Part shown: piece by piece, positions 1-64,000 of the stretch
Numbering within the stretch: position 1 is the first letter of the stretch
Layout: each line of letters opens with the position of its first letter
Assembly (NCBI RefSeq): GCF_027604915.1
Contig: NZ_JAJAQC010000003.1
Span: 186,001 to 250,000 of the forward strand
Direction of reading: 5' to 3'
Origin: Streptomonospora mangrovi
GTDB taxonomy: Bacteria > Actinomycetota > Actinomycetes > Streptosporangiales > Streptosporangiaceae
Length of the DNA stretch: 64,000 nucleotides
Program-made: the position numbers and the translations under genes
Notes under the pieces: model-generated
Database searches by the model: none
Seen by the model: only the letters and a program-made list of their open reading frames with translations
What the model was told of the DNA's origin: nothing

Positions 1-546
1 GCGGGCGGGCTGCCCTACGCGTGGGCGCTCGACCGCGGCTCCCCCCTCGGCCCCGACCGCCGGCTCATCGACTCCTCGATGGCCCGCTCCTGCTCCTGGC
101 AGGGCGCCGAGGAGCGGCTGGCGCTGCTGCTCGCGTCGTGGGTGGAGCAGTTGCCGGTGCAGGCGCCGGGCGACTGGCTGAGCTTCCGGCTCCGCGCCGA
201 GCGCACCCCGCCCCTCGACCTGGTGGTGTCCTACGACCCGCGCGAAACCGGCGGGGAGCTGCGCGCCGTCGTCCCCTCGGGCCGCCTCACCCTGGAGGGC
301 GCCGCGCGCATGCGCCGGGCCGGGTGGCAGGGCCTGGACGACCACGGCAGATGGCACGTCGCCCTGCCCGAGACCGACCCCCGGGCGCCCGCCCGACTCG
401 CCGGCGCGGTGACCGCGCGGGTGCGGTCCGGTCCGTTCGACTATCCCGGCGATGTGTTCGCCACGGCCTTCAGCGTCGGCGACCACGGCACCCTGGTGGT
501 GCCGGGCCTGGGCTTCGAGGTCACCCTGAGCCGCGACCCGTACTAG
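1..546 (+). CDS. Hypothetical protein, C-terminal part (5' end outside window)
   Basis: The frame is open from the first base and stops at 544-546, so the start lies before the window. The visible 181 residues form a soluble, mixed alpha/beta protein without membrane segments or a signal peptide. The reading frame has the strong third-position GC bias of a real gene. An internal Met at 79 could be mistaken for the start, but in-frame coding sequence continues upstream of it. I do not recognise a catalytic motif. The fold pattern (amphipathic helix, then repeated short strands) loosely recalls YbjN/type III chaperone-like domains of actinobacteria, but that is a weak impression and no function is assigned. 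Confidence 0.6.
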   Translation, partial: AGGLPYAWALDRGSPLGPDRRLIDSSMARSCSWQGAEERLALLLASWVEQLPVQAPGDWLSFRLRAERTPPLDLVVSYDPRETGGELRAVVPSGRLTLEGAARMRRAGWQGLDDHGRWHVALPETDPRAPARLAGAVTARVRSGPFDYPGDVFATAFSVGDHGTLVVPGLGFEVTLSRDPY

Positions 547-563
547 TCGGCCGGCGCAGTGGC

Positions 564-1448
564 CTAGGCGGCGCGCTCCTGCTGTTGCCGCTCGGCGGTG
601 CGTCGGCGGCGGGCGGCGGCGCCCAGGGCGCCCGCGGCACCCGTCGCGGCGCGCCTCGGCGGGCGGCGGCGCCAGCCGCCTTGGCGGCGCATGTCCCACA
701 GGTAGGCGTCGCGCGGCAGGGTCCGCACGGCCTGGGGCAGCCGGGGGTACCAGGTGCGCGCCAGGCGCACCAGCCGGTCGAACCGGCGCTGGCGGGCGGC
801 GTCCCACTCCAGCCCGTACTGGCGGCGCACGTCCTCGGGCAGCAGCCCGGCCGTGAGGAAGCGCTGCGCGGCGGTCAGCGGCCACAGCGCCCGGTTGGGC
901 GGTGCGAACAGGGTGCGCGCGGTGGCGCGCGCGGCGTCGCTCACGGCCAGGCGGGCGACCGCTTCGGCCCAGTAGGCGTCGAAGTCGGCGCGGGTGGCGG
1001 GCCACCGGTCGGCGGGGCAGCCCAGGCTGGTGGCGAACACCGCCGAGCGCCGGTAGACGTCGTCGCGGTCGGCCTCGGGCAGCGGGCCGAACACCATCTC
1101 ATACAGCCGCAGGTTGCCGTGGTAGAGGGTGGCGGCCACCCACACCTGGAGGTCGGGGTCGCGGGCGTCGTAGCCGGGGCCGGTCACCCGCTTGTGCACG
1201 GCGCGCACGATCCGGGCCACCCGGTCGGCCTCCTCGGGGGTGCCGAACATCTGGGTGTAGACGAAGACGAGCGTGCCGCGCAGGCGGTCCAGCGGGCGGT
1301 GGGCGAAGTCGCTGTGGTCGGCCACGCCCTGGGCGACCGAGGGGTGGGCGATCTGGAGGAGCACGGCCGTCCCGGCGCCGCCCAGGAGCACCGCCTCGCG
1401 GAAGACCCGGTGGGCGGGCGGGAGCGCGAGGTCGGAAGGGGTTTTCAC
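564..1448 (-). CDS. Oxygenase MpaB family protein (DUF2236)
   Basis: The 294-residue protein matches the MpaB/DUF2236 family, heme-dependent oxygenases that include latex-clearing protein and mycophenolic-acid enzyme MpaB. Visible family features are the early QIAHP segment around residue 32-36, whose His belongs to the conserved helical core, and the all-helical body up to about residue 250. The GTG start at 1448 gives the expected N-terminus, but no good ribosome binding site is visible. After residue 255 the protein ends in an Arg/Ala-rich tail not typical of the family. It converges on the unknown gene that ends at 546, with only 17 bases between. The substrate cannot be deduced from context. 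Confidence 0.85.
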   Translation of the reverse strand: MKTPSDLALPPAHRVFREAVLLGGAGTAVLLQIAHPSVAQGVADHSDFAHRPLDRLRGTLVFVYTQMFGTPEEADRVARIVRAVHKRVTGPGYDARDPDLQVWVAATLYHGNLRLYEMVFGPLPEADRDDVYRRSAVFATSLGCPADRWPATRADFDAYWAEAVARLAVSDAARATARTLFAPPNRALWPLTAAQRFLTAGLLPEDVRRQYGLEWDAARQRRFDRLVRLARTWYPRLPQAVRTLPRDAYLWDMRRQGGWRRRPPRRAATGAAGALGAAARRRRTAERQQQERAA

Positions 1449-1542
1449 GCGGTCATGCTAATCGCGCGGAGGGACCCGTCCGGCCCTGACCCGCCGGGGC
1501 CGGCCGGGTCGGGGCAGCGCGGGATTCGGCGCCGGGCCGACC

Positions 1543-1917
1543 TCACCCGAGGCCGCCGGGCGCCTCCGCGGCCGCCTCCGCCTCGGCCTCCGGCTCCACC
1601 TCCACCTCAACCTCCACCTCCAGTTCCAGCAGGGCCGAACTGAGGCTCTTGCCGTGGGCGTCCAGGTGCAGCGAGGTGGTGACGGTGTCCTCGGGCGCGC
1701 GCGGGCAGACGAAGATGAGCGCCGCCAGGTTGTTTAACCGGTGGCGCACGACCGGCCCGGCCACCCGGTCGGCCAGGTGCGCGGCCACCGCCTCCGGCGT
1801 CACGGCCGCGCACAGGGCGGGGTACCACGCCGGGTCGTAGGGGATCAGCGAGATCGTGTTCAGGTTGCCCTTGTCGCCCGCGCGGGCGTGGGCCACGTCG
1901 TAGAGCCGGACCCTCAT
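1543..1917 (-). CDS. AtuA-related small protein with acidic Glu-Val repeat tail
   Basis: This 124-residue protein is the small partner that accompanies AtuA-type (DUF1446) proteins. It begins MRVRLYDVAHARAGDKGN and keeps the family's conserved HARAGDKG and VCPR segments. In other bacteria the domain is either fused to AtuA or encoded next to it. The ATG at 1917 overlaps the stop of the upstream AtuA gene in an ATGA (1914-1917), so the two are almost certainly translationally coupled and of equal dosage. The last 25 residues are a low-complexity Glu-Val/Glu-Ala run absent from the usual family length of about 100 residues. The biochemical role is not established beyond association with AtuA. 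Confidence 0.85.
   Translation of the reverse strand: MRVRLYDVAHARAGDKGNLNTISLIPYDPAWYPALCAAVTPEAVAAHLADRVAGPVVRHRLNNLAALIFVCPRAPEDTVTTSLHLDAHGKSLSSALLELEVEVEVEVEPEAEAEAAAEAPGGLG
1562..1622. repeat. Low-complexity CTCCRC tandem repeat inside the AtuA-related gene
   Basis: The plus strand reads as imperfect repeats of CTCCAC, CTCCGC and CTCGGC. On the coding (minus) strand this encodes the alternating Glu-Val and Glu-Ala tail of the AtuA-related protein. Short tandem arrays of this kind can change copy number by slippage. Here the hexamer unit would add or remove dipeptides without a frameshift. Confidence 0.7.
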
Positions 1918-3251
1918 CGCCCCGCGCCCCCCTCCAGCACGACGACACCCGTTTCCACCCGCTCGCGCGGGATCGTGGTCGACAGCACGCCGATGACCTC
2001 CTCCGTCGCGGTGCGCAGCCCGCCGCCCCCGGCGGGGCCGGCGGTGTAGAGGGCGCTGACCTCCTCGCCGACCGCCTCGGCGGTGGCCCGGTCGGCCGCC
2101 AGGCCCGCCACCCGCAGGCGGCACTCGTAGGGCTCGGCGCCGGCGGCCAGCGCCTCGCCGTGCAGCGCGCTGTGGCCCACCAGGTCCACGCGCAGCCGGT
2201 CCAGCACCCCGGAGAGCCGTTCGCGCACCACCTCGGCGGCCAGCCGGGCGCGCGCCAGGGCGCCGGCGCCCGCGTAGCCGATCTCGCCCTCGCCCCGGAA
2301 GCCGGCGCGGTAGCCGACGCTGACCTTGAGGTCGGGGGGCCGGGGCCGGCCGCGCGCGCCGCGCACGGCCACCCGGTCGCCGCCGGTGTCGGTGACCGTG
2401 ACGGCGCCCATGTCCAGGGTGACGTCGGGGGTGAGGTAGCCGCGCGGGTCGGTGACCTCGTAGGTGAGCTGCTCCACCACGGTCATGCGGTCCACCCGGC
2501 CGCCCGTGCCGGGCAGCTTGGTGACCACGGCCGTGCCGTCGGCGCCGACCTCGGCCAGCGGGTAGCCCAGGTCCGCCAGGCCCGGCACCGGCTTGCGCGC
2601 GGGGTCGGCGAAGTAGCCGCCGGTGACCTGGCCGGCGCACTCCAGCAGGTGGCCCACCAGGGTGCCGGCGGCCATGCGCGTCCAGTCGGCGGTGTCCCAG
2701 CCCAGCGTGTGGACGAGCGGCGCCAGGAACAGGGAGGGGTCGGCGGCGCGGCCGGCCACCACCACCGACGCCGGGGTCTCCAGGGCGGGCAGCAGCGCGT
2801 CGACGCCGATGTAGGCGTTGGCCGAGACGAGTTCGCCGTGCGCCTCCAGCGGCAGGCCGTCCTCCCAGGCGGGGGCGGTGCGGTCGATGCGGTCCAGCAC
2901 GTCGTCGCCGGTGACGGCGGCGACGGTGGTGGGTGTGCCCAGTTCCGCGCCGAGGGCGCGCACCATCCGGGCGGCCCCCACGGGGTCGGCGGCCCCGGCG
3001 TTGGTGACCAGGCGGGTGCCGGTGCGGTGCAGCGGCTCCAGCAGCGCCCGCATGCGCTTGCCGAGCATGGGGTCGAACCCGCCGGCGGGGTCGGTGAGCC
3101 GGCGCAGCGCGGCCAGCGCCACGGTGCGCTCGCCCAGGCACTCCAGGGCGATGGCGTCGAGGCCGCCCCGTTCGACGAGGTCGACCGCCGGTGCGGTGCG
3201 GTCGGCGGCGAATCCGGCGCCGCAGGCGATCCGGGCCTGTGGGGTACTCAC
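1914..3251 (-). CDS. Acyclic terpene utilization AtuA family protein (DUF1446)
   Basis: The 445-residue product has the features of the AtuA/DUF1446 family. These include an N-terminal segment ending in LECLGERTVALA and a central block with DPSLFLAPLVHTLGW, followed by a GGYF and LGYPLAEV region. In Pseudomonas, atuA belongs to the acyclic terpene utilisation cluster. Most homologues elsewhere sit with carboxylate transporters and their exact reaction is unknown. The ATG at 3251 is the only plausible start near the family N-terminus. Downstream, the AtuA-related gene overlaps by four bases. Upstream, 85 bases separate it from the CitMHS transporter on the same strand, so one transcript is likely. 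I read the module as uptake plus metabolism of a small organic acid; the substrate is unknown. Confidence 0.85.
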   Translation of the reverse strand: MSTPQARIACGAGFAADRTAPAVDLVERGGLDAIALECLGERTVALAALRRLTDPAGGFDPMLGKRMRALLEPLHRTGTRLVTNAGAADPVGAARMVRALGAELGTPTTVAAVTGDDVLDRIDRTAPAWEDGLPLEAHGELVSANAYIGVDALLPALETPASVVVAGRAADPSLFLAPLVHTLGWDTADWTRMAAGTLVGHLLECAGQVTGGYFADPARKPVPGLADLGYPLAEVGADGTAVVTKLPGTGGRVDRMTVVEQLTYEVTDPRGYLTPDVTLDMGAVTVTDTGGDRVAVRGARGRPRPPDLKVSVGYRAGFRGEGEIGYAGAGALARARLAAEVVRERLSGVLDRLRVDLVGHSALHGEALAAGAEPYECRLRVAGLAADRATAEAVGEEVSALYTAGPAGGGGLRTATEEVIGVLSTTIPRERVETGVVVLEGGAGR

Positions 3252-3336
3252 GTGCCTCGCTTCCGTGGCCGGGGGCCGGGACGGTGACGGTGGGACGGGT
3301 GCGACGGGGTGCGGGGGGACCGGGGCGGGCGCGGCC

Positions 3337-4767
3337 TCAGCCCGCCCACAGCGGGACGGCCCCGGTGGCGACGGCGGCGGCCAGCACGACCAGGCTCACC
3401 AGCCACGCCCACGGCAGCAGGTAGCGGATGTGGGCGCCGATGGACACCCCCGACAGCCCGGTGAGCAGGTAGAACGAGCCGGTGAGGGGGCTGATGGGGA
3501 ACCCCACCGTCTCCTCGCCCACGATCGACGCCTGCGCCAGGGCGGTGGCCGGCACGCCGAAGGTGTCGCCGACGGCCGTGAGCACCGGCAGCACCGCGAA
3601 GTAGTAGGCGTCGGGGCCGAAGAGCAGGCTCATCGGCACGGCCACCACGCCCACCAGCAGCGGCAGACCGGGGCCGACCGCATCGGGCATGGCGGCGGTG
3701 AGCGCCCGCGCCATGCCCTCGATCATGCCGCTCTCCTCCATGATCCCGAGGAACACGCCGGCGGCCAGCAGGGTGCTCGCCATGAGGATCGCGCCCTCGG
3801 CGTGGGCGTTGACGCGGGCGGTCTGGTCCTTGAGGCCGGGGTAGTTGACCACCAGCGCCACCACCAGGGCGAGCATGAAGACGAGTTCGGGCGGCAGGAC
3901 GGCCGAGACCAGCGCGGCCACGGTCGCGACCGTCAGGGCGGCGTTGAACCAGAACAGGCGGGGCCGGCGCAGGTCCGCGCCGGGCTCGCCGGTGGCGTCG
4001 GCGGCGCGGTCCGGGGCGTGGCCGGCGGAGGGGTCGGCGGCCGGGCCGGTGCCCGAGGAGCCCGCGCCTCTACCCGGACCCGCGCCCGCACCCCCGCCCG
4101 CGCTCGCGGTGGCGGGCACCGGAGCGGGCACGGGTCCCGGCGCGGCCACCCCGGCCAGGCGGGTCCGCTCGCGGCGGCCCAGCAGGTAGGCGATCACCAG
4201 GCAGGCCGCGACGCCCGCCAGTTGCGCCGGGATCAGCGGCACCCACAGCGCGTTGGCGTCGACGCCGATGGCGGTGGCCGCGCGGGCGGTGGGACCGCCC
4301 CACGGGACCATGTTCATGATGCCCGCGCCCAGCCCGGTCAGCGCCGCCAGCACCAGGCGGCGCATGCCCAGGGCGTCGTAGAGCGGCAGCATCGCCGGGA
4401 TGGTGATGAGGAAGGTCGTGGCGCCGGCGCCGTCGAGGTGGGCCAGCATCGCCAGCACCACCGTCGCCACGGCGATGGTCACCGGGTTGTGGCCGGCGAA
4501 GCGCAGCACCCGGCGCACCACGGGGTCGAACAGCCCGGCGTCGCGCATCACCCCGAAGTAGAGGATCGCGAAGACGAACATGGCGGTCGTCCCGGCGACG
4601 CCCGCGATCCCGGTGGCGGCGAACTCGCCGACTTCGGCCGGGCCGAACCCGGCGACCAGGGCCGCCGCCACGGGGGCGGCGGTCAGGGCGGCCACGGCCG
4701 AGACGCGGTTGGACAGCAGCAGGCCCAGGACGGCGGCGATGGTCGCGAAGCCCATGGCGGTCAGCAT
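3337..4767 (-). CDS. CitMHS family citrate/carboxylate:cation symporter
   Basis: The 476-residue membrane protein fits the CitMHS family, whose characterised Bacillus members CitM and CitH import citrate complexed with a divalent metal. It has about eleven to twelve hydrophobic segments. A glycine/proline-rich cytoplasmic loop sits around residues 205-255, unusually long and low-complexity. Conserved-looking stretches include MNMVPWGGPTARAA and FGPDAYYFAVLPVL. The ATG at 4767 is preceded by AAAGGA eight bases upstream. It lies upstream of atuA on the same strand and is divergent from a LysR gene, a standard arrangement for substrate-induced transport. Citrate is the family default; related tri- or dicarboxylates are equally possible. 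Confidence 0.88.
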   Translation of the reverse strand: MLTAMGFATIAAVLGLLLSNRVSAVAALTAAPVAAALVAGFGPAEVGEFAATGIAGVAGTTAMFVFAILYFGVMRDAGLFDPVVRRVLRFAGHNPVTIAVATVVLAMLAHLDGAGATTFLITIPAMLPLYDALGMRRLVLAALTGLGAGIMNMVPWGGPTARAATAIGVDANALWVPLIPAQLAGVAACLVIAYLLGRRERTRLAGVAAPGPVPAPVPATASAGGGAGAGPGRGAGSSGTGPAADPSAGHAPDRAADATGEPGADLRRPRLFWFNAALTVATVAALVSAVLPPELVFMLALVVALVVNYPGLKDQTARVNAHAEGAILMASTLLAAGVFLGIMEESGMIEGMARALTAAMPDAVGPGLPLLVGVVAVPMSLLFGPDAYYFAVLPVLTAVGDTFGVPATALAQASIVGEETVGFPISPLTGSFYLLTGLSGVSIGAHIRYLLPWAWLVSLVVLAAAVATGAVPLWAG

Positions 4768-4844
4768 GGCGGGGGTCCTTTACGGCTGCGGTGAGCGGCT
4801 GGGGGTGTGATGCGCCTCACCAGGCCGATGCTGCCAATCGTTTC

Positions 4845-4860
4845 TGTTGCGTGTCCAACA
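4845..4860. promoter_or_regulatory. Candidate LysR operator, TGTTG-N6-CAACA
   Basis: The 124-base gap between the divergent transporter and LysR genes contains the inverted repeat TGTTGCGTGTCCAACA. It has the size and dyad form of a LysR recognition site (T-N11-A type), and it lies 31 bases before the regulator start. Assignment to the adjacent LysR protein is inferred from position only. Confidence 0.45.
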
Positions 4861-4891
4861 TCGATTTCCGAAGAACCTATGCTCTGCGAGC

Positions 4892-5818
4892 ATGGACCTG
4901 TCGTTGCGCCAACTCGCCGTCTACGCCGCCGTGGCCCGCGCCGAGAGCTTCACGGCGGCGGCGCGGGAGCTGCGGGTGGCCCAGTCGTCGCTGAGCCGCA
5001 CCGTCCTGGAGATCGAGCGCGTGCTGGGCGTGCGGCTGCTGGACCGCACCACGCGGCGGATCCGGCGCACGCCCGAGGGCCAGCAGGTGCTGGAGGCCGC
5101 CGAGCGGGTGCTGGCGGCCCACCGCGCCGAGATGGTCGGGCTGGAGCGCTACCTGGCGGGGGAGCGCGGCGCGGTCACCATCGCCACCCTGCCCTCGGTG
5201 GCGGCCGCGCTGCTGCCGCCGGTGATCGCCCGGTTCCGCGCCCAGCGCCCGGGGATCGCGGTGCGCATCCTCGACGGGATGTCCGACACCGCCCTGGAGC
5301 GGCTGGCCTCGGGCGCGGCGGACCTCGCCATCACCGTGGCCGACCGGCTGCCGGCCGAGCTGCGCGCCCAGCCGCTGGTGGAGGACCGGTTCTTCGCGGT
5401 GCTGCCGCCCGGCCACCCGCGCGCCGGCGCGGCCGAGCTGGCCTGGGCCGACTTCGCCGGCGAGGAGTTCATCGCGGTGGGCGCCGACTCCAGCGTGCGC
5501 GCCGGCACCGACCGGGCCTTCGCGCAGGCGGGCGCGCGCCCGGCGGGGGTCATCGAGGCGGGCAACGTGTCGACGGTGGGCGGGCTGCTGGCGGCCGGGC
5601 TGGGGGTGTCGGCGATGCCCGCGCTGGTGGAGGTGCTGATGAGCTTCGCGTCCTACGTGCGGCTGCCGCTGGTGCGCCCGGTCCTGGACCGGCGGCTGAG
5701 CGTGGTGATGCCGCGCGACCGCGCCCTCACCCCTCCGGCGCGCGGCTTCCTGGAGTGCCTGCGCCACCTGCGGGAGGAAGGCCACCCGCTCCCCGCGGAC
5801 GTGCGCTGGGTCGACTGA
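4892..5818 (+). CDS. LysR family transcriptional regulator
   Basis: The 308-residue protein has the classic LysR layout. The N-terminal winged helix-turn-helix occupies about residues 1-60 (the segment begins MDLSLRQLAVYAAVARAESF and contains VAQSSLSRTVLEIE). A two-lobed periplasmic-binding-like effector domain runs from about residue 90 to 290. I chose the ATG at 4892 because it places the HTH at the usual distance from the start; an upstream start at 4847 would add 15 unrelated residues. It is divergent from the CitMHS transporter and is the obvious candidate regulator of the transporter-atuA operon, responding to the transported acid or a metabolite of it. Confidence 0.9.
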   Translation: MDLSLRQLAVYAAVARAESFTAAARELRVAQSSLSRTVLEIERVLGVRLLDRTTRRIRRTPEGQQVLEAAERVLAAHRAEMVGLERYLAGERGAVTIATLPSVAAALLPPVIARFRAQRPGIAVRILDGMSDTALERLASGAADLAITVADRLPAELRAQPLVEDRFFAVLPPGHPRAGAAELAWADFAGEEFIAVGADSSVRAGTDRAFAQAGARPAGVIEAGNVSTVGGLLAAGLGVSAMPALVEVLMSFASYVRLPLVRPVLDRRLSVVMPRDRALTPPARGFLECLRHLREEGHPLPADVRWVD

Positions 5819-5983
5819 CCACCTCGGGAGGTCCGCGGACGCGGGGCGGGTGGGTGAGGCCGCGACGGGGCGGCGACGGCGGCGGGCCGCATGCCCCGCC
5901 TGCCGCCGCCCTCGTCAGCGCCCCGACCATGGCGGACCATGGCGAACCCGCACGAGGCGGCGGGCGGAGCAGGCGGGTACGCC

Positions 5984-6862
5984 TCAGCCCCGGGCCAGCG
6001 TGGCGCCGAGGACCCGGGCGAACTCCGCGGGCGCCTCAAGGAAACCGGCGTGGCCGCCGGGGAACACGGTCGGCTCCACCCCCAGCAGGTCGGCCAGCGC
6101 CGTGGTGGTCCGGTGGGTGATCAGCCCTCCGGAGTCGGCGCCGACCCCGACCACCACGCGGGCGGCCCCGGCCGCCACGGCGGCGGGGTCGGGCACGTAG
6201 CGCGTGGTGGCCTGGAGCTGGTGCACGAAGAAGTGGCGGGCCTCGGCGAGTTCCCGCTCCGACGGCTCCGGCTGCCCCGACGACTCCGCCCGGCCCTGCC
6301 GCTCGGCCGTGCCCGGCGCGTCCTCCGGCGGGAGGTCGAACCCGGCGTTGCCCATGAACCTGCGCCAGGCCGCCCCCGGGCCCTCGCGGTGGAAGACGGC
6401 CACGATCTCGTCCGTGGCGGCGCGCTGCTCGGCGGCGTCGGGCAGCAGCTCGGTCAGCGGCGGCTCGTGCGCCACCAGGGTGCCCACGCGGCCGGGGTGG
6501 TGCTCGGCCATGGCCAGCGCGGTGACGGCGCCGCCGCTGCTGCCGAAGACGTCGGCGGACTCCGCGCCGATGGCGTCGAGGATGGCGGCGGCGTCGTCGG
6601 CGCGCAGTTGGGGAGTGGAGTCGTGCTCCGGTCCCTCGATGCGCCTGTTCGCGCTGCCGCGCGGGTCGTGGGTCACGACGGTGCGGTCGGCCGCGAGCGC
6701 CTCGGCCAGCGCGGTGAAGTGGTCGGCGCTCATCGGCGCGCCGATGAGCATGAGCACCGGACCCTTCCCGCGCACCTCGTAGTGGAGGCGGGCTCCGGAG
6801 ACGGACAGGAGGTGGGCGCCGGTGGTGTCGCCCGCGCCGGTCGTGCTGGTCGTACCGGTCAT
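5984..6862 (-). CDS. Alpha/beta fold hydrolase
   Basis: The 292-residue protein is an alpha/beta hydrolase. Strand and nucleophile elbow appear as FGSSGGAVTALAMAEHHPGR near residue 105, with Ser as nucleophile. The oxyanion-side HDPRGSANR lies near residue 65, and a late GGHAGF supplies the catalytic His near residue 270. The preceding VGADSGG region may carry the acid. The ATG at 6862 gives a compact N-terminus after an AAGGGA ribosome binding site. Longer starts would read through the homopolymer tract at 6902-6980 and encode poly-Gly/poly-Pro, which is not credible. The promoter must lie within or beyond that tract. The substrate is unknown; family members include esterases and haloperoxidase-like enzymes. 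Confidence 0.85.
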   Translation of the reverse strand: MTGTTSTTGAGDTTGAHLLSVSGARLHYEVRGKGPVLMLIGAPMSADHFTALAEALAADRTVVTHDPRGSANRRIEGPEHDSTPQLRADDAAAILDAIGAESADVFGSSGGAVTALAMAEHHPGRVGTLVAHEPPLTELLPDAAEQRAATDEIVAVFHREGPGAAWRRFMGNAGFDLPPEDAPGTAERQGRAESSGQPEPSERELAEARHFFVHQLQATTRYVPDPAAVAAGAARVVVGVGADSGGLITHRTTTALADLLGVEPTVFPGGHAGFLEAPAEFARVLGATLARG

Positions 6863-6901
6863 CGGCAAGGTCCCTTCGGGGGGTGGTCGAGTCGGAGCGG
6901 C

Positions 6902-6980
<79 letters not shown>

Positions 6981-7145
6981 TCTCCGGACGCCCGGAACTC
7001 ATCGCCGACCGACGCGCGAAACCACGCGGATTTTCGGGGCGGCGCTCCCCGTGGGCCGTACAGGGGATGGGGGAGAAGGGCAGGAACGCCGACGGCCCGC
7101 ACCCATCGGGCGCGGGCCGTCATCGATCGCCGCCACTGATCAGGG

Positions 7146-7691
7146 TCAGCCGCCGGGCGCCTGCTCGGGATCCCCGGTGAGGGTGTCCAGGGCCTCGGCG
7201 AGGCGGCGCATGGCCGCCACGGCGGCGGCCAGCTCCGCCTCGCCCAGTTCGGCGGTCAGGCGGTGGGCCAGGGCGTGGTGGGCGGGGTCGATCCGCCGCA
7301 CGGCGGCGCGGCCCTCGGCGGTGGGGGAGAGCAGCTTGGCGCGGCGGTGCGCCGGGTTGGGGCGGTACTCGGCGAGCCCCTTGGCCACCAGGAGGTCGGC
7401 GACGCGCTGCACGCTCTGCCGGGTGACGCCCATCGCGCGGGCCACGTCGGCCACGGGCAGGGGCGCGCGCAGGACGGCGCCCAGCACCTGCCACCACGCC
7501 GCCGTCAGCCCCGCCGGGCGCGCCAGGTCCTCGGCCACCGCGAGGAACCGGCCGTTGAGCCGGAACGCCGTGAGGGCGGCGTCCGACAGCAGCCGCTGGG
7601 CCGCGTCCTCCTGGGCGACCTCTTCGCGCCCGGCCTGGTGACCGGCTCCTTCCCGGTCGCGCGCCGCCCGCTCGGAACCGGCGGCGCTCAC
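7146..7691 (-). CDS. MarR family transcriptional regulator
   Basis: The 181-residue protein carries a MarR-type winged helix. After a charged N-terminal extension of about 35 residues come the dimerisation helix (ALTAFRLNGRFLAVAEDLAR), the recognition region DVARAMGVTRQSVQRVADLL and the basic wing YRPNPAHRRAKLLS. The C-terminal helices close the dimer interface. The GTG at 7691 overlaps the stop of the upstream DJ-1 family gene in a GTGA (7688-7691), so the two are translationally coupled. The tandem palindromes directly upstream of the operon are likely its own operators. MarR proteins commonly respond to phenolics, oxidants or electrophiles, which suits a DJ-1 family partner. Confidence 0.88.
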   Translation of the reverse strand: MSAAGSERAARDREGAGHQAGREEVAQEDAAQRLLSDAALTAFRLNGRFLAVAEDLARPAGLTAAWWQVLGAVLRAPLPVADVARAMGVTRQSVQRVADLLVAKGLAEYRPNPAHRRAKLLSPTAEGRAAVRRIDPAHHALAHRLTAELGEAELAAAVAAMRRLAEALDTLTGDPEQAPGG

Positions 7692-8365
7692 GCGGTGGCC
7701 GCCTCTGCCGCTGCCGCCTCTCCCTCCGCTCCCTGGGCCGCCATCAGGGCGCCGAAGGCCGAGGGGTCGTGGGCGGAGAACAGCCGGTACCAGGCGGCCA
7801 GCACCTCCGGCCGGTACAGCCCGAGCACGGCGAACACCTCGCGCGCGAACTCCACGGGCGCAGTGGGGCCGGCGGTGGTGAGGCCGCCGTCGGTCACCGC
7901 GAGTTCGTCGCGGTAGTGCGCGGCGCCCTGGTAGCCCGTGGCGGCCAGGTCCTCGGCGCTGCCGGAGGTGTGCGCGCGGTCGTCCAGCAGCCCCTCGCGG
8001 GCCAGTCCCACCGTCGCGCCGCAGATGCCGGCCACCGGGGTGCCGGCCGCCAGGAACGCGCGGGCCGCCCGGGTGAACGGGGTGAAGGAATCGGGGTCGG
8101 TGTACCAGCCGCTGGAGCCCGGCAGGATCAGCAGGGCGCTCGCGGCGGGGTCGAGGTCGGCCAGCGCGAGGTCGGGAACCACCCGCAGGCCGCCCATGGT
8201 GGTGACCGGGTCGGCGGTGGCGCCCACCGTGATGACCTCGTAGCGGTCGGGACCCTCCTGGAACTCCCCGTTGCGGATGTGGGCCACGGCGTGGCCGGTC
8301 TCCCAGTCGGCGAGGTCGTCGTAGACGGCCAGGTGCACGGTCTTGGTGTTCGCCTTCGTTGTCAT
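7688..8365 (-). CDS. DJ-1/PfpI family protein (type 1 glutamine amidotransferase-like)
   Basis: The 225-residue product shows the DJ-1/PfpI fold. It has an N-terminal strand VHLAVYDDLADWETGHAV, a middle LLILPGSSGWY segment, and the nucleophile elbow AGICGATVGLAREG with the conserved Cys near residue 120. Members act as glyoxalases, deglycases, chaperones or amidases; the substrate is not evident here. An Ala/Glu-rich tail ends the protein. The ATG at 8365 overlaps the first of two operator-like palindromes. It is first gene of a two-gene operon with the MarR regulator, suggesting derepression under the same chemical stress. Confidence 0.85.
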   Translation of the reverse strand: MTTKANTKTVHLAVYDDLADWETGHAVAHIRNGEFQEGPDRYEVITVGATADPVTTMGGLRVVPDLALADLDPAASALLILPGSSGWYTDPDSFTPFTRAARAFLAAGTPVAGICGATVGLAREGLLDDRAHTSGSAEDLAATGYQGAAHYRDELAVTDGGLTTAGPTAPVEFAREVFAVLGLYRPEVLAAWYRLFSAHDPSAFGALMAAQGAEGEAAAAEAATA

Positions 8366-8399
8366 GACAGTATTCTGTCAAATAAGCAGCATGCTGTCA
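8365..8399. promoter_or_regulatory. Tandem MarR-type operators
   Basis: Two 16-bp dyads with a 3-bp spacer lie at the 5' end of the DJ-1/marR operon. The first is TGACAGTATTCTGTCA (8365-8380, perfect arms). The second is AAGCAGCATGCTGTCA (8384-8399, right arm identical, left arm half-matching). The identical CTGTCA arms are 19 bp apart, close to two helical turns. The first site covers the start codon, consistent with repression by the MarR protein. Confidence 0.65.
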
Positions 8400-8400
8400 A

Positions 8401-8971
8401 TTCCCCGGCGGTACAACCTCCGGCCTGCGCAAAAGTAAGCGGAGTGTAATCGATCCTGTGCTATATGTGATCTTGGCCCGGCGGTGGAAGAGCGGTGGTG
8501 AAAGGACCGGGCCGCCGGTGGTCACCGGGCGGCGCTCAGGCACTCCTCGAAAACCCCTCGGACGCCCTCGGCCCTGGGCCGATCCGCCCTTCCCTCGGGT
8601 CCTTTCCGGGGCCTTCGGGTGCTCCGGGCGGGCGCGTGCCGCGCGGGCGCGCCGGGCACTCGGGGCGGCGGTTATCGTGGCAGGGGCTGTGCCGCCGGCC
8701 GTCGGGCATTCGAGCCGCCACGGGCTCGGGTCGGTCGGGGCGCCGCGGTCGGTTTCACGCGGAGGGCTGCGGAACGCGGGCGTTCCGGGCCGTGGAACCG
8801 GCACGCCTCCCCGGTCCGGGGCGGCCCGCGCCGCGGGTCCGCCGCGGCGGGCACACCGGCCCGCGCCAGGCTCCCCCGGCGCGGTGGCGCGGGGGTGGCC
8901 GCCACCCGGCATCGGCGTTAACACCGCACGTACGTTCCCTTTGCTCCCAGTCGAAAAGAGCCATAAGTTCC
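8401..8971. other. Intergenic region without a credible gene
   Basis: About 570 bases separate the divergent DJ-1/marR and sulfotransferase operons. The open frames here give Arg/Pro/Gly-rich composition typical of non-coding GC-rich DNA. Near 8455-8475 the sequence is AT-richer (GTGCTATATGTGATC) and could hold a promoter. A short imperfect inverted repeat centred on CCGGTGGTCACCGG lies around 8514-8528. The 40 bases before 8972 are also less GC-rich and probably carry the sulfotransferase promoter and leader. Confidence 0.5.
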
Positions 8972-9916
8972 ATGAGCATGGATCTTCTACGCAAGATGAA
9001 CTCCGCGCTCGGCGCCAGCATGGGCGTTGAGCTGCGCCGAGTGCGCAAGAAGCCCGACACCGCGCCGGCCGGCGGCACCCCGGCGGCCGCGGCCGAGCCC
9101 GCCAAGAAGGCCAAGCCCGCCTCGGTGTCCTACCGCCCGCCGCAGGACCCCGCGCTGGACCGCCTGCTCGACCGCCCCGTGTTCGTGATGTCGCCGGTGC
9201 GCTCGGGCTCCACCCTGCTGCGCCTGCTCCTCAACGGCCACTCCCGCCTGCACGCCCCCCACGAGCTGCACATCCGCCGCCTCGAGGTGCACTTCCGCAC
9301 CAAGCTCTCCCAGCGCGCCATGGAGGAGCTGGACCTCCAGCGCGGCGACCTGGAGCACCTGCTGTGGGACCGCGTCCTGCACCGCGAACTGGTGAAGTCG
9401 GGCAAGGACTTCATCGTCGAGAAGACCCCCAGCAACGCCTTCGTCTACAAGCGCCTGGCGGCCTGCTGGCCCGACGCCCGCTTCATCTGCCTGCTGCGCC
9501 ACCCCGTCTCCATCGCCCGCTCCTGGCACGAGGCCGACCCCGAGAAGCGCACCGTCGACGAGGCCAACGAGGACGCCCTGCGCTACATGAACGCCGTGCA
9601 GCGCGCCCGCGAGGGCCTGGAGTCCGCCCTGACCGTCCGCTACGAGGACCTCACCGCCGACCCCGCCGCCGAGCTGCGGCGCATCTGCGACCACCTCGAC
9701 ATCGAGTTCGAGCCCCAGATGCTGGAGTACGGCCAGAGCACCGAGGGCAACTACACCAAGGGCCTGGGCGACTGGAAGGACAAGATCCGCTCCGGCAGCG
9801 TGCAGCCCGGCCGCAAGCTCCCCGACCCCGACGAGATCCCCGAGGTCCTGCGCCCCATCAGCGAGACCTGGGGCTACGTCGACTCCGGCGCCCGCGAAGG
9901 GGCAGCGGTCTCGTGA
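8972..9916 (+). CDS. Sulfotransferase family protein
   Basis: The 314-residue protein transfers sulfate from PAPS to an unknown acceptor. The 5'-phosphosulfate-binding loop is SPVRSGSTLLRLLLNGHS at about residues 72-89. The 3'-phosphate region is FICLLRHPVSIARSW near residue 170, and RYEDLTADPAAELRRI follows near 225. The first 55 residues form a basic Ala/Lys/Pro-rich linker. I use the ATG at 8972; a second ATG two codons later is equally possible. The stop overlaps the next gene in a GTGA (9913-9916), and that gene overlaps a GT4 glycosyltransferase in turn. The tight operon implies sulfation of a surface or secreted glycan. Confidence 0.88.
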   Translation: MSMDLLRKMNSALGASMGVELRRVRKKPDTAPAGGTPAAAAEPAKKAKPASVSYRPPQDPALDRLLDRPVFVMSPVRSGSTLLRLLLNGHSRLHAPHELHIRRLEVHFRTKLSQRAMEELDLQRGDLEHLLWDRVLHRELVKSGKDFIVEKTPSNAFVYKRLAACWPDARFICLLRHPVSIARSWHEADPEKRTVDEANEDALRYMNAVQRAREGLESALTVRYEDLTADPAAELRRICDHLDIEFEPQMLEYGQSTEGNYTKGLGDWKDKIRSGSVQPGRKLPDPDEIPEVLRPISETWGYVDSGAREGAAVS

Positions 9917-10416
9917 GCGTCCAGAGCCGCGCGGAAACCCCGCTCGCCGAGGTCGCCGAGGTCTGGCCGCGCGACGGCCACATCCGCGTCGTCGGCGACG
10001 TCCACGGACACCCCGACCCCGCGTCCACCCGGTGGCTCCTCGTCCTGGCGCTGCGCGACCACGACACCCGCCTGCGCTACCCGCTCGAAACCGGGTCCGC
10101 CGCCCGCTTCGACGCCACCGTGCCGCTGGCCGACTTCGTGCCGGCCGACCCCGCCGCGCGCGCGGCGGAGGTCAAGTGGGACCTCTACCTCGCCCCCGAG
10201 GACACCGCCGACCTCGGCACCGCCCACTGGCTGCGCGTGGGCCGCCAGCTCGACGACATCCGCGGCAAGAAGAAGATCATGGTGTTCCCGGTGCAGTACG
10301 TCCGGACCGACGACGGAACCGCGCTCGCGGTCCAGCCGTTCTACACCATCAAGGACAACCTGTCCGTCGAGTGCGCCCCCCACCCTTCCGAGTCTTCCGG
10401 GCAGGCAACACCATGA
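9913..10416 (+). CDS. Uncharacterised protein of the sulfotransferase-glycosyltransferase operon
   Basis: The 167-residue protein has no signal peptide or membrane helix. Its composition (alternating strands, few helices, motifs such as IRVVGDVHGHPD and VKWDLYLAPED) suggests a beta-sandwich or carbohydrate-binding-like fold. I do not recognise the family with certainty. GTG at 9913 overlaps the sulfotransferase stop, and its own TGA (10414-10416) overlaps the glycosyltransferase ATG. Such double coupling suggests stoichiometric production and perhaps a complex with one or both enzymes. It may be an accessory or acceptor-binding subunit; that is inference from position. Confidence 0.75.
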   Translation: MSVQSRAETPLAEVAEVWPRDGHIRVVGDVHGHPDPASTRWLLVLALRDHDTRLRYPLETGSAARFDATVPLADFVPADPAARAAEVKWDLYLAPEDTADLGTAHWLRVGRQLDDIRGKKKIMVFPVQYVRTDDGTALAVQPFYTIKDNLSVECAPHPSESSGQATP

Positions 10417-11636
10417 GGATCCGCTACCTGCTGCTCAACGCCTTCGGCACCGGCGGCACCATCCGCACGGTCTTCAACCAGGCCAACACCCTGGTGGGGC
10501 GGGGCAACGACATCGAGATCGTCAGCGTGGTGCGCCACCGCGAGGCACCGGTGTTCCCGCTGGACGACCGGGTGCGGCTGACCTCCATCATCGACGAGCG
10601 CGCCGACGCGCGCGGCGACGCGCGCGGCGATGACAATGAGCCCGCGCCCGGCCTGGTGGCCCGCTACCGCTCCTGGGACACCACCCGCCTCAAGGCCAAG
10701 CCCGGCGCGGTGGTGCCCGCCGGGGAGTTCGGCGCCGAGTACTTCACGCGCTACGTCGAGCGCGAGGTCATCCGCTACCTCAAGGGCGTCCGCGACGGCA
10801 TCCTGGTGTCCACCCGGCCCGCGCTCAACATCCTGGTCGCGCGCTACGCCGACCCCGGCCTGGTGCGGGTCGCCCAGGAGCACATGAACCTCGGCACCCA
10901 CCGCAAGGACGTCCAGCAGGCCATCGCGCGCTACTACCCCCGCTTCGACGCCGTCGCGGTCCTCACCCACCGCGACCGCGCCGACTACGAGAAGCTGCTG
11001 CCCCGCACCCGGGTCGTGCGCATCCCCAACGCCGTGCACTCCCTGGACCAGGTGCCCTCCGACCACGGCAACAAGATCGCGCTGGCGGCGGGCCGGCTGA
11101 TCCCGCAAAAGGGCTTCGACATGCTGATCCCCGCCTACAAGCAGGTGGCCGAGCGGCATCCCGACTGGCAGTTGCGCATCTTCGGCACCGGCAAGAAGAA
11201 GGCCGAACTCCGCGCGCTCATCGAGGAGCACCACCTCTACAACCACGTGTTCCTCATGGGCCACACCGACCAGATGGACGACGAACTCGCCAAGGCGTCC
11301 TTCTACATCCTCAGCTCGCGGTTCGAGGGCCTGCCCATGGTCGTCATCGAGGCGATGACCCACGCGCTGCCGGTGGTCAGCTTCGACTGCCCCACCGGCC
11401 CCGCCGACGTCATCACCGACGGCAAGGACGGCATCCTGGTGCCGCCCAAGGACACCGACGCGCTGGCCGAGGCGATCTGCACGATGATGGCCGACCGCGG
11501 CCTGCGCGCCGGCATGGGCGCCGCCGCCCTGGAGACCGCGCGCGGCTACGCCCCCTCGGTCGTGCACCCCATGTGGGAGGAGCTGTACGCCGAACTCGCC
11601 GCGGCCCGCGGCGCGGTCGGGCAACCCGCGTCCTAG
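10413..11636 (+). CDS. GT4 family glycosyltransferase
   Basis: The 407-residue protein is a GT-B fold, retaining glycosyltransferase of family GT4. The acceptor-side N-terminal domain begins MRIRYLLLNAFGTGGTIRTV with the glycine-rich loop. The nucleotide-sugar domain has AAGRLIPQKGFDMLI near residue 228 and the EX7E-type signature FEGLPMVVIEAM near residue 305. A short duplicated DARG segment lies around residues 67-75. The ATG at 10413 overlaps the preceding stop in an ATGA. No membrane segments are visible, so it should act on the cytoplasmic face. With the coupled sulfotransferase it probably builds a sulfated cell-wall glycopolymer; the sugar and acceptor are unknown. Confidence 0.9.
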   Translation: MRIRYLLLNAFGTGGTIRTVFNQANTLVGRGNDIEIVSVVRHREAPVFPLDDRVRLTSIIDERADARGDARGDDNEPAPGLVARYRSWDTTRLKAKPGAVVPAGEFGAEYFTRYVEREVIRYLKGVRDGILVSTRPALNILVARYADPGLVRVAQEHMNLGTHRKDVQQAIARYYPRFDAVAVLTHRDRADYEKLLPRTRVVRIPNAVHSLDQVPSDHGNKIALAAGRLIPQKGFDMLIPAYKQVAERHPDWQLRIFGTGKKKAELRALIEEHHLYNHVFLMGHTDQMDDELAKASFYILSSRFEGLPMVVIEAMTHALPVVSFDCPTGPADVITDGKDGILVPPKDTDALAEAICTMMADRGLRAGMGAAALETARGYAPSVVHPMWEELYAELAAARGAVGQPAS

Positions 11637-11655
11637 AGTTGGCCTGCCGGCAGCA

Positions 11656-11690
11656 GGGCGGCGTCTGCCCGCGTACTCCGGGCGCCGCCC
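11656..11690. terminator. Possible stem-loop terminator after the glycosyltransferase
   Basis: GGGCGGCG (11656-11663) can pair with CGCCGCCC (11683-11690) across a 19-base loop, twenty bases after the stop. The loop is long and there is no T-run, so this is only a weak candidate. Confidence 0.3.
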
Positions 11691-11733
11691 CACCGCCGCC
11701 GGTACCGTGCCAGCCGATCCGGAAGGGGCGCCC

Positions 11734-12909
11734 ATGACCCGGGCGAGCGCGTTTGACGCCGTCACCGTCGACACCCTGCGCGAACGCGGCAGCCTGAAAT
11801 GGACCCTCTACGGCGACGACAGCCTCGGCGCGTTCGTCGCCGAGATGGACTTCGGCACCGCGCCGCCCGTCCTGGAGGCGCTGCACGCCGCCGTGGACGC
11901 CGTGGACTTCGGCTACCTGCCGCCCCGGGCCGCCGCCGGACTGGCCGCCGCCTGCGCCGGCTGGCAGCGCGACCACTACGGCTGGGCGGTCGACCCCGAC
12001 CGCGTCCGCCCGCTGGCCGACGTCCTCAACGGCTTCGAGATCGCCGTGCGGCACTTCTCCCGCCCCGGCAGCCCTGTCATCCTGCCCACCCCGGCCTACA
12101 TGCCGTTCCTGAGCCTGCCCGCCGCCCTGGACCGCACCGTCATCGAGGTCCCCATGGCGCGCGACAACGGCCGGCACGTGCTCGACCTCGACGCGATCGA
12201 CGCCGCCTTCGCCGCCGGCGGCCACCTGCTCGTCCTGTGCAACCCGCACAACCCCCTCGGCCGGGTGCACACCGCCGAGGAGCTGACCGCCCTCAGCGAG
12301 GTCGTGGCGCGCCACGGCGGCCGGGTCTTCGCCGACGAGATCCACGCCCCGCTGACCTACCCCGGCCACCGGCACATCCCCTACGCGTCGCTGTCGCCCA
12401 CCACCGCCGGGCACACCGTGACCGCCACCTCCGCCTCCAAGGCGTGGAACCTGCCCGGCCTCAAGTGCGCCCAGCTCATCATCAGCAACGACGCCGACGC
12501 CGCCACCGTCGAGCGGCTGGGCCCCTACACCTTCAACGGGGCCGCGAGCCTGGGCGTGGCCGCCAACACCGCCGCCTACACGGCGGGTGGGCCGTGGCTG
12601 GCCGAGGTGGTGGCCTACCTCGACGGCAACCGCCGCGCCCTGGCCGACCTGCTGGCCGAGCACCTGCCCGAGGTGCGCTGGACCGCGCCCGAGGGCACCT
12701 ACCTGGCGTGGCTGGACCTGCGCCCGCTGGGCCTGGGCGACCACCCCGCCCGCGTGCTCCGCGAGCGGAGCGGGATCGCGCTGGTCGACGGCCCCGACTG
12801 CGGCGCCCCCGGCCTGGGGCACGCCCGCCTCAACTTCGCCACGCCCCGCCCGATCCTGCGGCGGATCGTCGCCGGGATCGCCGAGGCGGCCCGCCGCGGC
12901 CCGGCCTGA
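11734..12909 (+). CDS. MalY/PatB family PLP-dependent aminotransferase (C-S lyase type)
   Basis: The 391-residue fold type I PLP enzyme resembles MalY/PatB cystathionine beta-lyase-like proteins. Features are the N-terminal LKWTLY and VAEMDFGTAPPV segment, LCNPHNPLGRVHT (PLP-binding Asn), FADEIHAPLTY with the cofactor-binding Asp, and the Schiff-base Lys in ATSASKAWNLPGLKCAQ near residue 235. An ARLNFATP arginine binds the substrate carboxylate late in the chain. I chose the ATG at 11734, which has GGAAGG eight bases upstream, over a GTG at 11707. Family members cleave cystathionine or cysteine S-conjugates, or transaminate. It converges with the mycothiol dehydrogenase gene. Confidence 0.88.
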   Translation: MTRASAFDAVTVDTLRERGSLKWTLYGDDSLGAFVAEMDFGTAPPVLEALHAAVDAVDFGYLPPRAAAGLAAACAGWQRDHYGWAVDPDRVRPLADVLNGFEIAVRHFSRPGSPVILPTPAYMPFLSLPAALDRTVIEVPMARDNGRHVLDLDAIDAAFAAGGHLLVLCNPHNPLGRVHTAEELTALSEVVARHGGRVFADEIHAPLTYPGHRHIPYASLSPTTAGHTVTATSASKAWNLPGLKCAQLIISNDADAATVERLGPYTFNGAASLGVAANTAAYTAGGPWLAEVVAYLDGNRRALADLLAEHLPEVRWTAPEGTYLAWLDLRPLGLGDHPARVLRERSGIALVDGPDCGAPGLGHARLNFATPRPILRRIVAGIAEAARRGPA

Positions 12910-12916
12910 GCGGCCC

Positions 12917-12949
12917 GGCGGCCCCGCCCGCGCGGCGCGCGGGGCCGCC
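12917..12949. terminator. Bidirectional stem-loop terminator
   Basis: GGCGGCCCCGC (12917-12927) pairs perfectly with GCGGGGCCGCC (12939-12949) around an 11-base loop. It lies in the 45-base gap between two convergent genes, so it can serve both. Confidence 0.6.
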
Positions 12950-12954
12950 CGCGC

Positions 12955-14040
12955 CTACAGCAGCACCACCGAGCGCAGCACATCGCCGTGGTGCATGCGC
13001 TCGAACGCGGCCTCGACCTCGTCCAGGGCGATGGTCTCCGACACGAACGCGTCGAGGTCGAGCCGGTCCTGGAGGTAGAGGTCGATGAGCATGGGGAAGT
13101 CGCGGCTGGGCAGGCAGTCGCCGTACCACGACGACTTCAGCGCGCCGCCCCGGCCGAACACGTCCAGCAGCGGCAGCTCCAGGGTCATGTCCGGGGTGGG
13201 CACCCCCACCAGCACCACCGTGCCGGCGAGGTCGCGGGCGTAGAACGCCTGCCGGTAGGTCTCGGGCCGGCCCACCGCCTCGATGACCACGTCGGCCCCG
13301 AACCCGCCGGTCAGCTCCTGAATGGCCGCCACCGGGTCGGTGGCGCGGGAGTCCACCGTGTGGGTGGCGCCCAGCCGCGCGGCGGTGTCGAGCTTGCGCT
13401 GGTCGATGTCGACGGCGATGATGCGCGCCGCCCCGGCCAGCCGCGCGCCCATCACGGCGGCGGTGCCCACCCCGCCGCACCCGATGACCGCCACGGTGTC
13501 GCCCCGGCCGACTCCGCCGGTGTTCAGCGCGGCGCCCAGCCCGGCCATCACGCCGCAGCCCAGCAGCCCGGCGGCGGCCGGCGCGGCGCGGCGGTCGACC
13601 TTGGTGCACTGCCCGGCGGCCACCAGGGTCTTCTCGGCGAAGGCGCCGATCCCCAGGGCCGGGCTCAGCGGCGTGCCGTCGGCCAGCGTCATCGGCTGGG
13701 CGGCGTTGTGGGTGTCGAAGCAGTACCAGGGCCGGCCCCGCCGGCAGGCGCGGCACTGCCCGCACACCGCCCGCCAGTTCAGCACCACGAAGTCGCCCGG
13801 CTCGACCTCGGTGACCCCGGCGCCCACCGACTCCACCACGCCGGCCGCCTCGTGGCCGAGCAGGAAGGGGTAGGTGTCGCTGATACCGCCCTGCTTGTAG
13901 TGCAGGTCGGTGTGGCACACCCCGCACGCCTGCACCCGCACCACGGCCTCGCCGGGCCCGGGGTCGGGCACGACGATCGTCTCGACCGCCACCGGGGCGT
14001 CCTTCTCACGCGATACGACTCCGCGGACTTCCTGCGCCAT
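12955..14040 (-). CDS. mscR: S-(hydroxymethyl)mycothiol dehydrogenase
   Basis: The 361-residue zinc alcohol dehydrogenase matches the mycothiol-dependent formaldehyde dehydrogenase in length and motifs. It oxidises the formaldehyde-mycothiol adduct with NAD. The catalytic zinc site shows [11 protein letters not shown] and GHEAAGVV. The structural zinc site is the four-Cys [15 protein letters not shown] region. The Rossmann loop is [11 protein letters not shown]. The ATG at 14040 follows AAGGAGG at a good distance; an upstream in-frame extension is rejected. Mycothiol is specific to actinobacteria, so this fits the host. The hydrolase that often follows it is not adjacent here. A LysR gene lies upstream on the same strand. 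Confidence 0.88.
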
Positions 14041-14163
14041 GGGGCCTGCCTCCTTCGTTGCCGCGCGGCGTCGGGCGGGGCTGCGACCGCACCCGCCCCC
14101 CACCCCCTCACCCGGCCATGGTCGCCAGCGGCGGCCGCCGCGTCCAACACCGGTTTCGGATCG

Positions 14164-14188
14164 GATTCAGCACGGCCGCTGCTGAATC
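14164..14188. terminator. Hairpin overlapping the LysR stop codon
   Basis: GATTCAGCA (14164-14172) and TGCTGAATC (14180-14188) form a perfect 9-bp stem with a 7-base loop. The left arm covers the TGA of the minus-strand LysR gene. It is probably that gene's terminator, though a regulatory dyad upstream of mscR is also possible. Confidence 0.5.
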
Positions 14189-15048
14189 ATCCGGGCGAGG
14201 GCCTGCGCCGCCGCACCCGGCCGGCGCGCGGCCGAGGTCGCCACGCCCACCCGCCACGCCGCGGCGGCCGCCAGCGGTACCGCCCGCAGCGTGGCGGCCT
14301 GCGGCTTGGCGGCCACGGGCCGGGGCACCACGGCCACCCCCAGCCCGCGCGTCACCAGGTCCAGCAGCGTGAACACGTCGCTGACCTGCATGGCGACCTG
14401 GCGGCGCACGCCGGCCGCGCTGAACGCCGCGTCAGCCGCGCGCCGGGCGCCCCAGTCGGGGTGCAGGTCCACGAACACCTCGCCGGCCAGCCGCTCCAGC
14501 GCCACGGCCCCGCCCGCGCCGGCCAGCGGGTGGTCGGCGCGGCACAGCAGCAGCATCGGCTCCTCGGTCAGCGGCTCCAGCCGCACCCCCTGCGGCGGCG
14601 CCACCCCCGCCACGAACGCCAGGTCGAGTTCGCCGGAGCGGACGCTCTCCAGCAGCCGCGCCGAACCCGCCTGCACCAGGTGCACCTCGACCCCGGGGTG
14701 GCGGGTGCGGAAGTCGGCGAGCAGGGCCACCGGCTCGATCGCGGCCATGCACTGCTCGGTGCCCACGCGCAGCGTGCCGGTCAGCAGCCCGCCCACCGCC
14801 TTCACCGCCTCGCGCGCCGCCGCGGCCGAGGCCAGGGTGCGCCGCGCCTCGGTCAGCAGCGCCCGCCCCGCCTCGGTGAGCCGCACCCGCCGCGTGGTGC
14901 GCACGAACAGGTCGGCGCCCAGTTCGCGCTCCAGGGCGCGCACCGACGCCGACAGGCCCGACTGGGCGATCCCGAGCACCTCGGCCGCCCGGGTGAAGTG
15001 CTGCTCCTCGGCGACCGCGACGAAGTGCTCCAGGTGCCGTAGCTCCAT
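14167..15048 (-). CDS. LysR family transcriptional regulator
   Basis: The 293-residue regulator has an N-terminal winged HTH (ELRHLEHFVAVAEEQHFTRA, then LGIAQSGLSASVRALERELG). The standard effector-binding domain runs from about residue 88 to 285. The ATG at 15048 puts the HTH at residue 1-60; a longer upstream frame encodes Pro/Arg-rich sequence with no family resemblance. It is divergent from the Nudix-like gene at 15176 and upstream of mscR on the same strand. Either neighbour could be its target. No convincing T-N11-A site is seen in the GC-rich 127-base divergent gap. Confidence 0.9.
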   Translation of the reverse strand: MELRHLEHFVAVAEEQHFTRAAEVLGIAQSGLSASVRALERELGADLFVRTTRRVRLTEAGRALLTEARRTLASAAAAREAVKAVGGLLTGTLRVGTEQCMAAIEPVALLADFRTRHPGVEVHLVQAGSARLLESVRSGELDLAFVAGVAPPQGVRLEPLTEEPMLLLCRADHPLAGAGGAVALERLAGEVFVDLHPDWGARRAADAAFSAAGVRRQVAMQVSDVFTLLDLVTRGLGVAVVPRPVAAKPQAATLRAVPLAAAAAWRVGVATSAARRPGAAAQALARMIQQRPC

Positions 15049-15175
15049 GACTCGCCAGGATAGAAGCCGCGGCGCCGCCGGGGCAGGGTTGCACGGGGTG
15101 CGGGACCGGGTGGGGCGGTGCCCCGGGGCGGGGCGGGTGCCCCCCGGCCCGGGGTCCATGAGGTAGAACGGCGTC

Positions 15176-15712
15176 ATGACCGAAACGACGGACACCTCGC
15201 CCGGCTGGCTCACCCGCACCGACCTCGACGAGGTGCGCGGCCGGCTGCCCATCGTCTATGTCAACGCCGTTCCGGTGCGGGTCGACGAGTCCGGCTCGGT
15301 GACCAGCGTCGGCCTGCTGCTGGGCGTCTCGCCCGACGGCAGCATCAGCCGGTCCCTGGTGTCGGGCCGGGTGCTCTACCACGAGCGGATCCGCGACGCC
15401 CTGCTGCGCCACCTGGAGAAGGACCTCGGCCCCGTGGCGCTGCCCCAGGTGCCCGCCTCGCCGCAGCCCTTCACCGTCGCCGAGTACTTCCCGACCCCGG
15501 GCGTCACGCCGTTCCACGACCCCCGCCAGCACGCGGTGTCGCTGGCCTACGTCGTGCCGGTCACCGGCGACTGCCGGCCCCGCCAGGACGCCCTGGACAT
15601 CGTCTGGCTCTCACCGGAGGAGGCCGCCGGACCGGGCGTGGCCCAGGAGATGAGCGGCGGTCAGGACGTCCTGCTGCGCCAGGCGCTGGCCCACGCGGGA
15701 CTGGCGCCCTGA
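15176..15712 (+). CDS. NUDIX hydrolase family protein (DUF4916)
   Basis: The 178-residue protein belongs to the actinobacterial DUF4916 group, which has a Nudix-like fold. Visible features are the LPIVYVNAVPVRVD strand, a SRSLVSGRVLYHERIRDALLRHLEKDLG helix in the Nudix-box position, and a late QHAVSLAYVVPV strand. The canonical Nudix box (G-x5-E-x7-REUXEEXGU) is not intact: no REx2EE is visible in the helix, so pyrophosphohydrolase activity is doubtful. The ATG at 15176 has no strong ribosome binding site. It stands alone, divergent from a LysR gene. Confidence 0.8.
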   Translation: MTETTDTSPGWLTRTDLDEVRGRLPIVYVNAVPVRVDESGSVTSVGLLLGVSPDGSISRSLVSGRVLYHERIRDALLRHLEKDLGPVALPQVPASPQPFTVAEYFPTPGVTPFHDPRQHAVSLAYVVPVTGDCRPRQDALDIVWLSPEEAAGPGVAQEMSGGQDVLLRQALAHAGLAP

Positions 15713-15776
15713 CGCGGCCGCGGGCGCCGCAGGGGTGGCGTTCGCGCCGCCCATGAACAATTCCTCACGAGTCGCT

Positions 15777-15815
15777 CACTGACTTTTCATGGCTCGTCTG
15801 CACAGTCTTTCAGTG
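15777..15815. promoter_or_regulatory. AT-richer dyad upstream of the DUF4956/VTC operon
   Basis: CACTGA (15777-15782) and TCAGTG (15810-15815) form an inverted repeat. CACTGACTTTTCA and CACAGTCTTTCAG form imperfect direct repeats in the same stretch. This is the only AT-richer DNA before the operon, so promoter or operator function is plausible but unproven. Confidence 0.3.
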
Positions 15816-15871
15816 GGGCCCCTTGGTCTGTGCCGGGCGCCGTGAACCCGTTGCGGGAAGTGAGGAGACGA

Positions 15872-16519
15872 GTGAACGCTACGGTCCTGCCGGCGCTCGC
15901 CGCGGACGTGATCGCCATCGCCGTGCTTGCCTGCGTCATCTACTACCGGCGGCACCGCCGCGCCGACCTGATGTTCGCCTACATCGCCCTCAACACCGGC
16001 ATCTTCACGGTGTGCACGCTGCTGATGTCGCAGCGGGTCGAGCTGGCGATCGGGTTCGGGCTGTTCGGCGTGCTGTCGATCATCCGGCTGCGCTCCGACG
16101 AGATCAGCCAGCGCGAGGTCGGCTACTACTTCGTCGCCCTCGCGCTGGGCCTGGTCAACGCGCTGGCCCAGGGCTCCTTCGGGGTGCTGGTGGGGCTCGA
16201 CCTGCTGCTGCTGGCCACGATGTACGTGGCCGACCACCCGGCGCTGACCGGCCGCTCGCGCCGCCGCGTGATCGTGCTCGACGTCGTCCACCACGACGAC
16301 GCCGGCCTGCGCGCCGACCTGGAGCGCCGGCTGCGCGCCCCGGTCACCAAGATCGTGGTCAACGAGGTCGACTACGTCCGCGACGCGATGGTGGTCGACG
16401 TGCGCTTCCTGGCCGACCGCCGGCCCGAGGACGCCTGGCCGGCCGTCCCGGCGCGCCTGGCGACCCGGTGGAACCGCCTCGGCGGCACCGCCGCCGCGGC
16501 CCCGGGGGAGCGGCGGTGA
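15872..16519 (+). CDS. DUF4956 domain membrane protein
   Basis: The 215-residue protein has four to five membrane segments in the first 135 residues: VLPALAADVIAIAVLACVIY, MFAYIALNTGIFTVCTLLM, LAIGFGLFGVLSIIRLRS, a VALALGLVNALA segment and VGLDLLLLATMYVAD. A cytoplasmic ferredoxin-like tail ends near residue 200. The IIRLRSDEISQREVGYYF loop is the DUF4956 hallmark. I prefer the GTG at 15872, seven bases after GAGGAG, over a GTG at 15830. It overlaps the VTC-domain gene by four bases (GTGA, 16516-16519). DUF4956 and VTC proteins are recurrent neighbours and probably form one membrane complex. Confidence 0.85.
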   Translation: MNATVLPALAADVIAIAVLACVIYYRRHRRADLMFAYIALNTGIFTVCTLLMSQRVELAIGFGLFGVLSIIRLRSDEISQREVGYYFVALALGLVNALAQGSFGVLVGLDLLLLATMYVADHPALTGRSRRRVIVLDVVHHDDAGLRADLERRLRAPVTKIVVNEVDYVRDAMVVDVRFLADRRPEDAWPAVPARLATRWNRLGGTAAAAPGERR

Positions 16520-17439
16520 GCGCCCGGCACGCCGAGACCGCCGCCGCGGCGGCGTTTCCCGGCATGGAGCTGGCCGAGGTGCTGGAGCGGGCGGAGTTGC
16601 AGACGCGCCGCGACCGCAAGTACCTGCTGCGGCGCGAGGTGTTCCTGGCCTTCCTGCACCGGCTGGCCGACCAGGAGGACTGGTCCATCCTCCAGATCGG
16701 GGGGATGCGGCGGTTCCGCTACTCCTCGACCTACTTCGACACGCCCGACCTGCTGACCTTCCGCCAGCACCGCCAGGGCCGCCGCCGAAGATTCAAGGTC
16801 CGCACCCGCAGCTACCTCGACACCCGCACCTGCACCTTCGAGGTCAAGCTGGAGGGCGCCCGCGACGCCACCGTCAAGCAGCGCACGGCCCACCCGTTCG
16901 ACCTGCGCGACGAGCTGACCGAGGAGGCGCGCGCGTTCCTCGCCGAGGTGCTGCGCGCCGGATACGGCATCGCGCCGCCGGACGAGCTGATCCGCACCGC
17001 CGTCACCGGCTACTGGCGGCGCACGCTGGTGCAGCGCTCGGGCACCGCGCGGATCACCTGCGACACCGGGCTGGTGTGCCGCTCGGAGGCCGCCGAGGTG
17101 ATCGCCGACCCCAACTGGGTGGTGGTGGAGTGCAAGTCGGCGGGTCCGCCCACGGCCGCCGACGCGGCACTGGCCGAGCTGGGCGTGCGGCCGACCCGCA
17201 TCAGCAAGTACTGCCTGGCGGCGGCGGTCCTCCACCCGGGCCTGCGCGCCAACCCGTGGCGCCGGTCGCTCCGCGACTGGTTCGGCACCGAGGACGCGGA
17301 GTCGCCACCACTGCCGCCCGCCCGGGGCCGCCCGGCGGCTGCCCGCACACCGGTACCCCGGACGCGCGGTCCGCACCGGGCACCCGGGTGCGGCAAGGCG
17401 GGCGCGGTGCCGGCGGAGGCAGGCGGGCGCGCGGCCTGA
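16516..17439 (+). CDS. VTC domain-containing protein (polyphosphate polymerase-like)
   Basis: The 307-residue protein matches the VTC tunnel domain, whose yeast member Vtc4 makes polyphosphate from ATP. The tunnel shows basic and acidic residues expected for a triphosphate tunnel enzyme: RRDRKYLLRREVF at about residue 32, YSSTYFDTPDLLTFR near 77, RRRFKVRTRSY near 96, FEVKLEG near 113 and VVVECKSAG near 205. The C-terminal 60 residues are Pro/Arg-rich and disordered. GTG at 16516 overlaps the DUF4956 stop. It has no membrane anchor, so the DUF4956 partner probably tethers it. Bacterial VTC proteins are mostly uncharacterised, so polymerase activity is inferred. Confidence 0.85.
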   Translation: MSARHAETAAAAAFPGMELAEVLERAELQTRRDRKYLLRREVFLAFLHRLADQEDWSILQIGGMRRFRYSSTYFDTPDLLTFRQHRQGRRRRFKVRTRSYLDTRTCTFEVKLEGARDATVKQRTAHPFDLRDELTEEARAFLAEVLRAGYGIAPPDELIRTAVTGYWRRTLVQRSGTARITCDTGLVCRSEAAEVIADPNWVVVECKSAGPPTAADAALAELGVRPTRISKYCLAAAVLHPGLRANPWRRSLRDWFGTEDAESPPLPPARGRPAAARTPVPRTRGPHRAPGCGKAGAVPAEAGGRAA

Positions 17440-17522
17440 GTCGGTGTTGTCTGTGGGTGCCGGCCGACGGTTCGGGCCGGGTGCCCGGGGCGGGCGGTGA
17501 TCGCCTGCCCGGCGGTGGCCGA

Positions 17523-17558
17523 GGTCGGGGGCGGGGCGCCTGTCCCCGCCCCCCGACC
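17523..17558. terminator. Bidirectional terminator between VTC and dhaL genes
   Basis: GGTCGGGGGCGGGG (17523-17536) pairs with CCCCGCCCCCCGACC (17544-17558), with one bulged C and a 7-base loop. It sits eight bases from the dhaL stop in the gap between convergent genes. Confidence 0.65.
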
Positions 17559-17565
17559 CGCTGCC

Positions 17566-18195
17566 TCAGCCTGCCGCTGCGGCGGTGTCGGCCAGGGCTC
17601 GGAAGATCATCGCCGTGGAGACCGCGCCCGGGTCCTCGTGGCCCTTGCTGCGTTCGCCCAGGTAGGACGCTCGGCCCTTGCGGGCCTGGAGCGGTTCGGT
17701 GGCGCGGGCGCCGTCCTCGGCGGCCGTGGCGGCGGCCTGCGCCGCCTCGGCCAGGGCCGCGCCGCGACCCGCGGCCTCGGTGAACGCCTCGACGGCGGGG
17801 GCGTAGGCGTCGACCATGGTCTTGTCGCCCGGCTGCGCGCCGCCCAGGCGGCGGACCTCCTCCAGGCCGGCGGCCAGCGCGGCGGCGACCTCGCCGGGGT
17901 CGGCGCTCTCACCGGTGAGCCGCTTGCCCGCCGCGCGCAGCGCGCTGCCGTACAGCGGCCCCGACGCGCCGCCGACCTTGGAGACCAGGGTGGTGCCGGT
18001 CTTGACCAGCACCTCGCCCACCGATCCCGGCTGGAGGGCGGCCACGGCCTCGGCCGCCGCCGCGAAGCCCCGGTTCAGGTTGCCGCCGTGGTCGCCGTCG
18101 CCGATCGCGGCGTCCAGGTCGCTCAGCAGCTCGCGGTCCTTCTCGACGGCGACGGCGACGGCCCGCACCCAGGCGCGGGCGAGTTCGATGTCCAC
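17566..18195 (-). CDS. dhaL: Dihydroxyacetone kinase ADP-binding subunit DhaL
   Basis: The 209-residue protein is the DhaL subunit of the PTS-type dihydroxyacetone kinase. It holds ADP as a phosphate relay from DhaM to DhaK-bound dihydroxyacetone. The nucleotide/metal site is seen as LSDLDAAIGDGDHGGNLNRG near residue 25, and the glycine-rich KVGGASGPLYGS lies near residue 75. The GTG at 18195 gives a normal length after a GGGAG ribosome binding site. dhaK lies 195 bases upstream on the same strand, an unusually large gap for these genes. The phosphoryl donor dhaM is divergent from dhaK. Confidence 0.9.
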   Translation of the reverse strand: MDIELARAWVRAVAVAVEKDRELLSDLDAAIGDGDHGGNLNRGFAAAAEAVAALQPGSVGEVLVKTGTTLVSKVGGASGPLYGSALRAAGKRLTGESADPGEVAAALAAGLEEVRRLGGAQPGDKTMVDAYAPAVEAFTEAAGRGAALAEAAQAAATAAEDGARATEPLQARKGRASYLGERSKGHEDPGAVSTAMIFRALADTAAAAG

Positions 18196-18390
18196 CGGTG
18201 GCTCCCTTCCCTCGGTCTTCCCACGGTCTTCCCCCGGCTCTGCCGGCACCGGGCGCCGCCCGCCTCGGGCGCGCCCCGCACCGCCACCCTGCCCCATCGC
18301 GCCCCGCCCGCACCGGTCGGGGCCGCGCTCCTCGTCCCGGTGCCTTCCCGGGACCGCCCGCACACGTCCCGGCGCCGCCCCGGGCGCCCT

Positions 18391-19389
18391 TCACATCCCC
18401 CAGCGCAGCCCCGGCGTGCTCACCGGGGCGTCCCACAGCTCCACCAGCTCCGCGTCGGCGCCGCACAGCGTGACCGAGCAGCCCGCCATGTCCAGGCTGG
18501 TGACGTAGTCGCCCACCAGGCTGCGGGAGATCCGCACGCCGCGCTCGCCCAGCAGCCGGGCGACCTCGCCGTACACCAGGTACAGCTCGCTCAGCGGGGT
18601 GCCGCCCAGCCCGTTGACCAGGGCGATCACCTCTTCACCCGCGCCCGGCGCGCGGTCCTCCAGGATGGCCTCCACCATGTCGGCGACGATCTCGCGGGCC
18701 GGGCGCAGCTTCTCGCGGCGCCGCCCCGGCTCGCCGTGGATGCCCACGCCCACCTCGATCTCGTCGGCGGGCAGGTCGAATCCGGGCCGCCCGGCCTCGG
18801 GGGTGGTGCCGGCGGTCAGCGCCACCGCGAAGGACCGCGACGCCGCGTTGACCCGGCGCCCGATCTCGGCGACGGCCTCCAGGGAGTCGCCGCGCACCGC
18901 CGCCGCGCCCGCGATCTTCTCGACCAGCAGCGTGGCGCCGGTACCCCGCCGGCCGGCGGTGAACGTGGAGTCCTGCACCGCGACGTCGTCGTCCACCAGC
19001 ACGGTCTCGACCCGCACGCCCTCGTCGCCGGCCAGTTCGGCGGCGAGGTCGAAGTTCATGACGTCGCCGGTGTAGTTCTTGACCACCAGCACCACGCCCG
19101 CGCCGGAGTCGGCCGCGCGCACCGCCGCCACCACCTGGTCGGGCACCGGGGAGGTGAAGACCTCGCCGGGGCAGGCGGCGTCGAGCATGCCCTCGCCCAC
19201 GAACCCGGTGTGCAGCGGCTCGTGCCCCGACCCGCCGCCCGACACCAGCCCCACCTTGCCGGGGACCGCGCCCCGGGCGCGGGTGACCACCCGGTTCTCC
19301 AGGTCCACCGCCAGGTCGGGGTGGGCGGCGGCGAACCCGGCCAGCGCGTCGGTGAGGTAGGTGTCGGCGGAGTTGAGGAACTTCTTCAT
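18391..19389 (-). CDS. dhaK: Dihydroxyacetone kinase substrate-binding subunit DhaK
   Basis: The 332-residue protein is DhaK, which binds dihydroxyacetone covalently through a histidine. The substrate loop is SGGGSGHEPLHTGFVG near residues 50-65, and the covalent His is in GVGIHGEPGRRRE near residue 215. A central NYTGDVMNF and the C-terminal NGLGGTPLSELYLVYGE are conserved. Length matches the family. ATG at 19389 is clear. It is divergent from dhaM across 72 bases that contain a CRP-like palindrome. The system links PTS phosphate to triose metabolism, probably from glycerol oxidation or aldol cleavage. Confidence 0.92.
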   Translation of the reverse strand: MKKFLNSADTYLTDALAGFAAAHPDLAVDLENRVVTRARGAVPGKVGLVSGGGSGHEPLHTGFVGEGMLDAACPGEVFTSPVPDQVVAAVRAADSGAGVVLVVKNYTGDVMNFDLAAELAGDEGVRVETVLVDDDVAVQDSTFTAGRRGTGATLLVEKIAGAAAVRGDSLEAVAEIGRRVNAASRSFAVALTAGTTPEAGRPGFDLPADEIEVGVGIHGEPGRRREKLRPAREIVADMVEAILEDRAPGAGEEVIALVNGLGGTPLSELYLVYGEVARLLGERGVRISRSLVGDYVTSLDMAGCSVTLCGADAELVELWDAPVSTPGLRWGM

Positions 19390-19416
19390 GTCGGGCTCCC
19401 GCGGTCTGCGAAGGCG

Positions 19417-19430
19417 GTGACGCGCGTCAC
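19417..19430. promoter_or_regulatory. CRP-like palindrome in the divergent dhaK/dhaM promoter
   Basis: GTGACGCGCGTCAC is a perfect 14-bp dyad of the form GTGAC-N4-GTCAC, matching the core of Crp/Fnr family sites (TGTGA-N6-TCACA). It lies 28 and 32 bases from the two start codons, so one bound dimer could control both sides. The regulator is not in the window. Confidence 0.5.
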
Positions 19431-19461
19431 GGCGTGCGCGCCGATCAGTAGCCTAGGGGGC

Positions 19462-19869
19462 ATGGAGACCAAGGACACGGCCGTGGGGGTCGTTCTCGTG
19501 TCGCACAGCGCCAAACTCGCCGCCGGGCTGAGCGAGCTGATCGACCAGTTGGGATCGGCGGGCGGGCGCGTCTTCTGCGCCGGGGGCACCGACGACGGCG
19601 GCATCGGCACCTCCTACGACCGCATCGCCGCCGCCGTGGCGCGGGCCGACTCCGGCGCGGGCGTGGTGGTGCTGCCCGACATCGGCAGCGCCGTGCTGAC
19701 GGCCCGCATGGTGCTGGAGGACGACCCGCGCGAGGACGTCGTGCTGGTCGACGCCCCCTTCGTGGAGGGCGCGGTGGCCGCCGCCGTCACCGCCGGCACC
19801 GGCGCCGACCTCGCCGCCGTGGTCGCCGCCGCGCGCGAGGCCCGCCAGGCGGCCAAGATCCCCGACTGA
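19462..19869 (+). CDS. dhaM: Dihydroxyacetone kinase phosphoryl-donor subunit DhaM (EIIA-only form)
   Basis: The 135-residue protein is the PTS EIIA (mannose-type) domain of DhaM. The phosphorylated His is in VVLVSHSAKLAAGL near residue 15. VLPDIGSAVLTARMVL and VDAPFVEGAVAAAV follow, the strand/helix pattern of DhaM. It lacks the HPr and enzyme I domains fused in the E. coli protein, so it must receive phosphate from the cell's general PTS proteins encoded elsewhere. ATG at 19462. It is transcribed away from dhaK and dhaL, an uncommon split, and is followed by a strong hairpin. Confidence 0.9.
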   Translation: METKDTAVGVVLVSHSAKLAAGLSELIDQLGSAGGRVFCAGGTDDGGIGTSYDRIAAAVARADSGAGVVVLPDIGSAVLTARMVLEDDPREDVVLVDAPFVEGAVAAAVTAGTGADLAAVVAAAREARQAAKIPD

Positions 19870-19883
19870 CATCGGGGCCGGTG

Positions 19884-19909
19884 GCCGGCCGGGGCCGCCC
19901 CCGGCCGGC
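19884..19909. terminator. Stem-loop terminator after dhaM
   Basis: GCCGGCCGGGG (19884-19894) and CCCCGGCCGGC (19899-19909) form an 11-bp perfect stem with a 4-base loop, fifteen bases after the dhaM stop. Confidence 0.6.
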
Positions 19910-19968
19910 GCGGCGCCGCGGCTGCGCCGCGAAATCCCCTTGTGCGGGCTCATATCCTGGGGGTTGGT

Positions 19969-22900
19969 ATGAGAACACCGCCCGCGGCCGTCCCCGGCGC
20001 CCACCTCCGTGCCCTGCGCGAACGCCTGTCCCCGCTGATGCCGGCCGACCGGCACCGGCTGCGCCGGCGTATCGACGGCCTCCAGAAGATCCGCGACGAC
20101 CGCAAGCGCGCCGACATCGCCGCCAAGATCGCGGCCGAGATCGACACCGCCCAGGCGCGCGTCGAGCGCCGCGCCGCCGCCGTGCCGCGCATCACCTACC
20201 CCGAGGCCCTGCCGGTCAGCCGGCGCAAGGACGACATCGCCGCCGCCATCCGCGACCACCAGGTCGTGATCGTCGCCGGCGAGACCGGCTCGGGCAAGAC
20301 CACCCAGCTCCCCAAGATCTGCCTGGAGCTGGGCCGGGGCGTGCGCGGCGCGATCGGCCACACCCAGCCCCGCCGGCTGGCCGCCCGCACCGTCGCCGAG
20401 CGCATCGCCGAGGAGTTGGACTCCCCGCTGGGCGAGGCGGTGGGCTACAAGGTCCGCTTCACCGACCGCTCCGGCGACGACACCCTCGTCAAGCTGATGA
20501 CCGACGGCATCCTGCTGGCCGAGATCCAGCAGGACCGCATGCTGCGCCAGTACGACACCCTGATCATCGACGAGGCCCACGAGCGCAGCCTCAACATCGA
20601 CTTCCTGCTGGGCTACATCAAGCAGTTGCTGCCGCGCCGCCCGGAGCTGAAGGTGGTCATCACCTCGGCCACCATCGACCCCGAGCGGTTCTCGCGGCAC
20701 TTCGACGACGCCCCGATCGTGGAGGTCTCCGGCCGCACCTACCCGGTCGAGGTCCGCTACCGCCCCATCGACGAGGACGCCGACGAGGACCAGGTGCAGG
20801 CCATCTGCGGTGCCGTGGCCGAGCTCCAGGGCGAGGGCCCCGGCGACATCCTCGTCTTCCTCAGCGGCGAGCGCGAGATCCGCGACACCGCCGACGCCCT
20901 GGCCAAGCAGCGGCTGCGCGACACCGAGATCCTGCCGCTGTTCGCCCGGCTGTCGGCGGCCGAGCAGCACCGCGTGTTCGCCCCCCACCGCGGCCGGCGC
21001 GTGGTGCTGGCCACCAACGTCGCCGAGACCTCGCTGACCGTGCCCGGCATCCGCTACGTCATCGACCCCGGCACCGCGCGCGTCTCCCGCTACAGCCACC
21101 GCACCAAGGTGCAGCGGCTGCCCATCGAACCCGTCTCCCAGGCGTCGGCCAACCAGCGCAAGGGGCGCTGCGGCCGCGTGGCCGAGGGCATCTGCATCCG
21201 GCTGTACTCCGAGGAGGACTTCCTCTCCCGCCCGGAGTTCACCGACCCCGAGATCCTGCGCACCAACCTCGCCTCGGTCATCCTCCAGATGGCCTCGCTG
21301 GGCTTGGGCGACATCGCCGCCTTCCCCTTCGTGGAGGGCCCCGACCGCCGCCAGATCAAGGACGGCGTCAACCTCCTCCAGGAGCTGGGCGCCCTCGACC
21401 CCGGCGAACCCGACCCCGGCAAGGGCCTGACCCCGCTGGGGCGGCGCCTGGCGCAGTTGCCCATCGACCCCCGCCTGGGCCGCATGGTGCTGGAGGCCGA
21501 GGACAACGGCTGCGTGCGCGAGGTCATGATCATCGCGGCGGCGCTGTCCATCCAGGACCCCCGCGAGCGCCCCGCCGACAAGCAGCAGGCCGCCGACGAG
21601 TTCCACGCCCGCTTCGCCGACAAGGAATCCGACTTCCTGGCCTACCTCAACCTGTGGAACCACCTCCAGGAGCGCCAGCGGGAGCTGTCGGGCAGCCGGT
21701 TCCGCCGCATGTGCCGCGACGAGTACCTCAACTACCTGCGGGTCCGCGAGTGGCAGGACATCTACGGCCAGCTCAAGCAGACCGTCAAGGCCATGGGCGT
21801 CACCATCAACAGCACCGCGCCCAACCCGCGCGAGGTGCACGTCTCGCTGCTGTCGGGGCTGCTGTCCCACGTCGGGCTCAAGGACCCCGAGAAGCACGAG
21901 TACCTGGGCGGGCGCGGCGCCCGGTTCGCGATCTTCCCCGGCTCGGCGCTGTTCAAGCGGCAGCCGCGCTACGTCATGGCCGCCGAACTCGTGGAGACCT
22001 CCCGGCTGTGGGCGCGCATGGTCGCCCGCATCGAGCCCGAGTGGGCCGAGCGGCTGGCCGGCCACATCGTCAAGCGCAGCTACAGCGAACCCCACTGGGA
22101 GAAGAACCGCGGCGCCGTCATGGCCTATGAGCGGGTCACCCTCTACGGCGTGCCGATCGTGGCCCAGCGCAAGGTCAACTACGGCGCCATCGACCCCGAG
22201 GTCTCGCGCGAGCTGTTCATCCGCCACGCCCTGGTCGAGGGCGACTGGACCACCAACCACCGCTTCTTCCACGACAACCGGCGGCTGCTGGAGGAGGTCG
22301 AGGACCTCGAGCACCGCGCCCGCCGGCGCGACATCCTCGTCGACGACGAAACCCTCTTCCGCTTCTACGACGAGCGCGTGGGGGCCGAGGCGGTGTCGGC
22401 CGCGCACTTCGACACCTGGTGGAAGCGCGCCCGCCGGGCCGACCCCGACCTGCTCAACTTCGAGAAGTCGATGCTGATCAACGAGGGGTCCGACGAGGTC
22501 AGCGAGGAGGACTACCCCGACACCTGGCGCCAGGGCGACCACCGGTTCGCGCTGAGCTACCAGTTCGAGCCCGGCGCCCAGGCCGACGGCGTCACCGTCA
22601 CCATCCCGCTGACCGTGCTCAACCAGGTCACCGAGGACGGCTTCGACTGGCAGATCCCCGGCCTGCGCGAGGACCTGGTCACCGCGCTGATCCGGTCGCT
22701 GCCCAAACCGCTGCGGCGCAACTTCGTGCCGGTGCCCGACCACGCCCGCGCGGTGCTGAAGACCCTCACCCCCTACACCGAGCCGCTGGCCGACGCCCTC
22801 AGCCGCGAACTCGGCCGGATGAGCGGCGAGCGCCTCTCCGCCGCCGACTTCGACCCCTCCCGGGTGCCCGACCACCTGCGCATGACCTTCCGCGCCGTCG

Positions 22901-23898
22901 ACGGCCGCGGCCGCACCCTGGCCGAGGAGAAGGACCTCGCCGCGCTGCGCGCCCGGCTCAAGCCCAAGTTGCAGCAGGCGATCTCCGCCGAGGCCCGCGA
23001 CCTGGAGCGCACCGGCCTGACCGCCTGGGACTTCGGCCCGCTGGAGCGGGTCTTCGAGCGCCGCTCGGCCGGCCCCGCCGTCAAGGGCTACCCCGCTCTG
23101 GTCGACCGCGGCGACTCCGTGGACGTCCGCCTGTTCGACACCGAGGCCGAGCAGCGCCACGCCATGTGGGCGGGCGCGCGCCGGCTGCTGCTGCTCCAGG
23201 TGCCCTCGCCGGTGGCGGTGGTGCAGCGCGGCCTGGACAACCGCACCAAGCTCGCCCTCAGCCACAACCCCCACGGCGGGGTGCCGGCGCTGTTCCAGGA
23301 CTGCCTGGAGTGCGCCGCCGACTCCCTGATGGCCCGGCGCGGCGGGCTGGGAGCGCTGGCCTCCGCCGACGGCGCCTCCTGGGACCCCGACGCGTTCGCC
23401 GCCCTGCGCGAGCACGTGCGCGCCGAACTCGCCGACACCCTCGCCGAGGCCGTCGAGGGCACCGCCCGGGTCCTGGCCGCCGCCCACGAGCTGGGCCGCA
23501 GGCTCCGCGGCACCACCAGCCTGGCCGTGCTGCCCTCGCTCAACGACGTCCAGGGCCAGCTCGCCGGCTTGATCCGCCCCGGGTTCGCCACCGACGCCGG
23601 CCTGGCGCGGCTGGGCCACCTGCACCGCTACCTGCGGGCGATCGACCTGCGGCTGACCAAGCTGCCCGACAACCCGCGCCGCGACCAGGTCAACATGGCC
23701 AAGGTCGAGCAGATGCGCCAGGCCCGCGAGAACCTGCTGGCCGCGCTGCCGCCCGGCCGCGAGCACGACCCCGACGTCCGCGAGATCCGCTGGATGCTGG
23801 AGGAGTTCCGCGTCAGCCTGTTCGCCCAGGAACTGGGCACCGCCTACCCCGTCTCCGAGAAGCGCATCCTGCGCGCGATCGAGGCCGCCAAGGGCTGA
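19969..23898 (+). CDS. hrpA: ATP-dependent RNA helicase HrpA (DEAH box)
   Basis: The 1309-residue protein has the size and domains of full-length HrpA. RecA1 carries Walker A GETGSGKTTQLPK near residue 105, DEAHERSLNIDF near 205 and the SAT motif near 235. RecA2 carries VFLSGEREIRDTADAL, TNVAETSLTVPGI and QRKGRCGRV. The winged-helix/ratchet and OB-fold regions follow to about residue 740, then the long HrpA-specific C-terminal domain (DUF3418) to the end. I chose ATG 19969 over GTG 19942. DEAH helicases of this type rescue stalled ribosomes or remodel RNA. It is monocistronic with a very strong terminator directly after its stop. Confidence 0.93.
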   Translation: MRTPPAAVPGAHLRALRERLSPLMPADRHRLRRRIDGLQKIRDDRKRADIAAKIAAEIDTAQARVERRAAAVPRITYPEALPVSRRKDDIAAAIRDHQVVIVAGETGSGKTTQLPKICLELGRGVRGAIGHTQPRRLAARTVAERIAEELDSPLGEAVGYKVRFTDRSGDDTLVKLMTDGILLAEIQQDRMLRQYDTLIIDEAHERSLNIDFLLGYIKQLLPRRPELKVVITSATIDPERFSRHFDDAPIVEVSGRTYPVEVRYRPIDEDADEDQVQAICGAVAELQGEGPGDILVFLSGEREIRDTADALAKQRLRDTEILPLFARLSAAEQHRVFAPHRGRRVVLATNVAETSLTVPGIRYVIDPGTARVSRYSHRTKVQRLPIEPVSQASANQRKGRCGRVAEGICIRLYSEEDFLSRPEFTDPEILRTNLASVILQMASLGLGDIAAFPFVEGPDRRQIKDGVNLLQELGALDPGEPDPGKGLTPLGRRLAQLPIDPRLGRMVLEAEDNGCVREVMIIAAALSIQDPRERPADKQQAADEFHARFADKESDFLAYLNLWNHLQERQRELSGSRFRRMCRDEYLNYLRVREWQDIYGQLKQTVKAMGVTINSTAPNPREVHVSLLSGLLSHVGLKDPEKHEYLGGRGARFAIFPGSALFKRQPRYVMAAELVETSRLWARMVARIEPEWAERLAGHIVKRSYSEPHWEKNRGAVMAYERVTLYGVPIVAQRKVNYGAIDPEVSRELFIRHALVEGDWTTNHRFFHDNRRLLEEVEDLEHRARRRDILVDDETLFRFYDERVGAEAVSAAHFDTWWKRARRADPDLLNFEKSMLINEGSDEVSEEDYPDTWRQGDHRFALSYQFEPGAQADGVTVTIPLTVLNQVTEDGFDWQIPGLREDLVTALIRSLPKPLRRNFVPVPDHARAVLKTLTPYTEPLADALSRELGRMSGERLSAADFDPSRVPDHLRMTFRAVDGRGRTLAEEKDLAALRARLKPKLQQAISAEARDLERTGLTAWDFGPLERVFERRSAGPAVKGYPALVDRGDSVDVRLFDTEAEQRHAMWAGARRLLLLQVPSPVAVVQRGLDNRTKLALSHNPHGGVPALFQDCLECAADSLMARRGGLGALASADGASWDPDAFAALREHVRAELADTLAEAVEGTARVLAAAHELGRRLRGTTSLAVLPSLNDVQGQLAGLIRPGFATDAGLARLGHLHRYLRAIDLRLTKLPDNPRRDQVNMAKVEQMRQARENLLAALPPGREHDPDVREIRWMLEEFRVSLFAQELGTAYPVSEKRILRAIEAAKG

Positions 23899-23931
23899 CC
23901 CCGGTGCCCGGCGCCGCGCCGGGCACCGGGG
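23899..23931. terminator. Strong stem-loop terminator abutting hrpA stop
   Basis: CCCCGGTGCCCGGC (23899-23912) and GCCGGGCACCGGGG (23918-23931) make a perfect 14-bp stem with a 5-base loop that starts at the base following the TGA. No T-run follows, which is common for actinobacterial terminators. Confidence 0.7.
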
Positions 23932-24035
23932 CACCGCCGCACGCCCCCCACGGTCCCCCGCGCCAGGAGTGCGCCGCCGCCGTGCGGGGAATGACCCCCG
24001 CTGACCAGCCGCGACGAACGGACGGAAGAACCACC

Positions 24036-25082
24036 ATGAGCGACCCGCGCCTGCTGTGGATCGGCACCTACACCGCCGGCACCGACCCCCACGCGGCCGG
24101 GCTCGGGGTGTACCGGGGGTGGCTGGACCCCGCCACCGGCGCGCTCAGCGGCGGCGAGGTCGCCGCCGCCGCGTCCAGCCCCTCCTTCCTGGCCGTCCAC
24201 CCCCGCCACCCCGACCGGATCTACGCCGCCAACGAGCGCGCCGAGGGCACGGTGTCGGGGTTCGGCTTCGACGCCGCCGTGCTGCGCTCGCTGGGGTCGG
24301 CCGGCACCTGCGGCGGCCTGCCCTGCCACGTCCTGGTCCACCCCGCCGGCCGCCACATCGTGGCCTGCGACTACGCCGACGGCCGCGTCAGCGTGCACCG
24401 GCTGCTGCCCTGCGGCGCGCCCGAGGAGCCCGCGGCGGTGCTGCGCGGAAGCGGCAGCGGCCCCGTGCGCGGCCGCCAGGACGGGCCCCACGCCCACTCC
24501 TCGGCCATGGCGCCCGGCGGGGACTACCTGCTGGTGGCCGACCTGGGCGCCGACGTGCTGCGCCGCTACCGCTTCGACGCCGACGCCGAGGACCCCGTCT
24601 CCGACGCGGGCACCGCCATCCACCTCGAACCCGGCACCGGCCCGCGCCACATGGCGGTGCACCCCAGCGGCCACGTCTACGTCGTGGGCGAACTCGACGC
24701 CCGCGTGCACGTGCTGGAGTGGGACCCCCAGACCGCCACCGCGCGCGAGACCGCCGTGGTGGCCGCCGGCGCCGACCCGAAGGGCCTGCCCTCCGAGATC
24801 GCCCTCAGCCCCGACTCCTCGCGGCTGTACGTGGCCAACCGCGGCCCCGACACCGTCACCGCCTTCGAGGTCACCGACGGCGGCGCCGGGCTGCGCCCCC
24901 TCGCCGAGGTCCCGTGCGGGGGCACCTGGCCCCGGCACTTCGCCCAGGTGGGGGAGTGGCTGGTCGTGGCCAACCAGCAGTCGGCCGAGCTGACGGTGCT
25001 GCGCCTGGACGGCTCCGGGGTGCCCCAGCCCACACCGCACCGGCTGGGCGTGCCCGACCCCGCCTGCGTGCTGCCCGTCTGA
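24036..25082 (+). CDS. Lactonase family protein (seven-bladed beta-propeller, YbhE-like)
   Basis: The 348-residue protein fits the lactonase/6-phosphogluconolactonase (Pgl type, YbhE) family. It starts RLLWIGTYTAGTDP, and repeated propeller-blade phrases follow: SSPSFLAVHPRHPDRIYAANE, CHVLVHPAGRHIVACDYADG, GPHAHSSAMAPGGDYLLVADLG, GTGPRHMAVHPSGHVYVVGE and GTWPRHFAQVGEWLVVANQ. ATG at 24036 follows GACGGAAGAA. Only some members are proven lactonases. Without a pentose phosphate neighbour the substrate is open. It has no signal peptide. Confidence 0.87.
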   Translation: MSDPRLLWIGTYTAGTDPHAAGLGVYRGWLDPATGALSGGEVAAAASSPSFLAVHPRHPDRIYAANERAEGTVSGFGFDAAVLRSLGSAGTCGGLPCHVLVHPAGRHIVACDYADGRVSVHRLLPCGAPEEPAAVLRGSGSGPVRGRQDGPHAHSSAMAPGGDYLLVADLGADVLRRYRFDADAEDPVSDAGTAIHLEPGTGPRHMAVHPSGHVYVVGELDARVHVLEWDPQTATARETAVVAAGADPKGLPSEIALSPDSSRLYVANRGPDTVTAFEVTDGGAGLRPLAEVPCGGTWPRHFAQVGEWLVVANQQSAELTVLRLDGSGVPQPTPHRLGVPDPACVLPV

Positions 25083-25216
25083 CCGCCCGGCTGGGCACCC
25101 CCGCCGCCCCCGCCACCCGACCCGGCCCGGGGGCGGCGGGCGGCCATCACCGACAATGGATCCGGTGCGCGCCTTGCGAACAGGGCGCCTTCGAGCGTGG
25201 AGAGGACGGGACACCC

Positions 25217-25831
25217 ATGCCTGACATCCCCCGGGGACGGGTCCGCTACCGGGGCCTGACGGCCCGCGACATCGCGCTCGTCGGGATCTTCGCGGCGCTG
25301 CTGGCGGTGCTCAGCATGCCCTTCGCCATCCCGGTCGGCCCGGTGCCCATCACCTTGCAGACCCTCGGCGTGATGCTGGCCCCCAGCCTGCTCGGCGCCA
25401 AGCGCGGCGCGCTGGCCGTCCTCACCTTCCTGGCCCTCACCCTGGCCGGGCTGCCGCTGCTGCCCGGCGGGCGCGGCGGCGTGGCGCCGTTCCTCGGCCC
25501 CACCGGCGGCTACCTGCTGGGCTGGGTCGCCGGCGCCCTGGTCGTGGGGCTGCTGGTGCAGCTCATGCTGCCGCGCTACCGGTTCTGGGGCGGGGTGGGC
25601 GCCAACATCGTCGGCGGCATCGGCGTGGTCTACCTCGTGGGTGTGCCCTGGAGCGCCGTCGCGCTGGGCGACGAGATGCTGGCCGCCCTGCTGGGCGTGG
25701 GCGTGTTCCTGCCCGGCGACCTCGCCAAGGCCGTGGCCGCCGCCGCCGTGGCCGCCGCCGTGCACCGCGCCTACCCGGTGCCCCCGGCCGGGCGCCCCGT
25801 GGCGGTGGGCGCCGAGGACGGCGCCGGATGA
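25217..25831 (+). CDS. bioY: Biotin transporter substrate-binding subunit BioY
   Basis: The 204-residue membrane protein is the S component of an ECF biotin importer. It has about six hydrophobic segments. The conserved N-terminal VGPVPITLQTLGVMLAPSLL and the GPTGGYLLGW motif near residue 95 are BioY signatures. ATG at 25217 follows GAGAGGACGGG. Its stop overlaps the ATPase gene (ATGA, 25828-25831), which overlaps the T component. The complete bioYMN order means a dedicated, not shared, ECF module. No biotin-dependent regulator or biosynthetic gene is adjacent. Confidence 0.92.
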   Translation: MPDIPRGRVRYRGLTARDIALVGIFAALLAVLSMPFAIPVGPVPITLQTLGVMLAPSLLGAKRGALAVLTFLALTLAGLPLLPGGRGGVAPFLGPTGGYLLGWVAGALVVGLLVQLMLPRYRFWGGVGANIVGGIGVVYLVGVPWSAVALGDEMLAALLGVGVFLPGDLAKAVAAAAVAAAVHRAYPVPPAGRPVAVGAEDGAG

Positions 25832-26553
25832 CCCTGCGGCTGGAGGGCGTCAGCCACGCCTACGCGGGGCGGCCGGTGCTGCGCGACATCACGCTGGAGC
25901 TGGCCGAGCACCGCATCGGCGTCATCGGCGCCAACGGGTCGGGCAAGTCCACCCTGGCCCGCACCCTCAACGGGCTGGTGGTGCCCGACTCCGGGCGGGT
26001 GCTGCTGGACGGGCTGGACACCCGCCGCCACGCGCGCGAGATCCGCCGCCGCGTCGGGTTCGTGTTCTCCGACCCCGCCGCGCAGATCGTCATGCCCACC
26101 GTCGCCGAGGACGTCGCCATCGGCCTGCGCCGCAGCGGGCTGAGCCGCGCCGAGGTCGAGTCCCGGGTTTCGGCGGTCCTGGAGCGGCACGGCCTGGCCG
26201 GCCACCGCGACCACCCCGCCCACCTGCTCTCCGGCGGGCAGCGCCAGATGCTCGCCCTGGCGTCGGTGCTGGTCACCGAGCCCGAGGTGCTGGTGTGCGA
26301 CGAGCCCACCACGCTGCTGGACCTGCGCAACGCCGCGGTGGTGGCGGCCGCGCTGCGCGCGCTGCCCCAGCAGGTGATCCTGCTCACCCACCACCTGGAC
26401 CTGCTGGCCGGGTTCGACCGGGTGCTGGTCGTGGACGAGGGGCGGGTCGTCTTCGACGGCGCGCCCGCCGACGCCGTGGCGCACTACACCGCGCTCATGG
26501 GCGCAGGCCGGACCGCCGCGCCCGAGGAGGGCCACGCGGAGCGGCGGCCGTGA
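25828..26553 (+). CDS. bioM: ECF biotin transporter ATP-binding subunit BioM
   Basis: The 241-residue ABC ATPase has Walker A GANGSGKSTLARTLNG near residue 33. The Q-loop region is VFSDPAAQIVMPTVAEDV, the signature LLSGGQRQMLALASVL lies near residue 135, and Walker B is VLVCDEPTTLLD. The FSDPAAQIV segment is typical of ECF-type (CbiO/EcfA-like) ATPases. The gene overlaps bioY and bioN by four bases on either side, so all three are translationally coupled. It powers BioY/BioN-mediated biotin uptake at the membrane. Confidence 0.92.
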   Translation: MTLRLEGVSHAYAGRPVLRDITLELAEHRIGVIGANGSGKSTLARTLNGLVVPDSGRVLLDGLDTRRHAREIRRRVGFVFSDPAAQIVMPTVAEDVAIGLRRSGLSRAEVESRVSAVLERHGLAGHRDHPAHLLSGGQRQMLALASVLVTEPEVLVCDEPTTLLDLRNAAVVAAALRALPQQVILLTHHLDLLAGFDRVLVVDEGRVVFDGAPADAVAHYTALMGAGRTAAPEEGHAERRP

Positions 26554-27161
26554 GCGCCGGGCCGGCGGCGGCCGGGCTCTATGTGCCCGGCGACTCCTGG
26601 CTGCACCGCGCACCGGCCGGCGCCAAGCTGCTGGTCCTGGTGGCGGCGGTGAGCGCGGTGGTGGCCGCCGCGAACCTGCCGGCCGCGCTGGCGGCGGCCG
26701 GCGCGGCCGTGGCGCTGCACCCCCTGTGCGGGCTGGGCCTGCGCCCGGTGTGGCGCACCCTGCGGGCGCTGGCGCCGTTCCTCGCCCTCATCGCCCTGTT
26801 CCAACTGGTGGCCGGCGACGCGCCCGCCGCCGCGCGGCTGTGCGCGCAACTGGCCGGCGCGGTGCTGCTGTCGGGGCTGGTGACCGCCACCACCCGGGTC
26901 AGCGCGATGCTCACCCTCTTCGAGCGGCTGGCCCGGCCGCTGGCGGTGGTCGGCGCCGACCCCCGGCGGGTGGGCCTGGTGCTGGCCCTCACCATCCGGT
27001 GCATCCCCATGGTCGCGGAGTCCTGGCGCGCCTCGCGCGAGGCCTACATCGCCCGGGGACTGCGCGGGCGCCCGCACGTGCTCGTGGTGCCGGTGGTGGT
27101 GGGCCTGCTGCGCTCGGCCGAGGCCATGGGCGAGGCGCTGACCGCGCGCGGCATCGACTGA
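26550..27161 (+). CDS. bioN: ECF biotin transporter transmembrane subunit BioN
   Basis: The 203-residue T component has four to five hydrophobic segments: LLVLVAAVSAVVAAANLPAA, LAPFLALIALFQLVAG, LAGAVLLSGLVTATT and others. It also has the ECF coupling-helix region with two Ala-Arg-Gly type motifs. The second is seen as ARGLRGRP near residue 165 and a further TARGID closes the protein. GTG at 26550 overlaps the bioM stop (GTGA). It is the last gene of the operon. Confidence 0.9.
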   Translation: MSAGPAAAGLYVPGDSWLHRAPAGAKLLVLVAAVSAVVAAANLPAALAAAGAAVALHPLCGLGLRPVWRTLRALAPFLALIALFQLVAGDAPAAARLCAQLAGAVLLSGLVTATTRVSAMLTLFERLARPLAVVGADPRRVGLVLALTIRCIPMVAESWRASREAYIARGLRGRPHVLVVPVVVGLLRSAEAMGEALTARGID

Positions 27162-27270
27162 GCCGCGCCGGGGCGGCGGCCCCGCCCGCTCGCGGCCGCG
27201 CGGCGCTTCCTAAGGTGGAACGCGGCCCCGTCGCCTCGGGGCCGCAGCGGGAGGGAAAGCGCACACCACC

Positions 27271-28278
27271 ATGATCGATCTGCGTTCGGACACCGTCACC
27301 CGGCCCACCCCCGGCATGCGCCGGGCCATGGCCGAGGCCGAGGTCGGCGACGACGTCTTCGGGGAGGACCCCACCGTCCGGCGGCTGGAGGAGGAGACCG
27401 CCGCGCTGCTGGGCACCGAGGCGGCGCTGTACGTGCCCTCCGGCCACATGTCCAACCAGTTGGCCGTCTACGCCCACACCCGAAGCGGCGACGAGGTCTG
27501 GGCGCACCGCGACGCCCACGTGGTCGCCAACGAGCAGGGCGCGCTGGCCGTCCTGTCGCGGGTGCAGCCCCGGGTCTACGACGCGCCGGGGCCCTACCCC
27601 GACGAGGCGCTGCTGGCGGCCTGGCTGCGCGGCGCCGACGACGTCCACCGCGCCCGCCCCCGCCTGCTGTGCCTGGAGAACACCTTCACCGGCCGCGTGG
27701 TGCCGCGCGCCGAGCACCTGGGTCTCACCCGGTTCGCCCGCGAGCACGGGATCCGGGTGCACCTGGACGGCGCCCGGCTGTGGAACGCCGCCGTGGCCCA
27801 GAACCTGGCGCCCGGCGCGGTCGCCGAGGGCGCCGACACGGTGTCGGTGTGCTTCTCCAAGGGCCTGGGCGCCCCCGTGGGCTCGGCCCTGGCCGGCGGC
27901 GCCGACACGATCGCCGCCGCGCGGCGCGCCCGCAAGCTGCTGGGCGGCGGCATGCGCCAGGCCGGGATCATCGCCGCCGGCGCGCTGTACGCGCTGCGCC
28001 ACCACGTCGACCGGCTCGCCGAGGACCACGCCCGCGCCGAGCGGCTGGCCGCCGGCGCGCTGGAGGCCGGCCTGGCGGCCGAGGCCCGCACCAACATGGT
28101 CGTCCTCACCGCCCCGCGCGGCCGGGCGCCGCAGCTCGCCGACCTGCTGGCCGCCGAAGGCGTCGGCGCGGTGGTGCTGGGCGCCGACCGGCTGCGGCTG
28201 GTCGTGCACCTGGACATCACCGACGCCGACATCGACGGCGCCGCCGCCGCGATCGCCAAGGCCGCCGCGGCGCTGTGA
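27271..28278 (+). CDS. ltaE: Low-specificity L-threonine aldolase
   Basis: The 335-residue PLP enzyme cleaves threonine or allo-threonine to glycine and acetaldehyde. The N-terminus [19 protein letters not shown] is the family signature, followed by [11 protein letters not shown]. The cofactor lysine is in [18 protein letters not shown] near residue 197, preceded by [13 protein letters not shown] with the PLP-binding Asp and Arg. ATG at 27271 follows GGGAGGGAAAG. The length equals the family norm. It is monocistronic, with a strong hairpin in the gap to the convergent acyl-CoA dehydrogenase gene. Confidence 0.92.
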
Positions 28279-28300
28279 GGGCGCGGGGCCGGCCCGCGGC

Positions 28301-28339
28301 GCGGGGGCCGGGCGCGCGCACCGCGCACCCGGCCCCCGC
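28301..28339. terminator. Bidirectional stem-loop terminator
   Basis: GCGGGGGCCGGG (28301-28312) pairs with CCCGGCCCCCGC (28328-28339), a perfect 12-bp stem. The loop is itself GC-rich and may extend the stem. It lies between convergent genes. Confidence 0.65.
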
Positions 28340-28356
28340 ACCGCGCGGCCGCCCGC

Positions 28357-29499
28357 TCAGTCGCTCCCGGCCGCCGGCAGGTCCACCAGCCGGCCCAGCG
28401 CCAGGCGGTGCCGGTCGGCGGTGCCCAGCGCGATGGAGTCGCTCTTGGCCCGCTTGAGGAACAGGTGCGCCGGGTGCTCCCAGGTGAACCCGATGCCGCC
28501 GTGGAGCTGCACCGCCTCCTCGGCGGCCTTCACCGCCACGCCCGACACGAACGCCTGGGCCAGCGCCGCGTTCACCTCGGCCTCGCGGGCCGCCTCGGCG
28601 TCGCCGGGGTCCTGGCGCGCGGTCGCCGCCGCGCTGGCCGCGCTGCGCACCACCGCCCGCGCCTGGGAGATCGCCACCCACAGGTCGGCCAGCCGGTGCT
28701 TGACCGCCTGGAAGGACCCGATGGGCCGGCCGAACTGGTGGCGCGTCTTGGCGTAGGCCACCGTGGTGTCCAGCGCCCACTCGGCCACACCCAACTGCTC
28801 GGCCGACAGCAGCGCCGCGCCGGTCACCAGCGCCCGCCGCAGCGCCTCCTGGGCGGCCGCGCCCGAGGCCACCCGCCGCGCCGCCGACCCATCGAACGCG
28901 ACCTCGGCCAGCGGCCGGGTGAGGTCCAGGGTCACCACGGGCGTCACCCGCGCGGCCGCGGCCTCCACCACGTACAGCCCCGGTCCCTCGGGGCCGGCCG
29001 CCGGCACCACCAGCACGTCGGCGGCCACCGCGTCGACCACCCCGGTGACCGTGCCGCTGAGCGCGCCGTCCTCGGCGCGCACCGCCTCGGGGAAGGCCGC
29101 GCCCGGGGGAGTGGCCAGCGGCACCGCCAGCGCCCCGACGGCCTCGCCCGAGGCCAGCGCGGCGACGTCGTCGCCGGCCCCGGCCTCCAGCAGCGCCGCC
29201 GTGGCCAGCACCGCGCTGCCCAGGAACGGCACGGGCGCCACGGACCGGCCCAGCTCCTCGGCGACCACCGCCGACTCCCGCAGGCTCGCGCCCGCGCCGC
29301 CCAGTTCCTCGGGCACCGGCAGCCCGGCCACCCCGATGCCGGCCAGCTCCTTCCACAGGGCGGTGTCGGTGACCTGGTCGCCCTCCACGCGCGCCAGCAC
29401 CGCCGAGGGCGGGCTCTTGTCCTCCAGCAGCGACCGCACGCTGGCCCGCAGTTCCTGTTCGACCTCGGTGTAGAGGAGGTCGAGGCGCTTCTCGCTCAC
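28357..29499 (-). CDS. Acyl-CoA dehydrogenase family protein lacking the usual catalytic Glu (partner subunit)
   Basis: The 380-residue protein has the ACAD fold: an N-terminal helical domain, a middle beta domain around residues 120-215, and C-terminal helices with TRHQFGRPIGSFQAVKHRLADL, then QLHGGIGFTWEHPAHLFLKRA. Near the end the usual EGT region reads SIALGTADRH, so the catalytic glutamate is not at its normal place. In mycobacterial steroid-degrading enzymes such as ChsE1-ChsE2, one ACAD subunit lacks the base and pairs with an active one. GTG at 29499 overlaps the stop of the neighbouring, catalytically intact ACAD gene, which fits a heteromeric enzyme. Confidence 0.85.
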   Translation of the reverse strand: MSEKRLDLLYTEVEQELRASVRSLLEDKSPPSAVLARVEGDQVTDTALWKELAGIGVAGLPVPEELGGAGASLRESAVVAEELGRSVAPVPFLGSAVLATAALLEAGAGDDVAALASGEAVGALAVPLATPPGAAFPEAVRAEDGALSGTVTGVVDAVAADVLVVPAAGPEGPGLYVVEAAAARVTPVVTLDLTRPLAEVAFDGSAARRVASGAAAQEALRRALVTGAALLSAEQLGVAEWALDTTVAYAKTRHQFGRPIGSFQAVKHRLADLWVAISQARAVVRSAASAAATARQDPGDAEAAREAEVNAALAQAFVSGVAVKAAEEAVQLHGGIGFTWEHPAHLFLKRAKSDSIALGTADRHRLALGRLVDLPAAGSD

Positions 29500-30701
29500 T
29501 TGGGCAGGTCCTTCCACGCGACGTCCTTGTCCACCCGGATCTCCCCGGGCAGGCCCAGGACCCGCTCGGCGATGATGTTGCGCAGGATCTCGGAGGTCCC
29601 GCCCTCGATGGAATTGCCCTTGCTGCGCAGGTAGTGGAACCCCGGCGAGCGCGCGGCCAGGGACACCCCCTCGGGCCGGCGGAAGGTCCAGTCGTCGTAG
29701 AGCAGGCCCTCCTCGCCCAGCAGCTCCAGCTCCAGCCCGGAGATCTCCTGGTTGAGCCGCGAGAACGCGAACTTGGCGGCCGAGCCCTCCGGACCGGGCT
29801 GGCCCACCGCCAACTGCTGGCGCAGCCGCTCCTTGGTGAGCCGCGCCGCCTCGGCCTCCACCCACAGCCGCAGCAGGGCGTCGTGCAGGCCGGGGGTGCG
29901 CAGTTCGGGCCGGGTGCGCCAGATGTGGGCGGCCACCGCGATGAGCCCGCCCTCGCGCGGCTCGGGGTGGCCGCCGATGGCGACCCGCTCGTTCATCAGC
30001 GTGGTCTGGGCGACCCGCCAGCCCTCGCCCTCGGCGCCCAGCCGCTGGGAGTCGGGGATGCGCACGTCGGTCAGGTAGACCTCGTTGAACTCCGCCTCGC
30101 CGGTGAGCTGGCGCAGCGGCCGGACGTCGACCCCCTCGGCCGACATGTCGCAGACGAAGTAGGTCATGCCCTTGTGCTTGGGCACGTCGGGGTCGGTGCG
30201 GGTGACCAGGATCGCGAAGTCGGCGCGGTGGGCCAGCGAGGTCCACACCTTCTGCCCGTTGACGACCCAGGTGTCGCCGTCGCGCACGGCGCGGGTGCCC
30301 AGGGCCGCCAGGTCCGAGCCGGCGCCCGGTTCGCTGAACAACTGGCACCACACCTCCTCGCCGGTGTAGAGCGGCTTGAGGTAGCGGGCGCGCTGCTCGG
30401 GCGTGCCGAAGGCCAGGATGGTCGGCGCCGCCATGCCCAGGCCGATGACGAGCCCCTCGCGGCCGGTGGGGACGAACCCGAGGCGCTCGAACTCCTGGTC
30501 GACGACGGCCTGGAGGGCGCGGGGGGCGCCCAGGCCGCCCTCGCCCTCGGGGAAGTGCACCCAGGCCAGCCCGGCGTCGAAGCGGGCGGCCAGGAACTCG
30601 CGCTGGTCGGTGGTCGCGGGGTCGTGTGTCTCGACGAGGGCGGCGACCCGCCGCCGCAGTGCGGGCGCGTCGAGCGACGCGCCCGCGGGGGCCGTTGTCA
30701 T
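29496..30701 (-). CDS. Acyl-CoA dehydrogenase family protein (catalytic subunit)
   Basis: The 401-residue ACAD has the FAD/acyl-CoA site WCQLFSEPGAGSDLAALGTR near residue 125, VVNGQKVWTSLAHRADF near 155, and the C-terminal GNSIEGGTSEILRNIIAERVLGLP. The Glu in the SIEGGT segment corresponds to the catalytic base. ATG at 30701 follows AGGTTCC with weak complementarity. The next gene, its likely partner, overlaps by four bases (GTGA, 29496-29499), and an SDR lies 55 bases upstream on the same strand. The three together look like a beta-oxidation or side-chain degradation unit for an unusual acyl-CoA, possibly steroid- or terpenoid-like. Confidence 0.9.
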   Translation of the reverse strand: MTTAPAGASLDAPALRRRVAALVETHDPATTDQREFLAARFDAGLAWVHFPEGEGGLGAPRALQAVVDQEFERLGFVPTGREGLVIGLGMAAPTILAFGTPEQRARYLKPLYTGEEVWCQLFSEPGAGSDLAALGTRAVRDGDTWVVNGQKVWTSLAHRADFAILVTRTDPDVPKHKGMTYFVCDMSAEGVDVRPLRQLTGEAEFNEVYLTDVRIPDSQRLGAEGEGWRVAQTTLMNERVAIGGHPEPREGGLIAVAAHIWRTRPELRTPGLHDALLRLWVEAEAARLTKERLRQQLAVGQPGPEGSAAKFAFSRLNQEISGLELELLGEEGLLYDDWTFRRPEGVSLAARSPGFHYLRSKGNSIEGGTSEILRNIIAERVLGLPGEIRVDKDVAWKDLPK

Positions 30702-30756
30702 GGAACCTCCGAAGTGGGGGTCAGGCGGGGGGTGGGGTACGGCCGCGCGGACCGGT

Positions 30757-31515
30757 TCAGTCGCGCGGGCCGCCGGCGACGTAGATGACCTGGCCGGAGA
30801 CGAACCCGGACTCCTCACCGGCGAGGAAGGAGACGGTGGCGGCGATGTCCTCGGGCCGGCCGGTGCGCCGGACCGGGATCTGGGCCGCGGCGGCGGCCTT
30901 GAACTCCTCGAAGTCCATGCCCACGCGCTCGGCCGTGGCGCGGGTCATGTCGGTCTCGATGAACCCGGGCGCCACGGCGTTGGCGGTCACGCCGAACTTG
31001 CCCAGCTCGATGGCGAGGGTCTTGGTGAAGCCCTGGAGGCCGGCCTTGGCGGTGGCGTAGTTGGCCTGGCCGCGGTTGCCCAGCGCCGAGGTGCTCGACA
31101 GCGACACGATCCGGCCCCAGCCCTGGCTTGTCATGTGCTCCTGGACGGCGCGGGTCATCAGGAAGGAGCCGCGCAGGTGCACCTGCATGACGGTGTCCCA
31201 GTCGTCCTCCGACATCTTGAACAGCAGGTTGTCGCGGATGACGCCGGCGTTGTTGACGAGGATGGCGGGCGGGCCCAGTCGCTCGGCCACCAGCGCGACG
31301 GCGGCGGCCACCTGCTCGGCGTCGCTGACGTCGGCGCCCACCGCCAGGGCCGTGCCGCCCTCGGCGGTGATCCGGTCGACGGTGCTCTGGGCGTCGCTCT
31401 CCTTGAGGTCGACGACGGCCACGGCGCGGCCGTCGGCGGCCAGCCTGCGCGCCGTGGCCGCGCCGATGCCGCGAGCGCCCCCGGTGACGATCGCGACGCG
31501 ACGGGTTTCTGACAT
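30757..31515 (-). CDS. SDR family oxidoreductase (FabG-like 3-oxoacyl reductase / 3-hydroxyacyl dehydrogenase)
   Basis: The 252-residue short-chain dehydrogenase has the cofactor motif TGGARGIGAATARRL near residue 12, the VNNAGV motif near 90, and the catalytic Ser and YATAK (Tyr and Lys) near residues 140-158. The acidic VDLKESDAQ after strand two suggests NAD or an Asp-selected cofactor. ATG at 31515 is preceded by GGAGG (GGTAGCC on the other side is weaker). As first gene of an operon with two acyl-CoA dehydrogenases, oxidation of a 3-hydroxyacyl-CoA is more likely than fatty acid synthesis. Confidence 0.9.
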   Translation of the reverse strand: MSETRRVAIVTGGARGIGAATARRLAADGRAVAVVDLKESDAQSTVDRITAEGGTALAVGADVSDAEQVAAAVALVAERLGPPAILVNNAGVIRDNLLFKMSEDDWDTVMQVHLRGSFLMTRAVQEHMTSQGWGRIVSLSSTSALGNRGQANYATAKAGLQGFTKTLAIELGKFGVTANAVAPGFIETDMTRATAERVGMDFEEFKAAAAAQIPVRRTGRPEDIAATVSFLAGEESGFVSGQVIYVAGGPRD

Positions 31516-31568
31516 TGGCTACCTCCGATGGGGTGGTCCAGGACACATTCGTGCCGATCCTATCCACT

Positions 31569-31588
31569 CATACCGACCAGGTGGTATG
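31569..31588. promoter_or_regulatory. Candidate TetR-family operator upstream of the SDR/ACAD operon
   Basis: CATACCGACCAGGTGGTATG has perfect 6-bp outer arms (CATACC/GGTATG) and an imperfect interior. It lies 54 bases before the SDR start in the most AT-rich part of the 282-base divergent gap. TetR regulators of acyl-CoA degradation genes often bind related ACCGACC...GGT dyads. No TetR gene is adjacent. Confidence 0.45.
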
Positions 31589-31797
31589 TGGGGGCTCCGG
31601 TGCGGCGCCGGGGCCGCGCGCACACGCCGCCCCCGCGTGCGACCCGACCGAGTCCGAAACGAGTCCGCGCCCCGCCCACGGCACCGCGCCGGACGTACTA
31701 GCGTGGTCGACCGGGCCGTGCCCGCAGGCGCTCCCGGCCCCGGTACCCCGTCCGCTCGAGCGGTCCGCCCCGACCCCGGCCGAAACGAGGCGCTGCG

Positions 31798-32550
31798 TTG
31801 TTCGACGCCCACCTCCACATCATCGACCCGCGCTTCGCGCTGCCCGGAAACGACGGGTACCGCCCCGAGCCGTTCACGGTCGCCGACTACCGCGCCCGCG
31901 CCGACGCGCTGGGGATCACCGGCGGCGCCGTGGTCGCCGGGTCGTTCAACGGCACCGAGCAGGACTACCTCGTCGCCGCGCTGCGCGAACTCGGGCCGTC
32001 CTTCGTCGGCGTCGCCCAACTGCCGCCCGAGACCTCCGACGCCCACTTGCGCGACCTGCACGCCGCCGGGGTCCGCGCGCTGCGCGTCAACCTGGTCCGG
32101 GGCCCGGCCGGCGACCTCGACGCCCTGGTGCAGTTGGGCATGCGCGCCGCCGAACTGCTCAACTGGCCCACCGAGCTGTACGTGGACGCCCGCGACCTGC
32201 GCCGCCTGGCCCCCCGGATCGCGCCGCTGCCCCGCGTCAGCGTGGACCACCTCGGGCTCAGCCAGGAGGGCCTGCCCGCCCTGCTGGCCCTGGTGGGCAC
32301 CGGCGCTCGCGTCAAGGCGACCGGTTTCGGCCGCGGCGACGTCGACGTGCCCGAGGCGCTGCGCGCCATCGCCGAGGTCAACCCCGGCGCCCTGATGGCC
32401 GGCACCGACCTGCCCTCCACCCGGGCGCCCCGGCCCTTCGACCCCGCCGACCTGCGGCTCATCGCCGACACCCTCGGCGCCCAGGCCGAGCGGGTGTTCG
32501 CCGCCAACGCGCTCGACTTCTACGGCATCGCCGAGACCGGCGAGCGCTAG
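31798..32550 (+). CDS. Amidohydrolase family protein (metal-dependent TIM barrel)
   Basis: The 250-residue protein begins with the metal-binding FDAHLHIIDPRF motif typical of amidohydrolase-2/PDC-hydrolase-like TIM barrels. RVSVDHLGLSQEG supplies a further His near residue 160, and LMAGTDLPSTRAP an Asp near residue 202. It ends with VFAANALDFYGI, the usual terminal helix. The TTG at 31798 is supported by ACGAGG seven bases upstream and by the motif starting at residue 2, which leaves no room for another start. It is divergent from the SDR/ACAD operon; hydrolysis of a lactone or dicarboxylic intermediate is possible. Confidence 0.85.
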   Translation: MFDAHLHIIDPRFALPGNDGYRPEPFTVADYRARADALGITGGAVVAGSFNGTEQDYLVAALRELGPSFVGVAQLPPETSDAHLRDLHAAGVRALRVNLVRGPAGDLDALVQLGMRAAELLNWPTELYVDARDLRRLAPRIAPLPRVSVDHLGLSQEGLPALLALVGTGARVKATGFGRGDVDVPEALRAIAEVNPGALMAGTDLPSTRAPRPFDPADLRLIADTLGAQAERVFAANALDFYGIAETGER

Positions 32551-32959
32551 GCGCGGCGCCGCGCCCCGCCCGCCGGGGGGCGGCCCCCCGTCCCCGGGGT
32601 GGTGCCCCCACCACACCCCTGGTGGGGCGGGCCGGTCAATCCCCCGCGGCGGCCGGGAAACGTCGTCACCCGGCGATAGGGTGAGGCGGTGTGGCCCGCG
32701 GCGGCGCAGGTAGGCGGCGATCGCGACCGGGCAACCGCCCGGCGCGCTCCACCGGGCGATCACTCCTCGGCCACTCCGTGTTGGCCGGGAGCGGTGAGGC
32801 TTGACGACAGGCCCCACGAGGACCGAGTGGAAAAGAGGCGGTGGCCATGTCGCTCGCCCACACCGCGGCACACCGGGCGCCCGATCCGACCGCGCGGCGG
32901 CGCGGCCCTGCGCGCGCCCCCGGGCACCCCGCGCGGACGCGCCAGTGGGGGGAGCGGCC
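32551..32959. other. Intergenic stretch between amidohydrolase and phosphodiesterase
   Basis: The first 90 bases hold a GC-rich hairpin. The middle (around 32780-32840) includes TTGACGACAGG and probably the promoter of the next gene. A 38-codon open frame at 32847-32963 with its own ribosome binding site is described separately. Nothing else convincing is seen. Confidence 0.5.
32596..32619. terminator. Imperfect stem-loop after the amidohydrolase gene
   Basis: GGGGTGGTG (32596-32604) pairs with CACCAC-A-CCCC (32609-32619) with a small bulge and a 4-base loop, 45 bases after the stop codon. Confidence 0.4.
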
Positions 32960-32963
32960 GTGA
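32847..32963 (+). CDS. Possible 38-codon leader ORF coupled to the phosphodiesterase gene
   Basis: An ATG at 32847 follows AAGAGGCGG at eight bases and opens a 38-residue frame. Its TGA overlaps the GTG start of the glycerophosphodiesterase in a GTGA (32960-32963). The peptide (start MSLAHTAAHRAPDP) is Arg/Pro/Ala-rich with no recognisable domain. It may be a translated leader that delivers ribosomes to the weakly positioned GTG, or chance. Confidence 0.35.
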   Translation: MSLAHTAAHRAPDPTARRRGPARAPGHPARTRQWGERP

Positions 32964-33718
32964 TCGTCGTCGCCCACCGGGGCGCCTCGGCCTACGCCCC
33001 CGAGAACACCGTCGCGGCCCTGCGCGCCGCCCGCGAGCGCGGCGCCGACATGGCCGAGATCGACATCCGCCAGACCGCCGACGGCGCGTTCGTCGTCATG
33101 CACGACTCCTCGCTGCGCCGCACCACCGACGTCGCCGACGTCTTCCCCGAGCGCCGCAGCTTCAACGTCGCCGACTTCACCCTCGCCGAGATCCGCCGCC
33201 TCGACGCCGGCGCCTGGTTCGGGCCGGGCTTCGCCGGCGAGCGCGTGCCCACCCTCAACGAGAGCCTCGCGGTCCTGCGCGAGGAGGGCCTGGGCGCACT
33301 GGTGGAGTTGAAGGTGCACCGCCGCGACCGGGGCATGGCCCGGCGCCTGGCCCAGGAGCTGAGCACCGACCCCCACTGGCGCGCGGCCGGGGCCGAGGGC
33401 CGGCTCATCCTCCAGAGCTTCGACTGGGTCATGCTGCGCGAGATCGCCGCGGCGGCGCCCGCGCTGCACACCGCCGCGCTGGGCAAGACCTACGGGCGCT
33501 ACGGCCTGCGCCGGATCGCCCAGTACGCCCGCCTGATCAACCCCCACCACCTGCGGGTGTCGGCGCCCTACGTGCGCCACGCCCACGCCCAGGGGCTGGC
33601 GATGTTCGGCTGGACCGCCAACAACGACCAGGCCATCCGCCGCCTCATCCGCGACGGCGTCGACGGCATCATCACCGACTACCCCGACCGCGTCCACCGT
33701 ACGCTGCTCGCCGCCTGA
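32960..33718 (+). CDS. glpQ: Glycerophosphodiester phosphodiesterase
   Basis: The 252-residue protein has the GDPD TIM-barrel signatures VVAHRGASAYAPENTVAA at the N-terminus and MAEIDIRQTADGAFVVMHDS near residue 30. VELKVHRRDRG and the C-terminal MFGWTANNDQAIRRLIRDGVDGIITDYP follow. These give the catalytic His pair and metal-binding Glu residues. GTG at 32960, after GGGGGGAG, places the first strand at residue 2; an upstream extension encodes low-complexity sequence. It has no signal peptide, so it should act in the cytoplasm on glycerophosphodiesters from lipid turnover. Confidence 0.88.
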   Translation: MIVVAHRGASAYAPENTVAALRAARERGADMAEIDIRQTADGAFVVMHDSSLRRTTDVADVFPERRSFNVADFTLAEIRRLDAGAWFGPGFAGERVPTLNESLAVLREEGLGALVELKVHRRDRGMARRLAQELSTDPHWRAAGAEGRLILQSFDWVMLREIAAAAPALHTAALGKTYGRYGLRRIAQYARLINPHHLRVSAPYVRHAHAQGLAMFGWTANNDQAIRRLIRDGVDGIITDYPDRVHRTLLAA

Positions 33719-33886
33719 CCCGGGCGCCCCGCCGGCGCCACCGGGCCGCCCGCCCCCAGGGAGCGGCCCGCGCCCGCCCATCCGATTGCCGCGTGTTTCC
33801 GCAGGTCCGACCGGTCTTTCATGATCTGCGGCAGAAACTCTGGGAGCAACCTCACGCTTTCACTGAAGTGGCGGGCGCGGGTGCCC

Positions 33887-33919
33887 TAGGATGCCTGCAT
33901 GCGGTGAATGCACGTGCAT
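33887..33919 (+). promoter_or_regulatory. Promoter and palindromic operator of the WhiJ-like module, left side
   Basis: A -10-like TAGGAT (33887-33892) is followed fifteen bases later by the perfect palindrome ATGCACGTGCAT (33908-33919), extendable to AATGCACGTGCATT. It lies about 90 bases before the HATPase start. The same 12-mer occurs upstream of the DUF397 gene at 36136-36147 and, as far as I could find, nowhere else in the window. Confidence 0.65.
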
Positions 33920-34009
33920 TTGGTTCCTGCGCGACATCCGCTCCCGATGCTGCGGTAGCCGGCCGGACCGGCTCTGGGGCCCGATGAAGACGACTGCGAG
34001 GGGATCGCG

Positions 34010-34555
34010 GTGACCGGACAACCAGCCCGCGAATCGATGGAAAGACTGGACGACGGCGACTGTTCGGGGCCGTTCGCGGCACCCTCCCCACGGGCGTGGT
34101 GGTCGACCGTCCTGCTGAACGGCGCCCCCGACCCCACCGGCCGGGCGCGCGCCGCGCACGCCGACCACCTCTTCTTCCACCTGGAGACCGATCCCGTCGC
34201 GCCGGCGGCCGCGCGCGAGATCGCCGCCCGCGTCCTGCGCGAGTGGCACATGGCCGCGCTGGTGCCCGACGTCGAACTCGTGGTCTCCGAACTCGTGACC
34301 AACGCCCTGCGCCACGGGAGCCCCCCCGGGCGCCCGGGCGTCCCCGACGACCCCATCCGCATGGGCCTGCTGCGCCGCGGCGGCGAGTTCGTCTGCGCCG
34401 TCCGCGACCGCGGCGAGCGCATGCCGATCCCCCGCGAGCCCGACCTCCGGTTGGAGAACGGCCGCGGTCTGCACCTTGTCGCGTGCTTCTGCCGCGCCTG
34501 GGGGGTGCTTCCCGTCCTGCCCCAGGGGAAGTACGTCTGGGCGAGTTTCCACTGA
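34010..34555 (+). CDS. ATP-binding protein, RsbW-like HATPase (GHKL) domain
   Basis: The 181-residue protein has a GHKL ATPase domain of the anti-sigma factor kinase type. The N box is VELVVSELVTNALRHGS near residue 90, the G1 region VRDRGERMPIP, and the G2 region ENGRGLHLVACFCRAWG near residue 155. About 45 N-terminal residues are variable. GTG at 34010 follows GAGGGGAT. Small HATPase genes beside XRE-DUF5753 and DUF397 genes are the hallmark of WhiJ/AbaA-like loci in Streptomyces. Here it is 199 bases upstream of the XRE gene on the same strand. The partner protein is unknown. Confidence 0.88.
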   Translation: MTGQPARESMERLDDGDCSGPFAAPSPRAWWSTVLLNGAPDPTGRARAAHADHLFFHLETDPVAPAAAREIAARVLREWHMAALVPDVELVVSELVTNALRHGSPPGRPGVPDDPIRMGLLRRGGEFVCAVRDRGERMPIPREPDLRLENGRGLHLVACFCRAWGVLPVLPQGKYVWASFH

Positions 34556-34754
34556 TCACCGTCCGCCCGCCGACGCACGGGCGGACGGGGACCGCCGCCC
34601 GCGCCGACGCCGAACCCGCGCTCCGGCGCCCGTTCGGGGTGCCGCCGATCGAGTTGTCGGTCCAATCGGCGATATCGTGGGCTTGCGTGGGTATGCCGCG
34701 CGGCGCGGCGGTCCCCGGCGGGTTCCGCCGGAGTGGAGCAGGGAGGCACCGGCA

Positions 34755-35621
34755 GTGGACATTGCTCGTCTGAAGAAGGGGAGCGGTCCCACAGTGCGCC
34801 GGATGCTGCTGGGGTCGGAACTGCGCAAGTGCCGCGAGGCCAAGGGCCTCACCCGAGCCGAGGCCGGCCACTACATCCGCGGCTCGGAGTCCAAGATCAG
34901 CCGCATGGAGCTGGGCCGCGTGGGCTTCAAGGTCCGCGACGTCGAGGACCTGCTGAAGTTATACGGGGTCACCGACAGAGAACAGATCGCGACCATGGTG
35001 CAGTTGGCCCGCGACTCCAAGAAGCCGGGCTGGTGGCAGGCCTACGGCGAGAGCCTGCCGAACTGGTTCCAGGTCTATGTCGGCCTTGAGGAGGCCGCCA
35101 CCCGCATCCGGGTCTACGAGGCGCAGTTCGTGCCGGGCGTGCTCCAGACCGAGGACTACGCGCGCTCGGTGATCGCGCTGGGCAACCGCGTCAAGCCGGT
35201 CGAGACCGAGGACCGGGTGGCGGTGCGGATGCGGCGCCAGCGCCACGTGCTCAGCGGCGCCTGCCGGCTGTGGGCCATCATCGACGAGGCTGCGGTGCGT
35301 CGGCCGGTGGGCGGCCCCGACATCATGCGCGGCCAGTTGGAGCGGCTGATCGAGCTGAGCGAGCGCCCCAACATCACGGTGCAGATCATCCCGTTCAGCG
35401 AGGGCGCGCACGCCGCCGCGGTGGGCACCTTCACGATCCTGCGCTACCCCGACTTCGGGCTGTCCGACATCGTCTACCTGGAGCAGCTCACCGGGTCGAT
35501 GTGCCTGGACCGGCGCAGCGACATCGACCTCTACACCATGGCCATGGAGAACCTCAGCGTCATCGCCGACACCCCGGCGCGCAGCACGCTGCGGCTCAAG
35601 GACATGATGAACGACCTGTGA
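34755..35621 (+). CDS. XRE family helix-turn-helix regulator with DUF5753 (WhiJ-like)
   Basis: The 288-residue protein has an N-terminal XRE helix-turn-helix (LGSELRKCREAKGLTRAEAG, then GSESKISRMELGRVGF) up to about residue 75. The DUF5753 sensor domain follows from about residue 105 to the end, with the characteristic YVGLEEAATRIRVYEAQFVP and PGVLQTEDYAR. GTG at 34755, nine bases after AGGGAGG, gives the family's usual length; longer starts overlap the upstream gene. WhiJ of S. coelicolor has this architecture and represses development together with a DUF397 partner. It converges with such a DUF397 gene here and is the best candidate for the protein that binds the flanking palindromes. Confidence 0.9.
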   Translation: MDIARLKKGSGPTVRRMLLGSELRKCREAKGLTRAEAGHYIRGSESKISRMELGRVGFKVRDVEDLLKLYGVTDREQIATMVQLARDSKKPGWWQAYGESLPNWFQVYVGLEEAATRIRVYEAQFVPGVLQTEDYARSVIALGNRVKPVETEDRVAVRMRRQRHVLSGACRLWAIIDEAAVRRPVGGPDIMRGQLERLIELSERPNITVQIIPFSEGAHAAAVGTFTILRYPDFGLSDIVYLEQLTGSMCLDRRSDIDLYTMAMENLSVIADTPARSTLRLKDMMNDL

Positions 35622-35749
35622 CCCGTTGCGCCGGCTCTGACCGGCGCCGCACCCGGTCCCGTTCGCGGTTCTCCAGGTTTCCCCGGTTTCGCGGTTCCCG
35701 CTCCCGCCCGCCCGATCCCGTGGGGGAGCGCGGCGCGCCATAACGCGAA

Positions 35750-35786
35750 GGGCTCCGCGGCGGGCGCGAGGCCGGCCGCGGAGCCC
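35750..35786. terminator. Bidirectional terminator between XRE and DUF397 genes
   Basis: GGGCTCCGCGGC (35750-35761) and GCCGCGGAGCCC (35775-35786) form a perfect 12-bp stem with a 13-base loop in the convergent gap. Confidence 0.65.
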
Positions 35787-35833
35787 CTGGCCACGCGCCG
35801 GGGGGCGACGCATGGGTCTGGGTCGGCTGAGGA

Positions 35834-36067
35834 CTACCCCAGCAGGTTGTCGAAGTCGCCGTCCTTGGCGCCGAGGATCAGGGCGTCGATCTCGGCCTGG
35901 GTGTAGACCAGCGCGGGTCCGTCGGGGAAACGGGAGTTGCGCATGGCGATCGAGCCGTTGGCCAGGCGGGCCATCTCGACGCAGGCGCCCTGGTGGTTGC
36001 TGCGCCGGCTCTTCTGCCAGGCGATGTCGTGGAGTTCGGAGGCCGCGATGCCGTTGTAGGCGTCCAT
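35834..36067 (-). CDS. DUF397 domain-containing protein
   Basis: The 77-residue protein is a DUF397 protein. It has WQKSRRSNHQGACVEMARL, then IAMRNSRFPDGPALVYTQAE and a terminal FDNLLG tail. Proteins of this family are small partners of XRE-DUF5753 regulators and are thought to modulate their DNA binding, as shown for the WhiJ and BldB-related systems. ATG at 36067 follows AGAGGAG at eight bases, so it should be well translated. It faces the XRE gene and carries the same operator palindrome in its promoter. Confidence 0.88.
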   Translation of the reverse strand: MDAYNGIAASELHDIAWQKSRRSNHQGACVEMARLANGSIAMRNSRFPDGPALVYTQAEIDALILGAKDGDFDNLLG

Positions 36068-36135
36068 GGGAGAAACTCCTCTGGGTCGGGGGTGAAGGCG
36101 TCCGCACCAGCGGGCACAGCCGACTGCACCGTCCA

Positions 36136-36183
36136 ATGCACGTGCATCAGCACCGTACTTTGGCCAGGATAACTCACGTGCAT
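36136..36183 (-). promoter_or_regulatory. Promoter and palindromic operators of the DUF397 gene
   Basis: On the minus strand a -10-like TATCCT (36166-36171) is followed by the perfect palindrome ATGCACGTGCAT (36136-36147). A second, partial copy (CACGTGCAT, 36175-36183) lies just upstream of the -10. The perfect copy is identical to that at 33908-33919. Confidence 0.65.
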
Positions 36184-36224
36184 ACGCGCTGTCCGCCCCT
36201 CGCCACGGATTTGTGACATGGAAA

Positions 36225-36257
36225 GGCCCGTGCCCCCGCAGGGCGGGGGCACGGGCC
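36225..36257. terminator. Strong terminator of the zinc-binding lipoprotein gene
   Basis: GGCCCGTGCCCCCGC (36225-36239) and GCGGGGGCACGGGCC (36243-36257) form a 15-bp perfect stem with a 3-base loop, 21 bases past the stop on the minus strand. A short T-rich run follows in that direction. Confidence 0.75.
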
Positions 36258-36278
36258 CGGCTGCGCGCGGTGGCGGCG

Positions 36279-37367
36279 TCAGCCGCAGTCGAGCGCGGTG
36301 CTCAGCGCCTCCAGGTTGCCGCGCATGATGGAGGGGTAGTCGTCGCCGGGCGAGGCGTCGGTGACGCCCTCCAGCGGGTCGAGCACGGCGGTGTCGGCGC
36401 CGGTCTCGGCGGCGATGGTCTCGGCGGCCTCGGGGCTGGTCAGAGGCTCGGTGAAGACCGTGGTGACGTCGTGCTCGCGGACGGTCTCGGCGACCTCGGC
36501 CATGCGCGCCGGCGAGGGCTCGGAGTGGGAGTCCAGCCCGGCCACGGGGATCTGGTGCAGGTCGTAGCGGGCGGCCAGGTAGCCGAACGCGGTGTGGCTG
36601 ACCACGATGTCGCGGCTGCGGCAGTCGGCCAGGCCGGTGGAGTAGTCCTCGTGGATGCCGTCGAGGAGGGTGGTGACCTCCTCGGCGTTGGCGGCGAAGG
36701 CGTCGGCGTGGTCGGGGTCGATCTCGGCGAGGCGGTCGGCCAGGCCGGCGGCGGCCTCGGCCATGCGCTCGGTGTCGAGCCACATGTGGGGGTCGAACTC
36801 GCCATGGTCGTGGCCGTCGTGGCCGCCCTCGTCGCCGTGGGACTCCCCGGCGCCCTCCTCCTCGGCGTGGGCGTCCTCCTCGGCGGCGTGCTCGTCCCCG
36901 GCGTGGGAGTGCTCGTCCTCGGCGTGGTCGTGGCCGCCCTCGTCGCCGTGGGACTCCTCGCCGCCGTGGTCGTGGGGCTCCTCGGCGGCGTTCTCCTCGG
37001 CGGTGCGCAGTTCGACCAGGTCGGCGACGTCCAGGGCGTTGCCGTCGCCCTGCTGGGACACCGCGTCGTCGACCGCCGGCTGGAGGCCGCTGACGTAGAA
37101 GGCGAGGTCGGCGTCGGCCACCTGGCCGACCTGGCGCGGGGTGAGTTCGAGGTCGTGGGGTTCGGCCCCGGGCTCGGTGAGGTTGGCGACCTCGACGTGG
37201 TCGCCGCCGACCTGGGCCGCCAGCCACTCCAGCGGGTAGACGCCGGTGACGACGCTGAGCCGCGCGCCGGAGCCGCCGCCGTCCTCGCCACCTCCGCCGC
37301 AGCCGGTCACGGTGAGCATCCCGGCCGCGCAGACCGCGGCCACCTTGACATACGTCCGTCCTCGCAT
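36279..37367 (-). CDS. znuA: Zinc ABC transporter substrate-binding lipoprotein (ZnuA-like)
   Basis: The 362-residue protein is a cluster A-I metal-binding protein. A lipoprotein signal ends at the lipobox VTGC near residue 22. The first metal-site His is in EPHDLELTP near residue 70. A His/Asp/Glu-rich loop of about 65 residues runs from about residue 118 to 185. FDPHMWLD, SHTAFGYLAARYDLHQIPVAGLDS and FTEPLTSPEAAETIA supply the other ligands. I chose ATG 37367; ATGs at 37376 and 37379 are alternatives. A TTG at 37403 would run into the Zur box. No permease or ATPase gene is adjacent, so it is an orphan here. Confidence 0.88.
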   Translation of the reverse strand: MRGRTYVKVAAVCAAGMLTVTGCGGGGEDGGGSGARLSVVTGVYPLEWLAAQVGGDHVEVANLTEPGAEPHDLELTPRQVGQVADADLAFYVSGLQPAVDDAVSQQGDGNALDVADLVELRTAEENAAEEPHDHGGEESHGDEGGHDHAEDEHSHAGDEHAAEEDAHAEEEGAGESHGDEGGHDGHDHGEFDPHMWLDTERMAEAAAGLADRLAEIDPDHADAFAANAEEVTTLLDGIHEDYSTGLADCRSRDIVVSHTAFGYLAARYDLHQIPVAGLDSHSEPSPARMAEVAETVREHDVTTVFTEPLTSPEAAETIAAETGADTAVLDPLEGVTDASPGDDYPSIMRGNLEALSTALDCG

Positions 37368-37387
37368 GCCGTCCATCATCGCGAAAA

Positions 37388-37402
37388 TGAAAATGGTTGT
37401 CA
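37388..37402. promoter_or_regulatory. Zur box upstream of the zinc-binding lipoprotein gene
   Basis: TGAAAATGGTTGTCA closely resembles the actinobacterial Zur box (TGAAAATGATTTTCA-like 15-mer with dyad symmetry). It lies 20 bases before the chosen start, so zinc-bound Zur should repress the gene when zinc is sufficient. Confidence 0.6.
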
Positions 37403-37503
37403 ATTTGCGGCATGCTGGGCGGAAAACGGTGTATGTCCGTCTATGGCTGCTATGACCATGATGTCCGGAAAGTAGGTTGCTGTGGCGCGGCGTGCGCCGC
37501 CGC

Positions 37504-38172
37504 TCAGTTGATCTCGGCGAACCTCTCCACCGCGTCGGTCTTGCCGGCCACCACGATGATGTCGCCCTTCTGGGGAACGGTGTCGGCCGTGGCGTAGGTG
37601 AACTGCTCGCCGTGGCGCTTGATGCACACCACCGTGATGCCGTGCTTGGTGCGCACCTTGGTCTCGCCCAGCTTGCGGCCGATCATCTCGCGCGGCGCCT
37701 TGGTCTTGCCCAGCGCGAAGTCCTCCTCGATCTCGACGTAGTCGAGCATCCGCCCCGACACCAGGTGCGCCACGCGCTCGCCCATGTCGTGCTCGGGCAG
37801 CACCACGTGGTGGGCGCCGATCTGCTGGAGGATGCGGCCGTGTCGGCGGCTGGTGGCCTTGGCCCAGATGTGCGGCACGCCCATGTCCACCAGCAGCGAG
37901 GCGGCCAAAATGCTCTCCTCCAGGTGGGTGCCGATGCCCACGACCGCCCGGGTGAACTCGTGCGCGCCGACCTGGCGCAGCGCCTCGTCGTCGGTGGCGT
38001 CGGCCACCACGGTGTGGGTGAGGGACTCGGCGTAGGCCTGCACCAGGCGCGGGTTGGAGTCCATGCCCAGGACCTCCCAGCCGTGGGCGACCAGCTCCAG
38101 GGCCAGGGAGCTGCCGAAGCGCCCCAGCCCGATGACGAGCACGCGCTTGTCGTTTGGCCTGCTCCGCTGCAC
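37504..38172 (-). CDS. ktrA: TrkA family potassium uptake regulatory protein (KtrA-like)
   Basis: The 222-residue protein has an RCK-N Rossmann domain (RVLVIGLGRFGSSLALEL with GxGxxG near residue 15, and an acidic MDSN after strand two). An RCK-C domain runs from about residue 140 (IGRKLGETKVRTKHGITVV). The length and single N plus C layout match KtrA/CeoB-type gating rings that bind nucleotides and open the KtrB channel. ATG at 38172. It is 45 bases downstream of the TrkH-family pore gene on the same strand, forming a two-gene potassium uptake operon. Confidence 0.9.
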   Translation of the reverse strand: MQRSRPNDKRVLVIGLGRFGSSLALELVAHGWEVLGMDSNPRLVQAYAESLTHTVVADATDDEALRQVGAHEFTRAVVGIGTHLEESILAASLLVDMGVPHIWAKATSRRHGRILQQIGAHHVVLPEHDMGERVAHLVSGRMLDYVEIEEDFALGKTKAPREMIGRKLGETKVRTKHGITVVCIKRHGEQFTYATADTVPQKGDIIVVAGKTDAVERFAEIN

Positions 38173-38217
38173 TTTCTTCTCCGTCCCGTTGCGTCCCGGC
38201 CCCGCGGCCGGGACCTG

Positions 38218-39648
38218 TTATCCAATGATCGGACGCGACTCGGCCAGATCGTAGCGCCGGGTGTGCTCGCGCAGCGCCAGCGCCGAGGCGAACGTGATCG
38301 GCCCGATCCGCCCGGCCAGCATGAGCACCACCAGCAGCAGTTGCGCGGGCTCGGGCAGGTCGCCGGTGATCCCGGTGGACAGGCCCACCACGCCCGAGGC
38401 CGACACCACCTCGAACAGCACGACCTCCAACTGGTAGCGCGTGGCCACCAGCAGCGCCACCGTGGAGGCCACCACCACGGTCATCGACAGGAAGGTCAGG
38501 CTCAGCGCCTCGCGGATCACCGAGGGCGGGAGGCGGCGGCCGAAGACGTGCACGTGGGGGTGGCCCCGGATCTCGGCCCACACCACCAGGAACAGCACGG
38601 CCAGCGTGGCGACCTTGATGCCGCCGGCGGTGCTGCCGCTGCCGTTGCCCACGAACATCAGCATGATCGTGACCAGCAGCGTGGAGTCCTCCATGGCGCC
38701 CACGTCGACCGTGTTGAACCCGCCGCTGCGCGGCATGATCCCGTGGAAGATCCCGTTGACCAGCCGCGCCCCGGGGCTGAGGCCGCCCAGGGTGGCCGGG
38801 TTGCTCCACTCCATCAGCGGCACCAGCACCATGCCCGCGCCGAACAGCAGCGCCGTGGTGGTCACGGTGAGCTTGGTGTGCAGGGTCCAGCGGCGGGGGC
38901 TGCGCAGGTGGCGGCGCAGCTCCAGCAGCACCGGGAACCCCAGGCCGCCCACGATGGTGGCCGCGGCGATGGGCAGCAGGATGAGCGGGTCGCCGGAGAA
39001 CCGGGTGAGGCTGTCGTCGTAGATGGACAGGCCGGCGTTGTTGAACGCCATGATCGAGTGGAAGGTCCCGCTGTAGAGCGCCTCCAGCAGGGTCATATCG
39101 TGGGCCAGCCACATGCGCGGCACGATCACCGCCGCCAGCACCGCCTCGCACAGCAGGCTGGTGCGCACCACGCGGCCCACGATCCCGCTGACGTCGCCGA
39201 CGCTGAGGCTGCGGGTCTCGGCCTGGAGGGTGAGCTGCATGCGCAGCCCGAAGCGGTGGATGACCACCACGCCCAGCACCGAGGCCAGGGTCATGATCCC
39301 GATCCCGCCGACCTGCACCAGCCCGGCCACCACCAGCTCGCCGAACACCGACAGCTCGGTGCCCAGCCCGATCACGGCCAGGCCGCACACCGCCAGCGCG
39401 CTGGTGGCGGTGAACAGCGCCTCGACCACGGTGAGGTCGTGGCCCTCGGCGTGGGCGGCGGGCAGCAGCAGGACGAGCGCGCCCAGCAGGTCGGCGACCA
39501 CGAACAGCAGGACGAACAGCCGCGCCGGGCGGCCCCACAGGGCGCGCGGGAGGTCCCGCGGCAGCGCGGGGCGCCGCCAGAGGCGGGCCAGCCAGCGGTA
39601 GACGGCGCTTCGAACGCTCTGCGCGCGCTCAGGCCGGTGTGGTCGCAT
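38218..39648 (-). CDS. ktrB: TrkH family potassium uptake protein (KtrB-like)
   Basis: The 476-residue membrane protein shows four pore-loop repeats of the Trk/Ktr superfamily: TSALAVCGLAV near residue 85, FHSIMAFNNAGLSIYDD near 195, MPRSGGFNTVDVGAM near 308 and SASGVVGLSTGIT near 425. Glycines at the filter positions indicate K+ (or Na+-coupled K+) conduction. About eight to ten hydrophobic helices surround them. A basic N-terminal tail precedes the first helix. It is upstream of the KtrA-like gene. A perfect 26-bp palindrome separates it from nhaA. Confidence 0.9.
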   Translation of the reverse strand: MRPHRPERAQSVRSAVYRWLARLWRRPALPRDLPRALWGRPARLFVLLFVVADLLGALVLLLPAAHAEGHDLTVVEALFTATSALAVCGLAVIGLGTELSVFGELVVAGLVQVGGIGIMTLASVLGVVVIHRFGLRMQLTLQAETRSLSVGDVSGIVGRVVRTSLLCEAVLAAVIVPRMWLAHDMTLLEALYSGTFHSIMAFNNAGLSIYDDSLTRFSGDPLILLPIAAATIVGGLGFPVLLELRRHLRSPRRWTLHTKLTVTTTALLFGAGMVLVPLMEWSNPATLGGLSPGARLVNGIFHGIMPRSGGFNTVDVGAMEDSTLLVTIMLMFVGNGSGSTAGGIKVATLAVLFLVVWAEIRGHPHVHVFGRRLPPSVIREALSLTFLSMTVVVASTVALLVATRYQLEVVLFEVVSASGVVGLSTGITGDLPEPAQLLLVVLMLAGRIGPITFASALALREHTRRYDLAESRPIIG

Positions 39649-39684
39649 CGGGGTCCTGATCGGGGTGCTCGTGGTGGCCTTGGT

Positions 39685-39710
39685 CGGGGCCGCGGCCGGC
39701 CGCGGCCCCG
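39685..39710. terminator. Perfect 26-bp GC palindrome, likely nhaA terminator
   Basis: A C followed by GGGGCCGCGGCC is mirrored exactly by its complement with no loop, giving a 26-bp perfect dyad in the 166-base gap between nhaA and ktrB (both minus strand). It most likely ends nhaA transcription or insulates ktrB. Confidence 0.55.
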
Positions 39711-39814
39711 GCGCACCTGGACGGGGAACGCACCCCCATCCAACCGCGTTCCACGCCCCGCCGGGGGGCGGACGGCGCGTGTCGGCTCATGATGCCACCG
39801 ACGGGGGTGCCGCG

Positions 39815-41083
39815 TTACGCCCCGGCCGCGGGGCTCTCCGCCTCGGCGTGGTCGTAGCCGTGGCGCCGGTAGTGGGCGCTGCGCACGCCCAGCACCAGGG
39901 CCGCCAGCACCGTGGCCACCAGCGAGGCCACCAGCACCCCGGCCTTGGCGTCCTCCATCATCTCCGGGTGGTCGGGGAAGGACAGTTCGGTCACCAGCAG
40001 CGAGACCGTGAACCCGATCCCGGCCAGCAGCGACATGCCGAAGATGTCCACCCAGCGCAGCGAGGGGTTGAGTTCGGCGCTGGTGACCTTGGTGGTGATC
40101 CAGGAGCCGCCGAAGATGCCGAGGAGCTTGCCGCAGACCAGGCCGGCGATCACGCCGAGCGCGGCGGTGTCGGAGAAGATCGCGTCCAGGCCGGTGAAGG
40201 CCACGCCCGCCGACATCATCGCGAAGAACGGCAGGACCACGCCCGAGGACCACGGGCGGATGAGGTGCTCGGCGCGGTGGCTGGGGTCGGACTCCTCGCC
40301 GGGCAGGGCCACGGTGCGCATCAGCATGCCCATGGCCACGCCCGCGATGGTGGCGTGCACGCCGCTGGCGTGCATCAGTGCCCAGGCGGTGACGGCCAGC
40401 GGGACGTAGACCACCCAGTTGGGCACGGGGGAGCGGTCGAGCGCGGCGGCCAGGCCCCGGCCGCGCTGGAGGTAGCCGAAGAGGGCGAGCAGCGCGAGCG
40501 CGCCCAGCAGCGGCAGGAACGCCAGGTGGTCGGTGTAGAAGACGGCGATGACGACGATCGCGCCCAGGTCGTCCACGATGGCCAGGGTGAGCAGGAAGGT
40601 GCGCAGCGCGGGCGGCAGGTAGCGGCCGACCACGGCGAGGATGGCCACCGCGAAGGCGATGTCGGTGGCCATGGGGATGCCCCAGCCGCCCAGGGCGTCG
40701 GGGTTGCCCAGGTTGATCAGCGCGTAGATGGTGGCGGGCACGACCATGCCGCACAGCGCCGCGATGATGGGCAGCATGGCGCGGCGCGGGTTGCGCAGTT
40801 CGCCGTGCACGAACTCCTGCTTGAGTTCGTTGCCCACGACGAAGAAGAAGATCGCGAGCAGGCCGTCGGCCGCCCACGCCTCCACGCTCAGGTCCAGGTG
40901 CAGCGCGGCGGGGCCGAAGGAGAAGGTCCGGATGGACTCATAGACCTCGCTCCAGGGGGAGTTGGCCCAGACCAGCGCGACCACGGCGCCCGCGATCAGC
41001 AGGAAGCCGCTGACGACGTCCTCGCGCAGGGCGTCGGCGATCCTGGCGAACCTGCCCCCGCCCGGGCTCCGTCCCTCGGTCAT
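39815..41083 (-). CDS. nhaA: Na+/H+ antiporter NhaA
   Basis: The 422-residue protein matches NhaA. It has about twelve membrane segments. IPMATDIAFAVAILAVVG near residue 140 and LAIVDDLGAIVVIAVFYTD near residue 170, with the paired Asp ion site, are diagnostic. NELKQEFVHGELR lies between helices 2 and 3, and GFTVSLLVTEL lies near residue 375. ATG at 41083 avoids a long Gly-rich upstream extension. It exchanges cytoplasmic sodium or lithium for protons. It is monocistronic within a run of cation transport genes. Confidence 0.92.
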   Translation of the reverse strand: MTEGRSPGGGRFARIADALREDVVSGFLLIAGAVVALVWANSPWSEVYESIRTFSFGPAALHLDLSVEAWAADGLLAIFFFVVGNELKQEFVHGELRNPRRAMLPIIAALCGMVVPATIYALINLGNPDALGGWGIPMATDIAFAVAILAVVGRYLPPALRTFLLTLAIVDDLGAIVVIAVFYTDHLAFLPLLGALALLALFGYLQRGRGLAAALDRSPVPNWVVYVPLAVTAWALMHASGVHATIAGVAMGMLMRTVALPGEESDPSHRAEHLIRPWSSGVVLPFFAMMSAGVAFTGLDAIFSDTAALGVIAGLVCGKLLGIFGGSWITTKVTSAELNPSLRWVDIFGMSLLAGIGFTVSLLVTELSFPDHPEMMEDAKAGVLVASLVATVLAALVLGVRSAHYRRHGYDHAEAESPAAGA

Positions 41084-41320
41084 GTATCGCGCTCCCCACA
41101 GGTGGTCGACGTCATCGCTCGCACCGGCCCCGCCGCCGGACCCGGCCCGGCGCGCGGGGCGCACCGGGCGGCCGGCGGGGCGCACGGAAGCACCCGCCCC
41201 GGCCGGTCGGCGACGTTGTCCGACCCCGACGGTGCTTTGTCCAGGTCACGCCCTGTCCGCACCGCTGGGATCCGACGACGATACCCCGGGGGGCGACCCG
41301 GCGCGCCGGGCGGGGGCGGC

Positions 41321-42238
41321 TCAGGCGTGGCAGGGGCCCTCGTGGTCGACGTGGCCGGCGGGCTCCAGTTGCAGGGTGGAGTGGTCGACGTCGAAGTGGC
41401 CCGACAGGCAGGCGTGCAGGTCGTCCAGCACGCGCCCGGCGTCGGCCAGGCGGGCGTCCTCGACCACCACGTGCGCCGACATCACCGGGGTGCCCGAAGT
41501 GATGGTCCAGGCGTGCAGGTCGTGCACGTCCAGCACGCCGGGCTGGCGCATCAGGTGGGCGCGGACCTCGTCCAGGTCGACGTTGCGCGGGGTGGCCTCC
41601 AGCAGCACGTGCACGGCCTCGCGCAGCAGGCTCCAGGCGCGCGGCACGATGAAGGCGGAGACGGCCAGGGAGACCAGGGAGTCGACCCGCTCCCAGCCGG
41701 TGAGCCAGATCAGCCCGCCGCCCACCAGGACGCCCACCGAGGCCAGGGCGTCGCCCATGACCTCCAGGTAGGCGCCGCGGACGTTGAGGCTCTCGCGCTG
41801 GCCGCCGCGCAGCAGCAGCAGCGCGACCACGTTGGCGGCCAGCCCCACCGCGGCCACGGCCACCACCCAGGGGCCGGCGACCGGCTGGGGGTCCAGCAGC
41901 CGCCGCACGGCCTCCACGGCGACGAAGGCGCACAGGGCGAAGAGGGTGAGGGCGTTGACGGCGGCGGCCAGCACCTCGGCGCGCTGGAGGCCGAAGGTGC
42001 GGTCGGCGCTGGGCGGCCGGCCGGCGATCCACACCGCCACCAGGGCCAGCACCAGGCCGAAGGAGTCGGCCACGGTGTGCCCGGCGTCGGCCAGCAGCGC
42101 CAGGCTGCCCGAGGCGGCGGCACCGGCGACCTGCACCACCGCCACGCCCACCATCAGCGCCAGGGCGGCGGCGAGCCGCCCGCGGTTGGCGGCGGCGGCC
42201 GTGGCGTGGCCGTGCCCGTGGCCGTGTCCGTGGCCCAT
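41321..42238 (-). CDS. Cation diffusion facilitator (CDF) metal exporter
   Basis: The 305-residue protein is a CDF antiporter. The N-terminus is a His-rich MGHGHGHGHGHA. Six helices follow, with the transport site in ADAGHTVADSFGL (HxxxD, helix 2) and AYLEVMGDALASV (helix 5). In helix 5 the usual HxxxD is ExxxD. A cytoplasmic C-terminal domain after residue 210 contains DLHAWTITSGTPVMSAHVVVE. ATG at 42238 follows GAGGAGG. It is divergent from a CmtR-like repressor, with tandem operators between them, so it is probably a Zn/Cd/Pb-type efflux pump induced by the metal. Confidence 0.9.
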   Translation of the reverse strand: MGHGHGHGHGHATAAAANRGRLAAALALMVGVAVVQVAGAAASGSLALLADAGHTVADSFGLVLALVAVWIAGRPPSADRTFGLQRAEVLAAAVNALTLFALCAFVAVEAVRRLLDPQPVAGPWVVAVAAVGLAANVVALLLLRGGQRESLNVRGAYLEVMGDALASVGVLVGGGLIWLTGWERVDSLVSLAVSAFIVPRAWSLLREAVHVLLEATPRNVDLDEVRAHLMRQPGVLDVHDLHAWTITSGTPVMSAHVVVEDARLADAGRVLDDLHACLSGHFDVDHSTLQLEPAGHVDHEGPCHA

Positions 42239-42289
42239 GCGGATCCTCCTCGCGCGGGCGGCGCCCGAGACCGTACTGTTCAGTCGCCA

Positions 42290-42329
42290 CTGTTTATACA
42301 GCCCGGACTGTCTATACAGCAAACGCTGT
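42290..42329. promoter_or_regulatory. Tandem operators between the CDF exporter and CmtR-like regulator
   Basis: Two 12-mers, CTGTTTATACAG (42290-42301) and CTGTCTATACAG (42308-42319), lie 18 bp apart. A further CTGT half-site at 42326-42329 pairs with the second box's ACAG arm across six bases. They occupy the only AT-rich DNA between the divergent genes and are likely ArsR/SmtB-type operators. Confidence 0.65.
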
Positions 42330-42341
42330 AAAATGGTTTTC

Positions 42342-42680
42342 ATGTTGACTTCCGAGCAGCGCCTCGCCGCGATCCAGCGCCTGGGCCGGGCGCTGGCCGA
42401 TCCCACCCGCTGCCGGCTCCTGCTGGCCCTGCTGGAGGGCCCCGACTACCCCGCGCACCTGGCCGACCAGTTGGGTCTTACCCGGCAGAACGTCTCCAAC
42501 CACCTGGCGTGCCTGCGCGAGTGCGGCCTGGTGGCCACCACCGCGCGCGGCCGGCAGGTCAGCTACCAGTTGGTCGACGCCGCGCTCGTGCACGCCCTGG
42601 AGGACCTGCTGCGCGTGGTGTGGGGCGTGGCCCACGAGCACGTGCCGCCCGGCGAGACCGCGCCGGTGGCCGCCGGCTGA
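42342..42680 (+). CDS. cmtR: CmtR-like ArsR/SmtB metal-sensing repressor
   Basis: The 112-residue protein closely follows M. tuberculosis CmtR (Cd/Pb sensor): LGRALADPTRCRLLLALLEG, then LGLTRQNVSNHLACLRECGL. With ATG 42342 the recognition-helix cysteines fall at positions 57 and 61, exactly as in CmtR. CmtR's third ligand, Cys102 in the C-terminal tail, is absent; the tail instead has AHEHVPPGE with His98 and His100. An ATG at 42333 is an alternative start. It is divergent from the CDF exporter and should repress both genes until metal binds. Confidence 0.85.
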   Translation: MLTSEQRLAAIQRLGRALADPTRCRLLLALLEGPDYPAHLADQLGLTRQNVSNHLACLRECGLVATTARGRQVSYQLVDAALVHALEDLLRVVWGVAHEHVPPGETAPVAAG

Positions 42681-43211
42681 GCCGGCCGCTCGCGCTCCCG
42701 GCCGCCCGCGCCCGCCGGCCCTTGCCCGTTCCCCCGTCTCTCTTCGGCCCGCCGCCGCGCGCCCTCCCGTGCGCCGTGCGGCGCCGTGCCGCCGCCCCTC
42801 GCGGGTTCCCGCCGGGCCTGGCCGAATGCGGTCCGCCCGCCACCGTCCGCCGCCCGCCGCGCCCAAGCGCGCCGCCGGTGCGCGGCGTCGGCGCCGCTCA
42901 GCGGCCGGGGATGCCCCTGATATCCCCCTGACAGGCCCCTGACACCGGCCTGATGTCGGCCCGATCACGGTGAATTCCCGGCATATCGCGAAGTATCGTT
43001 GAAATCGCGTGCCCGGCAGTACCCCACTCGGATCCCCGTTTCGAGACAGCCGTGTGGGTGTCCATCGATCTACCGCTCGTCGCAGCGGTGCCGTTCGCAG
43101 CGCGACCATCCTTATCCAAGGAGCAACGACTCTCATGTCCCACACTGCCAAGTCCGTTCTTGGCGTCCCCTTCGGCCCCTTCCCAGCGGGCACGCGGCGG
43201 AGGGGGGCGCG
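42681..43211. other. Long upstream region of the RND permease gene
   Basis: The first 220 bases are GC-rich with no credible ORF or perfect hairpin. The part from about 42905 contains the 11-bp-spaced heptamers. It is followed by AT-richer DNA (TATCGCGAAGTATCGTTGAAATCGCG region, around 42985-43010) suited to a promoter, and a short leader ORF at 43136. The length and structure suggest a regulated promoter. Confidence 0.5.
42914..42964. repeat. Five heptamer direct repeats at exact 11-bp spacing
   Basis: CCCCTGA at 42914, 42925 and 42936, GGCCTGA at 42947 and GGCCCGA at 42958 are each exactly 11 bp from the next. Helically phased 11-bp direct repeats are the binding mode of OmpR/PhoB-type response regulators and SARP activators. 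They lie about 250 bases before the RND permease gene and are probably its control element. Confidence 0.7.
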
Positions 43212-43215
43212 GTGA
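43136..43215 (+). CDS. Possible 26-codon leader ORF coupled to the RND permease gene
   Basis: ATG at 43136 lies eleven bases after AAGGAG and opens a 25-26 residue frame (start MSHTAKSVLGVPFGPFPAG). Its TGA overlaps the permease GTG in a GTGA (43212-43215). The upstream AAGGAG is the best ribosome binding site in the leader. It could be a leader peptide or translational coupler; no similarity is recognised. Confidence 0.4.
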
Positions 43216-46200
43216 ACCGGCTCGCACAACTCTCCCTGGGCAACCGCGCCCTGATCCTGCTCATCACGCTGGCCGCCGCGGTCTTCGGCACCCTGGCCAC
43301 CGTCAACACCGAGCGCGAGCTGATGCCCACGCTCGACGTCCCGATGGTCATGGTGAGCGCCCAGTACCAGGGCGCCTCGCCCGAGGTCGTCGAGACCGAG
43401 CTGGCCGAGCCGCTGGAGCAGGCCGTCCAGAGCGTCCCCGGCGTCGTCAGCTACACCTCCACCTCCAGCACCGGATCGGTGCAGGTCACCGCCGAGTTCG
43501 ACTACGGCGACAGCAGCGAGGACGTCGTGCGCGACGTCCAGCAGGCCGTCGACCAGGCCGAGGGCATGCTGCCCGAGGACGTCGACCCCTCCGTGATGGC
43601 CTTCGGCACCGACGACATCCCCGTGGTCATGCTGGCGGCCGGCGCCGGAGACGGCGACGAGCAAGCCCTGGCCGACCCGCTGGAGGAGCAGGTCGTCCCC
43701 GAGCTGGAGTCCATCGAGGGCGTCCGCGCCGCCACGGTCACCGGCGTGCGCGAGTCCTCCGTCGTCATCACGCCCGACGACGACGAGCTGGAGGAGCGCG
43801 GGCTCACCGCCAACGACATCACCAGCGCGGTCCAGGCCGGCGGCGCGCTCACGCCCGGCGGCGACATCACCGAGGACGGCCGCACCCTGACCGTCACCAC
43901 CGGTGACCAGTTCGAGTCGGTCAAGGACGTCCGCGACCTCCTCGTCACGCCCGGCGGACAGGCCGGCGCGGGCGCCGGCGCGTCAGCGGGCGCCGCCGCG
44001 GGAGCCGGCGCCGCCGGCGCGGCGATGCCCGGCGCGGCCACCGCCGCCCCCGAGCCCGTGCGGCTCGGCGAGATCGCCGAGGTCGAGCTGCGCTTGGACG
44101 AGCAGTCCAGCATCACCCGCACCGACGGCGACCCCAGCCTCGGCGTCATGGTCACCAAGACCCCCGACGGCAACACCGTCGAGATCTCCGAGCAGGTCCA
44201 GGCGGCCCTGGACGAGCTGGAGCCCATGCTCGGCGACGACGCCCAGATCACCGTGGTGTTCGACCAGGCGCCGTTCATCAACGACTCCATCGTCGCCATG
44301 GCCGAGGAAGGCGCGCTGGGCCTGGCCTTCGCGATCATCATCATCCTGGTCTTCCTGGTGTCGATCCGCTCCACGCTGGTCACGGCGGTGTCCATCCCGG
44401 TCTCGCTCCTCGTGGCGATGATCGGCGTGCAGGCGTTCGGCTACTCCCTCAACCTCCTCACCCTGGGCGCGCTGACCATCGCGGTCGGCCGCGTGGTGGA
44501 CGACTCCATCGTGGTGCTGGAGAACATCAAGCGGCACATGTCCTACGGCGAGGACAAGTTCCACGCCGTGCTCACCGGTGTGCGCGAGGTCGGCGTGGCC
44601 ATCACCGCGGCCACCCTGACCACCATGGCGGTGTTCCTGCCGATCGGGTTCGTCGGCGGCCAGGTGGGCGAGCTGTTCCGGCCCTTCGCCGTCACCGTCA
44701 GCCTGGCGCTGGCCGCGTCCCTGCTGGTGGCGCTGACCATCATCCCGGTGCTGGCCTACTGGTTCATGCGCCCGCGCGTGGTCCCGCCCGAGGAGCTGGA
44801 GCGCGTCAAGGCCGAGGAGTACGCGCGCGAGCTGCGCACCCCGCTCCAGCGCGCCTACCTGCCGGTGATCCGGTGGGCCACCCGGCACCGCATCATCACG
44901 CTGGCGGCCTCGGTCCTGCTGCTGGGCGCCACGTTCGTCGCGGCGGCCAACCTCCAGACCAACTTCCTGGGCAACCAGGGGCAGAACACCTACCAGGTCA
45001 CCCAGGAACTCCCCGTCGGCACCTCGCTGGAGGAGGCCGACCAGGAGGCCGCCAAGGTCGAGGACACCCTCCAGGGCCTGTCGTGGGTGGAGTCCTACCA
45101 GTCCTCCGTGGGCGGCGGCGGCCCCGAGGCCATGCTCATGGGCGGGGGCGGCGCCGACACGGTGACCTACACCGTCACCTCCGACCCCGAGGAGGACCAG
45201 GCCGTCATCGAGGACCGGCTGCGCGACGCCCTTGAGGACGTCGACACCGACTCCGAGCTGCGGCTGGCCACGGGCGGCATGGGCGGCTCCACGCTCCAGG
45301 TCGAGGTCCGCGCCGAGGACCAGGACACCCTGGTCGACGCCGCCGGCATGGTCGAGGACACCGTCCGCGAGATCCCCGGCGCCGCCGACGTCGAGAACAG
45401 CATCGCCGCCGCGCAGCCCGCGCTGGAGGTCGACGTCAACGCCCAGGACGCCGCCGATGAGGGCCTCACCGAGGCCGCGATCGGCCAGGCGGTCTCCCAG
45501 GCGTTCCAGGGCGCCGAGGTCGGCACCGCCGCCATCGACGGCGCCCAGCGCGACCTGGTGGTGCGCGACACCGCGCGGCCCGCCACGGTCGAGGACCTTG
45601 AGGACCTGCGCATCGCCACGCCCACCGGCGGCGAGGTCCGGCTCGGCGCCGTGGCCGACGTCGAGGAGGTCATGCAGGCGCCGCAGCTCAACCGCTCCGA
45701 CGGCGTGCGCAGCGCCACCGTCTCGGCCACCCCCACCGCCGAGGACCTCGGCGGGGTCACCACCGAGCTGACCCAGGCGCTGGACGAGCTGGACCTGCCC
45801 GAGGGCGCCACCGCCGAGATCGGCGGTGTCAGCAGCGACCAGACCGAGGCGTTCACCCAGTTGGGGATCGCCATGATCGCCGCGGTCGCGATCGTCTACC
45901 TGATCATGGTGGCGACCTTCAAGAGCCTGATGCAGCCGCTCATCCTGCTGGTCTCGATCCCGTTCGCGGCCACCGGCTCGATCGGCCTGCTGCTGGCCAC
46001 CGGCCAGCCGCTGGGCCTGGCCGCGATGATCGGCATGCTGATGCTGATCGGCGTGGTGGTCACCAACGCCATCGTGCTCATCGACCTGGTCAACCAGTAC
46101 CGGTCGGAGGGCATGGAGCTGCGCGAGGCGGTCGTGGAGGGCTCGCGGCACCGGCTGCGGCCCATCCTGATGACCGCGCTGGCCACCATCTTCGCTCTCA

Positions 46201-46484
46201 CCCCGATGGCGCTGGGGATCACCGGCGGCGGCGCGTTCATCTCCCAGCCGCTGGCGATCGTGGTCATCGGCGGCCTGGTCACCTCCACGCTGCTGACCCT
46301 GGTCCTGGTGCCGGTGCTCTACACCATGGCCGAGGGCCGCAAGGAGCGCCGCGCCCAGCGGCGCCAGGCCAAGCGCGACGCCGCGGTGGAGCGCGAGCGC
46401 CAGAAGCGCGCCGACGACGCCCCGGAGTCCGCCGAGGACCCCGCGGCGGCCGAGGCCGACCCCGCCGGCAAGCCGCGCGGGTAG
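43212..46484 (+). CDS. RND family efflux transporter permease (HAE1-like)
   Basis: The 1090-residue protein has the RND layout: one helix, a large extracytoplasmic loop, six helices (about residues 365-545), a second large loop, and five to six final helices (about 875-1045). Helix 4 carries the proton-relay Asp pair in VGRVVDDSIVVLENI near residue 430. Helix 10 reads GVVVTNAIVLIDLVNQY, with Thr where AcrB has Lys. An Ala/Gly-rich insert spans about residues 248-283, and the C-terminus is a charged Arg/Glu tail. GTG 43212 follows GGAGGGG. No adaptor or outer-membrane partner is present, as expected outside Gram-negatives; Bacillus SwrC is the nearest known type. The substrate is unknown. Confidence 0.9.
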   Translation: MNRLAQLSLGNRALILLITLAAAVFGTLATVNTERELMPTLDVPMVMVSAQYQGASPEVVETELAEPLEQAVQSVPGVVSYTSTSSTGSVQVTAEFDYGDSSEDVVRDVQQAVDQAEGMLPEDVDPSVMAFGTDDIPVVMLAAGAGDGDEQALADPLEEQVVPELESIEGVRAATVTGVRESSVVITPDDDELEERGLTANDITSAVQAGGALTPGGDITEDGRTLTVTTGDQFESVKDVRDLLVTPGGQAGAGAGASAGAAAGAGAAGAAMPGAATAAPEPVRLGEIAEVELRLDEQSSITRTDGDPSLGVMVTKTPDGNTVEISEQVQAALDELEPMLGDDAQITVVFDQAPFINDSIVAMAEEGALGLAFAIIIILVFLVSIRSTLVTAVSIPVSLLVAMIGVQAFGYSLNLLTLGALTIAVGRVVDDSIVVLENIKRHMSYGEDKFHAVLTGVREVGVAITAATLTTMAVFLPIGFVGGQVGELFRPFAVTVSLALAASLLVALTIIPVLAYWFMRPRVVPPEELERVKAEEYARELRTPLQRAYLPVIRWATRHRIITLAASVLLLGATFVAAANLQTNFLGNQGQNTYQVTQELPVGTSLEEADQEAAKVEDTLQGLSWVESYQSSVGGGGPEAMLMGGGGADTVTYTVTSDPEEDQAVIEDRLRDALEDVDTDSELRLATGGMGGSTLQVEVRAEDQDTLVDAAGMVEDTVREIPGAADVENSIAAAQPALEVDVNAQDAADEGLTEAAIGQAVSQAFQGAEVGTAAIDGAQRDLVVRDTARPATVEDLEDLRIATPTGGEVRLGAVADVEEVMQAPQLNRSDGVRSATVSATPTAEDLGGVTTELTQALDELDLPEGATAEIGGVSSDQTEAFTQLGIAMIAAVAIVYLIMVATFKSLMQPLILLVSIPFAATGSIGLLLATGQPLGLAAMIGMLMLIGVVVTNAIVLIDLVNQYRSEGMELREAVVEGSRHRLRPILMTALATIFALTPMALGITGGGAFISQPLAIVVIGGLVTSTLLTLVLVPVLYTMAEGRKERRAQRRQAKRDAAVERERQKRADDAPESAEDPAAAEADPAGKPRG

Positions 46485-46529
46485 CCGCCCGGCAGCGGGC
46501 ACAGCGGTACGGCGGTACAGCACGACGGC

Positions 46530-46558
46530 GGCCGCCGCGGGAGCCTCCCGCGGCGGCC
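46530..46558. terminator. Stem-loop terminator after the RND permease gene
   Basis: GGCCGCCGCGGG (46530-46541) and CCCGCGGCGGCC (46547-46558) form a perfect 12-bp stem with a 5-base loop, 45 bases after the stop. Confidence 0.65.
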
Positions 46559-46596
46559 GTCCGCGTCGCGGCAGGCCCGCCCGCCTTCGCCGTTTC

Positions 46597-46615
46597 CGTT
46601 GCGTTCCGCGCAACG
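46597..46615. promoter_or_regulatory. Inverted repeat upstream of the 45-residue ORF
   Basis: CGTTGCG (46597-46603) and CGCAACG (46609-46615) are perfect arms with a 5-base spacer, about 50 bases before the small ORF. The surrounding bases (TTTGTGATCGGCCC) are AT-richer. Operator function is inferred. Confidence 0.4.
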
Positions 46616-46664
46616 CCGAGGCGCCGATTTGTGATCGGCCCTCTACGGAAGGCAAGCTGCACGC

Positions 46665-46802
46665 ATGGATCCCAAGGAAGCCGACCTGGACGACCTGGTC
46701 CGCGAGGAGCTGGGCGACGAGCCCTCGCAGGAGGCCAAGGACTACGCGCGCGAACTGTATGAGAAGTACCGCCTGCCGGCACCGCCCCCGGAGGGCGCCT
46801 GA
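46665..46802 (+). CDS. Small acidic protein, 45 residues, unknown function
   Basis: ATG at 46665 follows ACGGAAGGC (GGAAGG-like) and opens a 45-codon frame. The peptide (start MDPKEADLDDLVREELG) is strongly acidic, helical in pattern (DYARELYEKYRL) and ends in a Pro-rich PAPPPEGA. The codon bias is that of real genes here, and it sits between two terminators with its own upstream dyad. I do not recognise it. It may bind or regulate another protein. The downstream HATPase gene converges on it. Confidence 0.6.
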   Translation: MDPKEADLDDLVREELGDEPSQEAKDYARELYEKYRLPAPPPEGA

Positions 46803-46874
46803 CCCGGCCGGCCGCACCATGCGGTCAACGGGCGTGCGCGCCCGGTGCGCCCGGCCGCCGGGCGCGCGAAAGTT

Positions 46875-46946
46875 GCGCGTGGCGGCACCGCCGACCCGGG
46901 TCCCCTCCCCGATGAGGGGCCCCGCACCGGCGGTGCCGCCACGCGC
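46875..46946. terminator. Large branched inverted repeat between convergent genes
   Basis: A 19-bp arm (46875-46893, starting GCGCGTGGCGGCACC) is perfectly repeated in inverted form at 46928-46946. The 34-base loop contains its own hairpin (CCCCTC/GAGGGG). This is the longest perfect stem in the window and probably a bidirectional terminator. Confidence 0.65.
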
Positions 46947-46970
46947 GCGGGCGCGCCGCCGAAGGGCGGG

Positions 46971-47432
46971 TCAGGCGCCGGCCGGTCCGGCCGCCCCGGC
47001 CTCGCGGGGGTCCCACACCAGCTCGAACCACACCAGCCGGCCCAGGCCGTCGGAGCGGGGCTCGGTGCCCCACTTGGCGGCCAGCGCCTCGACCAGGTCC
47101 AGACCGCGGCCGTGCTCGCTGGTGTCGTAGGGGTCGCGGTGCTGGGCGCGCGGCTGCTCGGGGCTGCCGAGGTCGCGCACCTCCACCCGCGCCCAGCCGG
47201 GCGCCAGGTGCACCGACACCTCGAACTTCCCCCCGGGCAGGCCCGAGGAGCTGTGGGTGATGGCGTTGGTGGCCAGTTCGCTGGTCAGCAGCGTGGCCGT
47301 GGTGGTCTCGGGTGAGGGGGCGACCATCCGCTCGACGAAGCGGCGGGCGTACTGGATCTGGCTCGCGAGCCCGGGGAACCGGCGGCGCGCGGGCGGACGG
47401 GAGGCTCCTGGGATGGCGTGGCGCTCTTCCAT
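46971..47432 (-). CDS. ATP-binding protein, RsbW-like HATPase domain
   Basis: The 153-residue protein is a second anti-sigma-kinase-like HATPase. It has an N box in LLTSELATNAITHSSSGLPG near residue 57, VEVRDLGSPEQPR near 90 and the G2 region SEHGRGLDLVEALAAKWG near 115. ATG at 47432 is chosen. The frame stays open upstream but becomes Arg/Pro-rich and unlike the family. No strong ribosome binding site is visible. Unlike the HATPase at 34010 it has no XRE or DUF397 neighbour, so its partner is unknown. Confidence 0.85.
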   Translation of the reverse strand: MEERHAIPGASRPPARRRFPGLASQIQYARRFVERMVAPSPETTTATLLTSELATNAITHSSSGLPGGKFEVSVHLAPGWARVEVRDLGSPEQPRAQHRDPYDTSEHGRGLDLVEALAAKWGTEPRSDGLGRLVWFELVWDPREAGAAGPAGA

Positions 47433-48202
47433 GGTGTTCGCCGGACGTTCGGTGGACGGGTGGGTGATGCCTGGGGCGACGGGCGGCGCGGTACGCGGGC
47501 AGGTCCGGCCTCGCGGCCTCGCCGTCGGGATGTCGGGCACGTGGATCTCACTCCCCTGCGACAGTGGCGGACCGTCACACCGCGGACGAGCCGCTGTGAC
47601 GTCGAGCGGTGCCCGCGGGGTGCGTCCGATGCCCGGATCCGGGTCACGGCGCGGGGCCGCGGGCGTAGGGGATCGCTCTTCGGATCGGTGACGTGCGTGG
47701 AATCGGTCTCGGTACGGGTGCCTCACAGGTCGAAAGGGCACGCCCGGCTTCAGAATACGCGGGTTGACTTCTGGTGAACCAGGTGGGGGTGATGAGTGAC
47801 CGTCCCCCCGCGCCGAACCGGGCCGCGGCCGTGCTCCGGGCCGGAAACCGGCTACATCACGGGCGGTCACGGGTAGTCACAGGTTACGAACGGGTGACCG
47901 GATCCGGTCGGGCGGCGCCGCCGGCGCGCGGCGCCACCGGGCCGCCCGATCGGCGGTGGCGCTGCTCACGCGGTGCCCGCCCGCCGGCGCGAGGAGGTGG
48001 CTGGACAACGCGTGTGGCGAAGTTGTCAGTGCATTAACGGCGGATTCACTCAGACGAGTCTCTTGTCCGTAAAGGTCAAGGACGTTCGGGTACCCCCCGC
48101 CACCCCGGACACCGGCCCCCGGAGCGGCCCGCGCGACCCCCGCGACAGCGTCGCGCGGCCCCCCGCCCGGCGGCCATCCCCGTGAGCCATAGGAGGACCC
48201 CA
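47433..48202. other. Long non-coding region between divergent HATPase and phoX-like genes
   Basis: No credible gene is seen in 770 bases. AT-richer stretches with promoter potential lie around 47700-47790 (toward the HATPase gene) and 48005-48090 (toward the phoX-like gene, including TTGTCAGTGCATTAACGG). Three TCAC elements at exact 10-bp spacing (47856-47880) are the most regular structure. A good AGGAGG (48191-48196) precedes the phoX-like start. Confidence 0.45.
47856..47880. repeat. Three TCAC direct repeats at 10-bp spacing
   Basis: ATCAC, GTCAC and GTCAC end at 47860, 47870 and 47880, each followed by a GGG- or AGG-type spacer, then GGTTAC and GGGTGACC. They resemble a short iterated binding site but the consensus is brief, so chance is possible. 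Confidence 0.3.
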
Positions 48203-49679
48203 GTGCCGCAAACCGCGCCTCACCGTCGCCTGCTGCCGCTGCTCGGCCAGGTCGGCGGCGGCCGTTCCCGGACCACCTGCCGCTTCCGCTGCGGCGACGC
48301 CTGCTTCCACGAGGCGCCCAACCGGAGCGACAACCATGAAGCTCACCGGCCCGGCCGCCGGCAGCGAACTGCTGCGCACCGAGGCCGACCCCCAGGGCAC
48401 CCGGGTGCTGGGCATGCTCAACAACTGCGCCGGCGGCATGACCCCGTGGGGCACCATCCTCACCTGCGAGGAGAACTTCAACCAGTACTTCGTCGGCGGC
48501 GAGGGCGCCCCCGAGGACGCCAAGGCCGCGCTGGCGCGCTACGGCATCGCGACCTCCGGCGACACCCGCGAGGGCAACCGCCGCTTCGACCGGGTCGACG
48601 AGCGCTTCGACCTGTCGCGCCACCCCAACGAGGCCAACCGGTTCGGCTACGTGGTGGAGATCGACCCGTTCGACCCCGACTCCACCCCGCGCAAGCGCAC
48701 CATGCTGGGCCGCTTCAAGCACGAGGGCGCCACCACCCGCCTCACCCGCGACCGCCGCGTCGCGGTCTACATGGGCGACGACGAGCGCTTCGACTACATC
48801 TACAAGTTCGTCAGCGCCGGCCGCTACCGCGAGGGCTCCCGCCGCGCCAACAGCGCGCTGCTGGACACCGGCACGCTGTACGTGGCCCGCCTCAGCGGCG
48901 ACAGCCCCGACAAGGAGTTCGACGGCTCGGGCGCCCTGCCCGCCGACGGCGCCTTCGACGGCCGCGGCGAGTGGGTGCCGCTGTGCACCGACAAGAAGAG
49001 CTTCGTGCCGGGCTTCACCGTGGCCGAGGTGCTGGTGCACACCCGCCTGGCCGCCGACGCCGCCGGGGCCACCAAGATGGACCGCCCCGAGGACATCGAG
49101 GCCAGCCCGGCCACCGGCAAGGTCTACTGCGCGCTGACCAACAACTCCGCCCGCGAGCCGGGCCAGGCCGACGAGCCCAACCCGCGCGGCCCCAACCGGT
49201 TCGGCCACATCCTGGAGATCACCGAGAGCAACAACGACGCCGGCGCCACCCGGTTCCGCTGGGACGTGCCGATCGTCTGCGGCGACCCCGAGGACCCCAG
49301 CACCTACTTCGCCGGCTACGACAAGTCCAAGGTGGTGGCGATCTCCTCGCCGGACAACCTCACCTTCGACGAGCGCGGCAACCTGTGGATCTCCACCGAC
49401 GGCCAGCCCGGCACCATCGGCGTCAACGACGCGCTGTTCGCGGTGCCGGTCGAGGGCCGCTACAAGGGCGAGCTGAAGGCGTTCGCGTCGGTGCCGGTGG
49501 GCGCCGAGTGCTGCGGCCCCTTCATCACCGAGGACCAGAAGACGGTCTTCATCGCCCCCCAGCACCCCGGTGAGGACGGCACGTTCGACCAGCCGCAGAG
49601 CACCTGGCCCGACGGGGACTTCCCGCGCCCCTCGGTGGTGTCCATCTGGCACGGCCGCGGCCACGACATCGGCCGCTAG
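48203..49679 (+). pseudogene. phoX: PhoX-type alkaline phosphatase gene broken by internal deletion and frameshift
   Basis: A GTG at 48203, six bases after AGGAGG, opens a typical PhoX N-terminus including CRFRCGDACFHEAPNRSDN, in frame only to about 48334. From ATG 48336, in another frame, the rest of the protein follows (MKLTGPAAGSELLRTEADP, the metal-site region NNCAGGMTPWGTILTCEENF, and on to 49679, 447 residues). Intact homologues are about 650-700 residues. Missing between the two pieces are roughly 170-200 residues, including the Tat signal and the first propeller segments. GGAG eight bases before 48336 could allow translation of a leaderless 447-residue form, but export seems lost. A true deletion or an assembly gap could explain this. 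Confidence 0.75.
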
Positions 49680-49787
49680 CCCCCAGACGCGCCCAGCGCC
49701 CGCCCGCCGTCGGTTTCGGGCGGCGGGCGGGCGTGCGCGGGCACCGGGCGCAGACGTCCGGTTCGGGGCGGGGCGGCACCGGATGGA

Positions 49788-50876
49788 ATGATGGGGCCCA
49801 TGGTGCGAGAACACGACGTCCCCCGGCTCGACGCGCCACCGGCCGGGGTGCACACCGCCGACCCCGCCCGCTACGACGGGCGCATGCCCTACCGGCGCAG
49901 CGGCCGCAGCGGGCTGGACCTGCCCGCCGTGTCGCTGGGGCTGTGGCAGAACTTCGGCGACGACCGGCCGCTGGAGACCCGGCGCGCCATCCTGCGCCGG
50001 GCCTTCGACCTGGGAATCACCCACTTCGACCTGGCCAACAACTACGGGCCGCCGGCCGGCGCGGCCGAGGTCAACTTCGGCCGGATGCTGCGCGAGGACT
50101 TCCGGCCCTACCGCGACGAGATCGTGATCTCCACCAAGGCGGGCTACGACATGTGGCCCGGCCCCTACGGCAGCGGCGGGTCGCGCAAGTACCTGCTGGC
50201 CAGCCTGGACCAGTCGCTGGCCCGCATGGGCCTGGACCACGTCGACATCTTCTACAGCCACCGCTACGACCCCTCCACGCCGCTGGAGGAGACCATGGGC
50301 GCGCTGGCGCACGCGGTGCGGTCGGGGCGGGCGCTCTACGCCGGGATCTCCTCCTACTCCGCGCGGCGCACGGCCGAGGCGGCGGCGCTGCTGCGGGAGA
50401 TGGGCGTGCCGCTGCTCATCCACCAGCCGTCCTACTCGATGGTCAACCGGTGGATCGAGGAGCAGGACCTGCTGGGCGCGCTGGAGCGCGAGGGCGCCGG
50501 CTGCATCGTGTTCTCCCCGCTGGCCCAGGGCCTGCTGACCGGCCGCTACCTGGACGGGGTGCCCGCCGACTCCCGCGCTCAGCGCGGCAAGGCGTTCTCG
50601 CGCGACTGGCTGAAGGCCGACGTGCTGGAGCGGGTGCGGGCGCTGGACGCGCTGGCGCGGCGGCGCGGGCAGACGCTGGCCCAGTTGGCGCTGTCCTGGG
50701 TGCTGCGCGACGAGCGGGTGACCTCGGCGCTGATCGGTGCCAGCAGCGTGGAGCAACTGGAGGAGAACGTGGCGGCGGTGCGCGGCCCGGCGCTGAGCGA
50801 CGAGGAGTTGGCCGAGATCGACCGGCACGCGGTGGACCTCGGGGTCAACATCTGGCGGCGCTCCAGCGACGCCTGA
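49788..50876 (+). CDS. Aldo/keto reductase (YghZ/L-glyceraldehyde 3-phosphate reductase-like)
   Basis: The 362-residue AKR has the barrel and catalytic tetrad: THFDLANNYGPPAGAAEVNF (Asp and Tyr) near residue 85, the Lys in VISTKAGYDMWPGPYG near 118 and the His in FYSHRYDPSTPLEE near 155. NADPH-binding SALIGASSVEQLEENV is near the C-terminus. The GPPAG insertion and GYDMWPGPYG are typical of the YghZ/AKR14 group, which detoxifies L-glyceraldehyde 3-phosphate and methylglyoxal. Starts at 49788, 49791 and 49800 are in frame and cannot be separated. A strong hairpin follows. Confidence 0.88.
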   Translation: MMGPMVREHDVPRLDAPPAGVHTADPARYDGRMPYRRSGRSGLDLPAVSLGLWQNFGDDRPLETRRAILRRAFDLGITHFDLANNYGPPAGAAEVNFGRMLREDFRPYRDEIVISTKAGYDMWPGPYGSGGSRKYLLASLDQSLARMGLDHVDIFYSHRYDPSTPLEETMGALAHAVRSGRALYAGISSYSARRTAEAAALLREMGVPLLIHQPSYSMVNRWIEEQDLLGALEREGAGCIVFSPLAQGLLTGRYLDGVPADSRAQRGKAFSRDWLKADVLERVRALDALARRRGQTLAQLALSWVLRDERVTSALIGASSVEQLEENVAAVRGPALSDEELAEIDRHAVDLGVNIWRRSSDA

Positions 50877-50884
50877 GGCGCGCG

Positions 50885-50927
50885 GGCGGTGCCCGCGCGC
50901 CCGAGCGCGAGGGGCGCGGGCACCGCC
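50885..50927. terminator. Stem-loop terminator after the aldo/keto reductase gene
   Basis: GGCGGTGCCCGCGC (50885-50898) and GCGCGGGCACCGCC (50914-50927) form a perfect 14-bp stem with a 15-base loop, nine bases past the stop. Confidence 0.7.
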
Positions 50928-51315
50928 GGACGGCCGGCGGGCGGGCCGCGCGGGCGCTGCGGGCGCCTGTGGACGGTCTGAGCGGAAGCGTCCGGAGGTG
51001 GTTTATATTCTGCTGTGAAGTGCGGGGATGTGAAGAAAAACTACGCTCGTTGTGCTTTCTTGATAGGCCGGTAACCTTCCGGTGTCCGAGAACAGCCCAA
51101 ACTCGTGTCAATTCGGATCACTGACCGTGAATCGGATGTAAGTGGATTGCGGTCACGCCGGGGAGCCGATCCTCTCCTGCGGGACTGGACTCCATTCCTC
51201 GCGCCCGTCTGAATGTAGGTAGGCACAGAACGCACTCTGTGGGCCCAGAGGACTTGCGCCGATCGTTCACAGCAGGTCCGAACCGGTCCACCCGGGCGAG
51301 ACGTAGGGGCATCCG
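50928..51315. other. AT-rich leader region of the peptide ABC operon
   Basis: About 390 bases without a gene. From 51000 to 51240 the DNA is clearly less GC-rich than its surroundings. It contains TTTATATTCTG (around 51002-51012), a possible -10 region, and a short hairpin CCGGTAACCTTCCGG (about 51068-51082). This looks like a long 5' untranslated leader or regulatory region. No riboswitch class is recognised. Confidence 0.5.
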
Positions 51316-52299
51316 TTGGCGAAGTTCCTGATCAGGAGACTGCTCAGCTCACTCATACTGGTCTTCCTGGCGTCGAGCCTGGCCTACCTCCTGGCCGCCA
51401 CCACGCTCAGCCCGCGCTCCAACTTCGAGCAGCAGCAGCCGCCGCTCAGCGCCGAGGCGATCGAGCGCGAACTCGACCACCTCAACCTCAACGACCGCAC
51501 CCCGCTCGCCGAGCGCTACGCGACGTGGCTTTCCGGTGTGGTGGTCGGTGATTTCGGCCAGACCATTACCGACCAGAGCGTCAACGAGCACATTGCCAGA
51601 AAAGCCGGGGTCACCCTGCGGCTGATCGTGGTCGGCGCGGTCATCGGCGCCACTTTGGGCGTGGCCGTCGGCGCCTACTCCGCGGTGCGCCAGTACCGCG
51701 CCTTCGACCGGGCCTCCACCGTGGTGGCGTTCTTCCTGCTGGCCGTGCCCACCATCGTGATCGCCGTGGTCCTCCAGGTCACCGCGGTGTGGATCAACGA
51801 CGTCACCGGCCGCCAGCTCCTGGAGTACGGCGGCGAGTACACCGCCAACCTCGACGCCGGGTTCTGGGGCACCCTCGCCGACCGCGTCCAGCACGCCATC
51901 CTGCCCACGCTTACCCTGGTGCTGTCGCTGTTCGCCGCCTTCAGCCGCTACCAGCGCAACATGATGCTCGACGTGCTCGCCTCGGACTTCGTGCGCACCG
52001 CCATGGCCAAGGGCCTCACCCGGCGGGCCGCCCTGTTCAAGCACGCGCTGCGCACCGCCATGATCCCCACCATCACCTACTTCACCTTCACCTTCGGCAT
52101 CCTCATCGCCAACGCCACCTTCACCGAGAAGGTGTTCGGCTGGCACGGCATGGGCGCCTGGGTCGTGGACTCCATCGTGACCAACGACGTCAACGCGGTG
52201 GCCGCCGTCACCTGCTTCATGGCCGTGTGCGTGATGGCCGCGTCGTTTCTGTCCGACGTGCTCTACGCCTGGCTCGACCCCCGGGTGCGGGTGAGCTGA
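51316..52299 (+). CDS. ABC transporter permease, DppB/OppB type
   Basis: The 327-residue protein is the first permease of a peptide/nickel-type importer. The N-terminal FLIRRLLSSLILVFLASSLAY helix, a short extracytoplasmic segment, and the binding-protein-dependent permease domain from about residue 95 to 320 are visible. The EAA loop shows as FVRTAMAKGLTRRAALFKHALR near residue 230. TTG at 51316 is the only in-frame start that keeps the conserved N-terminus, preceded by GTAGGGG. It heads an operon of permease, permease, fused ATPase and binding protein. Confidence 0.9.
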   Translation: MAKFLIRRLLSSLILVFLASSLAYLLAATTLSPRSNFEQQQPPLSAEAIERELDHLNLNDRTPLAERYATWLSGVVVGDFGQTITDQSVNEHIARKAGVTLRLIVVGAVIGATLGVAVGAYSAVRQYRAFDRASTVVAFFLLAVPTIVIAVVLQVTAVWINDVTGRQLLEYGGEYTANLDAGFWGTLADRVQHAILPTLTLVLSLFAAFSRYQRNMMLDVLASDFVRTAMAKGLTRRAALFKHALRTAMIPTITYFTFTFGILIANATFTEKVFGWHGMGAWVVDSIVTNDVNAVAAVTCFMAVCVMAASFLSDVLYAWLDPRVRVS

Positions 52300-52384
52300 C
52301 CGTGCCCACCGCTTCCGCGTCCCCGCGCCCGGCCGGCCCCCCGGCCGCGGCGCCCCGCTGCCGCCCGGCGTTGGAGGAGATCCC

Positions 52385-53290
52385 GTGAGCATCGCAACCG
52401 AGCGCGAGGCCCAGGCGCCCGACGACATCCCCCCGGCCATCACCGGCCGCTGGTCCTCGCTGGCCAAGGAGGTCCTGGGCACCCCGCGCGTGGTCGTGGG
52501 CCTGGTGATCATCGGCGCCCTGGTGCTCATGGCCTGGATCGGGCCGCTGTTCAGCCCGTGGGAGTTCGACGAGCGCGACTTCTTCGCGTTCCGCAGCCCG
52601 CCCTCGGCCGAGCACTGGTTCGGCACCAACACCACCGGGCGCGACGTCTTCCACATGACCATGGTGGGGCTCCAGCGCTCCATCGTGATCGGGCTGTGCG
52701 CGGCCGTGGCCACCACCGTGGTCGCCGCGATCGTGGGCGCCTTCGCCGGCTACTACCTGGGCCCCACCGACCGCGTGCTGATGTGGATCACCGACCTCTT
52801 CCTGGTGCTCCCGCAGTTTCTGATCCTGGCGATCCTCTACCCGGTGCTGCGCGGCTCGGAGTGGCCCGTCTTCGTCATCCTGCTCGCGGGGCTGATGTGG
52901 ATGGTCACCGCCAAGATGGTGCGCGGCATGACCATCTCGCTCAAGGAGCGCGAGTACGTGCTGGCCGCCCGCTACATGGGGGTCAGCAGCGGGCGCATCA
53001 TCCTGCGCCACATCCTGCCCAACATGTCGTCGCTGCTGATCGTCGACATCACCATCAACGTCAGCGGCGCCATCATCCTGGAGACCGCGCTGTCCTACTT
53101 CGGATTCGGCGTGCAGCCCCCCGACGTCACCCTGGGCTCCCTCATCGCCGAGGGATCGCGCCAGGCCCTGGCCTTCCCGTGGACCTTCTGGTTCTGCACC
53201 GGGCTGCTCATCCTGCTCGTGCTGGCGGTCAACCTGGTCGGCGACGGCCTGCGCGACGCCCTTGACCCGCACTCCAGGCGCAGGAGCTAG
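52385..53290 (+). CDS. ABC transporter permease, DppC/OppC type
   Basis: The 301-residue second permease has the DppC features: an N-terminal helix near residue 40, then HWFGTNTTGRDVFHMTMVGLQ near residue 77. The permease domain carries the EAA loop EREYVLAARYMGVSSGRIILRHI near residue 195 and the terminal VNLVGDGLRDALDP. GTG 52385 follows GGAGGAG. It lies 85 bases after the DppB-like gene and ten before the ATPase gene. Confidence 0.9.
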   Translation: MSIATEREAQAPDDIPPAITGRWSSLAKEVLGTPRVVVGLVIIGALVLMAWIGPLFSPWEFDERDFFAFRSPPSAEHWFGTNTTGRDVFHMTMVGLQRSIVIGLCAAVATTVVAAIVGAFAGYYLGPTDRVLMWITDLFLVLPQFLILAILYPVLRGSEWPVFVILLAGLMWMVTAKMVRGMTISLKEREYVLAARYMGVSSGRIILRHILPNMSSLLIVDITINVSGAIILETALSYFGFGVQPPDVTLGSLIAEGSRQALAFPWTFWFCTGLLILLVLAVNLVGDGLRDALDPHSRRRS

Positions 53291-53299
53291 AGGGGAACC

Positions 53300-55432
53300 A
53301 TGACCGCCACCACCGCCCATGCCCACGGCGACGCCGCGCGGCCCGACGGCACCGACACCCCGGTCCTCCAGGTCACCGACCTGGAGGTCACCTTCCCGGG
53401 CACCCGCGGCAGCCCCGACGTCACCGCGGTGCGCGGCGTCAGCTACGAGCTGCGCCGCGGCGAGATCCTGGGGATCGTGGGGGAGTCCGGGTCGGGCAAG
53501 TCGGTGTCGTCGCTGGCCGCCATGGGCCTGCTGCCCGACTACGCCCGCGTGAGCGGCTCCATCCGGCTGCACGGCGAGGAACTGCTGGGGCTGGACGACC
53601 GCGCCATGGCCGCCAAGCGGGGCCGGGCCATCGCCATGGTCTTCCAGGACCCGCTGTCGGGGCTGACCCCGGTCTACACCGTCGGCGACCAGGTCGCCGA
53701 GGCCGTCCGCGCGCACAACCCCCACTTCGGCAAGGCCGCCGCGCTGGCCCGCGCCGTCGAGCTGCTCACCCTCGTGGGCATCCCCGACGCCGAGCGGCGG
53801 CACCGCTCCTTCCCCCACGAGTTCTCCGGCGGCATGCGGCAGCGGGTCATGATCGCCATCGCGATCGCCAACGACCCCGACGTCATCATCTGCGACGAAC
53901 CCACCACCGCGCTCGACGTCACCATCCAGGCCCAGATCCTGGAGGTCCTCAAGACCGCGCAGCGCGAGACCGGCGCCGCCATCCTGATGATCACCCACGA
54001 CCTGGGCGTGGTGGCCGGCCTGGTCGACCGCGTGCAGGTCATGTACGCCGGGCGGCTGGTCGAGACCGGGCCCGTCGACGACGTCTACTACCGCACCCGC
54101 ATGCCCTACACCATGGGCCTGCTGGGCTCGGTGCCGCGCCTGGACCAGGACGACAAGACCCCGCTCATCCCCATCGCCGGCAGCCCGCCCTCCCTCACCG
54201 ACATGCCGCCCGGCTGCCCGTTCGCCCCGCGCTGCCCGCTGGCCGTCGAGGCGTGCACCCAGGCCGAGCCCGCGCTGGAGCAGGTCGGCGCGCCCGGCCA
54301 CCGGGCGGCCTGCGTCCGCGCCGGCGAGATCCAGGCCAACGGCTGGACCGCGCGCGACGTCTACCCCGTGCCCGAGATCGGCGACCCCCCGCAGGCGGCG
54401 GTCCCGCGCGAGGACCGCACCACCGTGCTGGAGGTCGAGAACCTGGTCAAGCACCACCCGCTGACGCGCGGCGCGCTGTTCAAGCGGCGGGTGGGCACCG
54501 TCTACGCGGTCGACGGCGTCAGCTTCGACATCCGCGAGGGCGAGACCCTGGGCCTGGTGGGGGAGTCCGGCTGCGGCAAGACCACCACCCTGCTGGAGAT
54601 CCTCAGCCTGGACCGCCCCCAGAGCGGGGCGGTGCGGGTGCTGGGCACCGAGTCCGGCCGGATCGGCGGGCGCGAGCGCATGCGGGTGCGGCGCGACATG
54701 CAGGTGGTGTTCCAGGACCCGATGAGTTCGCTGGACCCCCGCATGCGGGTCTTCGAGATCGTCGCCGAGCCGCTGCGCACCCACGCCTACCCCAAGGACA
54801 GGCTCCAGGCGCGCGTCATCGAACTGCTGCGGCTGGTCGGCCTGGAGGCCGAGCACGCCGCCCGCTACCCGGCCGAATTCTCCGGCGGCCAGCGCCAGCG
54901 CGTCGGCATCGCGCGGGCGCTCGCGCTGGAGCCCCGGCTGATCGTGCTGGACGAACCCGTCTCGGCGCTGGACGTCTCGATCCAGGCCGGGGTGGTCAAC
55001 CTGCTGGACGACCTCAAGGCCCGGCTCGGCCTGGCCTACCTGTTCGTCGCCCACGACCTGTCGGTGGTGCGCCACATCGCCGACCGCGTGGCGGTGATGT
55101 ACCTCGGCAAGATCGTGGAGATCGGCGAGGTCGCCAACCTGTACCGGCACCCCACCCACCCCTACACCCAGGCGCTGCTGTCGGCGATCCCGCTGCCCGA
55201 CCCCGAGAAGGAGCGGCGGCGGTCCCACATCGTCCTGGAGGGTGACCTCCCCAACCCCGCTGACCCGCCCTCGGGGTGCCGCTTCCGCACCCGGTGCCAG
55301 AAGTTCGCCGTGCTCGGCGAGGAGGAGCGCACCGCGTGCCGGGAGCGCGAACCGGAACTGCGGCGCCGCGTGGAGGGCGCGGCCGACCAGGCCGCCGCCT
55401 GCCACTACGCCGAGCGGCAGGAGCCCCTGTGA
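53300..55432 (+). CDS. ABC transporter ATP-binding protein with two fused ATPase domains (DppD-DppF)
   Basis: The 710-residue protein fuses both ATPases of an oligopeptide importer. The first domain (about residues 20-350) has Walker [12 protein letters not shown], signature [17 protein letters not shown], Walker [15 protein letters not shown], and the C-terminal Cys-rich [15 protein letters not shown] motif of DppD. The second (about 375-705) has [44 protein letters not shown] and a matching GCRFRTRCQ motif. Each Cys cluster probably binds an iron-sulfur centre or stabilises the fold. Fusion saves a gene compared with separate DppD and DppF. It is ten bases after the permease gene. Confidence 0.92.
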
Positions 55433-55494
55433 CCGTCGGAGGGCCGATCGCGCCCACCCGATCCCCCAGGAAAGTGATCAGTGAGGAGACTCCC

Positions 55495-57216
55495 GTGCGG
55501 ATGAGACGCGCCGCCAAGCTCGGCGCCCCCCTCGTGGTCCTGGCCCTTGCGGCCAGTGCCTGCGGCGGTGGCGGCGGAGACGAGGGGAACGAGAACCAGG
55601 AGACCCTGGCGGACATCCCCGCCATCGACATCAACCAGACGGACCGCGCCGACCTCCAGGAGGGCGGCACCTTCCACTGGGGGATCAACGAGTTCCCGCC
55701 GCAGTACCAGGTGCACCACACGCAGGGCAACCTCGCCAACGCCGAGCGGATCGCCTCGGCCGTGCTGCCCCAGGCCCACAACTTCGACGAGAACGGCGAC
55801 CCGTACCCCAACGAGGACTACGTCCTCTCCAGCGAGATCAGCGACGACGGGATGACGCTCACCTTCGAGCTGAACCCCGACGCCGAGTGGTCCAACGGCG
55901 AGCCGATCACCTGGGAGGACTACGCCGCCCAGGTCGAGACGGTCGGCGGGCACCGCGACAACGACAGCGAGTTCGAGATCGGCGACAAGTCCGGTTACGA
56001 GCGGATCGGCGACGTCGAGCAGGGGGACGACGAGTACGAGGTGATCTTCCACTTCGACGAGCCCTTCGCCGAGTGGCCGCGCCTGTTCGACGCCCTGTAC
56101 CCCAAGGAGTACATGGAGGACCCGGAGCGGTTCAACGAGGACTACGAGCTGGCCTTCCCGGTCACCGCCGGGCCGTTCGGCGACGTGGAGTTCGACGAGA
56201 CCGCGCAGACCATCACGGTCAACCGCGACGACAACTGGTGGGGCGAGCCCGCCATCCTCGACTCGATCGTGTTCCACACCTACGGCAACGACGCGCTGCC
56301 CGGGGTGATGAACAACGGCGAGATCGACGGCTTCTACCTGGGCTACGACGCCGCCGCCTACGAGCTGCTGAGCGACGCCGAGGGCGTGCGCCTGACCAAG
56401 GCCATCGACAACGCCTACCGGCACATCACCTTCAACGCCGGTGAGGGCCGCCTGCTGGCCGACCGCGAGGTGCGCAACGCGCTCGTGCACGCCATCGACC
56501 GGTCGCAGATGGCCCAGGCCACGCTCAGCGGCGTCAACTGGACCACCGACCCCACGGTCAACCGGCTCATCCGCTCCACCCAGACCGGCTTCCGCGACAA
56601 CAGCGAGGGCTTCGGCGAGTACGACCCCGAGCTGGCGGCGCAGATGCTGGAGGACGCCGGGTGGACCCTGGAGGGCGAGGGCGAGGTCCGGACCAAGGAC
56701 GGCGAGCGCCTCGAACTGGACTGGGTGATCCCCTCGGACCTCCAGAACACCGCCGACGAGGCGGAGATCGCCAAGGCGCAACTGGCGGAGGTGGGCGTGG
56801 CCGTCAACGTGGAGACGGTGCCGAGCAACTCCTACTTCCCGGAGTACATCGTGCCGGGCGAGTTCGACGCCACGACGTTCGTGTACTCCAGCACCAACCC
56901 CTACGCGGGGTACTTCGCCGAGAACTTCACCGGCCCGGTGGGCGAGGACGAGGACGGCAACCCCACCTGGGGCAACAACCTGCACTTCTCCTCCACCGAC
57001 GAGCTGAACGAGGCGTTCGACGAACTGTCGAAGGAGACCGACCCCGAGGCGTACGCGGAGAAGGCCAACGAGATCGACCGCATGCTGTGGGAGGAGAGCA
57101 TGGCGGTGCCGCTGTTCCAGCGGCCCGGCATCTACGCGGTGAACCCCAACGTCGCGAACTGGGGAGCCAACGGGCTCGCCTCCATCCAGTACACGGACAT
57201 CGGGTTCGTGGAGTAA
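55495..57216 (+). CDS. ABC transporter family 5 substrate-binding lipoprotein
   Basis: The 573-residue protein is the binding component. A signal ends in the lipobox LAASAC near residue 22, followed by a Gly/Asp/Glu-rich linker. The family 5 fold includes FEIGDKSGYERIGDVEQGDD near 165 and DRSQMAQATLSGVNW near residue 340. The late GRP region is replaced by VPLFQRPGIYAVNP. GTG 55495 follows GAGGAG by seven bases. The mature protein is very acidic, common in this family. Being last in the operon is unusual, as the binding protein is often first. Ligand is probably a peptide; opines, metals or sugars are possible. Confidence 0.9.
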   Translation: MRMRRAAKLGAPLVVLALAASACGGGGGDEGNENQETLADIPAIDINQTDRADLQEGGTFHWGINEFPPQYQVHHTQGNLANAERIASAVLPQAHNFDENGDPYPNEDYVLSSEISDDGMTLTFELNPDAEWSNGEPITWEDYAAQVETVGGHRDNDSEFEIGDKSGYERIGDVEQGDDEYEVIFHFDEPFAEWPRLFDALYPKEYMEDPERFNEDYELAFPVTAGPFGDVEFDETAQTITVNRDDNWWGEPAILDSIVFHTYGNDALPGVMNNGEIDGFYLGYDAAAYELLSDAEGVRLTKAIDNAYRHITFNAGEGRLLADREVRNALVHAIDRSQMAQATLSGVNWTTDPTVNRLIRSTQTGFRDNSEGFGEYDPELAAQMLEDAGWTLEGEGEVRTKDGERLELDWVIPSDLQNTADEAEIAKAQLAEVGVAVNVETVPSNSYFPEYIVPGEFDATTFVYSSTNPYAGYFAENFTGPVGEDEDGNPTWGNNLHFSSTDELNEAFDELSKETDPEAYAEKANEIDRMLWEESMAVPLFQRPGIYAVNPNVANWGANGLASIQYTDIGFVE

Positions 57217-57315
57217 GCGGAGTGATTCCTTAACCGACCCGAGCGAGCGGACCCCCTCACCCGCCCGCCCCGGCCGCGCCACCCCGCCCGGCCGCCATCC
57301 TCGCGGTACCCGTTC

Positions 57316-57347
57316 GGTGCCCCCGCCCTGCCCCGGGCGGGGGCACC
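57316..57347. terminator. Strong terminator of the ABC operon
   Basis: GGTGCCCCCGCCC (57316-57328) and GGGCGGGGGCACC (57335-57347) form a 13-bp perfect stem with a 6-base loop, 100 bases after the binding-protein stop. Confidence 0.7.
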
Positions 57348-57809
57348 GCCATGTGTGTGGGGGCGGGTGGGGCTGTGGGATCGGCGGACGCGAGGGCCGG
57401 GAGGGGCACCGCCATGTCGGGGCGGGGCCGGGTGTGTAAGGGGGACGGGGGAGCAGGGGAGCGAGGGCGTGCGCGGGTGTGTGCGGGTGTGCGGGGCGGG
57501 TGCGGTGGGACGCGCGTTCCGTCTAGACTCGTCCGCTGAACCGCGCACACCGGATGCTCCGGAACGCCCTCCGGCGCGCGGCAGCGGCGCCGCACGGCGA
57601 AGCGGTCCCGCGCCGGTGAGGCGGGCGGCCGTGGTGGTCACGGCGGTCACAACGATCGGGCACGGCAGGCAGCACCACGGGCCGGGGAACGCCGCCGCCG
57701 GAAACGGCGCGCGTTCGCGCGGCGGAGTGGAGCACGGACGCGGATCGCGACGGGGACGGCGCAACTCGCGGGGGATGGACGCATCCGAACACGAGTCGGC
57801 GGAGGGACA
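57348..57809. other. G-rich intergenic region with quadruplex-type motifs
   Basis: No credible gene is seen. The plus strand from 57355 to 57505 is strongly G-rich with two canonical four-tract motifs (57359-57379 and 57440-57467). GGGCACCGCCATGT occurs twice (about 57342 and 57405). A promoter for the next gene probably lies around 57520-57540, where the sequence is AT-richer (CGTCTAGACTCG). Confidence 0.45.
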
Positions 57810-58376
57810 ATGGTCGAGTTCGTCCGGGCCTGGATCATCGGCGCGGTGTCGTGGTTCATGCTCACCAACATCGGCGCGCTGGCGTTCCGCCTCCTCGCCC
57901 CGCCCGAGCACACGCAGAGCTTCGGCTGGGCGCTGCTGTGGCTGGGCGGGATCGGGTTCGCCGCCTACTTCCTGACCGTGGTGGCCACCGCCCTGGTCCA
58001 CCGGGCCCCCGACCGCCACGACCTCGGCCGCAACGCCCTGGCGGTCCTCCCGGCCCCGGTGGTGGGGAGCTCGGTCGACACGGGCCGCCTGCTGGCGGGC
58101 ACGGGCGTGAACTGGCCGCTGTACGCGAGCTGGACGGCCATCGCCCTGGTGGGCGCGGTGCTGGCCTTCCTGCTGATGCGCCGCCTCCAGCGCCCCGCCG
58201 TCGTCGAGGCGGAGACAGGCGCCCGCGTCCGCGTCCCCAAGACCTACTGGGACCGCACCGACGCCGGCTCGCCCGAAGACGCGACCGCACCGGACGAGCC
58301 CTCATCTCCCGCCGAGCCGGAAGAACAGACCCCCACCCCCAACCCGACCCCCGACTCGACACCCACCCCGGACTGA
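57810..58376 (+). CDS. Small integral membrane protein with Pro/Thr-rich tail
   Basis: The 188-residue protein has four predicted membrane helices in the first 130 residues (VRAWIIGAVSWFMLTNIGAL; WALLWLGGIGFAAYFLTVVA; a weak third segment around residue 75; and SWTAIALVGAVLAFLLM). A cytoplasmic or surface tail rich in Pro, Thr, Glu and Asp follows (ending TPTPNPTPDSTPTPD). ATG 57810 follows GGAGGG closely. I do not recognise the family. Its first two helices and the following HRAPDRHD match the protein encoded convergently at 58733-59206, so the two are paralogues. Confidence 0.7.
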   Translation: MVEFVRAWIIGAVSWFMLTNIGALAFRLLAPPEHTQSFGWALLWLGGIGFAAYFLTVVATALVHRAPDRHDLGRNALAVLPAPVVGSSVDTGRLLAGTGVNWPLYASWTAIALVGAVLAFLLMRRLQRPAVVEAETGARVRVPKTYWDRTDAGSPEDATAPDEPSSPAEPEEQTPTPNPTPDSTPTPD

Positions 58377-58732
58377 CAGGCATGCGGGTGAGCCGGTCCG
58401 GCCCCATGGCACCACCCGGGTAGGCGACCGGCACCGCCGCAACCTTTTCGGTCGATCATTTCGCCCCCGGGGAGAACAAGCCGCCTGAGCACCGCGAGCG
58501 ACACCGGCGGGAATCGGCGGTTGGGCCGTTCCGCTTGGACGTCGCCGGGAGGAGCAGCAGGTGGGGCTTGCCGCCTGGGCGATCTCGCCGAGGGCGGGGG
58601 TTGGCGGGGACTGGAGCGAAGAGCCGTAGGCGGTGGCCGTGGGCGGAGCAGGTCCATGAAGTAAGTGAGCCTGGCGGTCGAGCGGGCGGGCAGGCAGGGT
58701 AGGTGGCGGTCGCTGTCGTTGCCGTCCACAGT
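58377..58732. other. Intergenic region between convergent paralogues
   Basis: No gene is supported. A minus-strand frame is open across most of it but gives Pro/Arg/Ser-rich sequence with no family resemblance and overlaps the end of the neighbouring gene. Moderately GC-rich; no perfect long stem is seen. Confidence 0.45.
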
Positions 58733-59206
58733 TCACGGTGTGCGTCCGGGGAGCGGTGGCCGGGCGGCCGCGGACAGGCGGGCGCCTGCGGCGCTGCCGA
58801 GGGCGAGTGCGCTGAGGGCCACGGCGGCGGCGACGGCGTCGGCCGTCCCGGCTCCGCCGGGGCCGGTGGCATGTGCGGTGATCTCAGCGACCGCCCCCAC
58901 GCCCGGCACCGCCAGGGCCGCCGCGAGGCGGCGGCCGCGGCGGTCGCGGTGGGGACGGGGATGCGCGAGTCCACCGGCGAAGGCCACCAGGGCGTAGCCG
59001 ACGAGCGTGGTACACCCGATCCAGGCCAGCCTGCCCGGCGACTCCGCCAGGGCACCGGGCGGCAGCCAGGCCAGGTGCGCCGCGGCGCCGGCCACCGCCC
59101 ACCCCGTCCACACCGCCGCCCCGACCGCCCAGGCGCGCAGCAGATCAAGCAAACCGTCCTCCTCGTGTTCGTGTTCGTGTTCGTCGTGGGTCGTGGTCGT
59201 GGCCAT
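58733..59206 (-). CDS. Small integral membrane protein with His/Glu-rich N-terminus
   Basis: The 157-residue protein begins with a His/Glu-rich cytoplasmic segment (MATTTTHDEHEHEHEEDG) that may bind metal. Four hydrophobic segments follow: LLRAWAVGAAVWTGWAVAG, LAWIGCTTLVGYALVAFAG, a region around residue 95, and a final Ala-rich helix. The RAW-[IV]GA-x-W and WIG/WLGG-x5-Y phrases, and the HPRPHRD after helix two, align with the protein at 57810-58376. Function unknown. ATG 59206. Confidence 0.65.
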   Translation of the reverse strand: MATTTTHDEHEHEHEEDGLLDLLRAWAVGAAVWTGWAVAGAAAHLAWLPPGALAESPGRLAWIGCTTLVGYALVAFAGGLAHPRPHRDRRGRRLAAALAVPGVGAVAEITAHATGPGGAGTADAVAAAVALSALALGSAAGARLSAAARPPLPGRTP

Positions 59207-59276
59207 CGGAATGAGCCGCGTCGCCTTTCTCCTCCACAGCGCACACGTCCGCCCCCTCCCGCCCCCGGTGGCCGCC

Positions 59277-60893
59277 TCAGTCGGTGCATGCCGTCAGGGG
59301 GACGAGGTCGCGGCGGCCCTCGCCATCGGGTGCGCCGAGGTAGCGGGCGCCGGTGGCGGTGCGGGAGACCGACTCCCATCCCGTCGAGCCGCCGAAGGCC
59401 CATCCGGCGAGGACGGCGTCGGCGGTGAACTCCCTGCCATCCGTGTCGACGGCGTACCGGACGGTGCTGTAGGTGGCCTCGGCGTGCAGCAGCCGGTCGA
59501 AGTCGCTGACCGGCACGCCGCTATCCCCGCCTCCACCGGCGTCGGTGCCGGCGCCCTGGTCGACCCGCGGGTCGGTGACGTCCTTGGGGCGGCCGGTGGT
59601 GGAGAGGAAGGACAGGGCGAGCAGCGGCTCCCCGCCCTCCAGCCAGGCGCGGACGGTCGCGCGGTTGGCGTCGGTGACCTTCAGGCGTGCCGTGCCCTCC
59701 GTCTGGCCGTGCTCGTCCTCGGCGTTGACGACCTGGATGGCGACCTCGGTCAGGCGCCCCGTCCGCCGGTCCCGGGTGGTGGTGAGGGCGGCGCTGACGA
59801 GCCGGTCGCTGGCGTTTTCGGGGGTGAGGACGGAACGCGGCACCAGGCGGCCGACCTCACCGGCCTCCTCGAAGGTGAACCCCACGGTCTCGGCTACGGT
59901 GCCGCGCCGCTCGTCGATCTCGCGGGAGACGTGCCCGCTGCCCTCGGCGCTCGCGGACACCAGGTGCAGCAGGTCCACGCCGCTGGCGACACCCTGCCCG
60001 CCCGGGCGCGGGTCGGCCCCGTCGGCGGAGGGGGCGGCCGGGCCACCCGCGCCGCCCGCGTCGGAGCGGTCGGGGTGGCCGGGGCGGCGCCCGCGCCCGC
60101 CCAGCGTGGCGCCCAGGTCTCCCGTGAGCCGCAGGCCGCCGTCGACCACGACCGCGCGGCGGTCGGGCGGGGGCAGGGCGCCGGTCCCGCCGCCGGTGCC
60201 GGCGCCGCCGCCGCCGGTGCCGGCACCGGCGCCGCCGCCTCCCAGGTGCTCCTCCAGCAGGCCGATGATCTGGGCGCCCACCGCGTCGAAGGCGCCGCTG
60301 TCCTCGGTCAGTTCCGCCAGGTGGACCGACCGGGCCACACGTTCGCGGAAGTCGGCGGCGGCGCGGCGGTCGGCGAGGGTCCAGGTCTCGACCGCCGTCA
60401 CTCCGCCGCGCACGCCCGCCGCGATACCGGCGTCGACCTCGGCGAGGTGCCCGACGCCGACGCCCCAGCGGAAGGGGCTCGGCAGGTCCGCGGCGGCGTC
60501 GAAGCCCCGGGCGAGGCTGACCTCCACGGTGCCGTCGGAGCTGACCCGCTCGGCGATCCGGACCTTGCCGCCGGGGGACACGGCCACAGAGACGCCGGTG
60601 GCCGCCGTCATGGCGGAGGAGCCGGTGGTGCAGCCCTGCGGGCGGAAGGCGGCGTCGCGGTCGGCGGCGGCGGAGTCGGCCGCGGCCGCGCCTGCGCCCG
60701 CGCCGCAGTCCGCGAGCCGCAGGACGGCGCAGACGGCGCGCTCGACCTCCGCCAGGACGCGCCGGCCGGGTTCCGTCGAGCCGGCCACGCCGATGAGCCC
60801 GACGGCCGCGCCCGCGACCAGGGCGACGACACCCGCGTACTCCAGAATTGCCCCGCCGCGCTCGGCACGGAGGGGTCGGCGGCACAGTGCCAT
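59277..60893 (-). CDS. Large uncharacterised protein with Flp/TadE-type prepilin leader
   Basis: The 538-residue protein starts MALCRRPLRAERGGAILEYA. A basic leader is followed by RG-GAILEY, with Glu five residues after the putative cleavage Gly, and a single hydrophobic helix AGVVALVAGAAVGLIG: the class III (Flp/TadE) prepilin pattern. The rest (about residues 60-538) is a secreted domain with no recognised fold. It contains a low-complexity Gly/Ala/Thr linker around residues 220-245 and a second Gly/Asp/Ala linker near 445. Five cysteines are visible, one at the very end. I prefer ATG 60893 to an earlier in-frame Met at 60968. It is the last gene of a minus-strand surface cluster. Confidence 0.75.
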   Translation of the reverse strand: MALCRRPLRAERGGAILEYAGVVALVAGAAVGLIGVAGSTEPGRRVLAEVERAVCAVLRLADCGAGAGAAAADSAAADRDAAFRPQGCTTGSSAMTAATGVSVAVSPGGKVRIAERVSSDGTVEVSLARGFDAAADLPSPFRWGVGVGHLAEVDAGIAAGVRGGVTAVETWTLADRRAAADFRERVARSVHLAELTEDSGAFDAVGAQIIGLLEEHLGGGGAGAGTGGGGAGTGGGTGALPPPDRRAVVVDGGLRLTGDLGATLGGRGRRPGHPDRSDAGGAGGPAAPSADGADPRPGGQGVASGVDLLHLVSASAEGSGHVSREIDERRGTVAETVGFTFEEAGEVGRLVPRSVLTPENASDRLVSAALTTTRDRRTGRLTEVAIQVVNAEDEHGQTEGTARLKVTDANRATVRAWLEGGEPLLALSFLSTTGRPKDVTDPRVDQGAGTDAGGGGDSGVPVSDFDRLLHAEATYSTVRYAVDTDGREFTADAVLAGWAFGGSTGWESVSRTATGARYLGAPDGEGRRDLVPLTACTD

Positions 60894-61053
60894 GGCAAGC
60901 CTCGCAAAGACAACGACCGCGGCAGGTGCGGTCGGGAACAGTGCGGTCAGGCCGGAGGAGCCAGGCACAGGTCGGCGGCGCGATCACCGCACAGCCGCGC
61001 GGGGACGATGCCGGGCACGCCGTCACAGCGGGCGGCGGGGCTGGGCATCGGTG

Positions 61054-61905
61054 CTAGGGCGCGGTCACCGTCTCGTCGGTGCTCCAGTCGGTCAGGGTCA
61101 GGGCGAACCAGCGGTTCTGCAAGCCCGTGCGGTCGGGCGGAAGGTGCTGGTAGTACACGAGCGGCCGGTTGGCGTCGTCCACCCACAGTTCGACGTCGAC
61201 GGCGGCCTCGCCGAGGCCCATGTCGACCAGGGTGGTGTACTCGCTCCGGGCGAAGCCGACCGCGTGCTCCCGGAGATCGTCGATGTAGGCGGTTCCGCGC
61301 CAGTGCGCGGTGGGGGTGCCGTGGACCTCGACCGCGTCCACGAGGCGGAGGTCGGTGCTGACGGCCAGCGCGGCCGTGATGTGCGAGCAGTTGGCGCCGC
61401 GCGCGGCGGTGAGGTCCGGCAGGTAGTCGGAGGGGACGTCGGCGGCGCGGTAGTCGTCGCCCAGGGGCCAGAAGTCGCCGCCGGAGGCGCTGTGCAGGCC
61501 GTCGTCGGTGGCGACCGATCCGCTGGCCTGGACGTCGGCGGCGGAGGTCTCGTCGCCGTCGTAGTCGCGGCCGGGGACGAAGTCGGGCTCCAGCACGTAG
61601 CGCGTCGCGTCGCCCTCGACGCGGTAGACGCCCGAGCCGTCGCCCGAGCAGCTCAGCCGCCCGCTGTTGAGGACGGCCATGCCGCTGCTGTCGAAGCTCT
61701 GCAACCGCCACGCCGCGGAGTCCTCGGCGTCGAGCGCGGCGGTGACGGCGTCGGCCAGCTCGGTCCGGTCGGAGGCGTCGCCCGGGGTGGGCACGGCCGA
61801 GCCCTGCGGCTCAGGCGCCCCGGAGGCACCCACGCAGGCGGACAGCGCCGCGACGCACACCGCCGCCGCCGTGCCGGCGACCACCCGCCGCACCACGCGC
61901 GCCAC
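61054..61905 (-). CDS. Uncharacterised lipoprotein
   Basis: The 283-residue protein has a signal peptide ending in the lipobox ALSAC near residue 22, after a basic VARVVRRV start. The mature part is acidic, with a run of short strands (RLSCSGDGSGVYRVEGDATRY, AADVQASGSVATDD) and a C-terminal half containing VDVELWVDDANRPLVYYQHL, which recalls the LppX/LprG-like lipoprotein fold (DUF1396-like) only in outline. GTG 61905 follows AAAGGCG at seven bases. It lies between the two prepilin-leader genes on the same strand and should be anchored on the outer face of the membrane. Confidence 0.75.
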   Translation of the reverse strand: MARVVRRVVAGTAAAVCVAALSACVGASGAPEPQGSAVPTPGDASDRTELADAVTAALDAEDSAAWRLQSFDSSGMAVLNSGRLSCSGDGSGVYRVEGDATRYVLEPDFVPGRDYDGDETSAADVQASGSVATDDGLHSASGGDFWPLGDDYRAADVPSDYLPDLTAARGANCSHITAALAVSTDLRLVDAVEVHGTPTAHWRGTAYIDDLREHAVGFARSEYTTLVDMGLGEAAVDVELWVDDANRPLVYYQHLPPDRTGLQNRWFALTLTDWSTDETVTAP

Positions 61906-61997
61906 AATCGCGCCTTTCAACGCGTCTGCCGCGGCCACCGCAGTTCCGCCCACACACACACTCAGTCCGCGTATCCCGCGCATCCCACGTACCGCAC

Positions 61998-62660
61998 TCA
62001 CCCTTGCGGCACCCGCGCCTGCCCGACCCACAGCGACTCCCAGTGCGGGTTGCCGATCACCTGGGTGACGTTGACCGGGTTGCCGGCGTGCACCATCTGC
62101 CCGTTGCCGATGTACATGCCGACGTGCGTGGGCGGCTCCATCTCGGGCATGGTGTGGAAGAAGATCAGGTCGCCGGGCTGGAGTTCGCCCTTGGAGATGT
62201 TGGGCAGCGCCGCGATCTGGTCCCAGGTTGTCCGCGGAATACTCACCCCGGCCTCGCGCCACGCCTCCATCATCAGCGAGGAGCAGTCATACCCGCTGCG
62301 CCCCGTGGCCCCCCAGATGTACGGCTTCCCCTGCTGAGCCAACGCGAACGCCACCGCCACCCGCGCGTCCCCCTCGCCGCGAACCTCCCCGTCCCAGGTA
62401 CTGGAGAAGGTCCACACATACTCCTCAGGCTCCTCGGGCCGCTCATGCTCGACCCAGCTCTCACCCCCGCACTCGGGCCCCTCAACGCGACACACGTAGT
62501 CGCGGGTCGCATCGTGCAGCACATCGGCGATGGAGGAGGACGAAAGCCCGATCACGACCACAGCGGCAATGGAAACAAGAGCCGCCGTCTCCATAATCGA
62601 GGCCCCACGATCCCCCCGCCGCCCCCCAACCCGAGCCAACGGCGTCACGAACTTCCCCAC
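61998..62660 (-). CDS. NlpC/P60 (C40) peptidase with prepilin-like N-terminus
   Basis: The 220-residue protein combines two parts. Residues 1-45 have a basic leader, RG-ASIMET with Glu at position five after the Gly, and the helix AALVSIAAVVVIGL: a class III prepilin pattern. Residues about 100-218 are an NlpC/P60 domain with catalytic Cys in GRSGYDCSSLMMEAW, PGDLIFFH, the His in THVGMYIGNGQMVHAGN and the usual spacing. Such domains cleave D-Glu-meso-DAP bonds in peptidoglycan. Tethering one to a pseudopilin leader is unusual. The gene is 20 bases downstream of a secreted-protein gene in an apparent operon. Confidence 0.88.
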   Translation of the reverse strand: MGKFVTPLARVGGRRGDRGASIMETAALVSIAAVVVIGLSSSSIADVLHDATRDYVCRVEGPECGGESWVEHERPEEPEEYVWTFSSTWDGEVRGEGDARVAVAFALAQQGKPYIWGATGRSGYDCSSLMMEAWREAGVSIPRTTWDQIAALPNISKGELQPGDLIFFHTMPEMEPPTHVGMYIGNGQMVHAGNPVNVTQVIGNPHWESLWVGQARVPQG

Positions 62661-62680
62661 CGGACCACTCCTTATCCGCC

Positions 62681-63250
62681 TCAGCCGACCGGGACGTCGT
62701 CGATCGGGTCAAAACCGGGGATCTCGACCGACACAGTGGTGGTGTCGGAGGGCACCCGGTAGGTCGTCCAGTAATCAGTGCTCTGGTTCGGCTCGATAAG
62801 CGGGTCATAGGGGGAGAGCGAGACGTACCCCGAGCAGAGGCAATTAGTTTCGGCGTCGATCAGCGGGTGGTGCCTGGTACTCGATGAGTTGTCGAGTAGA
62901 GTGACGCCGCTGAGGTGGGTGTGCCGATAGTCATAAACGGGATTTGAGAAGTTGTTGGCGTGAATGTTTTCCGTCCCGTTGTTGGTGATGCGTACCGTAA
63001 GGACGGTGAGTTCGCTGCTTTCTGAGCGGGTTAGCTCCAGAACTTCCGCCGTCGCCTCCGAAACGTTCTCGAGGTCACCGTTGCTTGTGGCCGTGCCGAG
63101 CGTTTGCGAAGGAGAAGCCCCTGGTGAGGCATGGGAGCCCTCCGGCGGGGAGGGTGTGGTCGCAGTCGCCGAGGCGGTTGAGAAAGGAACAACGAGTAGC
63201 GGGACCGCGATCACCGTCCAGGCCAGGCAGTGCACAATATGGCGTTTCAT
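62681..63250 (-). CDS. Secreted uncharacterised protein, paralogue of the neighbouring OmpA protein's N-terminal domain
   Basis: The 189-residue protein has a Sec signal (MKRHIVHCLAWTVIAVPLL, cleavage near ASATA at about residue 30) and a Ser/Pro-rich linker. A beta-rich domain with a CLC motif (ETNCLCSGYVSLSP) follows. The VTLLDNSSSTRHHPLIDAET and terminal GFDPIDDVPVG phrases align with VTLID-like, KHLPLLYED, CYC and APPIMDIPLTD in the OmpA-domain protein upstream. I use ATG 63250, nine bases after AAGGAAG, instead of 63256. Only eight to fourteen bases separate it from the OmpA gene. Base composition is much lower in GC than the rest of the window. Function unknown. Confidence 0.75.
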   Translation of the reverse strand: MKRHIVHCLAWTVIAVPLLVVPFSTASATATTPSPPEGSHASPGASPSQTLGTATSNGDLENVSEATAEVLELTRSESSELTVLTVRITNNGTENIHANNFSNPVYDYRHTHLSGVTLLDNSSSTRHHPLIDAETNCLCSGYVSLSPYDPLIEPNQSTDYWTTYRVPSDTTTVSVEIPGFDPIDDVPVG

Positions 63251-63264
63251 ATTCATGTGCTTCC

Positions 63265-64000
63265 TTATTTCGCGAAGGTTATCGTGACCCGGCGGTTTTT
63301 CGATCTCCCCTCCTCGCTGTCATTGTTGGCAATGGGTTGACCGGAACCGTGACCTGCCACTTCATAGGAGATCCCATCCTTCTCCACGAGTTCGGCCAAA
63401 GCATCACGTACAGCTCGCGCCCGGTCTTCGGAAAGCGGGACGTTGACGCTGTCGTTCCCGGTGTTGTCGGTATGGCCCTCCACGCTGACTGTCTGTGCGG
63501 AGGAACCGTCGATCTCTCTGGCGACTTGCTGGATGACCTCTTCCGCGGCTTTGTCGAGAGCCGATTCGTTGGTCTCGAACAGAACGTCCGAAGAAAGGGA
63601 GATCGCGACCTCTTCGGAGGTCTCCTCGCGCGTGGAGTCATCCTCCAATCCTTCCTGGAGGCTGCGCACATCCCATATTTGCGGCGGAGAAAGCCCCTGG
63701 GCCGGTTCCTCGACCCTCTCACCTGGAGAGTCAGTCAGGGGAATGTCCATGATCGGGGGCGCCGCGTAGGACATGAAGATCATGTGCTTAACACCGTCGG
63801 GCGGAGCTGGGAACGCGACCCACGCTCGCACCGACTCGCCAGGTGCGAGGGAGGTGTTGTTCCAGGACTCGCAATAGCAGGTGCCATCCTCGTAGAGAAG
63901 GGGAAGATGTTTCTTGCTGTTGCTGCCGTCGATCAAGGTCAAGGACTGAAGATCACCCGGTTCGTCGCCTTCCTGCGGCGGTGAATAGATGGATACGGAT
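63265..64000 (-). CDS. OmpA-domain cell-surface protein (5' end beyond the window)
   Basis: The frame is open to the right edge, so at least 244 residues of the C-terminal part are visible. Nearest the edge is a beta domain with KKHLPLLYEDGTCYCES and APPIMDIPL. An acidic linker follows, then an OmpA C-like domain: ISLSSDVLFETNESAL, VSVEGHTDNTGND, LSEDRARAVRDAL, GHGSGQPIANN and GRSKNRRVTITF. This domain binds peptidoglycan non-covalently through the Asp and Arg of the TDNTGN and NRRV segments. Actinobacterial Tad loci often carry such a protein. It is first in the visible cluster, and stops eight to fourteen bases before the next gene. Confidence 0.85.
   Translation of the reverse strand, partial: SVSIYSPPQEGDEPGDLQSLTLIDGSNSKKHLPLLYEDGTCYCESWNNTSLAPGESVRAWVAFPAPPDGVKHMIFMSYAAPPIMDIPLTDSPGERVEEPAQGLSPPQIWDVRSLQEGLEDDSTREETSEEVAISLSSDVLFETNESALDKAAEEVIQQVAREIDGSSAQTVSVEGHTDNTGNDSVNVPLSEDRARAVRDALAELVEKDGISYEVAGHGSGQPIANNDSEEGRSKNRRVTITFAK

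Follow-up and report, generated by a model that had tools for sequence, protein, structure and literature searches.

How a pilus gets out through a thick cell wall is the question raised by a surface-gene cluster at the right end of the window, the 64,000-nt stretch of Streptomonospora mangrovi DNA analysed here. All five minus-strand genes that an earlier note had described at 59277..64000 were present:

63265..64000 (C-terminal 244 aa within the window), minus strand: OmpA-domain lipoprotein, a predicted peptidoglycan-binding anchor (PF00691, 3.4e-17)
62681..63256, minus strand: secreted DUF5067-like protein, 191 aa (PF16729, E 0.0013, under the cut-off)
61998..62660, minus strand: putative Flp-class prepilin-like carrier fused to an NlpC/P60 (C40) peptidase, 220 aa (PF00877, 4.6e-25)
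61054..61911, minus strand: lipoprotein with a lipobox-like LSAC and no Pfam family
59277..60893 (reading frame from ATG), minus strand: 538-aa protein with a putative Flp-type leader

At full length the OmpA-domain gene covers L007:6266-7333 and encodes 355 amino acids, with a lipobox-like N-terminus past the window edge. The DUF5067-like protein had been taken for a secreted paralogue of the OmpA protein's N-terminal domain, and BLASTP agreed (25% over 165 residues, E 1e-7). Scans of the locus for promoters and terminators gave a signal roughly equal to that of shuffled sequence: one promoter-like site, on the opposite strand, versus 0.3 expected from shuffles, and four terminator-like sites versus 3.5.

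Tad assembly genes and a prepilin peptidase had been expected past position 64000. A TadA match (PF00437, E 2.8e-68) starts 3.6 kb beyond the edge, within one same-strand run of genes for RcpC/CpaB, TadZ-TadE, TadE, TadA, TadB, TadC, Flp and a TadG-like protein. This remaining part of the tad locus occupies L007 7397-14597 (C30:250396-257596). Pfam cut-offs were exceeded by TadE PF07811, RcpC PF16976, AAA_31 and PF13400; TadB, TadC and Flp were assigned by position, size and conserved synteny, Flp scoring below the Pfam cut-off. The tad genes adjoin the cluster as predicted, but the prepilin peptidase does not, the sole match in the genome (PF01478, over the cut-off) lying at C11:15628, unlinked to the tad locus. 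Gene order and profile matches place the five genes in a tad (Flp pilus) locus.

The 220-aa protein scored 88.1 bits with PF00877 against a cut-off of 23, and its catalytic domain spans approximately residues 100-215. The Cys-His-His triad, which we take to be the catalytic residues of the NlpC/P60 domain, is kept in all 19 orthologues. The protein is thus assigned as an NlpC/P60 (C40) peptidase with an intact triad, a predicted peptidoglycan endopeptidase. Among the solved structures closest to this domain are wall hydrolases from Tn916-like elements (PDB 4hpe, 9ubf).

Like Flp itself (DKG/ASILEY, with G(-1) before the slash), the peptidase and the 538-aa protein begin with the class III leaders that had been noted, DRG/ASIMET and ERG/GAILEY, respectively. 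The complete leader of the peptidase is VGKFVTPLARVGGRRGDRG, followed by ASIMETAALVSIAAVVVIGLSS and then by the Cys pair CRVEGPEC; it has the terminal G, the E at +5 and the hydrophobic helix of a Flp-class prepilin. All 27 carriers in the alignment have both G(-1) and E(+5); the leaderless relative L076 was excluded beforehand, and L117 was missed by the search pattern. Because of this invariance we regard the motif as more than chance. A profile of the Flp-type N-terminus, run on the whole genome at E <= 1e-4 with 150 of 182 first-look candidates scored, found three places: Flp, the peptidase and the 538-aa protein. Among the eight other NlpC matches in the genome, the six examined had no prepilin-type motif. 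The leader motif marks both proteins as putatively prepilin-like.

In the 538-aa protein the leader RPLRAERG precedes GAILEYAGVVALV, a C-x7-C and a large domain. A Pfam search with this protein returned no family above the cut-off, and the candidates from a search of solved structures (PDB) were rejected, none being a convincing relative. When it was aligned with nine relatives (10 rows), the leader G was kept in 10 rows and E(+5) in 8; position +5 is E in the window protein, D in L127 and G in L167 and L063. It is, from its leader and position, the second predicted Flp-leader protein of the tad locus.

Orthologues of the NlpC carrier (E <= 1e-40) were found in 19 of 150 genomes of the family, in 19 of 44 TadZ-positive versus 0 of 106 TadZ-negative genomes. 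Counted by genus, which is the sole correction for phylogeny, the figures are 11 of 24 versus 0 of 44. These counts are lower bounds and weak matches may be missed, because the genome searches scored part of the first-look candidates (e.g. 9/35, 17/172, and 38/90 for the own genome). Eighteen of the 19 orthologues sit in a tad locus, downstream of the OmpA and DUF5067-like genes, which are both present in all 18 tad-linked loci, the DUF5067-like gene being a core member as well. The remaining orthologue, in G067, is unlinked to tad and has lost its leader. The co-occurrence of the five genes that the earlier note had proposed to survey holds for the gene set in relatives but not for the lipoprotein, which we rejected as a core part of the cluster and regard as accessory since its gene is present in only 5 of the 18 loci. 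With Tad genes nearby and the gene set conserved, the earlier interpretation of the cluster is supported. At the level of the class, the carrier profile matched 23 of 394 genomes, of which 22 belong to this family and the 23rd gave a weak match; one of the 394 has a full-length TadG-NlpC fusion. On these counts a class-wide hydrolase pilin was rejected. The carrier appears nearly restricted to one family, and most Tad systems must presumably use other means.

What do the other TadZ-positive genomes of the family carry? Of the 25 without this NlpC, 19 were fetched: 10 have an SLT-like carrier in the same slot, 4 have a TadG-NlpC, 4 have the carrier outside the stretch fetched, and in G031 no carrier was seen in the incomplete stretch examined. 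With search patterns drawn from the linker and not from the enzyme domain, all 43 named loci were found to carry a hydrolase-type carrier, 11 with NlpC and 32 SLT-like by our own profiles, and there was one extra M23 carrier. Laboratory species that have the locus include Streptomonospora alba YIM 90003 and Thermobifida fusca. Two loci, L073 and L074, have an M23-type carrier between the OmpA/DUF5067-like genes and the NlpC carrier, and L074 has TadG there as well. The NlpC domain is also fused to a TadG-like protein in four other tad loci, with PF13400 over the cut-off in one of the four fusions.

The SLT assignment of the carrier domain is weak. PF01464 was above the cut-off in two of six carriers, a Pfam search with the Glu-less L134 gave no family, and a PDB search with the SLT-like domain gave no match, the candidate structural relatives being rejected as unconvincing. 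The presumed catalytic Glu is kept in 11 of 11 sequences of alignment A5, yet it is lost in 26 of the 32 named SLT-type carriers (kept in 6/32), Nocardiopsis having such a Glu-less SLT-like domain; the domain may therefore only bind the wall there, or may have lost its job. The protein is predicted to be a modular pilin, built from a pilin module and a separate functional module (NlpC, SLT-like or M23). Different wall hydrolases on Tad pilins point to a wall-opening minor pilin. That the peptidase could open the wall, as proposed from the window alone, is now backed by the exchange of NlpC, SLT-like and M23 on the carrier and by the TadG-NlpC fusions.

We consider it probable that the peptidase serves a Gram-positive Tad machine as a minor, modular Flp-class pilin and cuts the wall where the filament exits. 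Its leader would be removed by the unlinked prepilin peptidase, and the mature protein would be built into the Tad filament, at its tip or in its first turns, along with TadE/TadG and perhaps the 538-aa protein. Facing outward, the enzyme would cut the cell's own stem-peptide cross-links where the filament emerges, and being tethered to the filament would confine its cutting to that place. The Tad machine may be fastened to the wall by the OmpA lipoprotein together with the secreted DUF5067-like protein. A hydrolase grafted onto a pilin in a tad operon suggests a route for a pilus through a thick cell wall.

The proposed role of CwlT-type hydrolases is to open the wall so that a trans-envelope machine can pass, and they are not known to have a pilin leader. 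Those of Gram-positive conjugation systems (PDB 4hpe, 9ubf) are likewise NlpC/P60 enzymes, but they belong to conjugative elements, whereas the peptidase described here has tad genes as its neighbours and does not lie in a conjugation (type IV secretion) cluster. LytF, described as promoting pilus exit in Streptococcus sanguinis (PMC13192262), likewise hydrolyses the cell wall of a monoderm and increases the amount of pilus on the outside. It differs in that it has Bsp repeats with a CHAP domain, is not presented as a pilin in the sections consulted, and acts for the Com pilus instead of Tad. The modular type IV pilins PilB and PilC of S. sanguinis (PMC8179133) also bear a module on a minor pilin with a cleavable leader and Glu at +5. 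The survey passage of that paper gives IPR012902 pilin-domain proteins with mostly binding functions and one peptidase entry (IPR030392), whereas here a Flp-class pilin bears a peptidoglycan hydrolase and the hydrolases interchange. The Kil Tad pilus of Myxococcus xanthus (PMC12075869) has, similarly, minor pilins with variable domains and a TadG with a modular C-terminus, but it belongs to a diderm predator and uses interchangeable Tips for prey detection and killing; the word peptidoglycan is absent from the main text of that paper. The tad pili of Micrococcus luteus (PMC8467076) likewise come from an actinobacterium whose tad locus encodes TadA and a TadG-like protein, and the main text of that report does not contain the words NlpC, peptidoglycan or transglycosylase. 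According to a 2025 paper on Tad, no report to that date had linked a peptidoglycan hydrolase with the Tad pilus, and our literature search, at the level of abstracts and passages, found no description of a peptidoglycan-hydrolase pilin.

The hydrolase might instead be a weapon that the pilus presents at its tip for cutting the wall of neighbouring cells, either alone or admitting toxins with the same leader type. Antibacterial effectors include ones with NlpC, SLT and M23 domains. In relatives, HINT/toxin-domain proteins bear Flp-type leaders, some less than 10 kb from the hydrolase carrier, and passages on the Kil Tad-like system of Myxococcus describe contact killing with local holes in the prey wall (PMC8460266, PMC12075869). 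We consider this unlikely: the hydrolase carrier occupies a core slot with a single gene, whereas the toxin-like proteins vary and lie at scattered places, and the profile search of the window's own genome (150 of 182 first-look candidates scored) found no leader-bearing toxin. Somewhat less likely still is a plain membrane-anchored wall hydrolase, in which the N-terminus is an uncleaved signal anchor that holds the enzyme near the Tad machine and the enzyme is not itself a pilin. A transmembrane helix would keep the enzyme in position, but the invariance of G(-1) and E(+5) and the missing leader of the only copy away from tad argue against it, and a conserved Glu starting the hydrophobic segment is unexpected in a mere anchor. 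Although each of the six genomes of the genus has 8 to 13 NlpC matches, an ordinary cell-wall remodelling enzyme that merely neighbours the tad genes is highly improbable, since NlpC would fall within 15 kb of tad by chance in about 4% of genomes, yet 18 of 19 do so, and since the orthologue is confined to TadZ-positive genomes and has a Flp-type leader; chance adjacency was rejected on that synteny and restriction.

Beyond the wall-cutting minor pilin that we favour, the Tad machine of this family may tentatively be viewed as a general launcher of modular Flp-class pilins, with the wall-cutting pilin accompanied by variable leader-borne cargo (HINT-containing polymorphic toxins, calpain-like proteases and a lipase-like enzyme). 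If true, this would be a Gram-positive, Tad-based, contact-dependent weapon. The abstracts and passages covered by our literature search contained no Flp-leader toxin in actinomycetes. Matches to the Flp-type leader in relatives numbered up to 32 per genome, and 44 of 45 cases were in Tad-positive genomes.

The five minus-strand genes at 59277-64000 that the earlier note had described (encoding an OmpA-domain protein, a DUF5067-like secreted protein, a 220-residue NlpC/P60 peptidase, a lipoprotein and a 538-residue protein) are all present as claimed in the host genome (genus Streptomonospora; 6.36 Mb, 121 contigs), of which the window spans C30:186001-250000. The OmpA gene is truncated by the window edge; its full product has 355 residues and a lipobox-like N-terminus. 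Extension past 64000 on the same contig (stretch L007, C30:243000-262999) revealed the expected TadA, TadB, TadC, TadZ-type ATPase and Flp genes. The locus reads as follows, in transcription order, ending in the five genes:

L007:13773-14597, same strand as the five genes, RcpC/CpaB, first in transcription order
L007:12130-13770 (C30:255129-256769), same strand, TadZ-type ATPase fused to a TadE-like C-terminus
L007:11738-12103, same strand, TadE
L007:10318-11670, same strand, TadA
L007:9330-10262, same strand, TadB
L007:8408-9307, same strand, TadC
L007:8077-8298, same strand, Flp pilin, 73 residues
L007:7397-8056, same strand, TadG-like protein, last before the five genes

Intergenic gaps from Flp through the peptidase, taken from coordinates, are 8-63 bases. 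The prepilin peptidase anticipated nearby was found in a whole-genome search as a single match, unlinked to the tad locus.

Several neighbouring features were also observed. Directly upstream of rcpC (L007:14677-18063) lie genes for two paralogue-like proteins of 440-520 residues with Pro-rich tails and a zinc-ribbon-like motif, CxWCGEP...CxFC. In another tad locus, L128, a gene pair that by reading resembles a histidine kinase and response regulator lies between TadC and Flp (L128:5219-7215); among the tad loci that hold the peptidase orthologue, a TadC-Flp gap of about that size occurs in 12 of 12 from outside the window's genus and is absent within it. On the plus strand of the window, 51316-57216 by reading resembles a peptide/nickel-type ABC transporter run (two permeases, double ATPase, solute-binding lipoprotein).

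Class III leaders were seen on the peptidase and the 538-residue protein, as the earlier note proposed, beside that of Flp itself (predicted cleavage site marked |):

Flp, DKG|ASILEY
peptidase, DRG|ASIMET
538-residue protein, ERG|GAILEY
TadE, DRG|SQILEF
TadZ-TadE fusion, DSG|ALFVEF

We refer to the prepilin-like N-terminal part to which an enzyme domain is fused (leader, helix, Cys pair, linker) as the carrier. G(-1), E(+5) and two Cys past the helix were invariant across 27 aligned carriers (18 NlpC, 9 SLT-like), an alignment that omits L076 (a leaderless relative, dropped beforehand) and L117 (missed by the pattern). With 150 of 182 candidates scored, a profile of Flp-type N-termini matched the host genome at three places, Flp, the peptidase and the 538-residue protein. 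The presence of the leader in this locus therefore does not reflect a sequence that is widespread in the genome. The motif of the TadZ-TadE fusion sits between its ATPase and pseudopilin parts, where cleavage by prepilin peptidase would split the protein in two; in L116, L117, L119, L120 and L126 the two parts occupy separate reading frames, judged from coordinates.

The peptidase is probably a minor Tad pilin that would open the cell wall. A near full-length orthologue (E <= 1e-40) was found in 19 of 150 family genomes and 11 of 68 genera, active-site Cys, His and His being kept in 19/19. The survey for a conserved gene set placed 18 of the 19 in a tad locus, where an OmpA gene and a DUF5067-like gene precede the peptidase (each in 18/18); the lipoprotein was present in 5/18 and a relative of the 538-residue protein in 13/18 (E <= 1e-3, with several weak matches and one on the opposite strand). 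In L073 and L074 a second carrier, M23-type, intervenes, and in L074 TadG too. The sole exception is genome G067, where the tad locus lies at C1:1.90 Mb and the peptidase, which lacks the leader, at C1:5.10 Mb; no carrier was seen in the slot of that tad locus. TadZ (E <= 1e-60) occurred in 44 of 150 family genomes, including all 19 with the peptidase, which was found in 0 of 106 TadZ-negative genomes; part of the candidates was scored per search for these counts. With genomes treated as independent, an assumption that holds only in part, Fisher's test gave p 2.5e-12; by genus (11/24 TadZ-positive vs 0/44, likewise not fully independent) p was 1.6e-6.

The strongest line of evidence is the exchange of enzyme domains. 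From 25 TadZ-positive genomes without this peptidase, 19 loci were fetched (the fetch also took G067). Ten carried an SLT/lysozyme-like domain instead, in the same slot and on the same carrier, recognised by leader, helix and variants of CLVEGPEC and ETW..RPEEPEEY. In four (L122-L125), NlpC/P60 (PF00877, 4/4) ends a TadG-like protein, the TadG part being recovered by BLAST in 3/4 and by alignment in 4/4, with PF13400 exceeding its cut-off in one of the four, L122. A further Flp-leader protein adjoins the L122 fusion. G050, G060, G115 and G135 have the carrier beyond the fetched stretch; in G031 none was seen within a cut stretch. Scanning the GTDB collection with two linker patterns gave 71 stretches, 43 encoding a relative, from Streptomonospora, Nocardiopsis, Thermobifida, Marinactinospora, Allosalinactinospora and others. 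By our own profiles, each of these 43 carriers has an enzyme-type domain at its end, NlpC in 11 and SLT-like in 32. An additional carrier, bearing Peptidase_M23 (2e-27), occurs in Nocardiopsis suaedae (L137), and by reading L073 has a look-alike of it. Across these fetched and GTDB loci, one pilin base in one operon slot bears domains of three different families (C40, M23 and lysozyme-like), and C40 is also found on TadG. Their sole common trait is membership in peptidoglycan-cutting families.

Against wall cutting counts the replacement of the presumed catalytic Glu by T, V, I, M, Q or L in 26 of the 32 SLT-type GTDB carriers (within L134-L169; four of the 26 rows read by eye), so that the enzyme in one group appears dead or reliant on other residues. 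Nocardiopsis accounts for 24 of these 26 and for 5 of the 6 Glu-keepers; many of its members retain the Glu-less domain, which is possibly a pseudoenzyme. In alignment A5 the Glu is kept in 11/11 relatives, five of them among the six Glu-keepers. A Pfam scan of 6 of the 10 SLT/lysozyme-like carriers gave SLT over cut-off in 2/6, and no family for Glu-less L134. The carrier is also nearly a one-family invention: at order level 86 of 297 genomes matched at 1e-6, and 68 of these reached <= 1e-18. Of 394 class-level genomes 23 matched, and the single match from another family was weak.

The 538-residue protein, a second one with an Flp-type leader, matched no Pfam family, and a PDB search gave no convincing relative. 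In its alignment with nine relatives, G(-1), Tyr(+6), both residues of the Cys pair and one more Cys close to the C-terminus do not vary, whereas E(+5) does so within the genus. GspK, the tip pseudopilin of type II secretion, likewise lacks this Glu, so a tip position is possible.

A precedent for the minor-pilin reading comes from Streptococcus sanguinis: in a 2026 study (PMC13192262), hydrolase LytF increases the competence pilus outside the cell, an active-site Cys mutant transforms like the deletion, and external LytF gives no rescue. Its authors raise the possibility that LytF and the pilus are associated. In the present locus such an association would be built in through gene fusion. Modular pilins (PMC8179133) and Tad pili with exchangeable tips (PMC12075869) are already known, and PMC12307814 states explicitly that there had been no report of a peptidoglycan hydrolase or lytic transglycosylase linked to the Tad pilus. 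The literature searched held no description of a hydrolase-bearing pilin, which would be the new element.

In relatives, Flp-type leaders also occur on larger proteins. In the 43 GTDB loci its pattern gave 20 frames >300 residues; among 17 scanned, Pfam found 5 pretoxin HINT, 2 calpain-like, 1 Abhydrolase_8 and 9 with none above cut-off. Four of the five HINT frames add a toxin domain (deaminase, colicin/pyocin DNase, REase-3, Cytotoxic). Twenty further stretches held a leader frame in 11, of which 9 scanned gave 2 HINT (one from the window's genus, G002), 1 calpain-like and 6 none above cut-off. The proteins are:

L131:12530-14227, L131:15251-16933, L138:3731-5797, L164:13287-14912, L169:2335-4107, L263:1-2319, L269:1254-2855, Flp-leader PT-HINT polymorphic-toxin-like
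L165:14152-15465, L157:17024-18358, L258:1268-2566, Flp-leader calpain-like proteases
L154:14882-16351, Flp-leader Abhydrolase_8 protein

Four of the seven PT-HINT proteins carry a toxin domain, and the leader often resembles MLRRIHDPxRGASxxEY. If confirmed, such proteins would represent a Tad-based toxin delivery system of Gram-positive bacteria. Of the 150 family genomes, 45 gave matches to the large-protein N-terminus profile: every one of the 44 that are TadZ-positive and one further genome that is 74% complete. This overlap is in part trivial because Flp itself can match. Among the matches listed, every one is in a TadZ-positive genome and most have long frames; G012, G054 and G076 have 32, 30 and 24 matches.

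What the first reader, a model, noticed from the sequence alone, without database searches (positions are those of the whole stretch)
59277..64000. Surface cluster pairing prepilin-type leaders with an NlpC/P60 peptidase, a lipoprotein and an OmpA-domain protein
Five consecutive minus-strand genes encode an OmpA-domain protein, a secreted paralogue of its N-terminal domain, a peptidoglycan peptidase and a large unknown protein that both begin with RG-xxxxE class III prepilin leaders, and a lipoprotein. Flp/TadE leaders are processed by prepilin peptidases, so the peptidase could be carried in or beside a pseudopilus to open the wall. That combination is not a standard annotation. The cluster runs off the right edge, where tad assembly genes would be expected.
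Basis: partly seen in the sequence, partly recalled or inferred. Interest (0 to 1): 0.72.

Follow-up and report, generated by a model that had tools for sequence, protein, structure and literature searches.

The report
Wall-cutting enzyme on a pilus stem
A bacterium related to Streptomonospora carries, inside its genes for a Tad adhesion pilus, a likely cell-wall-cutting enzyme built onto a pilus-subunit stem, and many relatives carry the same or another wall-enzyme domain on a pilin-like protein, which may explain how such pili get through a thick wall.

Summary
The NlpC/P60 protein has an Flp-like class III leader, an intact Cys-His-His site and a flexible linker. Full-length orthologues occur in 19 of 200 genomes of the order, own included; 18 of 19 lie in the tad locus, and those 18 keep Gly -1 and Glu +5. 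The unlinked copy lacks the Gly. At that place 41 of 200 others have a protein with the same stem (61-67% identical in the best pairs) but a lytic-transglycosylase (SLT) domain. Other relatives have NlpC/P60 or SLT fused to TadG. No genome was found with both leader forms. A 2025 paper says no peptidoglycan hydrolase has been reported with Tad pili (PMC12307814). Most likely: a minor Tad pilin carrying a hydrolase that opens the cell's own wall. Lipoprotein and 538-residue protein are lineage-specific extras. Processing, assembly and activity are not shown.

The parts
61998..62660 (-). Pilin-leader NlpC/P60 protein, 220 aa: leader about residues 1-20, helices 22-41 and 44-56, poorly ordered linker to about residue 88, NlpC/P60 domain about 98-217
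62538..62660 (-). Class III prepilin-type leader (Gly20, Glu25) and first hydrophobic helix
62283..62285 (-). Codon of the predicted catalytic Cys126 (with His179 at 62124-62126 and His191 at 62088-62090)
   Evidence: the role of these residues is recalled from the NlpC/P60 family
62681..63256 (-). Secreted paralogue of the OmpA protein's N-terminal domain (weak DUF5067 match, below cut-off)
63265..64000 (-). OmpA-domain protein; continues past the window edge to L009:10332 (355 aa)
61054..61905 (-). Lipoprotein, sub-cutoff match to SCO4651 family; accessory, in 4 of 17 other tad-linked loci
59277..60893 (-). 538-aa protein of unknown fold with a Flp-like N-terminus; the protein search found it only in Streptomonospora relatives and one unnamed source

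Best explanation
The NlpC/P60 gene belongs to a Tad (type IVc) pilus operon and encodes a modular minor pilin: an Flp-like stem that the prepilin peptidase trims and the membrane holds, joined by a flexible linker to a peptidoglycan endopeptidase. The Tad platform (TadA/B/C) takes it up at pilus initiation, or keeps it beside the assembly site, so that its enzyme opens the producing cell's own thick wall where the pilus emerges; the OmpA-domain protein and its paralogue would hold the machine to the wall. Shown by sequence: operon membership, leader conservation, intact catalytic residues, exchange of the enzyme domain on a constant stem, and fusion of wall-enzyme domains to TadG in relatives. 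Inferred: processing, uptake by the Tad machine, enzyme activity, own-wall target, role of the OmpA pair.
For: Complete tad operon contiguous with the gene. Full-length orthologue in 19 of 200 order genomes, own included, with a drop from 186 to 130 bits to domain-only hits; 18 of 19 in the tad locus, 17 of them in one gene order and L057 with TadG displaced. All 19 are among the 81 of 200 genomes with this TadA type. Gly -1 and Glu +5 in 18 of 18 linked copies; the single unlinked copy (L059) lacks the Gly. Same place, other enzyme: SLT on the same stem in 41 of 200, all 41 with this TadA; 34 on TadA's contig, same strand, about 7-37 kb away, 7 on other contigs. Stem identity 61-67% over about 70 aa in the six best pairs, E down to 1.5e-33. 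TadG joined to NlpC/P60 in 12 of 200 by search, 3 more by reading loci, to SLT in 2 (Pfam just below cut-off). No genome found with both leader forms (listings are capped); in 9 of the 19 NlpC genomes I read the best SLT hit and it was a plain secreted protein without this stem. Control: no wall-enzyme motif on a pilin stem in 20 tad loci of other families, both strands; the one SLT hit is an ordinary secreted protein 11.7 kb from TadA. Published Tad tip models show TadG with an exposed C-terminal modular domain (PMC12075869, passages).
Against: No experiment shows processing, assembly or activity. Tad loci of the other families tested lack such an enzyme by motif, so it is not generally required. 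In genus code g3 all 16 SLT copies read, of 30 found, lost the presumed catalytic Glu while keeping Gly -1 and Glu +5, so in that lineage binding may matter more than cutting. The stem helix is modelled with only modest confidence and no pilin head. A single-helix anchor without assembly would give much the same picture.
Confidence: 0.6

Rival explanations
1. The enzyme sits at the pilus tip and cuts the wall of another cell (competitor or prey), as part of a contact-dependent attack system; the same Tad system also presents toxins that carry pilin leaders.
For: In relatives, Flp-like leaders head proteins with PT-HINT plus Toxin-deaminase, calpain and alpha/beta-hydrolase domains downstream of tad. 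Myxococcus Kil, a Tad pilus, kills prey by contact and has modular tip pilins (PMC12075869, passages).
Against: The window's genome gave no match to the one HINT protein tried (an empty result proves little). Toxin-like proteins were seen only near some of the loci extended, while the wall-enzyme domain is in nearly all tad loci of the clade. The linker is only about 40 residues.
Confidence: 0.17
2. The protein is a membrane-anchored wall enzyme co-expressed with the pilus but never taken up by the Tad machine; the leader is only an anchor.
For: AlphaFold shows helix, disordered linker and enzyme without a pilin head. A membrane-bound enzyme could act beside the pilus base.
Against: Gly -1 and Glu +5 are kept across 18 of 18 linked copies, and a plain anchor needs neither. 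TadG, a pilin-like protein, carries the same enzyme families in other genera. Flp pilins themselves lack a globular sheet domain (PMC11067988, abstract in the listing).
Confidence: 0.17
3. Ordinary housekeeping NlpC/P60 enzyme that happens to lie beside tad.
For: The genome has 9 NlpC/P60 matches, and all 200 genomes have some match to the domain.
Against: Kept in the tad locus in 18 of 19 genomes, found only in genomes with this TadA among the 200, enzyme exchanged in place on the same stem.
Confidence: 0.03

Closest known systems
Tad (Flp, type IVc) pilus systems
   Same: TadA, TadB, TadC, TadZ, CpaB/RcpC, TadE, TadG and Flp genes in one operon
   Different: Carries a wall-hydrolase domain on a pilin stem; a 2025 paper states none reported with Tad pili (PMC12307814, passage). 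TadZ is fused to a TadE-like segment.
Modular type IV pilins (PilB of Streptococcus sanguinis)
   Same: Class III leader and helix fused to an unrelated functional module; peptidase modules S74 and M26 are mentioned there (PMC8179133, passages)
   Different: Here the stem is of Flp/Tad type, and the module is a peptidoglycan-hydrolase domain (NlpC/P60 or SLT). NlpC does not occur in that paper's main text.
Kil (Tad-like) tips of Myxococcus xanthus
   Same: Minor pilins with variable C-terminal modules on a Tad pilus (PMC12075869, passages)
   Different: The Kil module described in the passages seen has unknown function; here the modules are recognisable wall-enzyme domains. I did not look for a T3SS-like partner.
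Wall enzymes of other envelope-spanning machines (phage tail tips, specialised lytic transglycosylases of secretion systems; recalled)
   Same: Would work like them: a wall-cutting domain carried by the machine. Phage records match the window protein in part only (445 records, none covering 80% of it)
   Different: No match outside the enzyme domain in the rows shown.

Membership tests
Tad/Flp pilus operon | TadA ATPase, TadB and TadC platform, TadZ, CpaB, TadE/TadG, Flp pilin in one cluster | tested here: met
   the Flp gene matches PF04964 only at E 0.05, below cut-off, and is named by leader, size and place
Tad/Flp pilus operon | Prepilin peptidase in the genome | tested here: met
   one PF01478 match (28.3 bits, cut-off 26.5), not in the operon
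Type IV (class III) pilin | Leader ending in Gly, Glu at +5, then hydrophobic helix | tested here: met
   NlpC protein: 18 of 18 linked copies. The 538-aa protein: Gly 9 of 9, Glu 4 of 9
Type IV (class III) pilin | Cleaved by prepilin peptidase and polymerised | not testable with these tools
   needs experiment
NlpC/P60 (C40) peptidase | Domain match above cut-off and Cys-His-His site | tested here: met
   PF00877 88.1 bits (cut-off 23); C126, H179, H191 conserved, (site recalled from the family)
NlpC/P60 (C40) peptidase | Peptidoglycan endopeptidase activity | not testable with these tools
   needs assay
SLT lytic transglycosylase (the exchanged domain in relatives) | PF01464 match and catalytic Glu | tested here: inconclusive
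   two leader forms above cut-off (24.7 and 23.9, cut-off 21.3), a hand-shortened g3 form without match, TadG forms below cut-off; Glu kept in 12 of 12 loci read outside g3, lost in 16 of 16 read in g3

The most novel reading that the evidence does not exclude
In Streptosporangiales the Tad machine is a delivery device: interchangeable pilin-stem proteins carry wall-cutting enzymes to breach a wall and, in some genomes, pilin-stem polymorphic toxins (HINT-deaminase, calpain and others) that are presented or injected on contact, a trafficking route for polymorphic toxins not among those named in the standard survey.
Probability: 0.2. Interest if true: 0.92.

Novelty: new variant of a known kind. 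Interest (0 to 1): 0.77.

Why it matters
How a Tad pilus gets through peptidoglycan is open: the 2025 structural paper on its alignment complex notes that no peptidoglycan hydrolase or lytic transglycosylase has been reported with it (PMC12307814, passage). Here is a clade of monoderm bacteria in which the Tad operon itself encodes such a domain on a pilin stem, with two unrelated enzyme types exchanged on the same stem. That makes the question directly testable in culturable relatives such as Thermobifida fusca (named), and one genus offers a natural series in which the presumed catalytic residue is lost.

Tried and rejected
P538 structure: AlphaFold on 9 sequences gave mean pLDDT 41.7, too poor for a fold search, so its function stays open. 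Its homologue search gave 9 proteins (own included), with only the 7992 candidates sharing most words scored. Hypothesis that the association is general to actinobacterial Tad: not supported, 20 tad loci of other families (14 of one genus code, 6 of four other families; chosen by me from 69 matches among 394 genomes) had no wall-enzyme motif on a pilin stem on either strand within about 13 kb downstream; a divergent enzyme could be missed. One of those loci (L192) has a pilin-leader protein with what looks by eye like an SGNH-type esterase on the opposite strand, so enzyme domains on such stems are not confined to this order. The motif scan found a wall-enzyme motif in 36 of 45 loci (own order plus none of the controls; L059 and L114 left out); the 9 misses are L115 and L116 (cut short by contig ends), L124-L129 (g3: Glu lost or stretch too short) and L135 (its fusion lies outside the stretch). 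HINT protein in the window's own genome: no match. The SLT form has no sequence match among solved structures at E 0.01. The TadG C-terminal domain with the HxDHxHxS motif had no Pfam match; its PDB match is named only 'LysM domain-containing protein', and a paper search for those entry codes gave nothing useful. Phylogeny: on a quick tree of TadA/B/C/CpaB from 44 loci NlpC and SLT stems need at least 2 changes; the number of exchanges is not resolved further.
Full report
The window is contig 30, bases 186001-250000, of a genome whose nearest named protein relatives are Streptomonospora. I fetched the following stretch (L009; L009 coordinate = window coordinate minus 54000).

Anatomy. Gaps from Flp to NlpC are 8 to 63 bases by these coordinates, consistent with one operon. 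The prepilin peptidase is elsewhere: one PF01478 match, whose sequence has the motifs expected around its two aspartates (motif meaning recalled).

The NlpC protein. It reads GDR|GASIMETAALVSIAAVVVIGL at the N-terminus, against DK|GASILEYAAVIVLVAGVAVALL in the operon's own pilin. The AlphaFold model from 22 sequences (mean pLDDT 75.5) has a helix at 22-41 with modest confidence (block means 64-69), a second at 44-56, a poorly ordered linker to about residue 88, and a confident NlpC/P60 domain (block means 89-98). Cys126, His179 and His191 are kept; in the alignment Cys126 is missing only in P0020, which has a gap there. Solved NlpC/P60 enzymes match residues about 84-219 only.

Conservation. 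Searching 200 genomes of the order gave full-length matches (starting at residue 1-18) in 19, own included, with 186 bits or more, then a drop to 130 bits and to the domain alone. I fetched the surroundings of the 18 others. Seventeen (L042-L058) carry the gene in a tad locus with P522, CpaB, TadZ-E, TadA, TadB, TadC, TadG, OmpA, paralogue and NlpC on one strand; the order is the same in 16, while in L057 TadG follows the paralogue (Flp was not matched in every locus by that search). The eighteenth, G142, has the gene more than 3 Mb from its tad locus, and there the leader Gly is absent. With the window, 18 of 19 are linked; in all 18 Gly -1 and Glu +5 are present (L046).

Domain exchange. Tad loci without this gene were then read. 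After the OmpA/paralogue pair many encode a protein with the same stem and linker but a different enzyme domain, transglycosylase SLT. The stem modules are 61-67% identical over about 70 residues in the six best pairs, E down to 1.5e-33. By search, 41 of 200 genomes have the full-length SLT form (query start at residue 7 or before), and G012 has one cut at a contig start. Comparing places: 34 of 41 lie on TadA's contig on the same strand, about 7-37 kb away; 7 lie on other contigs. No genome was found in both lists; the listings are capped. As a check I read the best SLT hit of 9 of the 19 NlpC genomes (and one unrelated, G185): all 9 are plain secreted proteins without this stem.

Fusions to TadG. 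In other members of the order a wall-enzyme domain is joined to the C-terminus of TadG. NlpC/P60: 12 of 200 by search (five align to the end of the query, seven to about residue 333 of 389; 10 lie on TadA's strand within about 15 kb, one on the opposite strand, one on another contig), and three more on reading the loci (G112, G160, G180). SLT: G001 and G142 (scores just below Pfam's cut-off). G004 has a lysozyme-like segment by eye. G041 and G173 have another C-terminal domain ending in HFDHVHIS. That motif also occurs in 11 of the 12 SLT loci read outside g3, and in the three of them read in full it is on TadG. The function of that domain is not established; it matches a solved chain named LysM domain-containing protein, E 1e-13.

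Totals. TadA of this type (E at or below 1e-180) is in 81 of 200 genomes (tallied). Adding up: 19 leader-NlpC, 41 leader-SLT plus G012, 15 TadG-NlpC and G001 TadG-SLT make 77 of 81 with an NlpC/P60 or SLT domain on a pilin-type N-terminus; G004 by eye makes 78; G041 and G173 have only the unassigned domain; G084 could not be judged (contig of 8.3 kb). This is not a count of active enzymes, nor of full linkage: see the contig notes above, and G142's NlpC is unlinked. In genus code g3 the SLT form was read in 16 of 30 genomes, and all 16 have lost the Glu of the ESxW motif (recalled as the catalytic residue), while the leader Gly and Glu remain in 16 of 16. In the 12 loci read outside g3 all keep the Glu; there the leader Glu is at +5 in 10 and at +6 in two (L123, L134).

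Control. TadA at E 1e-150 or better was sought in 394 genomes of the class: 69 matched. I chose 20 loci from other families. All 20 show TadA, TadB and TadC, and 16 of 20 an OmpA hit. A motif scan found no wall enzyme on a pilin stem on either strand; the single hit (L177) is an ordinary secreted transglycosylase 11.7 kb from TadA. So the association looks like a feature of this order, not of Tad systems at large. One control locus (L192) has a pilin-leader protein with an esterase-like domain by eye, which shows that such stems carry other enzymes elsewhere.

Phylogeny. On a quick tree of TadA, TadB, TadC and CpaB from 44 loci the stem forms NlpC and SLT need at least two changes; the SLT form also occurs on the deeper branches.

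Mechanism. A single leader could be chance. A leader whose two processing residues persist while the residues around them change, a stem that stays while the enzyme is exchanged, and the same enzyme families joined to TadG in other genera together suggest that the wall domain travels with the Tad machine. Published models give TadG minor pilins a C-terminal modular domain in a tip complex (PMC12075869, passages seen), and modular pilins are a known principle (PMC8179133, passages). The thick wall of an actinomycete has to be crossed, so opening the cell's own wall is the simplest role. The loss of the catalytic Glu in g3 suggests that in one lineage wall binding can suffice, or that another enzyme has taken over.

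Rivals and the bolder reading. Downstream of several tad loci, mostly of the SLT type but also two of the NlpC type (L147, L152), are proteins with Flp-like leaders, acidic linkers and variable ends, on either strand. In L137 Pfam gives PT-HINT with Toxin-deaminase, calpain, and Abhydrolase_8 in three of the four scanned; the fourth had no match. These look like polymorphic toxins on pilin stems. I made no count against distance from tad. The standard survey of polymorphic toxins has no occurrence of pilin or pilus in the held text (first 300,000 of 357,715 characters) and names other export routes. If such proteins are loaded by the same machine, the wall enzymes could serve delivery. I put this at 0.2.

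What is in print. Searches for NlpC, peptidoglycan hydrolase, Flp or Tad pili and for polymorphic toxins with Tad or prepilin terms brought no paper on wall hydrolases encoded in tad operons in the rows listed; I judged by titles, abstracts and a few passages. PMC12307814 states that none has been reported (passage). Most subscription papers, and bioRxiv preprints, are not in the library.

The lipoprotein is in 4 of 17 and the 538-aa protein directly downstream in 6 of 17 other tad-linked loci, so they are extras. Other large proteins with Flp-like leaders occur near tad in other genera; the 538-aa protein itself has no confident fold.

Noticed in passing
L137:2019-19900, also L138-L140, L143-L147, L152 (downstream of tad in relatives): Proteins with Flp-type class III leaders, acidic linkers and variable C-terminal ends, several with HINT-like domains by eye; Pfam confirmed PT-HINT with Toxin-deaminase, calpain and Abhydrolase_8 in three of four scanned from L137: polymorphic-toxin-like proteins on pilin stems.
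   Followed up: partly
L009:15126-16775 and relatives' loci L042-L058: TadZ ATPase fused to a C-terminal TadE-like segment with its own leader motif (GDS|GALFVEF), aligned nearly end to end in 16 of 17 loci; Pfam did not recognise the TadE part.
   Followed up: partly
L124, L125, L161-L174 (genus code g3): SLT domain on the pilin stem has lost the presumed catalytic Glu in 16 of 16 copies read, with the leader kept; TadG was not matched in L124 and L125.
   Followed up: partly
L108, L118, L121 and other SLT-type loci; L155, L159: TadG carries a C-terminal domain with an HxDHxHxS motif, no Pfam match, PDB match 9flh (E 1e-13).
   Followed up: partly
L059 (genome G142): NlpC copy away from tad has lost the leader Gly; the same genome has TadG-SLT at its tad locus.
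   Followed up: partly
L192, minus strand in the oriented stretch, about 11170: In a control family, a pilin-leader protein whose body looks by eye like an SGNH-type esterase.
   Followed up: no
L050:9149-10363: A sensor-kinase-like gene by eye between TadC and Flp in a relative's locus; no room for it at that place in the window's genome.
   Followed up: no
window 58733-59206 and 57810-58376: Two small membrane-protein-like ORFs on opposite strands next to the cluster; in several relatives both hit nearly the same place, so they are probably related to each other.
   Followed up: no
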